Shown piece after piece: positions 1 to 64,000 of a stretch of DNA of 64,000 bases. Source of the DNA: Nymphaea colorata (lineage: Eukaryota; Streptophyta; Magnoliopsida; Nymphaeales; Nymphaeaceae); the NCBI RefSeq assembly GCF_008831285.2, contig NC_045141.1:21854742-21918741 (forward strand). The letters run 5' to 3'. Position numbers and translations under genes: made by a program. The notes beneath the pieces are model-generated. The model was not told the origin of the DNA. It saw nothing but the letters and a program-made list of their open reading frames with translations, and did not search any database. How positions within the stretch are numbered: the stretch's first letter is position 1; the number at the start of each line of letters is the position of its first letter.

Positions 1-1616
1 ATTCGTGTAGATGTTATTCTCTTGGATGCTAGTCCAAATAAAAGCTTTTAGTTCAATTCGTGTAGATGTTATTCTTTTGAACTGTAAATGGTAGCTGAGG
101 GGTATCTGGTTCTCCATCTAAATTCCAAAACAGTCATGAACTTTAGAAAAAAGAAAAGAGATAAAGCTTCAGGGTATAAAGGTTGATGGGACCATAAGAA
201 TTCATAACCGAGATGTCTCCCTCCCTATAGGTTGATGAGACCATAGGAATCCACAACCGAGATGTTGGTAATGAGGAAAACTACCCATTGATAAAAAAAA
301 ACCTTTCGGACTTATTGAATAGTTCGATCGATGGCCTACCTCACGGCCCAATACGTATTTGTCGGACCAGAAACCTGGACTAAGATGCTTCCTTCTTTTG
401 TTTTAAACCGGTTGCCTAAACCATGCTTTGAGCAGCAACCTGACAGTTCCATTATTATGGTTTGGTAGTTACGACTCGACACTTTCCCTTAGTGGTTTGG
501 CAGAGCCGACACAGGGCGACAAAATTATCTGTCAATATGGGGCCTGAATTGATCAAAAACTAATTTTTATTTTTTTAATACAAAAGCATCTTACAATCCC
601 ATACCATAAACATTTTGGTTCTTGAGGCCAACTTGGACATCAGTAGCAGAGTCTGCAACTAATTTGAATACTAGTTATGCTGATAACGTACCAATGGCAA
701 TCAGTGCAGGTGGAACGGTAGGGATGAACTTGGAAAAGAACACAGCAGGGATATACTTATCGATTAACCATAAGTTGCCATGGGTAGAAGAAAAAGAAGA
801 ACTACCAAGAGAAGAGAGAGAAAGGATCGTGATTTGGTATCACTCGTAGCAAACTGGCAGTTTCGCAGCTGAGGAATCCGCCAATAAAGAGACCACGGAC
901 AAAGAGATAGAACTCAGGCTTGATTACCAAATATCCATCAACCTTTCCGCTTTGAGATGGAATCATGGAACCGTACACATACATCATAGATTCTTCCTTA
1001 GAGAATAAGCAAATCAACAGGCCTTCCTTTTCCTGTTTACTTTTTGAAAATAAGACACGTGAGCAAGCTTCAGCAATGAAAATCGGTCAGTTCCAGTTGC
1101 TCTAGTGGTGTCCTACACCATTGAGTTGAAACTTGAAGCTGCATTGGAACCCTGGTTTCTGCAGATTTTACGACTCAGTTCCGACATGACAGCTGCACGC
1201 TCTCCCGTTCTTCAACTGAAAGGTTTTATCTAGGTTTCTTGCAGATACAAATATACTAGGCATTCTGAACTCTTGGAATTATCCTCTACCCAGAGAAATG
1301 ATGCTGACTCATTTAACCGCATGATCTCCTACACACGGGGTGTACCCGGCGCCTTTTCTAATCAAGGCAATCCCCTAGGTAAATTGTCATAGGAAAAGGG
1401 CATCACTTTTTCCTGTGTATGTGTGTTTGTGCTTGCTAAGAGAGAGAGAGAGAGAGACAGACAGAACATGTTTTTTCGTTTTTTTCTTTTCTCCTCTTCC
1501 AGGCAACTTTCGACAACACTCAAACCCCGGAAGGAACAAAGATTTCAGACTACAGAAGAGGCGAAAGGGAGTGGATAAAGAAGAGGCCTTCTTAACAGTT
1601 GACAGACTTCCATTTG
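1..1616. other. Intergenic, no recognised gene
   Basis: No family-level match is visible here. The minus strand between about 1010 and 690 has two neighbouring open frames with hydrophobic, protein-like composition (see findings), but neither joins into a recognisable protein. A GA microsatellite lies at about 1439-1458. The part nearest 1616 is probably the 3' untranslated region of the ELMO-domain gene. Confidence 0.5.
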
Positions 1617-4600
1617 TCACTGAAGTAACAATCTGTAAGATGGCATGTCTTCAAGACGTCCTATGTCTTCAAGCAACAACTCCTTTTCTAGCTGTGCACG
1701 TGTGGCCTTCATAACAGACTGCACCGATGCAGTAAAATAAAACATCAAATACTTAAAAGTCACACAGGTTGCATATGGACACGGAATTCAAAAGCAAGGA
1801 AGCTTACATTGAAGTCCATGTATGTAGCACGCATGGCAAGCCACTGCTCGTCCATCATCTTGAATGCAACACAATATAGCAGGTCAAATGCCCATTCGTT
1901 CTCTGTAAAGCAAGAACATTCAATGTTAGCTATAGATATAAAATTCATCGAGTTCCTCTTATCATAATAGTTATCCTCTATATCAGATCTTCCATCGTCA
2001 TATTTCAACTGGTTCCTAGTCATGTATATTTAGTTCGGGCTGTCATGAACCAATGGATGGACTGCCTTAGTCCCTTAGGGGTCGTTTGACAGTTAGAACA
2101 TTATGTGAGTATTCGATGAATCTACTCCAAAACTTAGGCAGTTTTATGGAATAATAGAACTAGGTGTCCATGAATCTGCCCCCATCTTGGGGTAGGTTTA
2201 CGAAACACTCACAAAGTATTCTATTTACCAAACGACCCCTTAGAGGTACTTGGAGCTCAAGAAGAGCCTTGTAGCGTCTTTAACAACGAGGATAGTTCCT
2301 TGGAATGTTTCAAAAGAGAAAGGCGAAACTCAAAAAGAGAAAAGGAAAATGAACCATTTCCCCCTCTTCGCAGCTGGAACAGGTTGTAATCTCAGAAGAA
2401 TGAGCGACTCAAGAATGATTAAGGCATACTTTACAATGACATATAGGTAGGTACATATAGGAAGAAGGTTTTAATCCACTAGTGTAAACAGAGTTTATGG
2501 ACAAAATGGAGAAGGTAGCCAACTACGGGAAAGTTGGAGAAGCCAAAGCGAGGGAAAAAGAATAGGCTGAAGATGTGTCTCCACATACGCACCTGAGAGT
2601 AGTTTTGCAAAGACCAATCCCACCGTGCTCTGTGGCTTAGCTGCCAATGACACCAATTCTGCATCAGCATCTCCAAAATTTGAAAATTTACAACAATGTC
2701 TGTAGTACAAACCAGATAGGAGGTCAAGCATCTGAATCAGCATAAAAGTAATGTTTACACCAGCTACTGCAAATGGATACTCCCACATAGCTCGGCTTCC
2801 ATCCTGCTTCCGCAGAAGATCTTGGAAAGATTTCTGCATAATTCATTATATCATAATCAATCATCACCATCATTTGGGTAAAAAAATAATTAACAATCAA
2901 TTAATTGCTCTCAAGGCTCTCTTTAGATCTACCTAAAATTATTGTGTGCAGTAAACAAAGAAATAATAGAACCAAGTCATAACTATGCAATTTGCTAGTC
3001 TAATCCGTTTACACAATTTTTTGGTCTGAAAATCCAAATATATCATATACTTCAGCTACAGAAATAATGTGGATAGGTCCGATAGGATGGAAAATGAGCC
3101 AAGCGAAGCCAATCTTTTAAGTTTTCTAGATTTGCTTCTCTGTAAAATAATGAGTTCGAGTTCGTTTTGTTTCTGACCAGCAAAGAACCAGCTTGCATTG
3201 GTCATGTCACATGCTTTCTACATAGTTCAAGCTCACAAGACTCTGGACAGCACACATAGAATTAACTTGTGAATTATTGATAACAAGGGTATGCTTGAAT
3301 TGTGACAATTTGGAATTGGAATGTTAGGCAAGACAAGCTTACGACACAAAGAGAGAGCTAAGCTATTTTCCACATCCTTGATAAACTCAGACAAAACCTG
3401 CAATGTAAGGTTTATAAAACTAAAAAGATTGTAAACATTTTCATTATAAAACTAAAAAGATTGTAAACATTTTCAACTCCGTTTTTCCATTTGTTTTTTA
3501 GTAAAAGGGTATGAGATAAATTGCACAATGACAAATGCACAAATATATACCACATATATGAGCATGACACATATAGTATAAAAGAAAAGGAGGTTTGCAC
3601 ATACCGGATAAGTCTTTCCAAAGAACAATAAGTTTTCCAAAGATATAAAACCCCCACCCCTGCATGTTCAGTTATAATAATTAGACAAGAAGATAGTTTC
3701 AAAATGATCAGGTATGAAGGAAAACAAGCAGAGAGTTGATTACATAACAATGAGCTACCTGAAATCTGTAGATGGATCTTTTCCCTGCCAACCCATTTGC
3801 TTCCATTGATCTGACACCAGATCACGAAGTTCTTCCTTGGGAAAGGCCACAGACCACAAAGCCCTTAAAGCTTCCTGGATTCATCATATGACACTAATAA
3901 GATATGCAGACTAACTTTACGTACCACTTGCAACAATTTCAACATGTAGTGCGATGCTACATCTTAACCTAACAGTGACATCTCTGAAGAAAACAATATT
4001 TATTAATTCAAATAAGTGATGACAATGCTTTGCCTTCCCCAACATCCATTACTCTTATTTATTAATTCAAATAAGTGACTATAATATTTTGCTTCTCCAA
4101 CATTCATTTACTCTCTATAGTTATTTAGAAGATTTCAGGAAAAAGGAAAACTGAAAGTGACGTTTTTATCTGAACTAACAGGATCCCCAGTAACTGAAGT
4201 TTCAGATGACAATGACATGACTATCTGATAGCAAGCTCCCCCACTCATACAACTCAAACGCATTGGACCATTCTTATCATTCCTTCACATTGAATTACAG
4301 CAGGAACAGGTTCATAGTTCACCTTTTCAGTTGATGCATCTAAGCAGAGCCCAGAGACTGTTCCAGCAATGAGCAATTTTTCTTATTTTTGCACCCAAAA
4401 TAGTGAGCCTGTAATGAACTTAGCACACTCCATTTTGACAAATTTTCAAGAAACAGCAAAGTAAAAAAATGCTGAAGCAGCATGATGACATCAACTGTAA
4501 TGTATTATCTCTTAGGCAAGATGATCTTGAGTTTGAAAGAGGACTCTGACAACCTGGCAAGGGTAGGAAGGATACTTGGACATTCCATGTGCCCATTACA

Positions 4601-5248
4601 AACATCGAAGTGAAATGCATGATCATACCAATATGCATGATTGCAACAACTATAAATAAATAAAGAAAAGTAAAAGTCCCTTACAAAAGAATTAAATATG
4701 GAAACAAATAGAGATGGATTACCTGATGTTCGGGCCTTGAACTATCATAAGTAACTTCTATCCTGTTCTTCAACCTGTACAAACACCCCTCCTGACCCAA
4801 AACAGTATTGTATGTGGAAGAGGAGTCCATAAAGTATAAGGAATATGTCAATTTCATGTTGAAAAATTGCAAATTTATTTCATGACTAAAGCTTCCATCC
4901 AGAAAGAAGCAGACAAAAGGACAATCAGTCTGCATAGCACAGCATACACACACAAACACAGATCTTGGCTGCGTCTTGGCAAAGCAACATTCACATAATA
5001 AAGGTTGGTTGTTTAAGATCAGGAAATCTAAGTTTAAAATTTTCTAAAATTGAAAATAATGAAAAGCACCAGAAATGAATAAGCATAGATATATCCTCAC
5101 TTGATATATGAAAATAAATTAGACATGTTTACTTGAAAATGTGTACTTACAAACTCAAGCATGTAAAGGACATTATTTTTTAGTCTTTCAAAACAAAATG
5201 AAATACCCTTGAATTTTCTACCTAAAACAACAGTATTTCAATACATAC

Positions 5249-5294
<46 letters not shown>

Positions 5295-6755
5295 TGTGTG
5301 TGTGAGAGAGAGAGACACACACACACACACAAAGACATATATGCATAAAGATGTGTTTCTCAAGCTTGGGAAGCAAATGCAGATAAATTATCATGAGAAG
5401 TGAGTAAGTCTTTTCACCACAAAAATTTCATAATATGATTTACAAATGGGAAGGTAAAGATTTTTGGGTAGAAAAATGCTTTTTCTAGAGAGAATATGCC
5501 ATAAATTTAAAATAACCAGGGCACCCTTTAACTAGATTGCTGCACGAGCTAGAAATGAATGGCTTTGCAGGAAAAAGGAGATACAGAAAACTAAATTAGT
5601 GTGATTACACAAGGTAAATAATAAGATTCAAGCGAGAAACCTGTAAAGGGGTCAGGTCAAAGGAAGCACGTGCATCACTTTCTCTTCTCTGCGCACAAAC
5701 ACATGAGAGACCTCTCCCAATCCAAGCTGCCGACCCTGCAATCACCAGAGCAACAGTAAAAGAACAACTATTAAATTTGGAAATCAAAGCTTCGATAGAA
5801 AGAGAAGAAGGCCGCACAAAAAATCGATATTGACATGTACTATGGTCACAAAACATTATAGCCATTTGCGCTGCAGCGGATGACAAAATCCTTTTCTAAT
5901 CGATCACAAATACAACAGTAAGAACAATCATAACAAACTTGCAACTACACGAAAACACAACCGCTGCCTCCATAAACAAGAGTACTCTCAAAGCCGACAT
6001 GAGACATAAAAGTTCTGAAATGACCCCGCAAAATAAAGACACCGTGAGACGGATGATGAACTAGTGAAGAAAAATAAGAGAATGGTTTCAACATTCACAG
6101 CAGCTTTTGGATGTTACACTGGGACTATCAAGATTCCGTAATCACCCAAAAAAAAAAAAAACGCATCAACTCTCATATAACTTACTTCGTGTGGCATTCC
6201 TAAACTCTCCAAAGAATTTTTCTATCAAAAAAAGTTCACCAATCGATATCCAATCATAGTATCTCATCAATGGAACAGCTAAATTTTTTCTTACAACAAG
6301 TTACGTCGTTCAAATTCAATCTTAGTCGTCACCAAGAAAAGCATTTCCCAGCAAGATCCGAACTGCTAAAAATTTATAGGTCCAAGAATGGTAAAGCATT
6401 CACAAGACTAAATCAGCGGCTACACTTCTTCCTGAACAAATTCAAGAACAGAAATTACAAGAACCCACTGGAAAGTTAAGTGCTTTTTCTTAATTATAAG
6501 CAAAGACTTCCAATTCATTACATAACATCTAAGTCAACGGAGAGAACAGAAGAAGAAATGCATTCTAAATCCAGCAAAATTCAAGGAAACTGAATAATGA
6601 TACATCAGGGACACCAAAAAAAATCTCCAAAAAAGGAATAAGAAAAGAACGTAATGCTCATCCATACCCGAAGTAGAATGGCAGCCGCCGGTACCACGGT
6701 CGATCCCTTGAGGAATCCTTCTCACCGCGACGAACGAACCCCCTCGCTCGTCCAT
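1617..6755 (-). CDS. ELMO/CED-12 domain-containing protein
   Basis: Nine coding exons, read on the minus strand: 6755-6668, 5735-5641, 4791-4723, 3874-3759, 3659-3605, 2833-2713, 2640-2593, 1902-1808, 1718-1617. They sum to 789 nt, giving 262 residues plus TGA, and every junction is GT-AG with matching phase. The product follows the plant ELMO family along its whole length: N terminus MDERGGSFVAVRRI, then SAAWIGRGLSCVCAQRRES, then WEYPFAVAGVNITFMLIQML (about residues 155-175), then ENEWAFDLLYC and QWLAMRATYMDFN (about 198-229). The ATG at 6755 is the first one and matches the family start. In animals ELMO proteins work with DOCK exchange factors on small GTPases; the plant role is less clear. 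The exon 7 acceptor at 2641/2642 was preferred over one about 18 bases upstream because it gives the family length. Introns carry a MITE and several small tandem repeats. Family call is firm; exon edges are hand-predicted. Confidence 0.92.
2078..2239. mobile_element. Tourist-like MITE (PIF/Harbinger type)
   Basis: A 162-bp element starting GGGGTCGTTTG and ending CAAACGACCCC, which are perfect 11-bp terminal inverted repeats. It is flanked on both sides by TTA (2075-2077 and 2240-2242), the 3-bp target duplication typical of PIF/Harbinger-derived Tourist elements. It lies in the ELMO-gene intron between the exons at 2640-2593 and 1902-1808. It has no coding capacity. Confidence 0.85.
3414..3475. 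repeat. Direct tandem duplication, period 32 bp
   Basis: Two near-identical copies of a unit beginning ATAAAACTAAAAAGATTG, starting at 3414 and 3446. They lie in an intron of the ELMO-domain gene. Probably a replication-slippage product. Confidence 0.8.
3999..4115. repeat. Diverged tandem duplication, period 59 bp
   Basis: TTTATTAATTCAAATAAGTG occurs at 3999 and again at 4058. The sequence that follows each copy is similar but diverged (TGCTTTGCCTTCCCCAACAT against TTTTGCTTCTCCAACATTCA). It lies in an ELMO-gene intron and is older than the duplication at 3414. Confidence 0.7.
5240..5335. repeat. Compound microsatellite
   Basis: A run of ATAC units, then (AT)n, (GT)n, (GA)n and (CA)n in direct succession, in an ELMO-gene intron. 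The length is likely polymorphic. Confidence 0.9.
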
Positions 6756-7109
6756 TCTCCCCTCCACAGCATCACCAAAAACTCCAATGAAACGAAATTT
6801 CTTTATTTCAACACTCTTACGTCTAACAGCGACACCACTACCACCATCACCACCCTAGCCGCCACCGTCGCCACCACCACCAATAACAACACCCTTAGGA
6901 AAAATTCCCTCCCTTCTCCGCCCAAAGAAACGCAAAGAATGACTCTCTAGAACCACTACAAAATGGCACCAGAACCACCGTTTCGCTTCCCGTTCCCGCC
7001 ACGACGACAAACCCGCAGAGACTCGAGAGGCTCCCCTCCCTCCCTCGAACTTGGATCCCCGATGTCACCGTTTTCAAGAAGAAGAAGTCGGCAAACGAAG
7101 AAAAGCAAC

Positions 7110-7150
7110 AACGTCGAAAAAGAAGAAGAAGAAGAAGAAGAAGAAGAAGG
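7110..7150. repeat. GAA trinucleotide run in the ELMO 5' leader
   Basis: A run of GAA units (TTC on the coding strand) lies upstream of the ELMO start codon, followed at 7199-7231 by a CT-rich tract. Pyrimidine-rich leaders like this are common in plant 5' untranslated regions. Confidence 0.75.
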
Positions 7151-7263
7151 GAAAACGTAATCCTGGGAATTGCTTTCTGTTTCAGTTTCCGCGTCCGAAC
7201 CTCTCTCTCTCCCTCTCCCTCCCTCCTCTCTGCAAGAGAGAGCGAAGTTGTCGTCGTTTCTCG

Positions 7264-7270
7264 TTATATA
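7264..7270 (-). promoter_or_regulatory. TATA box of the ELMO-domain gene
   Basis: On the minus strand the sequence reads TATATAA, about 510 bases upstream of the ATG at 6755. Transcription would start near 7235, giving a leader of about 480 nt that contains the GAA and CT tracts. This rests on motif and position only. Confidence 0.5.
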
Positions 7271-10200
7271 CATCCACGCGCGTAAGGTTGGCGAGAAAAG
7301 CAGACAGACAGACGGGGCCATCAGAAACAAAAGACGAAAGAAAAGGAAAAATAAATTACTAAAAGCCGCTAGCTAATTTTTTTATTTTTTTTGTAGCACC
7401 CAACATTTCGGTTCTTACTTTATGCTGCTTGCCATGCCATGAGATCGAGACTTGAGAGACACTTCCTCAGTAATTGGTTACTGAATTACGAACTTGTTTA
7501 CTCCAAGAAAATGATTAAACTTCATCTGATCATCGACTCTTTTACCTATTCATAACTTGGCAAAGATGGTTTTGTGCAAGGCAGAAAATATTAATTTACA
7601 TTGTGGATCTTTGTTGTACACCAACCTTACCGGAAGACAACCAACAATCTTTTCTGAAGAGGCAATATAATAGATTTAGAAACATCTTGAGCTATCAGGT
7701 TTCCCAGATAGGAATTCATTCATTAGATATTGCCTTAGATATGTCTTTTGATGGCCAAAGTTGATCGAACTCATGCTATTTTCATTTCATTTCCGGCTAC
7801 CAACATGTTCGGATTTCATCTTATAGATCTTATTACATAAGAAAAGCACATATCAAATTTCAATTTGATTTCTGATTACATGTTTTACCCCACCACTGGA
7901 AGAAGACTCGAAGGCCTCCCATTCCCAATTGGACCTTATACTTTTTCATATTATCCAATTTTTGAAGTTTTTACAAGTTGTGTTGCTTAAAGTGTAAAAT
8001 CTTTCTTATTGAAATTTCAAAGAAAGATATGCCCTGAAATTCTCTACTAATTCATTCAAACCCATGTTTTATTTTCCCAAAATTCTGATTAACGTGATTA
8101 CCGTTTAGCCCGTGATGTCCATGACTAAGATCTGGAGGGGACTTGGCGGCTGGGTCAAAGTGGGGATAATTTAATATTGACCTAAGTAAGCGTTGAACTC
8201 CTCTCAGTGGACCAAGTCTCCGGTCTAAGGCGTCAACTTTGTCGACGGGAGAAAGCGGCGCATCTTTCCGTCGCTCAGTCCTGTTTCCAGACTTGGTCCG
8301 ATGCACGGCCGGAGTCATCAATGTCGCTCCGAATCGCAGCGTATCGCTCAATTCATATTCCATTTGTTCATGCAATATAAGGCCGATACATGTTTCGTTT
8401 TAATCTAAGTTTTCAAAATTTTTTTTTAAGTTTTGAAAAGCAAGAAAATAAGACCATATAGGAGTCTGGTTAGCTGGTGAGAGCGGATTGTTGCTTAGAT
8501 ATTCATGAGCACTACTCTTTTGGACTGGACCACCAAAAGGTGGTATGTGTTACTTGCGAGTTAGAACGAAACAACTATAAACGAAACAACTATAAGTTTA
8601 CCCAAGCTTCAACGTAGCTCTAAACCCTAAACCGATGAGAAAAGAATAAAGAGTTTTGGCATCTCACCCAGACAGTAGGATTCTCTCCGTTTCACTCGAA
8701 TGAAAATTATAGGATTCAAGAGGTTGCCTCAATTAATTATTATCTTGATCCGGGGCTAACCCTAGAAGATTGTGCTTTTATGATTTTGATGAAACAGATG
8801 TAACTGCATATCGGCATCGACATGTTCATTCGACAATTAAATCGTTTTAACAAAAAATTTCATGGTCTCAGGGGTTTTGGTCTACGTGATTGGGGCTAGT
8901 GCCTGGTAGGCGGTTAGTCGCTAGTTTAAATCTCAGAGCACTAGTCTCTTGTAAAAGCCCGCAAGGAAATGTCACAAGTCTCTTAGCCCTAGGTAGTTCA
9001 TAACTTTGGCCTCCTTTTTTTTGAGCTTGTCATTGTCTTTTATCGCTTGGCCACCACCAAAAAAATATTTGATACACACTACAAGCTCAAGTTCATCGTT
9101 TTCTTATTTCCAAGTATAAAAACAAAGCTTGTTTCCCAAATAATCTATTGAATAAAATCAGTTTATATTAGTTAATGAAGCTCATACACACCACTCCGGC
9201 AGTAACCTCATTTCGCTGGAAAAAAGAATAAACATTTCAATATCCTATCCTTTGGTGCTTTCTAAGCAAGTATTATAATAATAGTCGAATGTATTTTATA
9301 TATGAGTAACATGAAGAGCATAAAAAACACTGAGGACGCGAGGACAAACAATGAATAAGAAATGGAAAAAGGAAGAACTAAGAGACAAGCTTTCTGTTAT
9401 GTAGAAAATGTGCTTTCTAGAAATGGGCAACCAGCTTCTCCAAGCTTCCGCCTCTTTAAAATAATTCATAAAATCCATGGAGGTTTTGGCTTCTAAAGTA
9501 CGCACTTTTGTTCGTACGATAACTTTTTTTTTAATTTAAATTTTCTCAACTTTTTAAGTGCCAAAGTTTATTGCCATTATATAGTCAAATGTGTCGTGAA
9601 CTTACTATTATCGTGCAAATGATTTTTTTAGTGTTAAAACTTGAGTCAGGAAATGCACAAAAATATGAATCATGCGCACATTCTTTGCAAGAATTAGAAC
9701 CTTACAGATATGAAAATGATACAGGTGTGTTTTCTTCTCCTTATTCTAGGAAATTATCTCTTAACATACCTGCAAGTTATATTTAAAAAGATTGAATCAA
9801 GCACTCTGAATTATGATTCTTATGATTTATACATTTGGTCCAGTGCTCTACTGGTTGATTCATATGAGAGACCCCATAAAATTGCATTTTCATATGTGTT
9901 ATTAAATAATGTATTTAAGGTGGTGCTTGATAAAAGGAACATATTGCTTGTTCTCTAACATGCATCATGTTTTTGTTGTAGAAAACATACCGTGACTCCA
10001 GTATTTGATTGTTAAATATAAAAACAACGTCCACTATGTTTCCAAACAAAAAACATAGTGTTTTTTGGAACACAAGTTTTACAAATATCCTCTAAGACAC
10101 CTAACTGTATGGTATCCAATGCATTATAACATAAATAAAAGAACTTATTAAAGTAATTAAGAAATATGGCCCAAATTGTCAGTACAATTAACAAGAACAT

Positions 10201-11306
10201 GTTCAAATTTTGAATAAATTATATTTAACCAGCTAGTTTACAAAAGTTTTATATATATATATGTGTGTGTGTGTGTGCACGTACCACCAAAAGAGGCGTG
10301 CATTTGTGAAATTTTCCAAACCCAAATGCTAAAGGAAGAAGAACATATGTGGTAGGGATGGAAGGAAAGTTATAATGGAGACTTTGGGAATGCAGCAAAT
10401 ATCTCGTGAGCTGTCGAGTTTGGCAGTTTGCTACAGTTGCTTGAAATTGGATAGTCACCTCCCTAACGTATAGGGACTCCCCAGATTCCAAGATACGGCG
10501 TGTTTGACAGCCTTGGATTTCATATCCATGACTGAGGACTTGGAGAGTAAACAAACACCAGATTCCATCGTTATTGGAAAATGAGGATTAATGATACGTG
10601 AAACATGGATTTAAGGTCCGAATAAGTGTAGATCTTAAGTCCGACTTAAGATCGATGAACCATAAGGATCTTTTGTTACATCAGCATGAATTTCAAATAT
10701 TTAATCAAACGCCCCCTACGTAGTAGAGTGTCTAAAGTAGTATAATACTAACAATCACTACAGTAAAGTTTCATATACAGCAAAGTGAAAGAACAGAGAA
10801 GTATACATAAAAGTTGTACATGGCTAGAAATTTGATAGTTTGAGAGAGAGAGAGAGAGGAGACTGCATTAAGAATGGGCGTATTTCTGAAGTTTCCGAGT
10901 GCAAAAGGAAAGATGGGTGAGAACTTATGGAAAAGAAGGTTCGCCTTCTCACAGAAGGGACACAAAATTTCGTGAATTAGAAGGCTTAGCTACCAACTTG
11001 GAGACGAAGATCAGAGACTGGAAGCCATGAAAGCACACAAACACACGCTATAACAACGGCGCATTCAAGAAGACAACAGGCCAAAGAAGAAAAGCAGACT
11101 GCTGCGGTAGGTTAGGTTGCACCACCACAGCCCACCCATGTGGAAGCAACAACGCGGAGAGCCTTTTGCGGCCGACAATTTTTCTTTTCTTTTATGATGT
11201 GGGCGTCCCATCTTTCAACCCAAACTTTTCTTTCGTTTTTCCAAAAGAATCATCCTTTTCTTTCTTTTCTTTATCGGCTGACAGAATCTGTGGCTTCCCC
11301 ACACTG

Positions 11307-11590
11307 CTAAGCTCCCGAATAAGTTAACACCCACTGTCCATTGTTGGCCAGAGTAGGTCCAACTGCAACTTCCGTGCTCTTTATCCAAACACTCGGCTTT
11401 GCAAGCAAAGTCAATGTTGGCATTGACAAATGAAACTGAGAGAAGACAGCAGGGAGAGATTTTCTAACTGCTGCTTCTGAGATCCGCAGTAACTGAGAAG
11501 ATACTGAATTGGTAGTGAACAAAGCAGGAGGACTTGAACCTGAAGCCTTCTTTGATGCTTTGGGCAGTCCGACCTCGATTGTTTGGTCTG
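11307..11590 (-). other. Unidentified open frame, possible coding relic
   Basis: The last 90 or so codons of this minus-strand frame read as plausible protein, for example FTTNSVSSQLLRISEAAVRK followed by a stretch with SLPAVFSQFHLSMPTL. A possible splice acceptor lies just upstream, near 11590. I do not recognise the family and see no convincing upstream exon. It could be a gene fragment, or chance. Confidence 0.2.
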
Positions 11591-12243
11591 AAAAGAAACA
11601 AAATATCTGTAAGTTGGAGGAATTCAAGACCATGTCATCAAAGAAGAAGGTCTGCAAGTAACCTCCATGAAGAAGAAAAGACTTTCTTCCCTTTCGAACA
11701 ATTTTAAACCTATAAAAGAAGCTGGATAAGATCAACATACGGATAGGACAGGGCAACCAAGAGAGATATTTTTTCAGTATTAGGTAGGCAAGACCACCTT
11801 TTTTTCTTCTCTTTTCTAACTCCACTAGATGATGTTTTCTGCGCTATAGTAACGGATAAAGCGAATTTATAGGAGGGGGGAACAATCAACCGCTCATAAT
11901 GCACCGAAGTTTGATTATAAGTTAAGCTATCACATCGAATTGGTGTGAGTCAAAGACTCGGTCTTCGAGTGTGCAATAACAAAAATGTCAACAGGTTTAG
12001 AACAAATCTAAAGAAGAGGGAGGTCAAAGGTCGAAGGAACACAGATACTGCAATTTTGCTGCCGCATCTGCGTCGACATGCTGATGCAGACACGGGTACA
12101 ACGACACTAAAAAAGTAATACTATTTTTTTTGTCTTTTTTCATATTAATTTTAATGCTTTCTACAGTAATTTTGCAGATTAATTGTCCAAAATATATCTT
12201 TCAACCGTTTCACATTTTTCTCACATGTTTTTCATTAATTTTG

Positions 12244-12450
12244 ATATATATTGAGTGAATGGTACCTCTAACTATGGATGATTGAAAGAAAAACATGAAG
12301 AAAAATGAAGGAATTAATATTATACGACCAAAATGACCACCATTTTCTTCTCTTTGTTTTTTCTTAACCGTCCATCATATTGGATTAGAATGTCCTAATT
12401 AAATTGCTGAATTACTCTAAAAGGTTAAAGTCGCCATTCAAATTTTATAT
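12244..12450. mobile_element. MITE-like element, copy 1 of a three-copy family
   Basis: The right end reads CTTAACCGTCCATCATATTG, then CTCTAAAAGGTTAAAGTC and CATTCAA. The left end has the inverse features: GAGTGAATGGTACCTCTAAC, then GGATGATTGAAAGAAAAA. The same order of motifs is found at about 49776-50030 and, more decayed, at 29058-29255. No coding capacity is seen. The boundaries are approximate. Confidence 0.6.
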
Positions 12451-13682
12451 TATAATTTTTAAAATTACCATGTCCATACCAACTTTTTTGAACCCATACA
12501 AATTTGCATGTGACTTAGGCTAAAGTGCTCGACCTCAATGTATTCACCTTTTAATTTCGTTCATTATATTGAAACTACTTGTAAACAACATGAATGATCT
12601 CGCATTTACTTTTTTCCGACAGAGATTTCGCAAGCCGTTGGAAAGGGGAGGAAGGTCACATGGGGTGCTTGGGATGTGGACCATGCATGCAGTTTGGCAT
12701 GATGCATTCAATCTAATGAAACCATGGACTTGGATCCTCTTGGCCTGCATGTGATAGTCATCATGTCTTTTTCATGCTTCCTCATCTCACCATCATGCAT
12801 GATTTAGGGCCAAGTGGAAGAAGGAAACAGCTCAAATTTTCAGCAACAAATTTTCAACATTAGTAGTATTTGGTATCATGAAGACCATAACATACGTTTT
12901 GTTTTGTTGTTTTGGTAGTGCCAATTAGTTTTCAAGGCTTTTTTTTGTGAAACAAGCAATGAGTTTATTTATTTAATAGAATTCATAGATATACCATTGA
13001 TTGTGCTTTGCTTTGTCTATGTTTTACAGGAGAAGGAAGGAAAAAAAATGACATTTTTCTTGTCTGTGAAGTTACGTACTTTGAGAGAAAGTTGGAGAAT
13101 ACCAACTTGATCAGAGCTAACCGCAACTAATTAATATTTTAGTTAACGGCAACCTAAACAAGGTCTATTTTTGAATTGCCTAATGTTCTAAACGTGAATT
13201 ATAAGCTTCTATTGCGATATTTTCTTGGAATTGGTGTGGTAGGTAATGGATCCGTAGATCTTGGGATCTGCCACTTCTTGCTTTTCTAGCAACTAGAGAA
13301 ACCTACTTTTCTCAAAACAAGAGAAGCCACTTATAGGGTGGGAGACCAGGTTGGGCTGATTTCACCTACTGTGAATGTGTGAAGGTCTTATGAATCTCAA
13401 AAGCGTGTTATTATCTCAAGCGGTAGGGTTCGGCACCAAAGCTGGTTATATGCACATGCATGTGCGCTATATACAAGCCCATGTACATGACACTTACCCT
13501 TTAGAAGGGGGTCAGAAGAATACATGTCATGCATTGGGGGCGGTATGTATGGTGCACCCCCTATACATAACCACCTCTTGCACAGCCCTACAAGAAAGGA
13601 CATTTTAGAACTCCAACCTTATTGTTCATCTGTTTATGAACACCCGTGTGTGTATACGTTTTTGTGTGCGTGTGTCTATAAG

Positions 13683-13731
13683 TGTGTGTATGTATGTATG
13701 TATGTATGTATGTATATATATATATATATAT
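13683..13731. repeat. TATG/TA compound microsatellite
   Basis: Successive TATG units run into a (TA)n tract. It is intergenic. Confidence 0.9.
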
Positions 13732-16700
13732 AACTCTTATTTAGTACTTAGGAAAAAATTAAGCTTATGTACCTCTCAAATGTTACTCAATTTTTTATCA
13801 TATGGATGTTATCTATAACATTGTTAATTTTATGAGAATCAGCCTTGATGATTAATGATTAAATCACCATCAAATCAACCCCCCCCCCCCCCCCCAAAAA
13901 AAAAAAAAAAAACAACCAACCCCCAAAAGTTGCTAAATTTGATTACTAAAATAGCATACATTTACATGAAACTGTGAATCAAAAGTTAGTCCTCATGTAG
14001 ATCAAATTTGCATGGTCGAATTTGATTAAAAGAACTTAAAAAAAGAATGAGATTCAAAAGATACTTGCACATAGTTTTGCCTCTATGCTTTTCAAAAACT
14101 ATACATCAACAATTGAAGGATTTGGTACTTTGGGAAAAGCAAACTTTTATGATTGGAACTTGACGAAAAAAAGGCAGCCTACCTGTATAGCTGATCCCAA
14201 TTTACTCAAAGTTGGTATGGTGGGCCATTGGCAATCTTCTCTGATGAAGGCCAGGTTCCAGCTGCAAATTGTGTCACAGTTTGGATCTAACTTGTAGGGA
14301 AATACAAACACGTCGAATTCATGATGGGTTTAGGCATAATTGATCTAACAACCTGCGGGTTCAGATTTAGAGTTGTATCGAACTAGATTAACAAATTAAT
14401 CCGGATTCAATTAGCTTCAAATTCATTTGCATGTAATAGCACACATATTTCAGTTCTTGACATCCAATCCCACTAAACAGATCTGAATTCACACATATGT
14501 GGTCTCCATATCTAAACCACTTAGATAATTGGGCATCCCTCTGGATGCAATTCAGCCTCCTTCTCGCTTTAGGAGTTCAAACTTTTCATCTGTGACCAGA
14601 AAAATTTTTCTGCCTCAACTAGATTCACTACAATAATTTCACGCTTTAGGGGCACCAAAAGAACGTCAGTAAAAAGGGGGGGGGGAGGAGTTGTCAGTAA
14701 AAGTTTCACTGACACAGCTTTTGGTGGAAAAAACACCAATAATTGCATGGACTGCATAAGAGGGGAGGGTGGGCAAGAGGCCCCTGTCCCTTTTCCCACA
14801 TAAAAGTCCCACAATTCCAAGGACATAATGAAGAGAAGGAACAGTATGGGCAACCCAACACTTCCACTAGCAAAGTTGCCAACCCTCTTGAATTATTTAT
14901 TCATGCAGGTGAGTCCCAAGGGAATCATTCATGCACATTGACAAAAAATTTTGTGCATGAATCCACCACTTGTTTGTCTCTGTTTGTAATTTCAACACCG
15001 AATTTAGAGACCTGTGTCACTGGGACGCACCTTTTTGAGTCCGTGTCGTTCGCGGGGTGTTTCTGAAAAATGCTGTACATCAGATAGTATGCATAACCAT
15101 TATTCCACCGTTTCTAATGATCGAATATTTCTCTGAAGATTGCAACAGAACTGCATTTTTCACATTAAGAACTTCAACATCTTAAGTTGGTTAAGAAAAA
15201 TCTAATGCCCTGAACCATTTTTGGCGTTGAATTATGAAGATCTGCCATGTGTTGCAGTACCACTAATATTTGAAAGCTTATTCCTCCTATCTCCACTTCT
15301 GATGGCCAGCACAGGTACCATTGTCTTTCATTTGAATTGTTCGGGAGAACTGCCTTGTCTGACTTTGGCCTTTGCAACAAGAATGTGTGATGTTCCATTA
15401 ATTTTCTTAGTTGCCTCAGTTTAATTTTCCTCAAGAAACAGCTACATCAAGTCGTCAACTGCAGAAAGTGCAGCAAAATATTTCAATTTCAAATGCAAAA
15501 AGACCTGTAGATTTTGCCCCCAAGAAATTTGGTATAGTTGATTGAGCAAGCGGCTGGTATATATGAAGTTGGGCATCGTTTTGATTCTCGTGAGCATCAA
15601 CCCTCCGTGCAAACTGAAGCAACAGGCAGGAGTATTAGCTTGAAGATTTTATGCTACTAGAAGAGCGACAAAATCTCTCGACCCAAGTGCGATTTCCCCA
15701 GTCAGGAACGCTGACCAGCAAATTCCACAAACACCAAGGCTTCTTCCTCGGCCATCAGGCAATGAATTTGTTTCGAAAGCATGAACAAGTTCATATTGGA
15801 CGCAAGTTGATGAAGTTGGTCGATTTAGCCTTTCGGTCCCATCGAAATTTGGTCGGAGTCCTTTTGCATGATTGACGATAGTACAACCATTGTAGATCTT
15901 GCCGCGTGGGTATCACCCAAAAGTCCCAACCATGCATATAACTAAACATTTGAAAATTTTTTATGATACGCAGGTTATTCATCTCCAACTTCAAGATAAA
16001 GCAGTGCTATACTATTTTTACAATTTTCCTCCTTTTCTTTCTTGGGAAAGAAACAACAAGTTCCAATTTGATCATGAAAAGGAAAAACATTTCAAAGACA
16101 CCGTTTTGGTCTTACCTTTCACTTCATCCTTCCCTTTGTATCTAAATAAATTTGTTGTTATCAGTTATTCATATTCATTTTGATTTGTTTGATAGAAAAA
16201 AGAGTAACATATGAAGCAATCCAGATTATTGTGTACACCAGAACAAAATAAATGGTATCATTATTCTTGGTTGGGAGGATTTATATCTGTGGGAACAAAA
16301 AGAAGAAAAAGAGAAGAATTTATTTGTATGGTAAAGAATTCGCCCATATCCGTTATTTCACAAGAAAAAAAAGGGTTATGTTGAATTCCAAGTATTTCAT
16401 TTTGCCAATAAGATAGGGAGACTTACTTCACATTTGGAACTGCACAAGTAAGACACTATCATAGAGGGGGGGATGTGGTAGAGAAAAGGGCCCTCATCAT
16501 ATATATGAAAATAGTTATAGGCTATTTCCTTGTATCTTCTGCAATGATTGACATACTTTAAACCTGTGATTATTAGTGATGACCTGTGGACTCTCACAAT
16601 GACACTTGGAATACTTGGTGTTCCATATGAAGCGTACTTGAGCAGTGAAACTTGCTGGGCTGACTGGCTAGTAGTTACATCAAACAGCAAAAGTCCATTT

Positions 16701-17205
16701 CTCCCTCTTTTGCTCAGGCTAGATGGCGGTGCCCTGCCAATAGAACTGCTCAGATCCCAAATGGATGGCGGTGACTTGTGCGCACCAATAATGAACAGCT
16801 CCATTAAGGGAACCAATAATTCCGCCTATTCCACGTTGCATCGACCATGTTGCTAACCACCACAAAACTGTTTATCTCATGAAATTTTATTAAGATTTCC
16901 CTAAACGAAACAGCTATTTACGAAGTCAAGCACGCAAGGTCCTCTGAGATTGTCCCCAAGCCACATTCTTTTCAATTTATCATTGTACCGCAGGCATAGC
17001 CAGCCTCTTCTTTGGGCTGCCATTTGACTTGCAAGACTAATCCAAAGAACCATGAAGCTAAATCCTGCAGATGATTTATTTTCTGTACACCCCAATGCAT
17101 CTTATAAAACAGTAATGCACATTACAAGCCAAACTACATAAAAAGGATAACTCATTGATCTACAGCCGTAGCAGATACAAAGAGATTGGGTGAACAAATT
17201 GTCAC

Positions 17206-19557
17206 TCAGCCGTAGCAACGGATGGGGTCATTGCAGCCCTTCTCTGCAGACTGCCTGAAACCAAAACGGCCACCTTTAGCAAGGTACTGCTGGTGGTACT
17301 CCTCTGCCCTGTAGAATTTTTTCGCTGGCAGGATCTCGGTAACAATATTTCTGTTCAAGATTTTCTGCTGCCGCTCCATCGACTCACGAGCTGCTTTCTC
17401 CTGCTCTGGCGTATAGTAGTATATTCCAGACCGGTACTGTGTTCCCACATCATTGCCCTGAAGCCAAAACGAAAATTCACAGCGATGAGCTTTGGATATA
17501 ATCATATAAAAATGATTAGCATTGTGGAAATACTGTTCAGCCATTGCAAGAATAATGACCATAGTATGACTAGGACACGATCACAGAGAACCTCCAGATC
17601 AGGACTTCTATCTCACAAGTGGGGCGGTGTCTTCCACCCAAAGTAATTAGCAGGACGAATAACTCTGTTCATTAACCATCTAAACATAATGGTCCACCAA
17701 GATAAGGTGACTTTGGAATTCTTTTAGCTTCTATCTATAACTCAAGCAACGCAAATTGGTCAACTTTATCTACTAAGTCGTTTCTTGTTTCCTCTTTTGA
17801 GTGAACTACACTGTGCAAAATGGTGTAAACCTTTAAATGCATAATGTTTTATCAATCGACACTTCTTTAGATGTAGATTTACAGGTAAAAGCTAATGCTT
17901 TGAGAAAAGGGAGACAACAGAAGATTGATCACACTAGAATAAGCATATGGGTAACTGGCTGCATGCGTTGGGGCAAATGCACAATTCGATACAGATAGAG
18001 TCGTGTTCAAGTCAATAGATACCGGCACAAGCAGGGAATGGCCCTGTAGCACATGCAACCATGAATATAAGTCCAGTATCAATAACAGGATTTCATGGAG
18101 GAAAGCCAACTCCCATCCAGTCAATGTCGTAGGACCAGGCTACCAGCCAAGAAAGATAATTCAAAGATCACCAGTCACGTGCTGTTATTTCCTCCCATGC
18201 CCAACCCAGATCAAGTATACAGTATGAAAAATGTGATCACACTCGTGGAGCCGCTAAACTGCCAAGGTCTTTATTCTGTAAGCGAAATTATTACTACTTA
18301 GTCTCTCTTGCAGCCAGTGTTGCACCGACCATGACAGTTGCAGACGAAAGCATCAAATAAGCCCTCAAAGTTCCAAACATATTCGTGTCTGCGAGTGACA
18401 TATATTGTCTGGTAAGATGAACTCCATCAGATTGGGTATCCTAGGACATACAATAACGCATAGGTTGCACTTGGCTAGTCAAGGATAGAAATCTTTATAG
18501 TCACATCTTTTGATGACCAACGTCCATCAAATGAGAAATTCTTTTCTTATTCTTAATCTTATGAATCAGTTTTCCAGGTTCAATCAACTGTCAAGAGGAC
18601 AAGAAAACAAAGATTTTCAGCAAGTGCCAGAAACTTATGAGATGAAAGTAAATTGAGAAGCCCAAATAGAATTTCATCCACCACAACTACCTAATTTTCG
18701 AGAGAACTCTAGAAACACAAGTGGATTTTACGCTCCCATGTCCAACATACACAATAGCTCTTCAAAATAGATTCAAAGCCGCATAGAGTAGTACCAATAA
18801 CCATGGAACGATTGAAGACGACCAGCCAAATAAACAAAATTCCTCCAGCTTGAAACTTTGCCCAAGAATCGTAACCAATCAGAACAAAACAATCAAATAT
18901 AAAATCAACACATCATACCCACAAAATAAGGAGGAATGGCCACTCGAAATGAAGCATCCTAAATCGAACAAGAAGAAAGGAACCCCGCGAACAAATTCCC
19001 TCCCCAAAACAGGATCAAAGAAAACCAACATAAAATGATCGCGCGAAATGTACCTGGCGATTGAGGGTGGTGGGATCGTGGCGAGCCCAGAAGACGTCGA
19101 GCAACGTGTCGTAAGTGCATTCCTTAGGGTCATACTGAACACGGACGACCTCCGAGTGGTTGGTCATTCCGGAGCAGATGTCGTTGTAGGTCGGGTTATG
19201 GGTAGTGCCCTGGGTGTAGCCGACCTCCGTGGCCGTGACGCCGGAGACCCTCTGGAAGGCGAGCTCGACTCCCCAGAAGCAGCCAGCGCCAAACTGAGCG
19301 AACTGCTGCCCCTTCCTCGGAATGTCGTCGTCGGGGCCCTGGGCGATCGCCGAGGAGGCCTCCGCCGAAGCGGCGGAGGCCCTGGGGCTCCCCAGCCCAA
19401 TTCTGCCCAGCCAATTCATGGCCACAATGGTGGTGCTTCTGCGATGGGTTGGGGATGGGAGGAGGACTCTGGAAGCGCAAGGGAGAAGACGGGAGGAGGA
19501 GAAAGGGCGGCAAATGAAAGAGGCGCTAGGAGGGGCGGCCAGGTGAAGGGCCACCAT
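17206..19557 (-). CDS. MSRA: Peptide methionine sulfoxide reductase A, plastid type
   Basis: Two exons, 19557-19054 and 17457-17206, joined in phase 0 across a 1,596-bp GT-AG intron, give 251 residues plus stop. The enzyme reduces methionine-S-sulfoxide in proteins, using thioredoxin. The catalytic motif GCFWGVE is present with Cys93, and the C terminus [11 protein letters not shown] has the two resolving-type cysteines (Cys243, Cys249). The family stretches [30 protein letters not shown] and [12 protein letters not shown] are intact. Residues 1-46 are rich in Ser, Ala, Arg and Pro with almost no acidic residues, as in a plastid transit peptide, so a plastid form like Arabidopsis MSRA4 is likely. 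An internal Met47 (MNWLGRIG, codon at 19417-19419) would give a 205-residue product of cytosolic MSRA length. Exon 1 is GC-rich compared with its surroundings. Confidence 0.95.
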
Positions 19558-20035
19558 CGTTTCTCCGTCGATGTGCTGGATGGGAATAAAGGGAAGGAAG
19601 GAAACAACGGAGAACGAAAAGGGGCTGTTTCTTCATACGACTGTTCTAGAAACTACCCAAAAAGGAGAGCCTAGAGTTTCCGGTGGTCTTGCAGCGTGTG
19701 GCTATCCATGCATGACTCGTTGGCGCAATGGTATCCAAATATCTTGTTCTGCAACATAGAACATTCTATCAAGGGAGAGATAATTTTCGAAGGGCGACTG
19801 CCAACTAAATTCTAGATAGACGTAAGTTTAATTTATCATGTTAGGGGGCATAAGGAATGTTTAGATCAAAGTAATTGAGAATGAATCTTTTGGGCGATTT
19901 GGAAGCCAGAGCTACTCAACAGTGAGAAATCAAAATTTTCTTTTATCCCCTGTTTCCAGAGTGCAAAAGAATAGAAAAACCTTAATGCCAAAGATTTACG
20001 TCAGGGTGCGTGCAGACGTACGAGGGTGTATGTAT

Positions 20036-20371
20036 TGTTAGGAACAACACAAACACTTCTCTCGCACTCTTAAGAGGGGGTTAAAACCAATAAGAAAAAA
20101 GATAAAAATTTATGTGGTTCGGAGCAATAATCTCCTACGTCCACGATCGCAGGGATCTTTCACTATTCACTCACAGATAAACACAGATATTCACAGAAAA
20201 GAAGAAGAAGAAAACTGCGGCCCTCCTCTCAACATAAGGATTAGGGCGAAACCCGCATTTGTACAAAATAACATGAATGCCCTTACAGAAGAAAAAATCT
20301 ATTGGGGGCTAACGCCTCCAAACCCCCAACCTTACGAGTGTTCAATATGAATCAAGTTTCATACACCAACA
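20036..20371. mobile_element. Solo LTR of a Copia-like retrotransposon
   Basis: A 336-bp unit begins TGTTAGG and ends CCAACA, the TG...CA form of LTR ends, and is flanked on both sides by the 5-bp direct repeat TGTAT (20031-20035 and 20072-shifted copy at 20372-20376). The inner sequence TTATGTGGTTCGG followed by CCTACGTCCACG is typical of many plant Copia LTRs. No internal coding region or second LTR is nearby, so this is a fossil left by recombination between two LTRs. The clean target duplication suggests it is not very old. Confidence 0.8.
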
Positions 20372-21667
20372 TGTATGTGCTTCTCATAAGAGGGTGCTGG
20401 TGCAATATCTACCTGCAAAATGCTAAATATTCAGAACTTTCTTAAAATTAAAGCAAAAAGTTTCTAGACAAGGCATACGGTTCCCTAAATAGTATGTGAA
20501 CCACTTAGAAGAAATTTTTCCTACAATTTGCAAGAGAAAGGCATATTCGAGGTGTTCCAAACCAAGAGACAAGCATAAGAAGGCTGAGTAGAAAAGCTGG
20601 ACAGATTTCAAAATCTCTGTTGGAAAGAATGCTCTAATGCTCGCGAGTGTAATGAATTAGCATGCTTCTGTCCTATGTATGCCAACATATTACATCTTGC
20701 ATGGCTCTCTATCGGGCCTACAAAGTATAAATTTGGAGGTCTGTGAGGTTCAAAATTTATGACGAAACCAAGTCATGGAAGATTAATAACATTTGACTAT
20801 TGAGAAATGAACGAGCACGCCAACAACAGGAACTTATAGTCTCTAACATCTATGAATTCATATCCAAAGCCTGCACATGAAATATTGGTATGGGAAATTT
20901 TGCATTAATCACCAACGATCAGTTATTTCCGTCCGTCGTTGTCTTCTTGATGAAAGGGTCTAGTAGGGAAGTCTGGAAAAGGAGAAGCAAACCATAGGAG
21001 TAGTTCATCAAGTCCCACTGCTGTGACGACATGGAAAAATGAATCTGTGATTTTTTCAGCACAAACCCGATTGGATCCAACAGCAATAGGAGGAGAAATT
21101 CAAAGAAGACTGAAATAAATTTCTTGATTGGAATCAGTTCCAAAGTAGTCAGCAACGCAAGTTAGAGAAAGAATGAAAGAATAATGAGACGCATACTGAT
21201 CATTTACATGCAATGTCCCCGAACTTTCATCTATCATGCTCAAGGGCCACACTACACAGGACAGGCGTACGTAGAACAAGTAGGCGTTTCAGGATTCTAC
21301 AAAGCAGGTAGCAGACATCGGCGCCCATTGATCCCCGAAGCTGGCATCGCTGCCAGAATCCACCAGTGCCAGCCGACTCAGCCTCTGCCGACCCCTGAAA
21401 GTAGCCATTCCCGACGGTGTCAGTCACGGTACCAGCCATCAGGCTCGTTGACCACACCCGGCGGGGTCTGTGGTTCAGGTGAGCCAAGTTGAAATTTATA
21501 TGTAAGTTGTTAAAGTTCTTGAAATTTGAGGGAGGCCCAAAGGCCCCTCCTCTGGCCACCCCCAACGTGACTGACCCAAAAAACTTGTGGTCATTTGAGT
21601 TCAGCGTGATACAACAAGCTCGAGTTTGACTTGTTTAACTTAAACATGTAACAAGTTAACTCGATTA

Positions 21668-21847
21668 GCTCATTTAGTTGCTACTTGTTTAACTATTCTC
21701 TCGTTATAATTGAACATTCAATGTATAGTCGAACCAAATCAAATTTATACAAGTCGAGCTCATTTAGTTGCTACTCGTTTAACTATTCTCTCATTATAAT
21801 TGAACATTCAATATATAGTCGAACCAAATCAAATTTATACAAGTCGA
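21668..21847. repeat. Tandem pair of 90-bp units
   Basis: Two copies, 21668-21757 and 21758-21847, begin AGCTCATTTAGTTGCTAC and differ at only a few positions. Similar AGCTCGA/CTCGA-rich text before and after, and again at about 30375-30545, suggests decayed repeat material of the same broad kind. Confidence 0.8.
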
Positions 21848-22904
21848 GTTGTAAAAACTAGAATTTGACTCGTTTAATATTTTGACCATACATTTAAACT
21901 AAAAAAAACGAGCCAAACTTGAATCAAGTTTTGACGGGCAATGTCAAGCAGAACTGACTGGACTCATTGTGCCAAACCCATTCCGGAAATGCCGCTCAAA
22001 TGTTTAGTAAAGGGTCCAAAACAAGCCGAGGGGGTCAGTAGTTGGTGGTTCAAATCTGTGGCATGCGCTCCTTGCAAAAGCTGACGCTTTCTCATGGGAT
22101 CCAACCCATTCAGATTCAGATTCAGGATTTGGCTAAATACATGAGAAATCAGATCCAAATTGTATCCATCCTTACACAATGAAAACTCCATATCTTGCAG
22201 ACCGTAGGCTAAAGCTTCTCTAGGGTACAAACCGAAACCAGAGGCGTTGACACATGAGGTCAGAGCATCGAGCCCTGACCTCAGCAGTAAGAGAGGAGGG
22301 GAGCTTTACTTTAGATCCACATTCTTTGCACTCATATTCTAACAACGTAGAATATTATATTAAAATATTTATAATATATAATTATAATAGATATCTTTAT
22401 AACAAAGAGAAGTATCGATTAAATACCCCAAGGCACCGATTCTATGACAGATCTCAACTTACTCTCTATTTTTGTGTCTACAACAATTGCAATGGTTTCT
22501 TTATATGATGGGCCCCAGTCTCATCAATTTATTTCAATCTTTGGATCATAGTACAAATTTTCATTTCATTTCATGGGAATGGTACGACATGCGGCTTTGG
22601 ACTTCAGACACAAACCACAAATGTCAGTAGATTATCAAATGGATAAATCCATGTTTTTGCATCTACAGCTCAACTTTAATTTCAACGGGCCGATTGGATA
22701 TCTAGAATATATATATATATATTATGTATAATAATGATATATCGAGATCATATGAATGAGGGTGATGCTAGTTTGAATGGGAAGAGATGTTAAGTTTGAA
22801 TGGGAAGAGATGTTAGTTCCATCTAACTGATTGGATGAATGAATCCTAATTGATGATTTACATCGTGATAGTATTAGCGGATGAAAGTTACTTCCGAAGC
22901 CAAA

Positions 22905-23490
22905 AAAAACTCATTTGATGATTCTCTCAATTCCAATAGAATGAAACTCGATCAAATCTAGTATAAATTGGCAATCAAAAGAATAGAACTCATAATAGGT
23001 TCTAAAAAAATAAGTAACTTTTGCTTTGGTCCGTATCCTTTTTTTTTAGATTTGCTAGGATTTTTATTGGTTGGAACTTCTAATTATTTTGGTAAGAATC
23101 TGATATCCTTATTCCCATCTCAACGAATCTTTTTTTTTTTTCCAACAAAGGGATCGCAATGTATTTCTACAGTCTATTCATTAGCTTCTATTTGTTGTGC
23201 ACAATTTCTTAGCGTAAATGGCCGTTATGACAAATTCGATAGAATAGAACGAATAGTGTGCATTTTTCGTTGGAGTTCTCCTAAAAGAAATAGTCGCTTC
23301 TTCTTTCGGTTTCAGAATACAAGTGAAACTTTCGGTTTCAGAATACAAGTGAAGGAGAGCCTTTTTCCTCACCGTGTCCTTTATATGAAAATTAAGGGCC
23401 GGAAAGACATTCCATTGACGTGTTTCGATGGGAATTTAACTCCACTATTTTTTGGGCGTACCAATTGAAGTACTTTTGAAATGAAACAAA
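22905..23490 (+). pseudogene. ycf4: Nuclear plastid DNA fragment: ycf4 copy A
   Basis: The frame from 22968 contains GFLLVGTSNYFGKNLISLFP, then GRYDKFDR, IVCIFRW and HRVLYMKI, which together are plastid Ycf4 (photosystem I assembly). Similarity appears to begin in the psaI-ycf4 spacer just upstream, where the ycf4 start context is still visible with ATA in place of ATG, and to continue to the C-terminal VPIEV codons near 23460-23470. The copy is decayed: it has lost its start, has a mid-gene segment replaced or deleted, carries a 26-bp tandem duplication (23304-23355) and lacks codons before the end. It is a plastid-to-nucleus transfer and not functional. A second fragment of the same gene lies at about 50078-50325. 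Confidence 0.88.
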
Positions 23491-24107
23491 ACAATCGAGG
23501 AATGATGAGACGAGGGCGCGGGAGGGAGCTCCTACCAATTCCCAGGAGGATCTCATGGACAAACATAAAGAGCCCCAGCGCCGAATGGCATACAAAAGGC
23601 TCGAAACATAGCATATGAACAATTTTCCCTTTTACCAGGGAAAAGCGATCAGGCTAAAGGCAACAGAATACTACAAGTGCTGGAATTTCAACCCGCGTCT
23701 CCAACTTGACACCCTTCGCATATCCTATACCAATACTTTGCTTAAATTGGAATTTTGCTTGTACACGCAGTCTGTTTCTGTCATACACGGAGCACTGGTC
23801 TCAGGAACAAACTTGGCAGCCTAAAGTGGCAAAAAGGGAGATAGATTACAGAGCCAGTCTCAAGCAGTGAACATTCAAATTTCCCAGCCAGTCTCAAGCA
23901 GCGAAGGTTCAAATTTCAAAGTGTTAAAAGCCTTGTCCATGATATACATCCTTGTGCTCCGAAACAACTACTGCACCACCAACTTTGTTCCAAACAAAGG
24001 TCTAGTCAAAAGCCAAAAGAAGAGAGGAAAAAAAAAACATTCATACACATCTACAAATGCTCTGTGATGACCGCATTGTCGCTTCCATGCAGAGACCAAG
24101 AACGCTT

Positions 24108-27100
24108 TTAAGATCTTCTCTTCTTCTTTTCCTTCTCAGATCTTTCCGACGCATTCTTTGTCTGCAAAATATAAGTCATAATCAGTAGAAGAAAAGACCG
24201 CATGCAGATCTGCAACTCAAAGTTGTGAAACTAATCAAATCTCTTCGGTTTCCCAAAAATAATGCTTTGCAATTGAATCATATTTCTGACCATGATAATG
24301 ACCATGCGGACAAAAACAGCAACGAAATCCGTGAAAAGATCCAATGAGTGCTTCATGTAGTCCATGTCCCCTCGATAGGCCCTCTCAATGATCTTTTGTG
24401 TATCCACCACCATGTATCCAAGAAAGACAAGCAGCCCAAAATAGAGCTACAACAAAGGAAAAGCAAATACTAATCAAATACGAGCAACCCACCGAAATAG
24501 CAGAATGATCTGCAACCTCGGTAAAAAGAAACTTGAAGGCAATGCATCAAGTAGCTTTACTATTGGAAGCAAATGGGATGTGTGTGCACATGTGAGTTGG
24601 GTAGGAGAGAGAGAGGATACCTCAAACTTGAAAGTGGCTGTAGAACCGCCAAAAATTGATGAAGCAAACTGCAACCAGAGAAGAATTGAGACGCCAGATG
24701 ACAGTAGACCTCCAAGGTAGAGGTATTCCCTCCGTCTGGCAACAATTGCTGCTCCCGAAAAACAAGCAAAAGCGATAGACGTTCCCACAAATGCGCTCAC
24801 TAGAATGCTACAGTAACAAAACGAGGAAACATAAGTTGCTATGACATCATAACCTTGGTAGAAGTAGGACCACACTGCCAGGACCACAGAACCACAAGCA
24901 AGCTCATATTAACAGGGTAAGGCAACTTGTGATTGTTTTTGTAAATAATGTTTGCAACTAAGCAAAATTTACAAATGATGCAAATTTACAAAGTACTTGT
25001 GAAGACGAAATTGACGCACCAAAGCCAAGTTGCTCTTAGAAACTATACGAAGCATGGTGACTCAAAAGCTGAAGACTAGAGTACACTTGAACATCAAAAA
25101 AATTCTGTCATGCAACTTTAAGAAAAGTTTCATCACATTCCCTCGTGAAGTAAGAAAACTATGATCTAACAACAAAACAAGCAACTTTATGAAAGCTAGC
25201 ACTTCCCGACAGGACAGAAATACCGCTCGTATAAAATACAAATCATCCTTTCTTTCATGCAAACGAATTCCATATTTGTATAATCAGAATTTCTTTATAA
25301 AAAAAGTTACAGTTATACATATGTCATTCAGCAGATCAAGAAAATCACCAAAAACTACAAAAAACATAATTTGACCTGCCAACCTCAAACACCAAAAGAT
25401 GCACCACAACCAATGCGATGTAAAGAAAATGCAAAGCTGCATAACAAATTGCAGATATCACAAAAAAGTATCTTCCAACAACAAGAACCACATTTGGGAC
25501 GAACTACTCTAGCACATGGATTAGTTTATACACGCAGCCGCAGACAGAAGTATTAGTTATCAACACCATGCAGATGAAATCCAAAGCGGAATTCAATTCA
25601 AATAGTTAAGATGACGATATAGTGTGTGATAAACCACTGACAACTTCTTTCAGATCTTTCATCGCACAGATTATAAACAGACGTCACGTGATTTATTTTC
25701 CACAGACCCTTCTACGAGTAATAGAGTATGTCTAAAACCCAGCACAAGCAACAAATTCATACCCGATTTTACAAAGCCTTGGAGAGCATTAGGAAAAGAG
25801 ATGCCTTCGACATATTATATACAACAAATACGGAAGTGAAGACTTACCTAGGATCAATTTGGATGACCACATCAATAAGGGGACCCAGTGTGGCACCTTG
25901 ACACATAGCAGCAACCATCAAAAGGCCAAACCTTTTCCTCTGCAGCCACAAGAAACAAATTTCCTTTATGAAGAAGATAAGAAATAATAAACAAGAGTCA
26001 ACACGTTATCATCATGAACAACCACATGCATCTGATCGTGAGATAAGTTTTACCTGGATAACCTATCATAAGGTGAAAATGGTTCACTTCATTTTAGGAA
26101 CCATTCTTCCGGCTCACTTTAGGGAGAAGGATGATAACTATACAAAGTTTTATGTGATAAAGACACTGAAAAGCTGAGTGAAATTTTATTTGCATGACTG
26201 CTTTTAGAAATGTAAGAAATGAGGAAAGAGATATCGCCCTTCTCTCTCATGTTACTTTAAGCTGCCCAAAAGCTTATAACCAAGACATGACACAACCAAC
26301 AAGACATCATTCTCCAAATTTCAAACCGAAAAGAGAAGGATTCCTCGCTTCACGGCCTACCCCCCTGTTTGGATGGAGGGAAGGAGAGAGAAAGGAATGG
26401 AAATGATACCTTCTCATGTGTTTGGAACTTTGGATGGCCAATTAAAGAGGAGGGAAAGGAAAGGAGTAGGAGTTTTTGTGTTTGAATACAAAGGAAAGGA
26501 AAGGAGAGGGAGGGAAAAGAAAGGATTACAAAGTGAATTTTCAATCCCTCCAAAGAAGGAGAGATTGGGAGGGAAAGGAAAGGCCGTGTGTTTTCCTTAC
26601 CGGTTTGCCTTTTTATTATTTTTTTATTCTCTATGCAAAGCAGTAGTGCTTCTCTCTGTTGCAAGATGCCGTAATAGCCTAGTGGGTGCACAGCAGGAGC
26701 TATGTATGTTCTGCAACTAGTTGTTGAGGCACGCAATGTTCATGTGACAGAGTATCTACGAGACTGAAACAATCAGCCAAGTCTCTCTATATGCAGGCTA
26801 GCAGGCATGCCAATGAGTACATCAGAAAAGCAGCCTAACAGGCTGCCAACGAGTACATGAGAACAAGGTAGAAAGTTGCCTCGTCTCTGTCCCTTGTGGT
26901 CTCATGCCTCTTTTTTTTAAATTTTTTTTTCTATGTTTATGTATGTAGTGTTTTGGCTTGTTTGTATTACAGTTTACTTTTCTGATAAAAGAAGTAATAT
27001 CATTTGAATAATCTGTAGTTCACCTCTTTTTTTTGTGTACATGATGCATATTTTTTAGTTACCCTCAAATTGAAATTCATATACTTTGTAATCACAATAT

Positions 27101-28464
27101 TTGAGTACATAGCTTCCGCTTCTATTTTCCATACCACTCGTACATGCCGTAAGTTTTTTAATGTACTATTTTATTTTTTTAGCCTCAAAGAAACCCCACA
27201 AACCCCCAAAAGGAAAGATAAAAATAAAGAAATCCTAGCTATTGTACTTTATAATCGTTCGTTGTTTACAATTCAACATATTTTACTTTCTTCAAATCGA
27301 TGAATATTTAACACAATGCTTATCTAACCGTGAGTCGCCCAATTCAACTTGTTGGGCAATCCAAGAGTGGTAAAACTATTTTTTATGAACATTGTAAAGT
27401 TTTTATCTACAATTATATTTTAACATATTTATTTTTTTAAAAAAACTAAAATTTTAAATATATTTCACAATTAACTCGTAGAAGTTGGGGTCTAATTTAT
27501 AGACGTTCCTTACATTAGTATACCATTTTAACCCCACCATGACAATTTTGCCTCACTATGCATACTGTGTACTTAGCTCTAACCTCTTAATAGTGAAACT
27601 ATATGATTCATATAGTTTAAACAAACATGGCTTTTAACAATTCCTTTCATTTCCTTTCTATCCAAACAAGCTTTTATAATCATCCATTTCCTCCCCTTTC
27701 CTTTCCTCTCCTTTCCCTCGCCATTATTTTCTCTTCCCTTTCCTTTCTTTTCTTTCGTATGCATTCATTTCTCTCTCTTTCCCTCCATCCAAACAAGCTG
27801 TAAATATCAACTTGTTTAGAAAATGAAAAAATAAAAACACAAACTTCAAGGCCGAATTCTCACTCTAGCCCATGAAGAATAAATACAAGTAAACGGCGAA
27901 ACAAGCTAAAGAAAGACAGTTCTTTCAAAGAAAAATACAAACACCGGAAAGCCCAAAATCGTGCATAAGAAACCTAATTGAGGAAACCGAAACAAGAACA
28001 GAAAACAATCGTAGCCACTGGGTTACACCGAATAAATCCAAGAAAGAGAAAAGAAAAGAACGGATAAAATAGGAGGAAGGACCAAAAGTATACCTCTAGA
28101 GAAGGATAGGGAGGAGTCGAAAGGAGCCAGATGATGCTTCCCGTACAACCAAAGAACGTCAAGATGCCTCCGATGTTCCACAGAAGGTGGAGATAAACCC
28201 CCACTGCCGAGGCCATCAACGCGCAGCATAGTGAAAGATAAACCTATTAACATACGCCCCCGAAAACAAACAAGAAACAGAGGATCAAGGGACGGAATTC
28301 TCTTCTCCACCAACGAAATGAGAAAAGAAAAGAAGGGAGGAGAATTCAGGCGAGTCATCGGACTTTACCTGCTTGAGATGATTCTGAACGACCGGTGATA
28401 TCTGCCTGAGGTTCTTCAGCGAGCCGGAGGACCCCGCCGGAAAGAACGATGCGAACGTCGACAT
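24108..28464 (-). CDS. BI-1: Bax inhibitor-1
   Basis: Six coding exons on the minus strand: 28464-28369, 28243-28094, 25939-25848, 24807-24621, 24446-24291, 24161-24108. They sum to 735 nt, 244 residues plus TAA. Plant BI-1 is an ER-membrane TMBIM-family protein that dampens ER-stress and oxidative cell death, partly through calcium and sphingolipid effects. Family signatures are clear: SLKNLRQISPVVQNHLKQ (about residues 15-32), LHLLWNIGGIL, RRREYLYLGGLLSSG, LWLQFASSIFGGS, YMVVDTQKIIERA and GDMDYMKHSLDLFTDFVAVF. The sequence is strongly hydrophobic, fitting the six or seven membrane spans of the family. The C-terminal tail SERSEKEKKKRRS is the usual charged cytosolic end. The last intron uses ATG/GTCAGA as donor, weaker than the others, but it is the only join that gives the family tail. 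Intron 2 (25940-28093) holds a 1.43-kb inverted-repeat element. Confidence 0.95.
26366..27795. mobile_element. Non-autonomous DNA element with long inverted repeats, in BI-1 intron 2
   Basis: The left end begins TGTTTGGATGGAGGGAAGGA. The right end, read on the other strand, begins TGTTTGGATGGAGGGAAAGA. The match runs about 33 bases with two differences. Inside, purine-rich subterminal motifs of the form GGAAAGGAAAGG repeat at both ends in opposite orientation, for example near 26440-26590 and 27640-27760. No transposase frame is visible and no clear target duplication was found, so the superfamily (hAT or Mutator-like) is open. It accounts for about 1.4 of the 2.15 kb of the intron. Confidence 0.65.
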
Positions 28465-29270
28465 TCCGATCTCTTTTGGGTTCTGATAATTTCCTTCGAA
28501 AAGTCTCCCGCGGGGATATTTGTAGGGTCTTGGGGGTGACAATCATTTCCCATTTCTGACCTTATCGAGAAAATGATTCCCCTCCTTCTATTGACGTTTT
28601 TGTTTAGAATTAAACGGGACGAAGCCCCATGCTCGTCATTTCATGGTCATCGTGTTAATGGCGGTCCATGGAATTCCATTTCGTATGAAACGCTCTGGAG
28701 TTCTCTAGACGCTATCCGAAGGATCCGATCCAGAAAGGGCACGTCCCACTCCCTTCTGAACGAAGAAAACTAGAAAGCGCGGCATGGAAATCGAGAACCT
28801 TCCCACAACCCTTCCCAGACAGAAGCTCCAAGCCCAAACAAAATTTGGGATTAAATAGTTAGCCCCTCCGACCTACTGGTCAACGGTCTTAATCCAACAA
28901 AATCTTCTCTCATGATCCATGAAATCAATCAGCTGCTGTCACAAAATACACAATTTATGATGATTTTTAATGTTGCTAAACATGAAAAAATCATTCCATG
29001 ATAGATAGAGGTTGGCTGGCTAATTTCAATATACATATATATATATATATATATATATGAAAAAAACTGAAATCTAAATAAAACCATATAATAAACAGTT
29101 AAAAGAAAAAAAAAAGATTATCAATATTTTCGTCATTTCTTATTAATTTACTTATTTTTTTCTTTGTTTTTCTTTTAACCATTTGTTTTAAATTAACAAT
29201 TGTGACTGATTCTGAGATAACTAGAGTCGTCATTCACTCGTATATAAATGAGTTATCTCTCTCTCTCTCT

Positions 29271-29315
<45 letters not shown>

Positions 29316-31326
29316 CTGAAATCTTCCAACCATTTTGAGTTTTGTCCTATCTAAGCTACGCTTAGATCTAAGAGGATGGGAGGTAACGTCTAAACTTACT
29401 TAATTAAAAGCATCTTTATTGGATGTGTCCACACTTTTTAAAATAAGTGGATCAGTTTAGAAAATTGCAAGTCAAAATAATAAATATGTAATACATCAGA
29501 ATAGACTCGAATTAGATGCAACCTTTATCATATATATTCAATTTATCTGATGCTTACATGTTCGGATTTAAATACAAATGAAGAAATGTTAATGCTAAAC
29601 CTAATTTTTAATTTCACAATTTGAGTTCAATCCAAATTCAACCTTCATTTTCACATCCAAATCCGAACGACATTATGATACCTTAAGGACCGAATTTCGA
29701 AACTTATGAATACTGGGTATACGATATTTATTTAAAAGCAGATCTAAATTCGACTGGTTATTTATCTAAACCCAAATTCAGATCCAATCTGTTTTCTTAG
29801 TTGGACGCATACCCAATATTTTTGAAGCAGTTTGGTCTGATATTCCACTTATATCCATATACAAGGTCAGGAGTGTATTACAAAAACACTAAGATGAAAG
29901 TGACTAATGTAAAACTTTGAAATTCATGTCAATCGTATCAATAGGCATATGAAAAGGACTTATTTAATGCTATTAAAAGCCAAGTCACTATTTTGATCCA
30001 ACACAAAAATAATCATATTATTTTTGCAGTCCCAAAAAAAAAAAATAATGTGATAGCTCAACCCTAGTCGGGCCATCAATTGGGTTGTTCGAGTGGATTT
30101 AACTCGATTGCATGTGAGTTGAGGCACCTCAAGACGGCCGAGCTTCGATCCAAAGTCGTCAGATCCAAAATGAAGTATCCAAACCTAGATCCAAGACGAT
30201 CCATAAGTGCTATTCCTTGACGTCCTGAGGGCCCCATCTTGTAGTCCAACATCGTATCTGTCATGCATTTGCGAGAATAAAAATCAAAGCAAAGTATCTA
30301 GAAATCCAAATCCAAATCCAAAAGGCCAGATCAGGTTCTCGAACTGCTTCCAAGCCCGTGGCCTTAGTAGAGGTGAACACAAGCCGAGTCGAGCCCGAGT
30401 TCAGCCAGCTCGAACTTGGCTCGACCCATGAAACCTCGAGCTCGATAATAGCTCAGCAAAAGCAACTCGAGCTCGACTTAGCAGTTATGTGTTGAGCTCG
30501 AGCTCAACTCGATTAAAGCTCGACAAACTCGTTTGAATATATGCCTATTACTTTGCCATAAATCTAGTTCGACTGTCGTTTAAATACATGGCCACACTCT
30601 AAGATTGATTTTATCTCCAGCCTAAATGCATGCAGTTAATTTGTCAAATGATCTAAGTAACATTGCTTGTTGAGTCTAAAACTCTAAATAACTTGAGTTG
30701 TACAAAGTCAAGGTAGAACAAGTTCAAACTTTTGCCAATAATGAGGTAGCCCTCGTTTTTTGATAGTTTTGAGAATTGTGGAAAAAGGGAGGGACCCAAA
30801 CTGTAAATTAATTTTTGTCTGGTTGTAGTTATTCCGGAGGAGACCGTTAGCCCCGTTCGCGCGCGTCTCTACTTGTTGCAACTGCCAACTGGCAAGCTGT
30901 TGGTATCCACGAAAGCTCCCATCCAATAGAGATACGACACGTCGCGAGGGTCAGACATTTCTGACACTTCCTCCCTGGTGGCTCCTATTCCTCAGGGGAA
31001 GAAAAATTGAAAGAGAGTTCACCTTTTTTTCTCCTTAGAGAAAGAGAGGAGTCCTTCCTTTTTAAGGGTTCGAGTGCGAGGAGTGGCCGTGAATTCCGAA
31101 GCTGACCGCCGAAACGGGGGGGCGCTCCTCTTTTCCCTTACCTGAGCGGCGTCGTCTTTTTCTCCTTCTTCGTAAGGCCCCTTTTTTCTTGATTTTTCCG
31201 TTTCCTTCTCGGCAGTTTTTCTGTTTAATCGGCGATTTCTCGTTCAAACGAGCTCTTGAATGCGGAAAATGGTGGATTGACTGAAAGTCTTGAATTTGAT
31301 TAGGGTTTTGACGCGCTTCTTCAGCT
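28465..31326. other. Divergent promoter region between BI-1 and VAP27
   Basis: The two genes point away from each other, so this 2.9-kb gap holds both promoters. It also carries (TA)n tracts at about 29032-29057 and 29274-29311, a decayed MITE-like copy (29058-29255) and CTCGAG-rich repeat text at about 30375-30545. The last 400 bases before 31327 are CT- and GA-rich and probably include the VAP27 leader. No gene is recognised. Confidence 0.55.
29058..29255. mobile_element. MITE-like element, decayed copy 3
   Basis: It shares the layout of the copies at 12.2 and 49.8 kb: left CAGTTAAAAGAAAAA, right TTTCTTTTAACCATTTG, then TAACTAGAGTCGTCATTCACT, with TA-rich tracts outside. It is more diverged than the other two, so the assignment is tentative. 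Confidence 0.4.
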
Positions 31327-34300
31327 ATGGGAAGCCAGATGGTCTCGATTTTCCCCGAAGAGCTTAGCTTTGCATGTAAGTTTTAATGTTGAAGAACACT
31401 TTGTCTGTCTTTTGCCTCTCTTTTCCTTGTTTCCCCCCGAACTCTGCGTATGTTTATCAAAGATTCTGAGGAGCTTTTGTGATATGACCTTTGGTGCATG
31501 GGCTTGATCGACGAGCGCCTTGCGACATGTAAATATTTTCGTAAAAGTAGAAGTTTGCTTCTAATGATCTTTTTACTGTAGACTCCTTTTGTGTAAAGAT
31601 ATGTTATTTCTTTGCCTAATTGAGCTTGCGTTTGTGAGACCAGATGCGCTTCTTTGTCCTATGTTTAGGTGTGAGCTTGAATGCTTCTGCATACTTGTGA
31701 AGCAAACAATTTGATTGATTGTCTTTTTTGGATTTGGCATTCATGAAGGACATTCTCACGGCCTTGATGTAAGACGTGCTATTATCAAATTTGAGGCATC
31801 ATCAAAGTTGTTTACATGAGCTCCGATAAAATGTTCAGTTTGACGTGCCATTCGTCTAGGTAGTTCAGTTTGGCATGGACATGCACCGCACCCATTTTAA
31901 TGTAAGACCAAAAGGAATTTTACGTCATTTACCAGCTTAGACTGTATAGCTTGAACAGAGTCTTGGTTCATTCTAGCGACTATAAACGATCTGTTATAGC
32001 TGTTGGATGAGTTGTAATTGTAAGAGAAATGCATAAATTCCTTATATCCTTTAGTATGGAACCCTTTGATTATCTAGGTTTCAGTGCCTGGTGCGTAGTA
32101 ATTGGCAATGAATTTGCTAACTAGCCAAAGTTATGGCGCTTAAGTTCTTTCTAAATTATTTGGCTTACCATGGAGATACCTGAAATTCGGATGCTTTGAT
32201 CAAAGGCATAAGCAGTATTTTATCTTCATGACTGACTGAGCTTAATCTCTAAATGGATATTGACAGTTGAGCTGGACAAGCAGAGCTATTGCAATCTAAA
32301 GCTAGTAAACAACAGTGAACATTATGTTGCTTTTAAGGTACTAATAAATCTACGGGTGAAGTAGATTGTTTCCTTTACTATTTGCAATTTATATGATCAA
32401 TCTCTGCTATACTCCATCATGTTTACCTTCAGACACTAACAACCGGCACATCTGCTAATCAGAAGTCAGCGGTCATGAAGGTTAACACAAGCATCAAATT
32501 AGCTCTTTAGAATCCAAACTTTTTTGGCAACATGAAATATGAAAGAAATAGTGTATCTAGTATTTTCAATGCTTTGTAGGAACTAACAAGTAGAGAACAT
32601 ACAAAACATAGTAAATAGCATTTTCTCTCCAATTGTACAAACATTAATCATATAAACTTTTTTCTTGTAGCTTTTCAGCTTGAAAGCATCCAGTACTAAT
32701 TTATGATGCTTCTCTTTTTGCTTATTATGCATAACCATTGCACTCTAGTTACGGATGCTAAATTGATTTTTTTTCCAACAGATCAAGACAACTGCCCCAA
32801 AAAAGTACTTTGTGCGTCCCAATACTGGTGTAATACAACCATGGGATACAGTTGTAATTTTAGGTAATGAAACTTAACACGGCAAAGATTTTGGTTGTCT
32901 TTTTTATTCTGGTTTCTAATAATTTTCTGTTGTTGCTTATCCATTCTTTTCATTTTGCTTGTGGCTTTCAAATTCAAGTCACTCTTCAAGCACAGCGAGA
33001 ATATCCACCTGACATGCAATGCAAAGATAAATTTCTTGTACAGAGTGCGAGGGTGCCTCCTAATATAGACCCGGACGAGATTCCTCCTGAGACTGTACGC
33101 TGTTTCCTTCTTCCATAAAGACTCTGTTGCTGTTTTGTTTGTCTTTGCTGGATGTCATGATTGTGTCTTTTACAGTTCAACAAGGATAGTGAAAGAAAGG
33201 TGGAAGAATGCAAGCTTAAGGTTGTTTACACTGCTCCTTTGGCAAATGGTCCACGAAGCTTAGAAGACCATTTGCTATTTCATTCATCAATGTCACGGAG
33301 CTCAAGGCATACTGCTGATAGTAACTCTGTGAGTTCTACCTACTTTGACTTCACCATCTAGATGCATAGAGCCCCTTTCTCTTCTCTTGTATAAGTTTCT
33401 ATGTACTTTGATTGATCTCATGACCTTGGCTTTCTGTTTCTCCATTCCAGATGCACAGTGTTGGAAGCTCTGAGGAGGTGACAATATTTTTTTTCTTGCT
33501 TGCCTTTCTTATTGGACGGATTTTTGTGCACTATTGGACTATTATATGTTATTTCTAAAGCTTTTGCATATATTGTTTCATGTGTCTGGATATTCAAGAA
33601 CTACATATGGCTCTGTTAAAAGCTGATGATTGATTTGAAGGTGGTAGTTCTCAAAGTGTCCTCTTATGATGGTTCCTCTGGTGAAAGTGAAACTCAAACA
33701 TGCAGTGAAGAGAACTTTCTTGTTTTTCATGCTTAGGTTGATGGTTGCACTTGATATGCCAGGCATAATGCAAACTTATCATTCTACTTCTGACTTCTTG
33801 ATGCATCTCTATGTGATCTTACACATTGTAATACGGCATTCTCCTTTGGGTCCTGTTGTCTAGGTGGTCTTCCAATTTTAAGCTTACTTGTTTCCAAAAA
33901 ATGAAATATGTCCATGAACTCGATGCACAACATTTGGATCTCCCAAGCACCCAAACTTTTTATTCAAAGATGAAGTGACTTTGAAGTCTACATACGGATG
34001 TGGACATAGTTGATTTACATGGAAGAGATGGAGCTTAATGTTTACAAGAATCCATGGCTTCAAACAGATGGGTCCTAAGTTCTTGGGACCTGATTTAGAT
34101 GCTATGCTGCTCCCTTGCTTGGACCTTTGTTGTCAGAAGTTTCCACCTAGCTTGGAAAGTTGGCCCGGGAAAGCAGAACTAAGTTCTTCAGAAAACAATT
34201 TTTTGAAAAAAAAAACTTTTTTCGTTTTAAAACTATTCAAATTAACTTCCAATTTCCGCTTCATATCGACTCAGGAACTTTCTTTTTTTCTGTTGACTTC

Positions 34301-35368
34301 CTGCACCATTTCTTAATTATGCTTCCGCATTGCAACCTTGGTCTTGACAATGTTCACATTTTAGGAGAAATGAGTACCTACAAAGTGCAAGGCTCATGAT
34401 TTCTAGGAAATGAGAAGTGAAATTGGTCATCAACCCCAATTACCTGGGGAAGAAGCCCAATTCACAAACTTTGGATTCCATCCATTGCATTGGCAGCCAT
34501 TTGTTACACCAATTTCTAAGTGATTCTTTGATGACTTTCATGATAGCAACATTGAACATCTGAAAGCTTATATTAATGTATATGATATAGTTCCTAATAC
34601 AGCTCTGAATTTTGTCCAATGGTCATTACTTCGTTGCACAGCATGCATTTTTTAGCTTCCACAGAATAGCAATTCATGCCTTTCGATGGTTGCTTATTTG
34701 CCTTCACTATGTTATGTTGCCATATCTATTGCAGACCACTAATAGCACTTACCCGTAACTTTATGTTTGTAGCATGATGTAAAAGAAGTTCCTGCATTTT
34801 GTCACAAATAATACGTGTCCCTCTGCTTTAATTATTGGGAGCCGTTAATTTTTAACAATGCAATTTCTAAAGTAGGGTACCGTTTGTTCTGTCACATTCC
34901 TTATGTATATACAACTTTTGGTCTCAATTTTCTTCATGGTGGATATTTTCTCTTCTATTTCAACAAATGCTGCTGTTTTTTCAGAGTCAGGCCATGATCC
35001 ACTTGAGGGAGGAAAGAGATGCTGCTCTTCAGCGACATAGGAAGTTGCAGCAAGAGCTGGTATAAACATGATCCATTACCTTTCTGTTCGTTCCCTTTTT
35101 TTCATTGTCCAATTATAAGTCCGCCATACCATGTGATGAACTACATTTTCATTTTAGCAGCTAATTGAATAGCGTTTTTTTGCTCTAACAACTGACTCTT
35201 TATGATGGATAATTTTAGGAGATGCTGAAGAAAAGCCAACTCCAGAGAAGAGCAAGTTTCTCATTAAAGTTGATAATCATGGTCGGCCTTGTAGGAATTT
35301 TGATTGGGTATATATTAAGCCTTGCATGCTCTATACGTTCTAGTGAAAAAGCACATGATGAGCTATGA
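31327..35368 (+). CDS. VAP27: VAP27-type vesicle-associated membrane protein with C-terminal HDEL
   Basis: Eight exons: 31327-31375, 32267-32337, 32782-32863, 32979-33094, 33176-33328, 33451-33477, 34985-35059, 35219-35368. They sum to 723 nt, 240 residues plus TGA. VAPs are ER tail-anchored proteins whose MSP domain binds FFAT-type motifs and builds ER-plasma membrane contacts. The MSP domain (about residues 6-128) is intact: FELDKQSYCNLKLVN, APKKYFVRPNTGVIQPWD, REYPPDMQCKDKFLVQS, EECKLKVVYTAP. A short coiled coil follows (about 170-200, LREERDAALQRHRKLQQEL), then a membrane anchor (about 207-228, IIMVGLVGILIGYILSL). Unlike typical VAP27 proteins, which end within or just after the anchor, this frame adds about 12 residues and stops after AHDEL. 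HDEL is the plant ER-retrieval signal and would lie in the lumen here. The exon 4 acceptor (AAG) is the weakest junction. Confidence 0.94.
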
Positions 35369-37311
35369 AGTCTTTCCAAGTTTCGAAATCAGCCTACATG
35401 AAAGGGGAGGTATCATACATCCCCCTTATATGTTTTTGGTTGCTTATGGTTCTTCCATAATGCAACTTTTTCTTCTTGTGAGCAAATGGGTTTTTTCTTT
35501 TTTTTTTTTTCTCACTGGATGTAAATTTGCGTTGTATTTGATTGATAAATTTGCTTCATTTATGTAAGTCAAATGCCAAATAACTTCTATTATGTAAAGG
35601 AAATATTTATGCGACAACAGGCGTCTTCTATACAATCTGGTTGGCATATCATGGTTCCAGGTTGTTTTCCTAATCCAATATGGTTCATGTACTCACCACA
35701 AATGCAAAATTTTGATCCTTGATTCATGTATTCTATCACGAAAATCATATTGGACTATAAAATGGTTCTTATGGCTGCTGTAAGCTGTTAAACCACCATG
35801 AAAGTGTTTCCTGAAAGATAAACACATTAGGCTAGGATGCAACTGCTGTAAGCCGTTAAATCACAAAGAAAGTAACCCAAAGAAAAAAAGGGATTTGTCC
35901 TAAAAGCTGCGGATTTGAAGGGTGCATTTGTCAATTACAGCAAGACGGGGACGACAATATCAGCCTTCTGTCGGTGAGACCTTTTCCTTTTTTGCACTTT
36001 TTTGTATCTTCAACAGACAAAGTTATCAAACACACAAGCAGGCTGCTTAATTGCCTGAACATGGTGCCTTCCTGACTTAAGTATGTGTACGCTTTTAAAA
36101 AAGGAAAATTAGAATGACAAACTTTTTCAAAAATTACAGATGATATCTAAAAATTCCTCGAAAGATGACTGGTCCCTTATACTGGTTGTGGTTTGCCTCT
36201 GTCCTTGACATGCCAAAATCTTCACACACACACACTCTCTCTCTCACACACATAACATATTTTTCTGTGACTTTTCTCCTTTTCAGAATTCAAGTTCTCT
36301 CTTTTTCCTTTGGCGCAAGCACTTTCTCTTTGATGAGATTTTATTTATGAAATTTTTATGAAAACATACACAAGTTTTGATAGAATAAAAAACGTGCTTA
36401 CGTTTTAATTTGTATCATTTAGCCACATATATTGTATAGGAAATAGGTGGTTCAATCAAAGAATTCACGCCTAACCATATTTTCCTTATATCAATTAAAA
36501 CTGGACCATGTTTTGCTATTTTAGCCCTGTGGCGAGCGACACAAATCCCTTCACCTCCTTTAATTTGGAGGCTTTAGGCCACCCACCAAGCCAGGCATTA
36601 CATTCCCTTCTGGGCAGCCTTACAACACCCATTGCTAGCATCGAGGTACCTAAGATCATGAGCTCCAAGGATTTCAATATTTCATGAACTTGGGTAAACA
36701 TCAACCTAACAAATAGCAAAATTGTTTGAGATTTTTATGACCTTGGTCACGAAGACAAACAGAAACTAGTTAAATTTTTATTCTTCAACAGTGGCCATAC
36801 AAACAGAGGCAAGTGGCCAGAAGATATCTTATATATCTTGCTCATGATCAAAGATATATAAAGCTAATAGAACTGTCATGCATTTCTATGATTGTTGATA
36901 TTTGTAAATTTAAAATTATAGGGGACCCCTGCCAGGCATGCATGACAAGAAACAAATCCTTGAGTCTGGAGGTTAGCTTGTCTCCACTAGAAGGTGTTTA
37001 GATGCAACATGCACCTTAGGTGGAAGAAACTCTTATTTCCAGCACTACCAAATTCCTGATCACCAAGATGATTAAAAAGAAACCCAAAAAAGGAGAATAA
37101 AATATGCTAAGAAATGGATTTAATGACTGGCTGACAGCAGACATGACAATGCTACAAGGAAAAAAAAAAGAGTCAAGAGGGCCAGCCTTTGGTAGCAATA
37201 TCATTGTTAGGTTGGAAATTATTCATCTATAGGTGCATTATATTTTGAAAATCATAAAATATGTCATTTTGGTTAAAACTTGAATTCCTATTCCCTAGCT
37301 CCTTCCTATCA
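35369..37311. other. Intergenic between VAP27 and AGP genes
   Basis: The first few hundred bases are probably VAP27 3' untranslated region. The rest is AT-rich with a CA/CT tract near 36223-36252. Open frames here are short and match nothing known. Confidence 0.5.
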
Positions 37312-37318
37312 TATATAA
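37312..37318 (+). promoter_or_regulatory. TATA box of the arabinogalactan protein gene
   Basis: TATATAA lies 64 bases before the ATG at 37382, so transcription would begin near 37345 with a leader of about 37-40 nt. The position and perfect motif make this one of the better supported promoters in the window. Confidence 0.7.
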
Positions 37319-37381
37319 CGCCCTCTGGCCTGTTCTCTCTTCCCACACTCCTGTTGAAACCATCCAAGTCTCTTCGTAGCC

Positions 37382-37840
37382 ATGGCCCCGAAGAGTGACA
37401 TGCTTGTGCTAGCCGTTTCACTGGCATTGCTAGCGTCTGCCATGGCTCAGTCCCCTGCCCCTGCACCAATTACATCCACTGCAAGCCCACCTTCTGCTAC
37501 ACCTCCGCCTGCTACACCACCGCCACCAGTAGCATCACCACCCCCAGCCACATCTCCTTCTCAGGTCCCATCACCAGCGCCGTCAGTTACACCACCACCT
37601 TCACCTCCTGCTCCCAGCATTGCACTTCCACCAGCCTCCCCAGCACCTGCATCGGGAGCTCCAGCACCCACTCCAGGTGGCCCTGCCCCTACCCTTGGCT
37701 CACCTGCATCCTCTCCTACGGCCACGGCTTCACCTTCTCCGGCGACGCCTGTATCGAACCCCGACAATTCTGGTGCCTTCGCACCATTTGCAAGCAAAGC
37801 AGTGCTGGTTCTAGCAGGAGGGTTCATGCTACTTGTCTAA
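37382..37840 (+). CDS. AGP: Classical arabinogalactan protein (GPI-anchored)
   Basis: A single exon of 152 codons plus TAA. The layout is that of a classical AGP: a signal peptide (residues 1-22, ending ALLASAMA before QSPAPAP), a Pro/Ala/Ser/Thr-rich core (about 23-125) full of AP, SP, TP and PPP units that would be hydroxylated and O-glycosylated, and a C-terminal hydrophobic segment (about 137-152, AVLVLAGGFMLLV) after a small-residue region (NPDNSGAF) fitting a GPI-anchor signal. The mature product would be a cell-surface proteoglycan in the plasma membrane and wall. AGPs are linked to growth, signalling and reproduction, but the sequence does not show which. There is a TATA box at 37312. 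A long Gly/Ala-rich antisense frame (37561-37827) is a compositional shadow. Confidence 0.95.
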   Translation: MAPKSDMLVLAVSLALLASAMAQSPAPAPITSTASPPSATPPPATPPPPVASPPPATSPSQVPSPAPSVTPPPSPPAPSIALPPASPAPASGAPAPTPGGPAPTLGSPASSPTATASPSPATPVSNPDNSGAFAPFASKAVLVLAGGFMLLV

Positions 37841-39032
37841 GCCAAAGCCTCTCCCCCTCAATGTACTGCTGTGCGTTCTTTTTCTTTTTGGTGGCCTGCG
37901 TTTTCCTTGTGTACTTGTTGAGCTTCGGACAATGGGTGATGTAATTCTTGGATGTAACTATTTAGTTACTAATGTACTTCCCTTTCATTCATTTTGTTTC
38001 ACAATCAAAGAAAATTGAGCAATTGAGGGCTCTCAAGAGGTCATTGTTCTAGCTATTATACTCACACCTAAGCCTGATGAGAAGGATCGATCCCCTACGC
38101 CTCTTACCTTCATATTCAAAATTGGCACTCATTTGAAGATTTGTTCTTTGTACATTGTTTCAGTCTCACTGATTCACTTTAGTCCACTTAGTTACGATCT
38201 CAAATTGCTGAAATCTTATTTACGTGCCCACATTTCCATTAACTGAAATTGCATGCGCGTGTTCTAGCAAATAGAATTAATGCACAAGTATGGATTTTTC
38301 GATATGCTTTCTCCTCTAAAACGATCTTAATTTTGTTGGTGCAGACCAAAGCGCAGTTGGACATTATTCACTTTCCTTGATCAATCTGCAAAAACAAGAA
38401 AACCAAAAGCTTATACCATGAACAGTGAACTAATGAACTGCACTTAGATCGCAGACCTCGTCACGCATCGATTGGTTCGCATTTCTAAATGGATTTGATG
38501 TCATCCAACCATTTTCAATGAAAGTGGTGCACCCAAATGGAAAAAAAGAACATTGTTGACGCTGATCACAATGGCAAGTGGCAACCAACATCCATTACCA
38601 AAATGGTGGTGGAGATTTTAGTTGGTTTGGCTGATTATATAATCTGCTGCCGATTTTTTAACAAGCCTCGAAGATTGTGAAGCCAGTAGGCCGGCGGCTT
38701 CACATTAAAGCCAGTATAAGGCTTGACGGAGAAAGACTATGAAGCCAGCAGGAAATTTAGAATCTTGTAGGATAGCGAGCGGAAAATTATTTTTCTTAAT
38801 GTTTTTTCTTTAGGAGTTGTTGGTTGAGAGATATATTTCAATGGTGGAACCATGTGACGTTGATGAGTTGTGGTGAGGGTGGCGGGTAAATAGGGACAAC
38901 AGAAAGAGGAAGGACAGAGAGAAGCACATGGTCCATTCCTACACCAGCCATAAACTAGTAGTGTTTTAGCGAACACCTTGGATCTGTCCTCTGAAGATCA
39001 AGCTACTTTAAAGGGCCAAAGCTTGAGATGCT

Positions 39033-39037
<5 letters not shown>

Positions 39038-39073
<36 letters not shown>
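39038..39073. repeat. (TA)n microsatellite
   Basis: An uninterrupted TA tract of about 18 units, intergenic. Similar tracts occur at 5261-5291, 29032-29057, 29274-29311, 49143-49192 and 50605-50634. Confidence 0.9.
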
Positions 39074-39076
<3 letters not shown>

Positions 39077-40361
39077 TCTTGGTGAGGTATAGATTGCTAA
39101 GAATACGAATAAGGATTCTGATCTCATGTAGACTCCTCAATCTTTTAAAATAAAATTTGGGAAAATTTTCTTGTTTTCTGACCTACCATGCAGATAATTT
39201 GGAAAGGAACCGTATGTAATTATGCTAATAACAGCCACACTATTTGCAAAAGCTGTAACAAGGGCCTGAAGAAAACTACTCCCATAACCTGATAAAACTA
39301 AGAAAGTTAGCTACAACTGCAAGAAGATAATTTAGTAAAAGAGGGTAACATTGAAATAAGTCGCTATTTTTCAGGTTAAGGGAAGATCATTTTAGGCCCT
39401 TGTTGCTTCTGCTCTATACTTTATGTACAGTGAAAATGTAGGCCTGAAAATAAGATTTTCCTAAAATTTAGAGATAACGTATATGTATATACGTACATAC
39501 GTAAATACTAGAGAAGCATACAAGTTCTCAATTCTCATTCATGTCGGTTGACATTATTGAAGGCTTTCTCTCCCAAGACATCAGCTGTCTCTCTCTCTCT
39601 CTTGCTTTTGTATATATATTTATATATGGTGGTTGCAGGAAGAATCTAGGTCGACTCTTTTTGTCGTCTTCATCTCGTCGGCATCTTCAATTCTTTAACT
39701 CGTCATTAAGGACGGATATTTGATCACAGTATGAAGAAGTCATGAAACAAAGGATGGCAGTAGCGATTTTGATTTATCAAACTGTGATTCTTGGTTGCAG
39801 AGATTTGTTCTTCCAGTGACATTTGCAGATCACATGCAGCAGCTATTTTGTTAGTGTAGCACATAATTGTTACTATATTGTAGTTACTACTTTAATTCAA
39901 CGGAAGATCTTATAAAATGTGGCGATCACAAGGCAAAGCAAACATGCCATCAAGGATTGGTAAATTTTTTTGATATCACATGCTCGCACGCATTGCTCCA
40001 ACGCACAGTTGATAGAGTAGAGGACCCATTAACATGATTGATCCCGTGCTGATATCGTCAACAGTGTCCGTCTTTGCAACTGATGGTACCAATGCATAAT
40101 GGCGGTTTCTGCCATATATAATCACTAATTGCAGGGACCCTTACCTTGAGACCAGCTGGCGAAAGGCCCCTTTCGGTTATCGTGAAGAAATATACATAAA
40201 AATTTGAAGGCACCCACAGAGTTTTTTGTTCCATTTCGGGCGTTCATGGCGAAGGGCAGTTTTTAATGTTCTTGGCATCCATGTTTGACAGAGCATGCTC
40301 CACAGAACACCTTATTTTTATAAGAGGTGTTCTGCGCGACAATCAAATGATATATAAGAGG

Positions 40362-40450
40362 AACGTTTGATTTCTCGTTATTGGGACGCAGGAGGCAGGA
40401 CGCTCGGGAAGACCGATTTCTGACGTCCCAAAAACAGGAAGATCAAACGT
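40362..40450. repeat. Imperfect inverted repeat / hairpin
   Basis: AACGTTTGAT at 40362 faces ATCAAACGT at 40442-40450, with an inner pair GGGACG / CGTCCC. This predicts a foldback of about 89 bases. Just upstream, AGAACACCT and AGGTGTTCT near 40304-40332 form another short palindrome. It may be a small foldback element; no target duplication was found. Confidence 0.45.
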
Positions 40451-41445
40451 AGCGCCGTTATAGGGGCTGCTTTTGTGTCACCAGTGGAACAAGTGCTCCA
40501 CTAAATGCATCCGATGTTCCCGTTATTCCACCATCAGATGTAAATTCCACAGGCGGTGAACCAAACGTCCGGAAGGAAGGTACCAAGCCATGGAGTGATG
40601 CATTTTGCCTTGAAGCAAAGACATACTTAAGAAACCACCTTCTATCGACAATCACAATGGGCCCAACTCTCCAGAAATTTTCTATTTCTGGCGATAATTT
40701 CCGGCTATCACCAACATTGCGAAGGACAACATGAAGCCTGATGTTATGTTTTTGTCCCCATACTTACCAGTCCCCCTCGTTTTCATGTTGCTCTTAATCA
40801 AATCAGACTCTATAGATAAGATTCTCAATTGGTAGATCTTAGAATAGAAACATATGAATTCGGGTTTTCAAATTTTGACAACAATAGAAGATTGTTAATT
40901 ACGATAAATTTCAACCTGCAGGGTGGATTGCGGCCGTTTGAAGATTGGGTTTCACGAAATCAACTATGTAGGTAAGAGATGGAGTCCAATTTGATCAGCA
41001 CAACCTGCAATAATGAAATTTTGAGAGCGGAAATAAAGATAGAACTGGTAACGGGGATGATTCAATCAGGCGCAGGATCGCCTCTGTGCTCAGTAGGTAA
41101 TGGGGGGATCAACCATCCATAATGACACATGAAGGCAACGGTCCTTTGAATTATCTTTCTTACACAACAGCAGGAAGATGCTGCTGATCCTTGGAAGCCA
41201 CAACGGAGGTTCAGTTGGACATTTTCTACATGAACGGCATCAAACCGAGCAACCTTTCTTATAATACATTTTCAAGACCTCATTGATCCTTGAAGGCCAT
41301 ACCAAAACAAGAGGAATATAGAGTACAACTTAGACTGAAATACCAAAATTTTTTTGTATAATAAAACAAAAACGGTAGCATGGTGCTTTGATGGTTGATC
41401 TTCTATCTGAAAAAGACAAAACCTCATATTATCATACACTTTGTT

Positions 41446-44400
41446 TCATCTGCTGGACCTCCGCCGTCGTCTCCGGCATTCAAAGCAGTTGTTACAGGTG
41501 GTATGAAGTTCCACTGCTCTATTTTTGCTTCCCTGGAACTTTTCTGGTGAAATATTAAGCTCTTGGATCAGAACTTGGCGCAGCTTCTCATTCTCTTCAG
41601 TGAGTTCTTCAATGAGTCTTTGGTGCTTCAATAACTGAAACAAGGTGCACAATATATTGAGAGAGAGAGTTTGATCTCAATAAACATATAAATGCTAAGA
41701 CTCCAAAAAGGCATAAAAGATTTAAGGCACACATGATATACATGCGTTGCTTAAAGCAGCATTGTTACACCTAAAAACAACTTGAACATGCAAGCACGTT
41801 AATGATAAAGGCCTCCAGCCTAAAAAACAACAGAATGAGAAGCAAAGCATCAAAACAATGTTTGATGCACACAAAAGTTCAAGAATAAGATCATCACAGG
41901 CATCCAAGGGAAACCAAGCAAGGCAAATTAATGCATGCACAATGTGCTTACCTGGAAGAAATATCATTTTGATAGCCCAGCGATCAGGGAAATCAAATTC
42001 ACGTTGAAATATGCATGAGATGAGGACTTGGATAGGTTTGCACGGTTTCATGCAAAATAGACTTTACAAACAGCAAAACTTAAGTTTAAGTTGGCAAAAT
42101 AAACCGTGGAAAACTTCTGTTGAACTTACCACTTGAAAGGCATTGTTCTCTAACTGTAATTTACTTGCCTGCAAGATGCAGAATGCCTCAAATAAGTTAT
42201 AAGAGCATATATCAAATAAGGCAGTGGAGAAAGGAACATATCTTCAGTTTATAGTACTATCATACAGAAGATCTAAACTTATCCGATGAAAAAAAGGTGA
42301 TATAATCTATGGGAAAGAAGAAGATCAAGTTATGACATGAGCTCCAGGAATTGAGGCAAACAAAGAACAGCCCATCCTTACTCTTCTTTCCAGGAATTTC
42401 AAAAATGAACTGAAGCCTCAAAATCTAAACAATAAATAGCAACAGTTATGGATGCGGTAGCCTGCACTCCAGTTCTGCTGTCAGAAATCTATATTGCTAC
42501 GCTATATAACTTGTGAATTATACATTCCTAATCCACCCCTATTAATTAGGCCAGCAATGTGGATGAGATTTACGTCACTGAAAGAGCAAGTCACATACAC
42601 TCTACCATATTAATCTCACAATGCCTTTGCAGTTCAAATTTAGGCCCCAAAACAACGAAAGTCTGATACAAGATGATAAGTCAGGTCAGGTGGAGAAAAT
42701 AAAGAATAGCATGCATTCTCAACCAGAAAAAGAATCACATAGCAGAAATTAAGAACAAAAATAAAAGGAATTAGCATAGCATCAGAATCATAGAAAGTAG
42801 TAGTGCTAGAAAATCGGATTCCATCCATACCTTATCTACCTTTACTACATAGCAGCAGTGAAATGTTTTGGCTGTCTGCTAATTTCATAATACCCTAATT
42901 AGGAGTTCGTTTTCCAAATTACCCCCTCCAGAATATCTGAGAACAGCTATCCTAATAAGGCTGCGTTTTTGTGGGCTCTACTTCTATCGATTGTGCTTAC
43001 CAATTCATTGAGCGGCAATTCCTTATCATCTTGGAAAAGAGAATTATCTTGATAATTGCTGACGACTTTGCTAGTATTACCACCAAGAGAAGCTTTCGAT
43101 AGATTGCCTATCTCATCTTGAAAAGAAGAATTATCTTGATAATTGCTGATGACTTTGCTAATGTGACCACCAAGAGAAGCTTTGGAGAGATTGCCTGTCT
43201 GGCCAACTGAACTTTGTTCTACATTTTCTGCAGCTCCAGAAACCATCTGTAAGACATTTCCGCTTCGAGTTTGACCTCCTAGATAACCCATATTGCTCTG
43301 CAATGCTTGTGAGGCAAGGTTTTGGCCCGCAGAAAATCCAGGAATACCTCCTGCACTCTTCATCATCTTAGCAATCATTTGCTGGCAAGTGGCAAAAACA
43401 TCAAAATATGTTAGATAAACTGATAGAAAGAGTATGCATGCCACCATGGGGGAAGAGAATGCACTAATCTACCTCAAAACGAGATTGAATCTGATTGATC
43501 ACTCCAGGCTTCAAAGCAATGCCTGTCATTCAGATACATGACTGTATTACAGGTCTATTATGCAAGAAGCACAATTGACACTCATCAATTAATGGCCTTA
43601 TTAACTTCATAAAATAGGCAATTTTTAAGATACTGTGCAATCTTTTTAGTGAGACCATATGGAAACAGCTTCCCTCAAAAGATCAATATTTGGTCAATCG
43701 TACATATCTGAATGCTATGAAAGATTAGAAATAACTTGCGTGACTGAAGAAGTTATGAAAGGTTATATCTGCAGCTTTTCAGTTTACAATTTAACCCTTA
43801 TTAGTTTGTGTGTTTATGTGTACAACTAAATTATATGGTTTCGATGTGTTTGCATGATGTGAACATGGTGCCTACAGATAATAATTTCATATTCATCAGC
43901 TTCCAAAGCACCATCCTTTCAGCCAAAAACAAAGCAGAGCACCAAGCCTTTCCTTTCTTGCTGCAATAAAGCTTGGTAACTAAGTTTGGAATAAGAAAAT
44001 TAGCTCATATCAAGTTTGGCATTAACTCCTTCCAAATTTTCTCTAGTAGGAAAAAGATGGGGATAGGTCCCCATGTTTTATTCGAAATAATAAATAGCAA
44101 AGTATAAAAATAGTACTAAAATATGAAATAACTCAAAGAAGACAAATCCCAACTCTGGGGATGGTCTGGCACAGTAATGCAATCTGATTCTTGTTGTTGA
44201 CAGTAACTAGGATTCTTACAGGTCACCCTACTGCAACACAACCAATCAACCTATATAGGGAAATTTTGCATTTCAACAACCTTTCTTTAGAACAATGAGG
44301 AGTTTTGGCTATTAGAGCTTCACCCCTTATTAATGGAGAAATAAAAGAATCTTAACTGAGGTTCCGTTGTCTATCCTCAAACATACAAATTTTATGCAAC

Positions 44401-45622
44401 TGAACCAGTTTGGACTTCCAATGACAGCACAGCCACAAGTTAAAAGTGTCAAAAGGATTTAATCTCCAAAATTAAACATTCTTCCAGTAATTCACAAATG
44501 CTGTCCACTATATCAGAAGATTATACTTTCTCATGGCATTAATAAACCATCTACACCTCCATGAAAGGAGAACTATTAACGTGTAGATGCTAGAAGATTA
44601 TCGCGGAGAAATACCAACACCAAAACCATGACCAATGCCAACTCCACAGCCCACGCCAGCTTCAATGTTCTTCATTCCCAACCTTCTCAACTGAATAACA
44701 AGGATAAGGACAAGTAACCACCAGTCAGATATGATTTTTTTCTTTTTGTTAAATGAATAACATAACAAACAAAAGGGTAACTTAAACACCACAAGGTCGG
44801 GTTGCTAAAAAGGTGTCTTACAGCGCTGTTCACATGAACACCAACGCCAGAAACGGCATCAGTTGCACCCCTCGTGGCGCTCATTACTTGGCCAACCATT
44901 GGAATTCCACCTGATACAAACACAAAAGATTAAGCTGTACGGATTTTCTAAATGCGAACATCTGAGTTCCAGAAAATGTCCCAGGAAAATGTAGTGAATA
45001 AAAAATGTGGAGCCATGGACGTCCATAGCTATCTATTTTCTTGACCAAAAAAACTATCTCTGCCATAGGAGTCTTCAACTCAGTATAAAGTATAAACACA
45101 TGAAGTCAGAGTTTGGAACTTAAGAATGCAAGCAAAGCTCTAACAGAAACAACTTGCCAGCGAGACTCGCCCCATAGGTGATAGGCCATTAAATATATGC
45201 ACATAGATCTGAAATACGGTTAAAAAGACGCAAGAAAAAATTCAACAATGAGTATAAGACACGCCGACGGAAGCATCACCACCATGCTGGGTTCACTAAA
45301 CTTCCCATTAAAGAACCTACCAACAATTTTTTTCTTGCTTCAATACGTGCTAAACACATCCATAACCGCATTAGACATTAAAGAGCTATTTTCTTAGCTC
45401 ACTCTTCCCAGATTATCTTTTTTTTCTCAAAGGAAGAAGAAAGAGAAGAACACTTCGTGCGCGATGCAGAAAAAGAAAAGAGAGAAACGTGAGATTGGTA
45501 CCTAAGTTTATGGGACGCCCAACTCCGATACCAATCCCGCAGCCAACGCCGAAGCCTGTGAAAACCTGGCCCACTTTGAAACTGAAAGGATTCTCCAACA
45601 CCAAGCCTCTTGAACCCTCCAT
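41446..45622 (-). CDS. Plant glycine-rich protein with C-terminal coiled coil, unknown function
   Basis: Seven exons on the minus strand: 45622-45502, 44910-44822, 44690-44615, 43522-43473, 43381-43001, 42168-42130, 41634-41446. They sum to 945 nt, 314 residues plus TGA, with consistent phases. The N-terminal half carries glycine-rich motifs FGVGCGIGIGVGRPINLG (about 24-41) and VGCGVGIGHGFGVG (about 83-96), separated by VGQVMSATRGATDAVSGVGV. I recall similar unnamed plant proteins but cannot name a function. Residues 113-239 are Ser/Gly/Gln-rich and include a 29-residue tandem duplication (175-203 and 204-232). Residues about 240-280 (LENNAFQV, then LIEELTEENEKLRQVLIQEL) form a strong coiled coil, followed by CNNCFECRRRRRRSSR, a cysteine pair and basic tail. 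The basic end could be a nuclear or nucleic-acid-binding signal; that is inference. Long introns hold no recognised gene. Confidence 0.85.
43022..43195 (-). repeat. In-frame 87-bp tandem duplication inside an exon
   Basis: Two 87-bp units, 43195-43109 and 43108-43022, each encode 29 residues of the form GNLSKASLGG, two variable residues, then SKV and SNYQDNS. They keep the reading frame of the glycine-rich/coiled-coil protein. The units differ at several codons, so the duplication is not brand new. Confidence 0.9.
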
Positions 45623-46792
45623 TGGGGACAGAAAATAGTATCTGTTTTGCTTGTTTGCTTCTTCGTTAACTGACTAGTTCTGACCTCGCTACTAATGGCG
45701 GCGAATTCCCATGGCCGTTCCGAGTAAGAGCTACAGAAGCTATTTATTATCTGAGAAGGCCTCATCGCAACCGAAGGGGAAGCAAGAGGGAAACCAACAC
45801 CTGAGCCGCTGCGCGGCTACCTAACAAAGACGCTGAGGCTCTCTCTCAAAGACCGTGCGGTTTGGGGATCGGTTGGTGAAACTGGTTCGGTTCGGTAGAC
45901 CTCAACCGTATCGTACCAGTCAGGCCGGTACATCAACTTAGGAGCGTTAATAGTTTAGATTTAAATCAGAAACCCGATCGAGGTCAATAACGTAACTTTT
46001 CGCCACTTTGAGTCTCAAATGCCACAAAACAGCGTTCAATTGAAGCTGCAACAGATGGATGGCCTACTTGCTTTTCACACATCTAATCTTGTTTTTCCCC
46101 CTTTGAGGATGAGAAGCAGTGGCAATAAGAGAAGAACCTGAATCTATATTCCAGTCATGTCACTTAACGGCCGGAGCTTTCCATGTTGTTGTCTTAGTAA
46201 AGGATGGTTTTTACGGCTTGCTACTGGCACATTATGTCTTTGTGGGCATCCTCTATTGCATCCCAATTCCCAAGAATCAGGTGAAGTTTGGTGTCTCCTC
46301 TGCCGATGCTTTCTTCCTTCAACTTTAAAGTTGACAGATGAAGAAAGTTTAAGCTTTCTCTGTCAGGAATTTGATTGCCTGTGTCTAGTCATGTGGACAA
46401 TCTTTACATGAGGTAAAGGTTATTCGGACGATATAATAACAGATCCAGTAAGCGATGTGGTCCTTGAACAACAATAACAAATACATATTGGTAGCTACAC
46501 TTCCCAACCAATACCAACTAACGCGATGCAATATAAGTATCTGTGCATTTTCCACAATGGGTGCCAAGTTTTCGTTTCGATTCATCACTAAAATATAGTG
46601 TTCTACACAACTACCTTGGACTTACAGATCAGGAGAATACATGAAAATAAAATGATGGCAGGTGCACACTCAAGCTGTGTATTTGAACTTTGAAGCAACA
46701 AATTCTGAAAAGAAAAACCAAAGAAGGAATCCCATTCCATGACTCGCAGAAACCAACAAATTCAGGCCCATGCTGAACTTCTAAGTAAGCGT
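45623..46792. other. Intergenic between the glycine-rich and BAHD-like genes
   Basis: It contains the promoter side of the glycine-rich protein gene and the 3' side of the BAHD-like gene. A plus-strand frame at 46119-46328 with some hydrophobic stretches was inspected and not recognised. Confidence 0.5.
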
Positions 46793-48068
46793 CTAAATCT
46801 TGTTTTGGGGAACAGTGACACCAATGAACCTATCAGAAGCACTGTCATCGTTGCTACCCATGATGATAACAACCCCTTCACCATGAAAAGGCTCTATCAG
46901 ATATGAGACACGCACTGGTTTGCTGTTCCCCTGAAAATCTACTTCATAAGGGCTTAAGGCATCCCAATTGGTGGCTGTCAACCCCTTACTGATGTCGCTC
47001 TGTTCCTTGGATAAGCCTTCAGAATCCTCAGCAGTTAGGCACAAGCTGACTTTTTTACTTCTCTTGTCTTTAGAGCTGAATAATGAGAACGCTGCTGATG
47101 CTTCACCTGCATAATTCTGCTTAGCTTTATCATAACATAAAGAAGCAAGAACCTCCAAAGGATCAACATGGCCAGTTACACATCTGCCATCTTGCACAAC
47201 CATAGATAGTCTCTTCATGTTTGCAGCAGACAGCTTAAAAACTACAGTTTCATAATGAGGATAACCGCATGGAGCATTAAGCACGTTGGAGAGAATAGAC
47301 TTCCTTATGATTGGCCGGTAAAACAGTGGAAGTTTTGAGGGATCATTGCTCTTAGGAGCAAGCTTTAGGTGATGCTCTGACCAAGTTTTGACGAAGTTTG
47401 TGAGGATTAAGGGGTCTGCAACGAGGAGGCTGCAGCTAATCCCAATTGAGAATTCTTCTCCTTGGAAATTGGTCACCTGGAAAGACAGCAAAAGGTCAAA
47501 CACCAAGTCAATTACAAGCAGCTCTGTAAAGCTTATGCAAGTCAGGCAGGAGCAAGGATCTTCAGAAAGTTTGTTTATCATTACAATTACCAGGAATTTG
47601 TCTATCTGTCTCACCAATTTGAACAAGTACCTGAACATAACACAGTGGGGAGTTCTGAGGATGATCATGGTCCACATCCTTCCAGTAAGCAAGTTGTGCT
47701 TCCATATTCTTGTTATTGGCCACACCCTCTTGCCAGTCCTTCAGCCTGCAGTTTGCCTGCGCAGACACAAGCCTAATTCCTGCATCGTTGCACTTCACAG
47801 CGTAGTGGTCCTCGGCATCAACCCGACCAGCGAGAACAGGCAAGTCAGGCAGTGCATTGGTAAGGGACTCCTTGATCCAACCTCCTAGAATCAATGCATC
47901 CTTGTCTGGCTCCCACATTTGTTTGTAATAGAAGATGATGCTTATGTGCTCTGTGAACAGCTCCCTGCTGCTCCTGCCACTGAGATCGATCAGGTGCCTT
48001 AGCCCGGGCTCAGTTGCCTTAGCCGGCACAACTGTTTGCATTGCTTGCATCTGCAGATCTCCTGCCAT
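46793..48068 (-). CDS. BAHD-family acyltransferase homologue lacking the catalytic motifs
   Basis: Two exons, 48068-47631 and 47476-46793, joined in phase 0, give 373 residues plus stop; active BAHD enzymes are usually about 430-460. The BAHD fold is recognisable: an N terminus with TVVPAKATEP and LIDLSGRS, then LTNALPDLPVLAGRVD, then the central and C-terminal stretches GEEFSIGISCSLLVADP and WDALSPYEVDF with KPVRVSYLIEP. BAHD enzymes move acyl groups from CoA to alcohols or amines using the HxxxD histidine. Here that site reads LLVAD (Leu163 to Asp167), so the histidine is missing, and DFGWG reads DFQGN (326-330). The frame is otherwise intact and spliced, which suggests a kept non-catalytic or regulatory protein rather than a pseudogene, as discussed for CER2-like BAHDs. 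The true substrate or role cannot be told. Confidence 0.85.
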
Positions 48069-48149
48069 GGTGTTGGTCCTGAAACAAACAGCTGCTATAC
48101 CTGCAAATTTCTCTGGTACTTGTTAGTGCCTCTAGTGTCCATGGGCCTT

Positions 48150-48160
48150 TATTTATTGAT
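48150..48160 (-). promoter_or_regulatory. Possible TATA-like element of the BAHD-like gene
   Basis: On the minus strand the sequence reads AATAAATAAAG about 85-90 bases before the ATG at 48068. This fits a weak TATA element; there is no further support. Confidence 0.3.
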
Positions 48161-49126
48161 GTAAGGAGGGTGGGATTGAGCAATGAAAGGCGGGGTTGGA
48201 TACAACTACTATGGAGAACTGCGGACCTACATTGTTAGCCAAAAATCAAGAAGAAGAATATGGGAAAAAACTCGTTTGGTGTTAATTTGGTAACCTTCTC
48301 CAATTGGCATACTAATTTCCAAAATAAATGCTCTAGTTGGTTGATGTTGGACCACAGCAAGAACATAGACCAACCCATAAATGATGCTCATCTACCCATA
48401 AAGTGATTTCCAATATTTAAAATCGAGCATTAAGCAGAGCTATCAATGCTTCAGATTTATGTCATTCGACAAAAACAGATGGGTAGAGAGAGATGAGCGC
48501 ACGAAAAGCTTGTTCCATAAATTAGTCAGGTCGGTTGATGAACATTAATCGCAACCATTTTTGACCAATATCTCACTCTTAGTTAATGAGTTTTGACTAG
48601 TTCAGATTGAGTTTGATTGTTTAATTTGCTCGTCTCATTTACCATGTCCACATAAAACTTCAGCATTAACCAAATGAAGCTTGCTCTTCCGCAACAAACC
48701 ATGACCTCGCACCCTAAACAAAGAAGAAACCCTCCATGACCTCATGCACAGAAAAGGAAGCAATAATTTTATTAATCAAGAGTATGGTTGGTTGATCTTC
48801 ATTCTGGAAAGTTCACTGTTTGACAAATATATGTCTATAGTTAAGGAGTCAAGTTAGTTAGATCCCCAACCTTATCATGAATACGAGTCTTGTTATTATA
48901 GTTCTTCCAATGAATTTAAGGGACCTGGATATAGACCCAAGTGGGGTTTATACTTTCTTTCACAATTCATGTTTGTGGATCCAACTTGTCAGGTATAATG
49001 AGAGGAGACTACGAATTAATAATCCGAGAGCAGAAGAGGACCCACATCCCCGTCTTATCCTTGTCAAGGAAACGTGTAAGATTCATGAGCGCAGATTTGT
49101 CCTTCATCTAATCAGAAAATCTCCTC

Positions 49127-49139
49127 TCTCTCTCTCTCT

Positions 49140-49195
<56 letters not shown>

Positions 49196-49215
49196 TTATT
49201 TATTTATTTATTTAT
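49127..49215. repeat. CT / TA / TTTA compound microsatellite
   Basis: A CT tract, then about 25 TA units, then TTTA units. It gives an artificial open frame rich in Tyr and Ile on the plus strand. Confidence 0.9.
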
Positions 49216-49775
49216 GAAATGGGCTAGAGCGAGTGCGGGCCCCTTTTGGTTGGTGGTTTGGTAGACTTAGGTTTGAAAACATTTGAGGAAGAAGGGAGTC
49301 TAACACGCACAAGTAAATCCTCTTTGCTTGTGGGTTGCACCAATATGGATATACGTATATATACAGCGAATGGTAGAAACCAGATTAATACGTCAACGAC
49401 AAAAACCAGGCCCTTTTAAATATGATATTTAATGTGCTTTTTTTTTTGAAATTTAACATTACTAATATGATCTTAAGGATAAGTTGATGCAATATATATT
49501 AAGTTAATCATTTTTTATGTTTTAATAGTGCTTTTATAATAAGAAAATATGAATGGCTCTCATAGCATCAAAATTCTGATAACGAAAAAATTAACATTTT
49601 TCATAAAACAACTTGATGTAAACTTTAAAGCATGTCTTATATCAAATTAGTTTTTATAAATATATTAGGATGTTTATATTTTATTTAAAATATTTTTTTA
49701 ACAAAAAAATAATGGTTCTCGTTTTTATTTCTGACCTAAGTGTGGTGTGTGTGTGTATATATATATATAAGTGAG

Positions 49776-50030
49776 TGAATATGAGTGAGTGAACGATAAC
49801 TAAGGCTGTTAGTGTAAGTAGATGGATGGTTAAGAGAAAAATAAAAATAAAAAAGTGTTAGTTAATATTAGATGACAAAAATAACCATCACTTTTGACAA
49901 AAATAACCATCACTTTTTTCTCATTATTTTTTTCTTAACCGTCTATCATCCGTCTATCATGTTGGTTTAGACTGTGTAGATTTGATGGCTGAGTGACTCT
50001 AAAAAGTTAGAGTCACTATTCAATTTATAT
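49776..50030. mobile_element. MITE-like element, copy 2
   Basis: The right end has CTTAACCGTCTATCAT, TTGGTTTAGACTGTGTAGAT and CTCTAAAAAGTTAGAGTCAC. The left end has AGTGAGTGAA and GATGGATGGTTAAGAGAAAAA in the inverse sense. The right-end segment TGACTCTAAAAAGTTAGAGTCA is itself a palindrome. The motif order matches copy 1 at 12.2 kb. TA-rich tracts flank it, hiding any TA target duplication. Confidence 0.6.
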
Positions 50031-50077
50031 ATATATATATACCAGACTTCTCAAATTTGTGTTAAATAAACCAAGTG

Positions 50078-50325
50078 TAGGTAGCGGTTATGACAAATTC
50101 GATAGAAAAGAAGGAATAGTGTGTATTTTTCGTTGGGGATTTCATGGAAGAAATCGTCGCATCTTCTTTCGATTCCGTATAAGAGATATCCGTTCGATCA
50201 GAATAGAAGTGAAAGAGGGTCTTTTTCCTCGCTGTGTCCTTTATATGAAAATTGGGGGTCAGGGAGACATTCCATTGACGCGTACCGTACCGATGAGAAT
50301 TTAACTCCACGAGAAATTGAACAAC
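50078..50325 (+). pseudogene. ycf4: Nuclear plastid DNA fragment: ycf4 copy B
   Basis: The frame reads [18 protein letters not shown], then [26 protein letters not shown] and GQGDIPLTR, which is the C-terminal half of plastid Ycf4. Similarity ends after the codons for [11 protein letters not shown] near 50321, with a short TACCG duplication shifting the frame just before them. Only this part of the gene is present and there is no plastid sequence on either side that I recognise. It shares the LFP and YMKI residues with copy A at 22.9-23.5 kb. Confidence 0.88.
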
Positions 50326-51945
50326 CTCCTAATGTGGTTATAAATACTAATTTAATATAAATTATATTTCAATTCAAGTTATTTTTTGTAAAAGAAAAAT
50401 TTCTACTATCAAAAATTTTGATAATTATAAGAGCCGGTCATTTTTTATTATTAACAAACATTATTAAAATAAATATGACAAACTTAGTATACTTTATTTC
50501 CAAATCACTTTTAAGATCATATCTATAAGGTTGAATTGCAAAAAAACTACTTTAATAATTAATTTTTATGGCTGTCGCTGTTGTTCCTTACCCTAAGGTA
50601 TGTATCAATTTTCATATATATATATATATATATATAATTCTGAAAATATTATTATATTAATATTGATTGAATCATATATTTATATGAAAGTCGAGAGTTG
50701 TTGTTTTTGTGTACATGTTTTTAGATTTGGCCTTTTTCACATTTTAAGTGTTCTTCTTTGAGATAACAGAAAATAAAAAATTTAAGGAAATAAGTGACAA
50801 CTTTCATGGCTGAGAAATTGCTAAGTGGTTGCATAGTAAGCGAAATACAATACCTGCATTCCAATTCATGTGTAGTTCAATTACACACATAATTCACTTG
50901 TGGGGAACTTTTCCTTTCATAAAACACGTGGATTTGACAAGCGATAGCAACATACATGATAAAAGTTTTCTTGAGTAGAAGTTTCGAAAATATGACACAA
51001 AGAAAATTTTCTTGTCAAATGTGGATAATTGTCACGTTTGACAAGGGAAGTTTTCTTTTTTGCACACATATTACGTAAAAAGAGCCACATTCTTTCGAGC
51101 CCACAACCGCTAATTAGCTAGCAATGTAGACTCGAAAGATGCTTCTCATCTAAACAAGAAATTCTTATTGTTAGAGGGAAACAAGAAATTCTTTGTTGTT
51201 AGAGAGAGAGTGTTTGATGGTTTGGAATTTTGATTCAAGAATAAAAATTTTAGAATCATAATTTTTTCTTAAACAGGAATGGAAACAAAATTGGATGTTT
51301 TACTTTCCCAATTCTAAAGACAAAATATCTTGTTTGTTTAATAATGTTATTTTTTTTAAAAAATCAATATTTTGAATTTTAAAATTTCATCATCCTAGAT
51401 ATATTAAACGCCTCTAAGGGAAGCTTTTCTCCTACAACCAAACATTTAATGGTGTCTCTGAATGATTGACGTGTGCATTGATGGCTGGCGGGCTTGGACT
51501 CGAACCGTGCCTGGTTTCTATAGGTGAGGGGTCAAAGCTAGAAATTTCTGGCTAATAATAAATTTTAAAAATCAATCATGTAAATGAGTAAAATTGCCGT
51601 AAAGTGTCAATATTAAAATAATTGTTTAATCTCAGTCTAAGAAAATAACTTTCTTAATCTTCTTCTACATTGGAAAAAAAAAATTGCATGTCTTGCTCGC
51701 GTCCAGTCCTCTTGATTTTGTTTTCGCATGAAGTTTGCGTTTGACCATTCATTGTTTCAAATGCTAATTGAATAAAAAATGGGTCTGAACAGCTTGTTCA
51801 AGAATCATGGATCAGGTCAAATACTAATTGGCATATAATAATTGGCGCCACTTTTATGCTTAAACACAGTTGAGCCTGGTAGAAGTGGCTGGAACTCGGC
51901 TCATCATTTCCAAATGGAGTTAATTTGCAACTTAAGCTTAGTAAT

Positions 51946-52007
51946 GGAGGAAAGGGCGAGGGTTTCGGCTTTTTTGGGAGGAAAGGGCGAGGGTTTCGGC
52001 TTTTTTG
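51946..52007. repeat. 31-bp tandem repeat, two copies
   Basis: Two adjacent copies of a unit beginning GGAGGAAAGGGCGAGGGTTT, starting at 51946 and 51977, nearly identical and therefore recent. Intergenic. Confidence 0.85.
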
Positions 52008-54394
52008 GTAGGCGATATTTCTAAAAAAATATTTAGTTTTTTTTTTTCTAAAAATGTAAAAAAAGGCAAGGACACTCCACTTCATTTTGATCTTGTACCA
52101 CCATTAGAAGTCGCTTTGCTAACAATGATATGGGCGTGAATTTGTCTTAAACATGCTAACCAGAGAGACGAATGTATCAAACGCAATCAAGTCAAGATAA
52201 ATTTGCCAATGACCTTAAATCTTTGGAATGCATTGGAAATAAGAAAACCCACAAATTTAACCTGAACTCTGATTGCAACTCGACCGCGGCACCAACTTCC
52301 TGACGTTATTTTTCTGAAGAAGCAACCGGCCCGTTACCTCAAGAACCTACCTCTCTCTCTCTCTCTCTCTCAACTAAGTCGAGGTACGATTTTCTTTCTT
52401 TCATTCTGAGAGGCTTCTAGTTTTCGTCCGTTTAAATTCCTGATTATTATTCGTGTCTGTTCGGTAATGGCTCTAGAGCTTGCATTGTATACTTTAGTTC
52501 CTTTTCTTTTCTCTTCCCTTTTATATTTATGACATTGGCTACGATATAGTTTTACATGTCTTCTCAGTTCTCTCAATGAACAAGGAGCTATCTGGTCTGT
52601 GCTCTAGTTTCTGTGATTTTGGGGGATTAAATAATGAATTATCTGACCTTTTTGGACGGTCACCCTCTACTCGAATGAATTGTTTAATGACTATTCCTAG
52701 ATCTTTTTGCTCTGAGTGCTCCACCATGAAGATGACCTTTTTGCAAGATCTTGGGCGCTGGCATACGTGTCCCTTGACGATAGCAACTATGGTTTTCTGC
52801 GAATTAATCGGTAGTAGATGTTTTCTTGATCGTCATGATATAAAAAAGGAATCATATGGCTGATTATCGTCTCACTGGCGTAGATTTTCTCTGTTCTTGT
52901 TTCACTTCATGTTGTTTCTTTTGCTTTCTTTTTTTCAGCTCTTTTCCTTTTTATTTGTTGGCCATTGTTGGCGTTCCTGGAATCCCTCTTGAAATCTAGT
53001 ATGTTCTTGAAATCTTTATGTTGATGAACTATGGAATCTGTTTTCCCTAGCCTGCCCATTTTTCATTGTTTGACCTGGGGCACCATTGAACTCAGTAGAT
53101 ATAGACGTAGCTGAAAAGCCAGTACTTGTATGTTTAAGCTGTTATTTCTATTAGGAACACGACTTTATTCCCCCTTTATTGATTTATCATAGTAGGCAAC
53201 AACATGATGGCAAGCTCAAGCTATGACCTCTTTCATGCAGCATTTCTTCCGTGCATTTTAATTGATGTATTATGAATCATTTATGATTGTTTTCTTTTAC
53301 TTACGTGCTACATGAGCATAAAGATGCAGGAAATCTTTTAGCTCGTACTTCCGCTGTATTTCTCAATACGACAAACTATCGAAAGAAAAGGCTTGAGGGA
53401 GTTGAACTGATTGTCCTCATTATTGATGTAAAGAAACGAGTGAACGCACTGCACTTTTTCTTTTTAAATATGATGAAAACATATCCAAACTTACAAGTTA
53501 GGAAAACCTTGAGCTATAAGAGACCATAGTTTTCATTCGTTACTTGCAGACTTGCATTAAGTTTAAAACTTACATTTGTTCGTTACTTTGTGTTTCTGTG
53601 TCATGTTCCCATTCGAACAGTGGAAAATTACTAACGAGGCAGAAAACATGATTTGAGCATACTCTGCCCTGAGTTGGAATCTACAGAGGAATTTCCAAAG
53701 ATTCACTGCTCTTTAACTGGAAGACCGTCTATCCTGGGCAAAATTCTTGTCGTTAAGAGGGTTGAAGTAGTTGGTTAAAGCTTTTGTGTGTTAAAGCTCC
53801 TGGATTTTGTACGCATATTTTTTTGTCAAAACCATTGCCATCCTTTTTGGAGGATTTAAGTTGATAAATTTGATGGTTTCCTTGTTCATAGCGAAAAGGC
53901 ATTTTTGCAGAACTCAGTCTCTTCAGAGATTATTTTATTCTTCGACTTTTCTTTCACCTAAATGGAAAATGGTCATATTAGATGTTTTCTAGGATGAGGA
54001 GTTCATGGTAAATTAAATTTCTTGATGCATGGAATGCTTACCTGTCGAATTTAGTAATACAAAGGAAGCAAAGTCATTTGCAGAGCTTTGAAAAGTGTAT
54101 GTTTCGCCATTGAAATTTCTGTAATTTCTTTAGTAGAAACTTGCAAAGCATTTTTACTCATTTCTTTGTGCACTGCTAATCTTCCAATATTTTTTTATTT
54201 TTCTTGAGGATAGATTTGATTTTCTGATCTTTCATTTGGCTTTGCCCTTATTGCACGTAGAATAACTGTTGCTACCTAATGGCAGAGTGTCACTTTGCAT
54301 ATTTCTCCTTCATCAATTACTTGAGATCCAGTTGTGCCCAAGGGGCCAGCAAGAGAAACGAAGGGATCTCGAAGTTCATTTCCCTGCCCGAACG

Positions 54395-55714
54395 ATGAGA
54401 ACAGGTTCATTTATGTGCATCTTATAGAACTTACACTTTGCACTGAGATAATGTTTGTTACTTATTGCCGATACACTCAGATTTCGCCACTTAATTTGAA
54501 TATCAGTTCCTGCTATTCTTATGTGGGGATGGCATATCTAGCTTGGGTCTCATAAAATTTATGACTCACTTCTTACACTAAAATATTATGCACGAGTTGC
54601 CATTTGGACAACTGTGTAACTCATACCACGGCGTGTATGATGGAATTATTGTCAAACACCAATAAGAAACAGCACCTGCACCTTCAAATTATGCTCTCTA
54701 GAGTTTTGCATGGTTAATGAGTTTCATCAAGGTAGCACCTTTGGAGGAGTAGACCATTTCTAATGGCACATGGTAGAAGCCTTCACTTGATAGGAACGGT
54801 TTTCGTCTTATGTGTGTGGGAAGGAAATTAATTATCTGCATTTGCAATGGGCAGGTGAAAACAGGAAAGCAAACTCATGCGTCTTCAAGGACTTTTACTT
54901 AGAATGGCTCCAGGACCTCAAAGCCCTCCTTCCTCTGCTACAGCAGGCCATAGATTCTGCTGTAAAACTTCTCAACTTTGAGGTACCAGTCACACACACT
55001 CGCTTCAAAGCAATGACATCGTCACCAACCGAAGCACTCACAACACATGTCCAAATGCTTCATCAACACTTCCAGGCCTACTTCAATGCCCTTGACCATG
55101 CTGCCCAGCAGGATGTCACCCAGGTTCTCTGCCCTGAGTGGCATAATTCCATTGAGACACCATTTCTCTGGCTCGGAAGTTGGCACCCAGCTGTCTTTTC
55201 TAATCTTCTCCGTGCATTTATATCTAAATATAACAACATGACCCATGGTTCTGTCAGCTGCATGAGCAGTTTCACACGAAGTGACCAAAAAAAGCAACAA
55301 TTTAGTTTTGCTTGGACTCATCCTTCACCAGAACTCTTCGAGCACATGGAACAGATTGACCGGGGACTGCGGCTCATGATCCCAGCAATCTTGTCACGGA
55401 TGAGGGATGTGCAAATCAGCTTTGTTGGACGCATAGGGTGTGACTGGGTGACCAGTATTAGCAGCAGCGGTGGAGAAGGAACTGTGCAGGAAATGGTTAC
55501 AGATATCGCTACAGAGAAGCTGGAGGAACTGACTAGCATTTTCGTTGATGCCAATAGACAAAGGGGGAGCATCCTGGCCGAGATCATTGGTGCACTAGAC
55601 ATTTACCAATCAGCTCTCTATCTAGAAGGCCTGGCAAAGTTTATCATTGGGTTCAGAAGCCCAGAACTGGTTCATGACATGGAACACTCTAAGCTCCCTG
55701 TTTCCCCACATTGA
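54395..55714 (+). CDS. DOG1-domain protein, INP1-like
   Basis: The main exon is 54855-55714 and ends in TGA. It encodes a DOG1 domain: FKDFYLEWLQDLKALLPLL, then HFQAYFNALDHAAQQDV, ETPFLWLGSWHP, SPELFEHMEQIDRGLRLMIP, and LEELTSIFVDANRQRGSILA. DOG1 domains occur in the dormancy protein DOG1, in TGA bZIP factors and in INAPERTURATE POLLEN1. No bZIP region precedes it, and the layout fits INP1-like or DOG1-like proteins best. The in-frame sequence just upstream has a stop at 54791 and no ATG, and an acceptor GGGCAG lies at 54849-54854, so a start must come from an upstream exon. The best candidate is ATGAGAACAG at 54395-54404, followed by GT, whose phase fits exactly and gives 289 residues. The start is inference; the domain call is solid. 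Confidence 0.78.
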
Positions 55715-56668
55715 CGGCATACATTCTTTTCATTCTCCACTTCTTTTACGAGTCCACTGCGCCCTTTTGGGCCCGCCTTTCTTTTTTTTTTCTTCTCTGT
55801 GTTGTAACATTACTGCTTTTTGTATTGGACCAAGCCAAACCTACTTGCCTTCTATTTTTCCATCTTTTAGAGTTTCATCAGTATACACATGTATGCAGTG
55901 TTCCATCTTGACCAATCGACGCCATCTTTGGCTGTAACCTGCTAAGTGCTTCGTTCTACTTCCACCAAAAGCAGTTTTGCTAATGCCCATCAATGGCGAA
56001 AACTACATCTTCGCTATGGATATAAGACGTGCTTGTAGTTTTAAGTTTTTCTGATACTTCCGGTTGGTTCCCTTTTTCTGGATATTTAGTTCACTTAACG
56101 GTAACTTGGTTACTGGTAATTTGCCAAATGAGAATTGATTCACTTAGTTTTCATTAAAAAGATCGGCCTCTCAATATTCTGCGACCAGGACCTTAAATGC
56201 ATCCTGGTCGAGGCCCATGGGATCTGCTAGGAGTTGGGCCGGTTGGCACCCCAAACTTTGGAAAGGCGGCGTCTCTGTGTTGCACCTGCTGGAATTGGAT
56301 AGTCCAAATCTGGATCCGCGGCATCCGTAAGAATTGTTAAAAGAAACAGAGAAGACGGAAAATACAACGGAAATCGTTAATTATCTGCTGTCTCAAATTA
56401 TTGATTAGTAGGTTTCCAAGTACTTGTCGTTTGCAAGTGAATCAGATTTTGGTGGCAATAAATCACCCCTGGCGGAGAACGCCACTAGAGCTTGAAGTAG
56501 CGAACTTGTGGCTATTCTTTTTCGTTTTCGTTTTCGGCTGCCTAGAGACGAAATGCCGTCGTAGCCACTTGTTTTTTATGGTCGGTTTGAAACCGTGCTT
56601 TTTAGCAATTGGCCTATCCGCCTTGAACAGTCTCTGCGAGTCGGCAGCGTGGTAACACGAGCAGCTGA
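55715..56668. other. Intergenic between DOG1-domain and monooxygenase genes
   Basis: The first few hundred bases are probably 3' untranslated region. The rest should hold the promoter and leader of the monooxygenase gene. No gene or repeat was recognised. Confidence 0.5.
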
Positions 56669-59600
56669 ATGGCAGCTTGTATCGCGAGGCCGTCGTCGTT
56701 CGCGCCCTCGGGCGGGACAGTGCTCAGGCCGCGGAGGAGTGCTGCTAACCGTGGAGGTTTCAACAGCAATTATGCAGGAAGGTCGAGTTTGGTGAGGGTG
56801 GTTGGTTCTTCCCAGGACGTTAGAAAGGAGAATGTTGTCATTGTGGGAGCCGGAATTGCTGGACTTGCCACTGCCTTGGCTCTTCAAAGGTCTCTCTCCC
56901 GCCCCCCCTCTCTCTCTCTCTCTTCCCCCTCCCCCAAAGCAGTTCATGTTTCTAATTTGGTGTTTGGATACTGGGGATTCGTCTCTCCTTGTGTCTCTAT
57001 TCGCTTGTATTCGAGCATGTGGGCTGTTATATGCCTCAAGTGATGTGCACTGCCGTCCAAAGAAATTGAGTTTGTCTTCATTATCATGATAAAAGTGATT
57101 CGTAGGTGTATTTTTCTTCTCTTTTTCTTTGTTTGTTGCTCTTGCTTATTTTTCTCCCCTCGACTCAGGATAACAGATGATTCTTTGGTTTCGTTGGTAG
57201 TTCTTGAAATAGGGTCTGATTCATTTTCTGAATTTACAGGTTGGGTATCAGATCTTTGGTGTTGGAGCAGGGTGAGTCCCTTAGAACTGGTGGGACTTCC
57301 TTGACCCTCTTCAAGAATGGGTGGAAGGTTCTAGATGAACTGGGAGTTGCAGATAGTCTCAGAAGCCAGTTCACTGAGATTCGAGGGTAATGGTTCAAGA
57401 ACATGTTTTCTTGATTCAATTCCATGGCTTTTCTACGTATTTCTCCTTTTCATGTTTTCTGATCTTCTAGGTAAACACAACCTTATCAGAATAATAAGCA
57501 GAAATAGCATGTGCTAGTGGTGACAGTTGTGAATGAATGATCAAAATTTAGATGAATAATGGATGATGTGATTTTATGTCGTAGGAACAATGCGTATTCT
57601 CATGAAATATCCTTTTCTTATGTGATATTTCAATGTGTACCGTTTCTCTCCTTCTGGTCCAGCTGTTGGATAAGCACAAGTCAAACTGGCATCTATAGTT
57701 ACCACTTCAATTAAAGTGTTCTACTTCTTCACTATGGTGTGGCAGCAAGTGTGACATATGTGCGAGTGTGGATATGAAACTCTACTTTTTACAGTGTAAC
57801 TTAGGTCATCTATGCTTAAATTCTTAGTCAAATTTTTTATTTGTATCAAAATTTGGTAAAAGGATTCCTATTTTGTTAACTCCTATATTTATCTGCTGGA
57901 AATTCTGTCCATACCCGAACTCAAATCCTAATGTTTCAATATGCACTGCTTGAAGTTGCTTTGGTTTTTCACGACAGATTCTAAAGGATAAATACCTCCC
58001 ATTCCTATGTTCATTACCTTATGAAGCTAGTTTCAGTTTATTTGAAAATAGAAGTAGTTTTCATGATTATGAATATCGTTATTTCTAAACTATTTGATGG
58101 GATCAGGTAATTGCAGGATGGTTATTAAATCTGAAGAGGGCAGAGAACTGAGAAATTTTGACTTCCAGCATCTTGGGTAATTTTAATTCTTCTACAGTTA
58201 GTCTTGAACTTATTAAGAGAGAATAAGTTATATGAGTTCTATTGTCTCTTGCAGCTTATTGTTCTAAATGAGCTTTTCCTTTTATCGTGTTAGTTTCATG
58301 TTCTTTCATAACTGACATCATGAAATTTTATTCATTGCAGCCAAGAAGTACGTGGTGTGGAACGAAGGGTCCTTTTGGAAACTATGGCAAGTCAGTTGCC
58401 CTCAGATGCTGTATGTTATGCATCTCGTTTGCAAGCTATTCACAAAAATCATATGGGTGAAACCTCCCTTGAACTTGAGGATGGCACAAGATTAGCCACA
58501 AAGGTTGGTCCCACTCGACATGATGACAAGAACAGAAAGGATCTTGCTTAGCTCTGCATCTTTTTTGGTCTTGATGATTATTTCTATGGTTGTGCCAACA
58601 TCTTCATCTTATTATCATCTAAAAGATGAACCTGAGAATATGAAGTAGCTTCATGCATGACACTTGTGGTTGTGCCCAGGCTTATATGGTATGCATGATC
58701 CAAGCACTCTAGGAAATATAGTTTGGATGTCCTCATGCTCTGCCTACCTGGTTCAAGTACCTTTCCGTGAGAGTGATAAACTCACGGAATCCAATTTCTT
58801 TTTTCCTAGAGTGAAATATCAAACTTCCAACCAATGAAGAGAGATATTGATATGAATCATTCAGAAACTAGTACTGTAGATTAGGCAATGAGTTCTCATG
58901 TCAGAAGTGACCAATTCTGCAAACTGAACTCCCCTAGCACTAAACAAATGCCTTGAAACAAAGGTCGACTTAGTTATATAACTCTCAGACTTCTGGCAAC
59001 TTTTTCTTGTTCCTTTATACATGTAAATAAACTGTGTGGTTTTGGTATATGAATGAAATTGTTATACTCAAACTGCTGGACGATATTTATTTTAGCCACT
59101 GATACCGTCATTTTTTATTCCAAGGGGGTAAAAGTATGCATGTCAATGTATTGGTATATAATAGTTAATTTGCATTACATATTTATAAATTAGGGATTCT
59201 GATTTGTTTGCTTTTTTCTCCGGACGTATATCATGCTTGTGATAGCTTACGGTGCACCTCGTTATAATTTCATTTCCTTGAGTTTATTTGACTTTGTTTT
59301 ATCAAGAAATATTTTGCCTTTCATTATATGGTAAGGAATAAGGGACATTTAACAAGATTACAGCAACGCTGATTGGTCAAAAAATAGAAAATAACTAGCA
59401 CAGCCTGGCTGACAGTGCATCACTGTGTATGCGAGCTTTCTCATTCCACTCAAAGTTAAAGTTCCACAGATGCAAAAAGCATTGTTGTCCTGAAAAGAAG
59501 AGTTGTCAATGACAACTAGGAAAGCTGTCCCCTGCACCCAGTTCGTCTGTAAACTATAGCCCTATGTATCAATGCATTTATGATTAAACTAGTAATAATG

Positions 59601-61250
59601 CCATCTGAAGCTCTGAACTACATATTCTGATGACATATGCAACTTCTGGACAATACACCAATATCTGTAATATAACTTCTCACAGGTGTTAATTGGTTGT
59701 GATGGAGCACGCTCATCAGTGGCAAAATGGATGGGATTCTCAAACCCATCATATGTTGGACACTCTGCATATCGTGGCCTTGGGATGTATCCCAATGGTC
59801 AGCTATTTAATCCAAAAGTTCACTACATCTATGGGAGAGGCTTACGTGCTGGTTATGTTCCATTATCGCCCATGAAAGTATATTGGTTCATCTGCTTCAA
59901 CAGCCCATCACCAGGTAGCTTGTTGAGTTTCTTTTTCTCATCCTTCTGTAGCTTCTACAATGGTGAGTCTGCAACTTAGGCTCAATTGCAACTTGAGTAT
60001 GTTGACTCCGACCCTGCAGTCATGGTCTATGTGACATGGACATGACAGAGACAACAGAAAATGCTGTTTATGTTTAGCTTTTTGACTTACAAAGCCAACA
60101 TAACATGGGAATGAATCTGCAGGTCTGGCTACAGTAATCATTTATTCTTTTTAATTTTCATCTGAACAAAATGAAACTCGTTAGCAGTATAGGAAAATAA
60201 AGCTAATGCACAATATAAGCTGTTTTAACGGCAAGATCTCACCACGAGAAAACAGAGAGCAAACCAAGTGATATATACAAAAAAAATAGGGAAATGTGGC
60301 CTCGGGGGTATGTTGTCTGTTGGTTTTAGTAATTTGGAACTTCCAGGTTGAAAAAATGGAACTGTAAACCGATCAGGAAAGCAGATCTTGGAAAAACGTC
60401 TGGCAATTGAATCAATTCAATGCAGTATGGTGCTGCATCAGGGAATAGAGGAGAAGTCGTTCCCAGACACTTGGAAAAACTAATGCCATATGATCGTAAA
60501 GTTTATAGTTTATACTTGTATTGGGTCAAGCCATGGAGACTGGGAGCCAGTTTGTTCTGTGTTTCTACAGGTCAAGTCTAGTCTCACGGGGCAGTTACAC
60601 TTTGTGTCAAACCATAATCAAACACTGAAATAATCTATTTTTGTATCATTGTCTTGCGATAGATTTATTGACATTGTGGGTGTATTTTGTGCATGTTAAT
60701 ATTAACAGTCCCGAAGGTTAAGGATCCATTACTACTTAAGAAGGAAGCTTTGGATCTAGTTAAGAATTGGCCTGGAGAGTTGTTGGATGTGATAGAGAGA
60801 ACTCCTGAAGACACAATTGTCAGGACACCACTGGCAGACCGGTGGCTATGGCCATTAATCAGCCCACAGGGCTCATCAGATGGAGTGGTGCTGGTTGGAG
60901 ATGCATGGCATCCAATGACACCCAACTTGGGCCAAGGTGCGTGTTGTGCATTAGAAGATTCAATTGTTCTAGCAAGGAAGCTGGCAAGTGCCCTTGCGCA
61001 TGGCGATGCAGGTTCTGCACATGTGAACGAAGCATTGCAGGCATACACCAATGAAAGATGGCGGCGTATTTTCCCGCTGACGTTGCGCGCCAACCTCGTC
61101 GGCTCGCTATTGCAGTGGGAGAATCAAGTGGTATGTGCCATTAGGAACAACATAGTCATTCCTAAGCTGGTGAAGCTGGAACCTTTGCTGGAGCACACAA
61201 ATTATGACTGTGGGTCTCTGCAGACGACTGAAGGCCTGAATGCTGGCTAG
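56669..61250 (+). CDS. FAD-dependent monooxygenase, MO1/CTF2 group
   Basis: Six exons: 56669-56889, 57240-57386, 58117-58176, 58341-58503, 59686-59914, 60709-61250. They sum to 1,362 nt, 453 residues plus TAG, with all phases matching. The product is a class A flavoprotein hydroxylase related to zeaxanthin epoxidase and salicylate hydroxylase. Seen motifs are the FAD dinucleotide fold VVIVGAGIAGLA (57-67, GxGxxG at 60-65), the DG motif IGCDGARSSV (200-209) and the GD motif VLVGDAWHPM with PNLGQGACCALED after it (334-358). Residues 1-50 are rich in Ala, Ser, Arg and Gly and low in acidic residues, suggesting a plastid transit peptide. The substrate of the plant MO1/CTF2 group is not settled in my knowledge, so no reaction is claimed. 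The start is the first in-frame ATG. Confidence 0.93.
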
Positions 61251-62504
61251 TCTACAAGGCTCTGCTATACTGAGAAGTTTGCACCACGACAGTGGAATGT
61301 GCTTTTGTAGTACAAGCGTGTAAATCTTTCCTACGTATTTGGTACTATCATTGATCTGTAAGGGAACATATTTGTTATACGAAAGGGGTCTATGCAAAAA
61401 AAAAAAAAACAAGTCTATTTACAGGAAATCCACGCAATTTAAAAGTATAACCTGTTCCTTTAAATATCATTTTGAATGCGTTAAAATACTTCCTGCATTT
61501 GCCCATGCATTATCTGCTGATCTTATCACTATGTTTCTATAAATGTTGAGTCTCGATATCTACATTGGCTTTTTATTTAATTATTTATTTTGCAAGGAAG
61601 AAAATCTACGAGATATTCGCTCGACCGGATTTTATCGGAAACGAGATGTATCAGTATTACCTGGGAGGAAAGGCAGACAGATCTTGCCAGCTGTCCGCAC
61701 CTCAAAAACGGCTCAAAACTACTCTAACTCATCACATAACATCCACCCTTGCCACTAAATTTTATTACATTAACGCCCTTCGCATGTTTAAGGGGGTTGG
61801 ATTTGAGTTATCTATATATCCGTTTATCTATCACAGGAACGTGGGAATGTAAATGGATCGGATCGTTTTTTCCTGTATCGAATCCAATCTTCGACCTGTT
61901 TTTGGCACATATTTAGCTGTCACAAGTCCGACCCGTTTGCTAATATATCCAATTAGGCATGGTTATGCTGAAAATGCATGGGCACACCTAGGGCCTCATC
62001 AGGCCAGATTGTCATGAACCAACTTGGACCATGTCAAGCTCATAGTCGATGCTGAGTTTAGGTTCTAGCTAAAAGCAAAATATGTTGATGTAAACAAAAA
62101 AAAATACAAGTCAAAATGGTAGAATAAAAAAATGCAAACATGTAAGAAAACACAAAAAACATGGATTTAAGGGTATAATAGTGAAATGTGACTCGTATTA
62201 ATGTGAAAAATATAAAATGTCTTGAGGAAGTAAGGATTAAAAGAATAGCGAGAATGAGTGAATTGAGAAGCGAAAGATTGATTGATAGGAAATTAAAGTT
62301 TTTTGTATGAAAAATATGAGTAATCTTTGCGTGATGGCGTTCTTGAAATTTCCTAGAGAATCCGTCTGATTCCAATCAGTGAAATGCGGCGGCAACGGAC
62401 CGAGTTCGGCCTCCATGTTGTCGCCCGACGACTCAGGCTGACCGGACGTATTTCTTGCCAAAGCAAGTCCATCAGAATTCCGGTTCCCCGCCCCGTCTTC
62501 TCCG
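61251..62504. other. Intergenic between monooxygenase and ATL genes
   Basis: The beginning is the monooxygenase 3' side, with an A-run at about 61396-61409. From 62380 the sequence becomes GC-rich and is probably the ATL leader. Nothing else was recognised. Confidence 0.5.
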
Positions 62505-63317
62505 ATGACGCCGGGGAGAGCGCACCACCACCTCCTCCTCCTTTCTTTCCTCGTCTTCGGTTCCTTCTCGGCTGTTTCCGGCGATACCAACTACATTCGT
62601 CACCGTCACCTCTCGCCTGCGTCCGCCCCCTTGCCGTCCCTCTTGACTTCCACCTCCTCCTCCGACGCGCCGTCCCGCCTCTTCGTCACATTTGTCCTCG
62701 TCGTCTTCTTCATGCTCGGTTTCATTTCCATCTACCTCTGCCGCCTCACCATCGACCTCGTCATCCTGTCGTCTCCGGGGCACCACGCCCAGGCGCACGG
62801 CAACCCCAGCAGCGACTCGGACGAGCCCTACGACGTCGGCCTCCACCCTAAGCTCATCGCCTCGTTCCCCATCTTCCCTTACTCTGCGGTGAAGGAAATC
62901 CGGCCAGACTCGCCAAACCTCGAGTGCGCGATATGCCTCTCCGAATTTGAAGGAGAAGACGTCTTCCGTCTGCTTCCAACCTGCGGTCACGGCTTCCATC
63001 CGGACTGCATCGACGGCTGGTTGGTCTCTCACTGCACCTGCCCTGTCTGCCGGTGCAACTTGAATTCCGACGTCGAGGTGCGGTCGACGATGCCGGTGTT
63101 TGCGGAGATACGGCACGGCGGGCGGCTGTCGTTCAAGGAGGAAGAAAGCAGGATGCTGATGCAGTTTCACTCTGCACGAAGCAGCGTCTTAGGTCCTGGT
63201 GCTGGTGGGCAGATGGCGGGGGGCAGTCGGCCGGAATCCTCTTCCTACCGACGATTTTCTGGCATGGTTGCGGGGAATTGTTTAGGCGATGAGGAAGCCG
63301 GCGTGCCTCATCGATAA
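62505..63317 (+). CDS. ATL: ATL-family RING-H2 E3 ubiquitin ligase
   Basis: A single exon of 270 codons plus TAA, intronless as is usual for ATLs. Residues 1-26 look like a signal sequence and about 60-83 are a membrane span (LFVTFVLVVFFMLGFISIYL). The ATL GLD position reads GLH (112-114). The RING-H2 domain is complete: Cys141, Cys144, Cys160, His162, His165, Cys168, Cys179, Cys182, with exact canonical spacing and the ATL tryptophan (Trp172) after the sixth ligand. The Leu-Pro context before Cys160 (RLLPTCGHGFHPDCIDGW) is also standard. The protein should be a membrane-bound ligase that passes ubiquitin from an E2 to targets; ATLs often act in defence and carbon/nitrogen responses, but the target is unknown. 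The gene is GC-rich relative to the window, which creates a long antisense frame (62472-63170) with no support. Confidence 0.95.
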   Translation: MTPGRAHHHLLLLSFLVFGSFSAVSGDTNYIRHRHLSPASAPLPSLLTSTSSSDAPSRLFVTFVLVVFFMLGFISIYLCRLTIDLVILSSPGHHAQAHGNPSSDSDEPYDVGLHPKLIASFPIFPYSAVKEIRPDSPNLECAICLSEFEGEDVFRLLPTCGHGFHPDCIDGWLVSHCTCPVCRCNLNSDVEVRSTMPVFAEIRHGGRLSFKEEESRMLMQFHSARSSVLGPGAGGQMAGGSRPESSSYRRFSGMVAGNCLGDEEAGVPHR

Positions 63318-63919
63318 TGGCGCCGGGGAAGGTGCTCCAACCTGTGAATATTTTTGCCCTTTCTGTTTTCACGAGAAATTGTATCTGAAAGAGTTCAGAT
63401 TTTGTTTATTGATATCGGACCGTTGATCCTCGACAACGGACGGCCGACAAAAAAAAAAAAAAAGAACTCCGATGACTCATATTTTTCAGGATAAACATAA
63501 AAGAGCGCTCTGAAGGATCATTTCTTGATCCGACGGTCCACTGTCACTGTAGTATTCACTATTAATTACATTATATTAGTTTATCGTTACACCCAGCATA
63601 AACAATCTTTTTTTAAAAAAGAAAGAGATTAGATATTTCTCCTGCTAAGTCAAAAGTGTTGTTGTTTTCTTAAACTCCATTTTTCTCTTCTATCATTTTC
63701 TCCACCTCCAAAGGTGAACGGGTTTGCAGATATTCCACAGATACAATATATCATGCGACTTAATGTCCCATCATTCATTGATGGCAATTACAGAGGCAGT
63801 ATATTGTGATTTATTACACATTAACATGATTCAGTTCAACAAATACCATTTTTGATACAACACAGTGCAACGACGGGAAGGAAACAGTAGATGCTACAAA
63901 TTAATAAGAAACCGAGCAA
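63318..63919. other. Convergent 3' region
   Basis: It holds the ATL 3' untranslated region and an A-run at about 63450-63464. On the minus strand AATAAA occurs at about 63811-63816, fitting a polyadenylation signal for a gene entering from the right edge. Confidence 0.4.
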
Positions 63920-64000
63920 CTAAGAATTGTTGCACACAAAACAAGCAAACACTTTGTTGATGAAGGTCTTGGATTTTGGCTTCTTGAGAACGTGGACGGT
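63920..64000 (-). CDS. Possible 3' end of a gene cut by the window edge
   Basis: From the window edge the minus strand reads 26 codons (TVHVLKKPKSKTFINKVF and onward) to a TAG at 63922-63920, then AT-rich sequence with AATAAA about 100 bases further on. This looks like the last codons and 3' untranslated region of a gene to the right. The family cannot be told and the frame itself is uncertain. Confidence 0.25.
   Translation of the reverse strand, partial: TVHVLKKPKSKTFINKVFACFVCNNS

Follow-up and report, generated by a model that had tools for sequence, protein, structure and literature searches.

The window, a 64,000-nucleotide stretch of the Nymphaea colorata genome, contains a VAP-family gene (31327–35368, plus strand) whose predicted protein ends exactly in HDEL. 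The VAPs are MSP-domain, tail-anchored proteins of endoplasmic reticulum (ER) contact sites, and HDEL is the ER-return signal recognised by ERD2. The product is probably a normal tail-anchored ER VAP, in which HDEL would be lineage-limited and at most redundant, closing a luminal tail under weak constraint. We consider HDEL likely to be of this kind because it is absent from the closest paralogue and because the tail changes fast.

Frame reading of the genomic sequence alone yields eight exons encoding a 240-residue protein. The CDS comprises 723 bases (240 codons and the stop), with GT-AG at all exon borders, and all exons lie on the plus strand. Exon 1 (31327–31375) carries the start codon and MGSQMVSIFPEELSFA, and is matched by exon 1 of the closest paralogue, L037. 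The MSP domain occupies exon 2 (32267–32337), exon 3 (32782–32863, with IKTTAPKKYFVRPNTGVIQP) and exon 4 (32979–33094), and exon 5 (33176–33328) holds the end of the MSP region and the linker. Exon 6 (33451–33477) is a 27-base micro-exon encoding MHSVGSSEE, and a 27-base exon is found at the equivalent place in the paralogue as well. Exon 7 (34985–35059) encodes a stretch that looks by eye like a coiled coil. The last exon (35219–35368) encodes a basic flank, the membrane anchor, a polar tail and HDEL, followed by the stop TGA. Its frame stays open for 49 codons and then reaches TGA, reading EMLKKSQLQRRASFSLKLIIMVGLVGILIGYILSLACSIRSSEKAHDEL*. The frame and the stop position of this exon are supported by L037, since the last exon of the latter aligns in-frame and has a homologous end. 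The gene model with a terminal HDEL is well supported by these readings.

The MSP domain (Pfam PF00635) covers residues 6–110 with a score of 107.1 bits against the cut-off of 25.9, as is expected of a VAP or VAP27. Like the plant VAP27 and other members of the VAP family, the protein has a coiled-coil-like stretch (assessed by eye) followed by a single C-terminal anchor, and it lacks a large luminal domain. Among proteins of solved structure, 16 distinct chains match by sequence (E up to 0.001), with VAP-A, SCS2 and VAP-B at the top. The class assignment is made at the MSP/VAP level. The second Pfam match in the protein, Cep192_D6, scored 33.7 bits, below its cut-off of 35, and was rejected. 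No Rfam matches were found in the whole window.

The last exon ends in ...LACSIRSSEKAHDEL-stop. Its longest uncharged run, the anchor LIIMVGLVGILIGYILSLACSI (35270–35335, plus strand, as counted from the CDS), has 22 uncharged residues, and its best 19-residue hydropathy is 2.65. The predicted luminal tail RSSEKAHDEL, also counted from the CDS, occupies 35336–35365 of the plus strand. The HDEL codons, CAT GAT GAG CTA, lie at 35354–35365 on the same strand, so that six residues separate the anchor run from HDEL. The signal is exactly C-terminal, as in the ER proteins retrieved by HDEL or KDEL. The reading of the last exon bears out the initial annotation, in which a C-terminally anchored VAP has a short polar tail that finishes in HDEL.

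In tail-anchored proteins the usual charge rule places the C-terminal tail in the lumen. The net charge is +4 on the flank before the anchor and −1 in the 10-residue tail; therefore the charge pattern predicts that the C terminus of this VAP is luminal.

Among the 6,668 stop codons in the six frames of the window, the stop of the VAP gene is the only one preceded by [HK]DEL. With typical plant residue frequencies, the chance per protein would be about 3e-5 for K/HDEL (approximately one in 30,000 proteins) and 8e-6 for HDEL. For tails that already end in EL, a hand calculation on the same assumed frequencies predicts that about 0.5% would have H or K and then D in front of it. A terminal HDEL arising by chance in one chosen gene is thus unlikely, but the motif was picked post hoc from a large scan.

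The genome (407.8 Mb in 783 contigs) was searched for VAP relatives; the counts of the family and protein searches are lower bounds. With the whole protein as query (E up to 10), the search yielded at least 25 matching stretches, which fall into the window gene, L037 on contig C12, five more distant VAP loci (L007–L011), and L038 on contig C4. The search with the last exon yielded at least five stretches, including a further VAP last exon, L055 (C12, 17.07 Mb), which is covered by this exon alone. The L038 locus (C4:23824501–23834000) is VAP-like, but in-frame stops interrupt an MSP stretch and also immediately precede the anchor part; it is probably a pseudogene, and it was left out of the comparison of tails.

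The residues following the anchor run are RRT in L007 and L011, RMLSS in L008, and KT in L009, whereas L010 has none; for L008 and L010 the last exons are hydrophobic frames picked downstream of the MSP exons, with the splice chain unchecked. The ending of L055 is the same as that of L009. Thus six out of seven other VAP last exons have 0–5 residues beyond the anchor run, which agrees with the statement in the initial annotation that VAP27 proteins end in the anchor or just after it. The window protein differs from these six in its tail of about ten polar residues ending in HDEL. Only one of the seven, L037, has a tail of similar length, and it ends in ILSLSRSMQLGSKLNAEL, compared to ILSLACSIRSSEKAHDEL in the window VAP. 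The check for conservation of H/KDEL proposed earlier, run here on same-genome paralogues only, shows that none of the seven last exons carries such an end. Conservation among close relatives, which would support a function of the signal without strictly defining it, is thus not seen among the paralogues of this genome. Judging by these last exons, HDEL is not common to the VAPs compared here. The last exons of L009 and L055 (C12, about 17.048 and 17.073 Mb) are very similar and face opposite ways at a distance of approximately 25 kb, which might reflect a recent local duplication.

The closest paralogue, L037 (C12:22092352–22097365), shares with the window gene the eight-exon plan including the 27-base micro-exon, the tail length and the final EL, but ends in NAEL instead of HDEL. 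NAEL falls outside the PROSITE-like retrieval pattern [KRHQSA][DENQ]EL. The two genes were compared by the Nei–Gojobori method with the Jukes–Cantor correction over 238 aligned codons, the estimates coming from this one pair of paralogues. For the whole protein, dS is 1.23 and dN is 0.16. By region, dN is 0.11 in the first 125 codons, 0.19 in the linker, 0.27 in the coiled-coil stretch and 0.11 in the anchor (22 codons). In the last 14 codons, a region whose first four residues are the end of the uncharged run and which has one codon in common with the anchor region, dN reaches 0.62 at dS of 0.99, making the tail the fastest-changing of the five regions. This, together with the NAEL end of the closest paralogue, speaks against conservation of HDEL for retrieval. 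The dN/dS ratio in the tail is about 0.63, a value that has little power at 14 codons; since it is less than 1, the tail may be under some constraint. The final four codons read CAT GAT GAG CTA in the window and AAT GCT GAA CTG in L037, that is, there are two amino-acid differences, each by a single base (CAT/AAT and GAT/GCT), and two synonymous ones. The EL common to both tails could reflect mild constraint or chance.

These data are best explained as follows. The cytosol-facing MSP domain would bind FFAT-type partners, as in other VAPs, while the C-terminal anchor would keep the protein in the ER membrane with about ten residues in the lumen. In the window VAP and L037 the tail predicted to be luminal is longer than in the remaining VAPs compared here, and in the window copy this apparently weakly constrained tail ends in HDEL. 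ERD2 of the Golgi could bind HDEL and bring back escaped VAP molecules. Since residence in the ER would come mainly from the anchor and the partners, HDEL would be at most a redundant addition, and ER residence probably does not depend on it. Three observations run counter to such redundancy. The motif is exact and forms the very end of the protein, on the side predicted to face the lumen; it is also the sole [HK]DEL-stop in the window. The tail dN/dS is below 1. Moreover, the tail length and the final EL are kept in both copies, with both EL codons differing synonymously.

An alternative is that HDEL is a selected, working signal, by which ERD2 would return the VAP from the early Golgi. The protein would then be confined to the ER, or would carry ERD2-coupled retrograde membrane together with its bound partners. 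This possibility deserves attention but seems less than likely. The exact canonical motif six residues past the anchor run at a predicted luminal C terminus is consistent with it, as are the tail dN/dS below 1 and the EL common to both copies. The receptor family is present as well, with at least 13 stretches matching ERD2 (PF00810) in the genome, all above the curated cut-off; seven of these 13 contain stop codons within the match, which may be introns read through. However, L037 ends in NAEL, the tail is the fastest-changing region, and no such signal is seen in the last exons of the other six VAP loci. The broader idea that one VAP subgroup of this plant lineage has gained an ERD2-recognised luminal signal, so that a contact-site tether would be recycled through the Golgi by the receptor for soluble proteins, is to be regarded as unlikely.

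It is rather improbable that HDEL is ancestral in a VAP subgroup and was lost in L037 by the change of HDEL to NAEL. The equally long tails with the common final EL would fit such a loss, and the last four codons differ in amino acids by two single-base changes only. On the other hand, the Arabidopsis VAP members are not known to end in H/KDEL. Finally, an error at the 3' end of the gene model, with transcripts using another last exon, is hardly credible: although reading through into intron 7 meets a stop after one codon (LQQELV*), the splice borders of the model are GT-AG, the paralogue exon has the same frame and stop position, and the other plus-strand frame listed across the anchor (35206–35343) has no hydrophobic run. 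Mis-splicing of the model was set aside on account of the paralogue exon.

A precedent comes from yeast SEC20, whose product is reportedly a membrane protein that the HDEL system sorts (Sweet and Pelham, 1992). Sec20p is, as the window VAP is predicted to be, a membrane protein with HDEL at its luminal C terminus, but it is SNARE-related and not a VAP, and has a much longer luminal part. In PMC10199128 (2023), the anchor of one tail-anchored effector is reported to be alone necessary and sufficient for localisation to the ER membrane; this fits the dispensability of HDEL, though it concerns another protein. In passages of the same paper and of PMC10425460, HDEL serves as an ER marker or as a signal of soluble proteins; PMC5234810 names VAP27 in a reference. 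In the literature on VAP27 and HDEL covered here, mostly through abstracts and with few subscription journals, no description of a VAP with a terminal HDEL was met, and four anchor-like peptide strings had no occurrences in a literature text search.

If HDEL works, an ER contact-site tether would be tied to the ERD2 retrieval cycle, and the gene would be a simple natural case for asking whether plant ERD2 sorts anchored proteins with short tails. If HDEL is idle, it would illustrate that four-residue signals can appear in weakly constrained tails.

Comparison of the window with a 79.9 kb region of C12, a weak test of synteny, revealed in addition to the VAP gene only a 27-residue stretch of the frame at 37358–37837 and its antisense. 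This frame (37358–37840, plus strand) is rich in Pro, Ala and Ser, has a hydrophobic end and looks by eye like an arabinogalactan protein; it has no Pfam matches. Pfam matches elsewhere in the window mark pieces of ordinary plant genes, namely those for a methionine sulfoxide reductase (19015–19632, minus strand), a DOG1 domain (54794–55714, plus strand), the end of a FAD-binding domain (60672–61250, plus strand) and a RING finger (62442–63317, plus strand). At 46793–48122 of the minus strand, two overlapping frames match consecutive portions of PF02458, a transferase family, possibly representing one gene split by an intron or a frame change.
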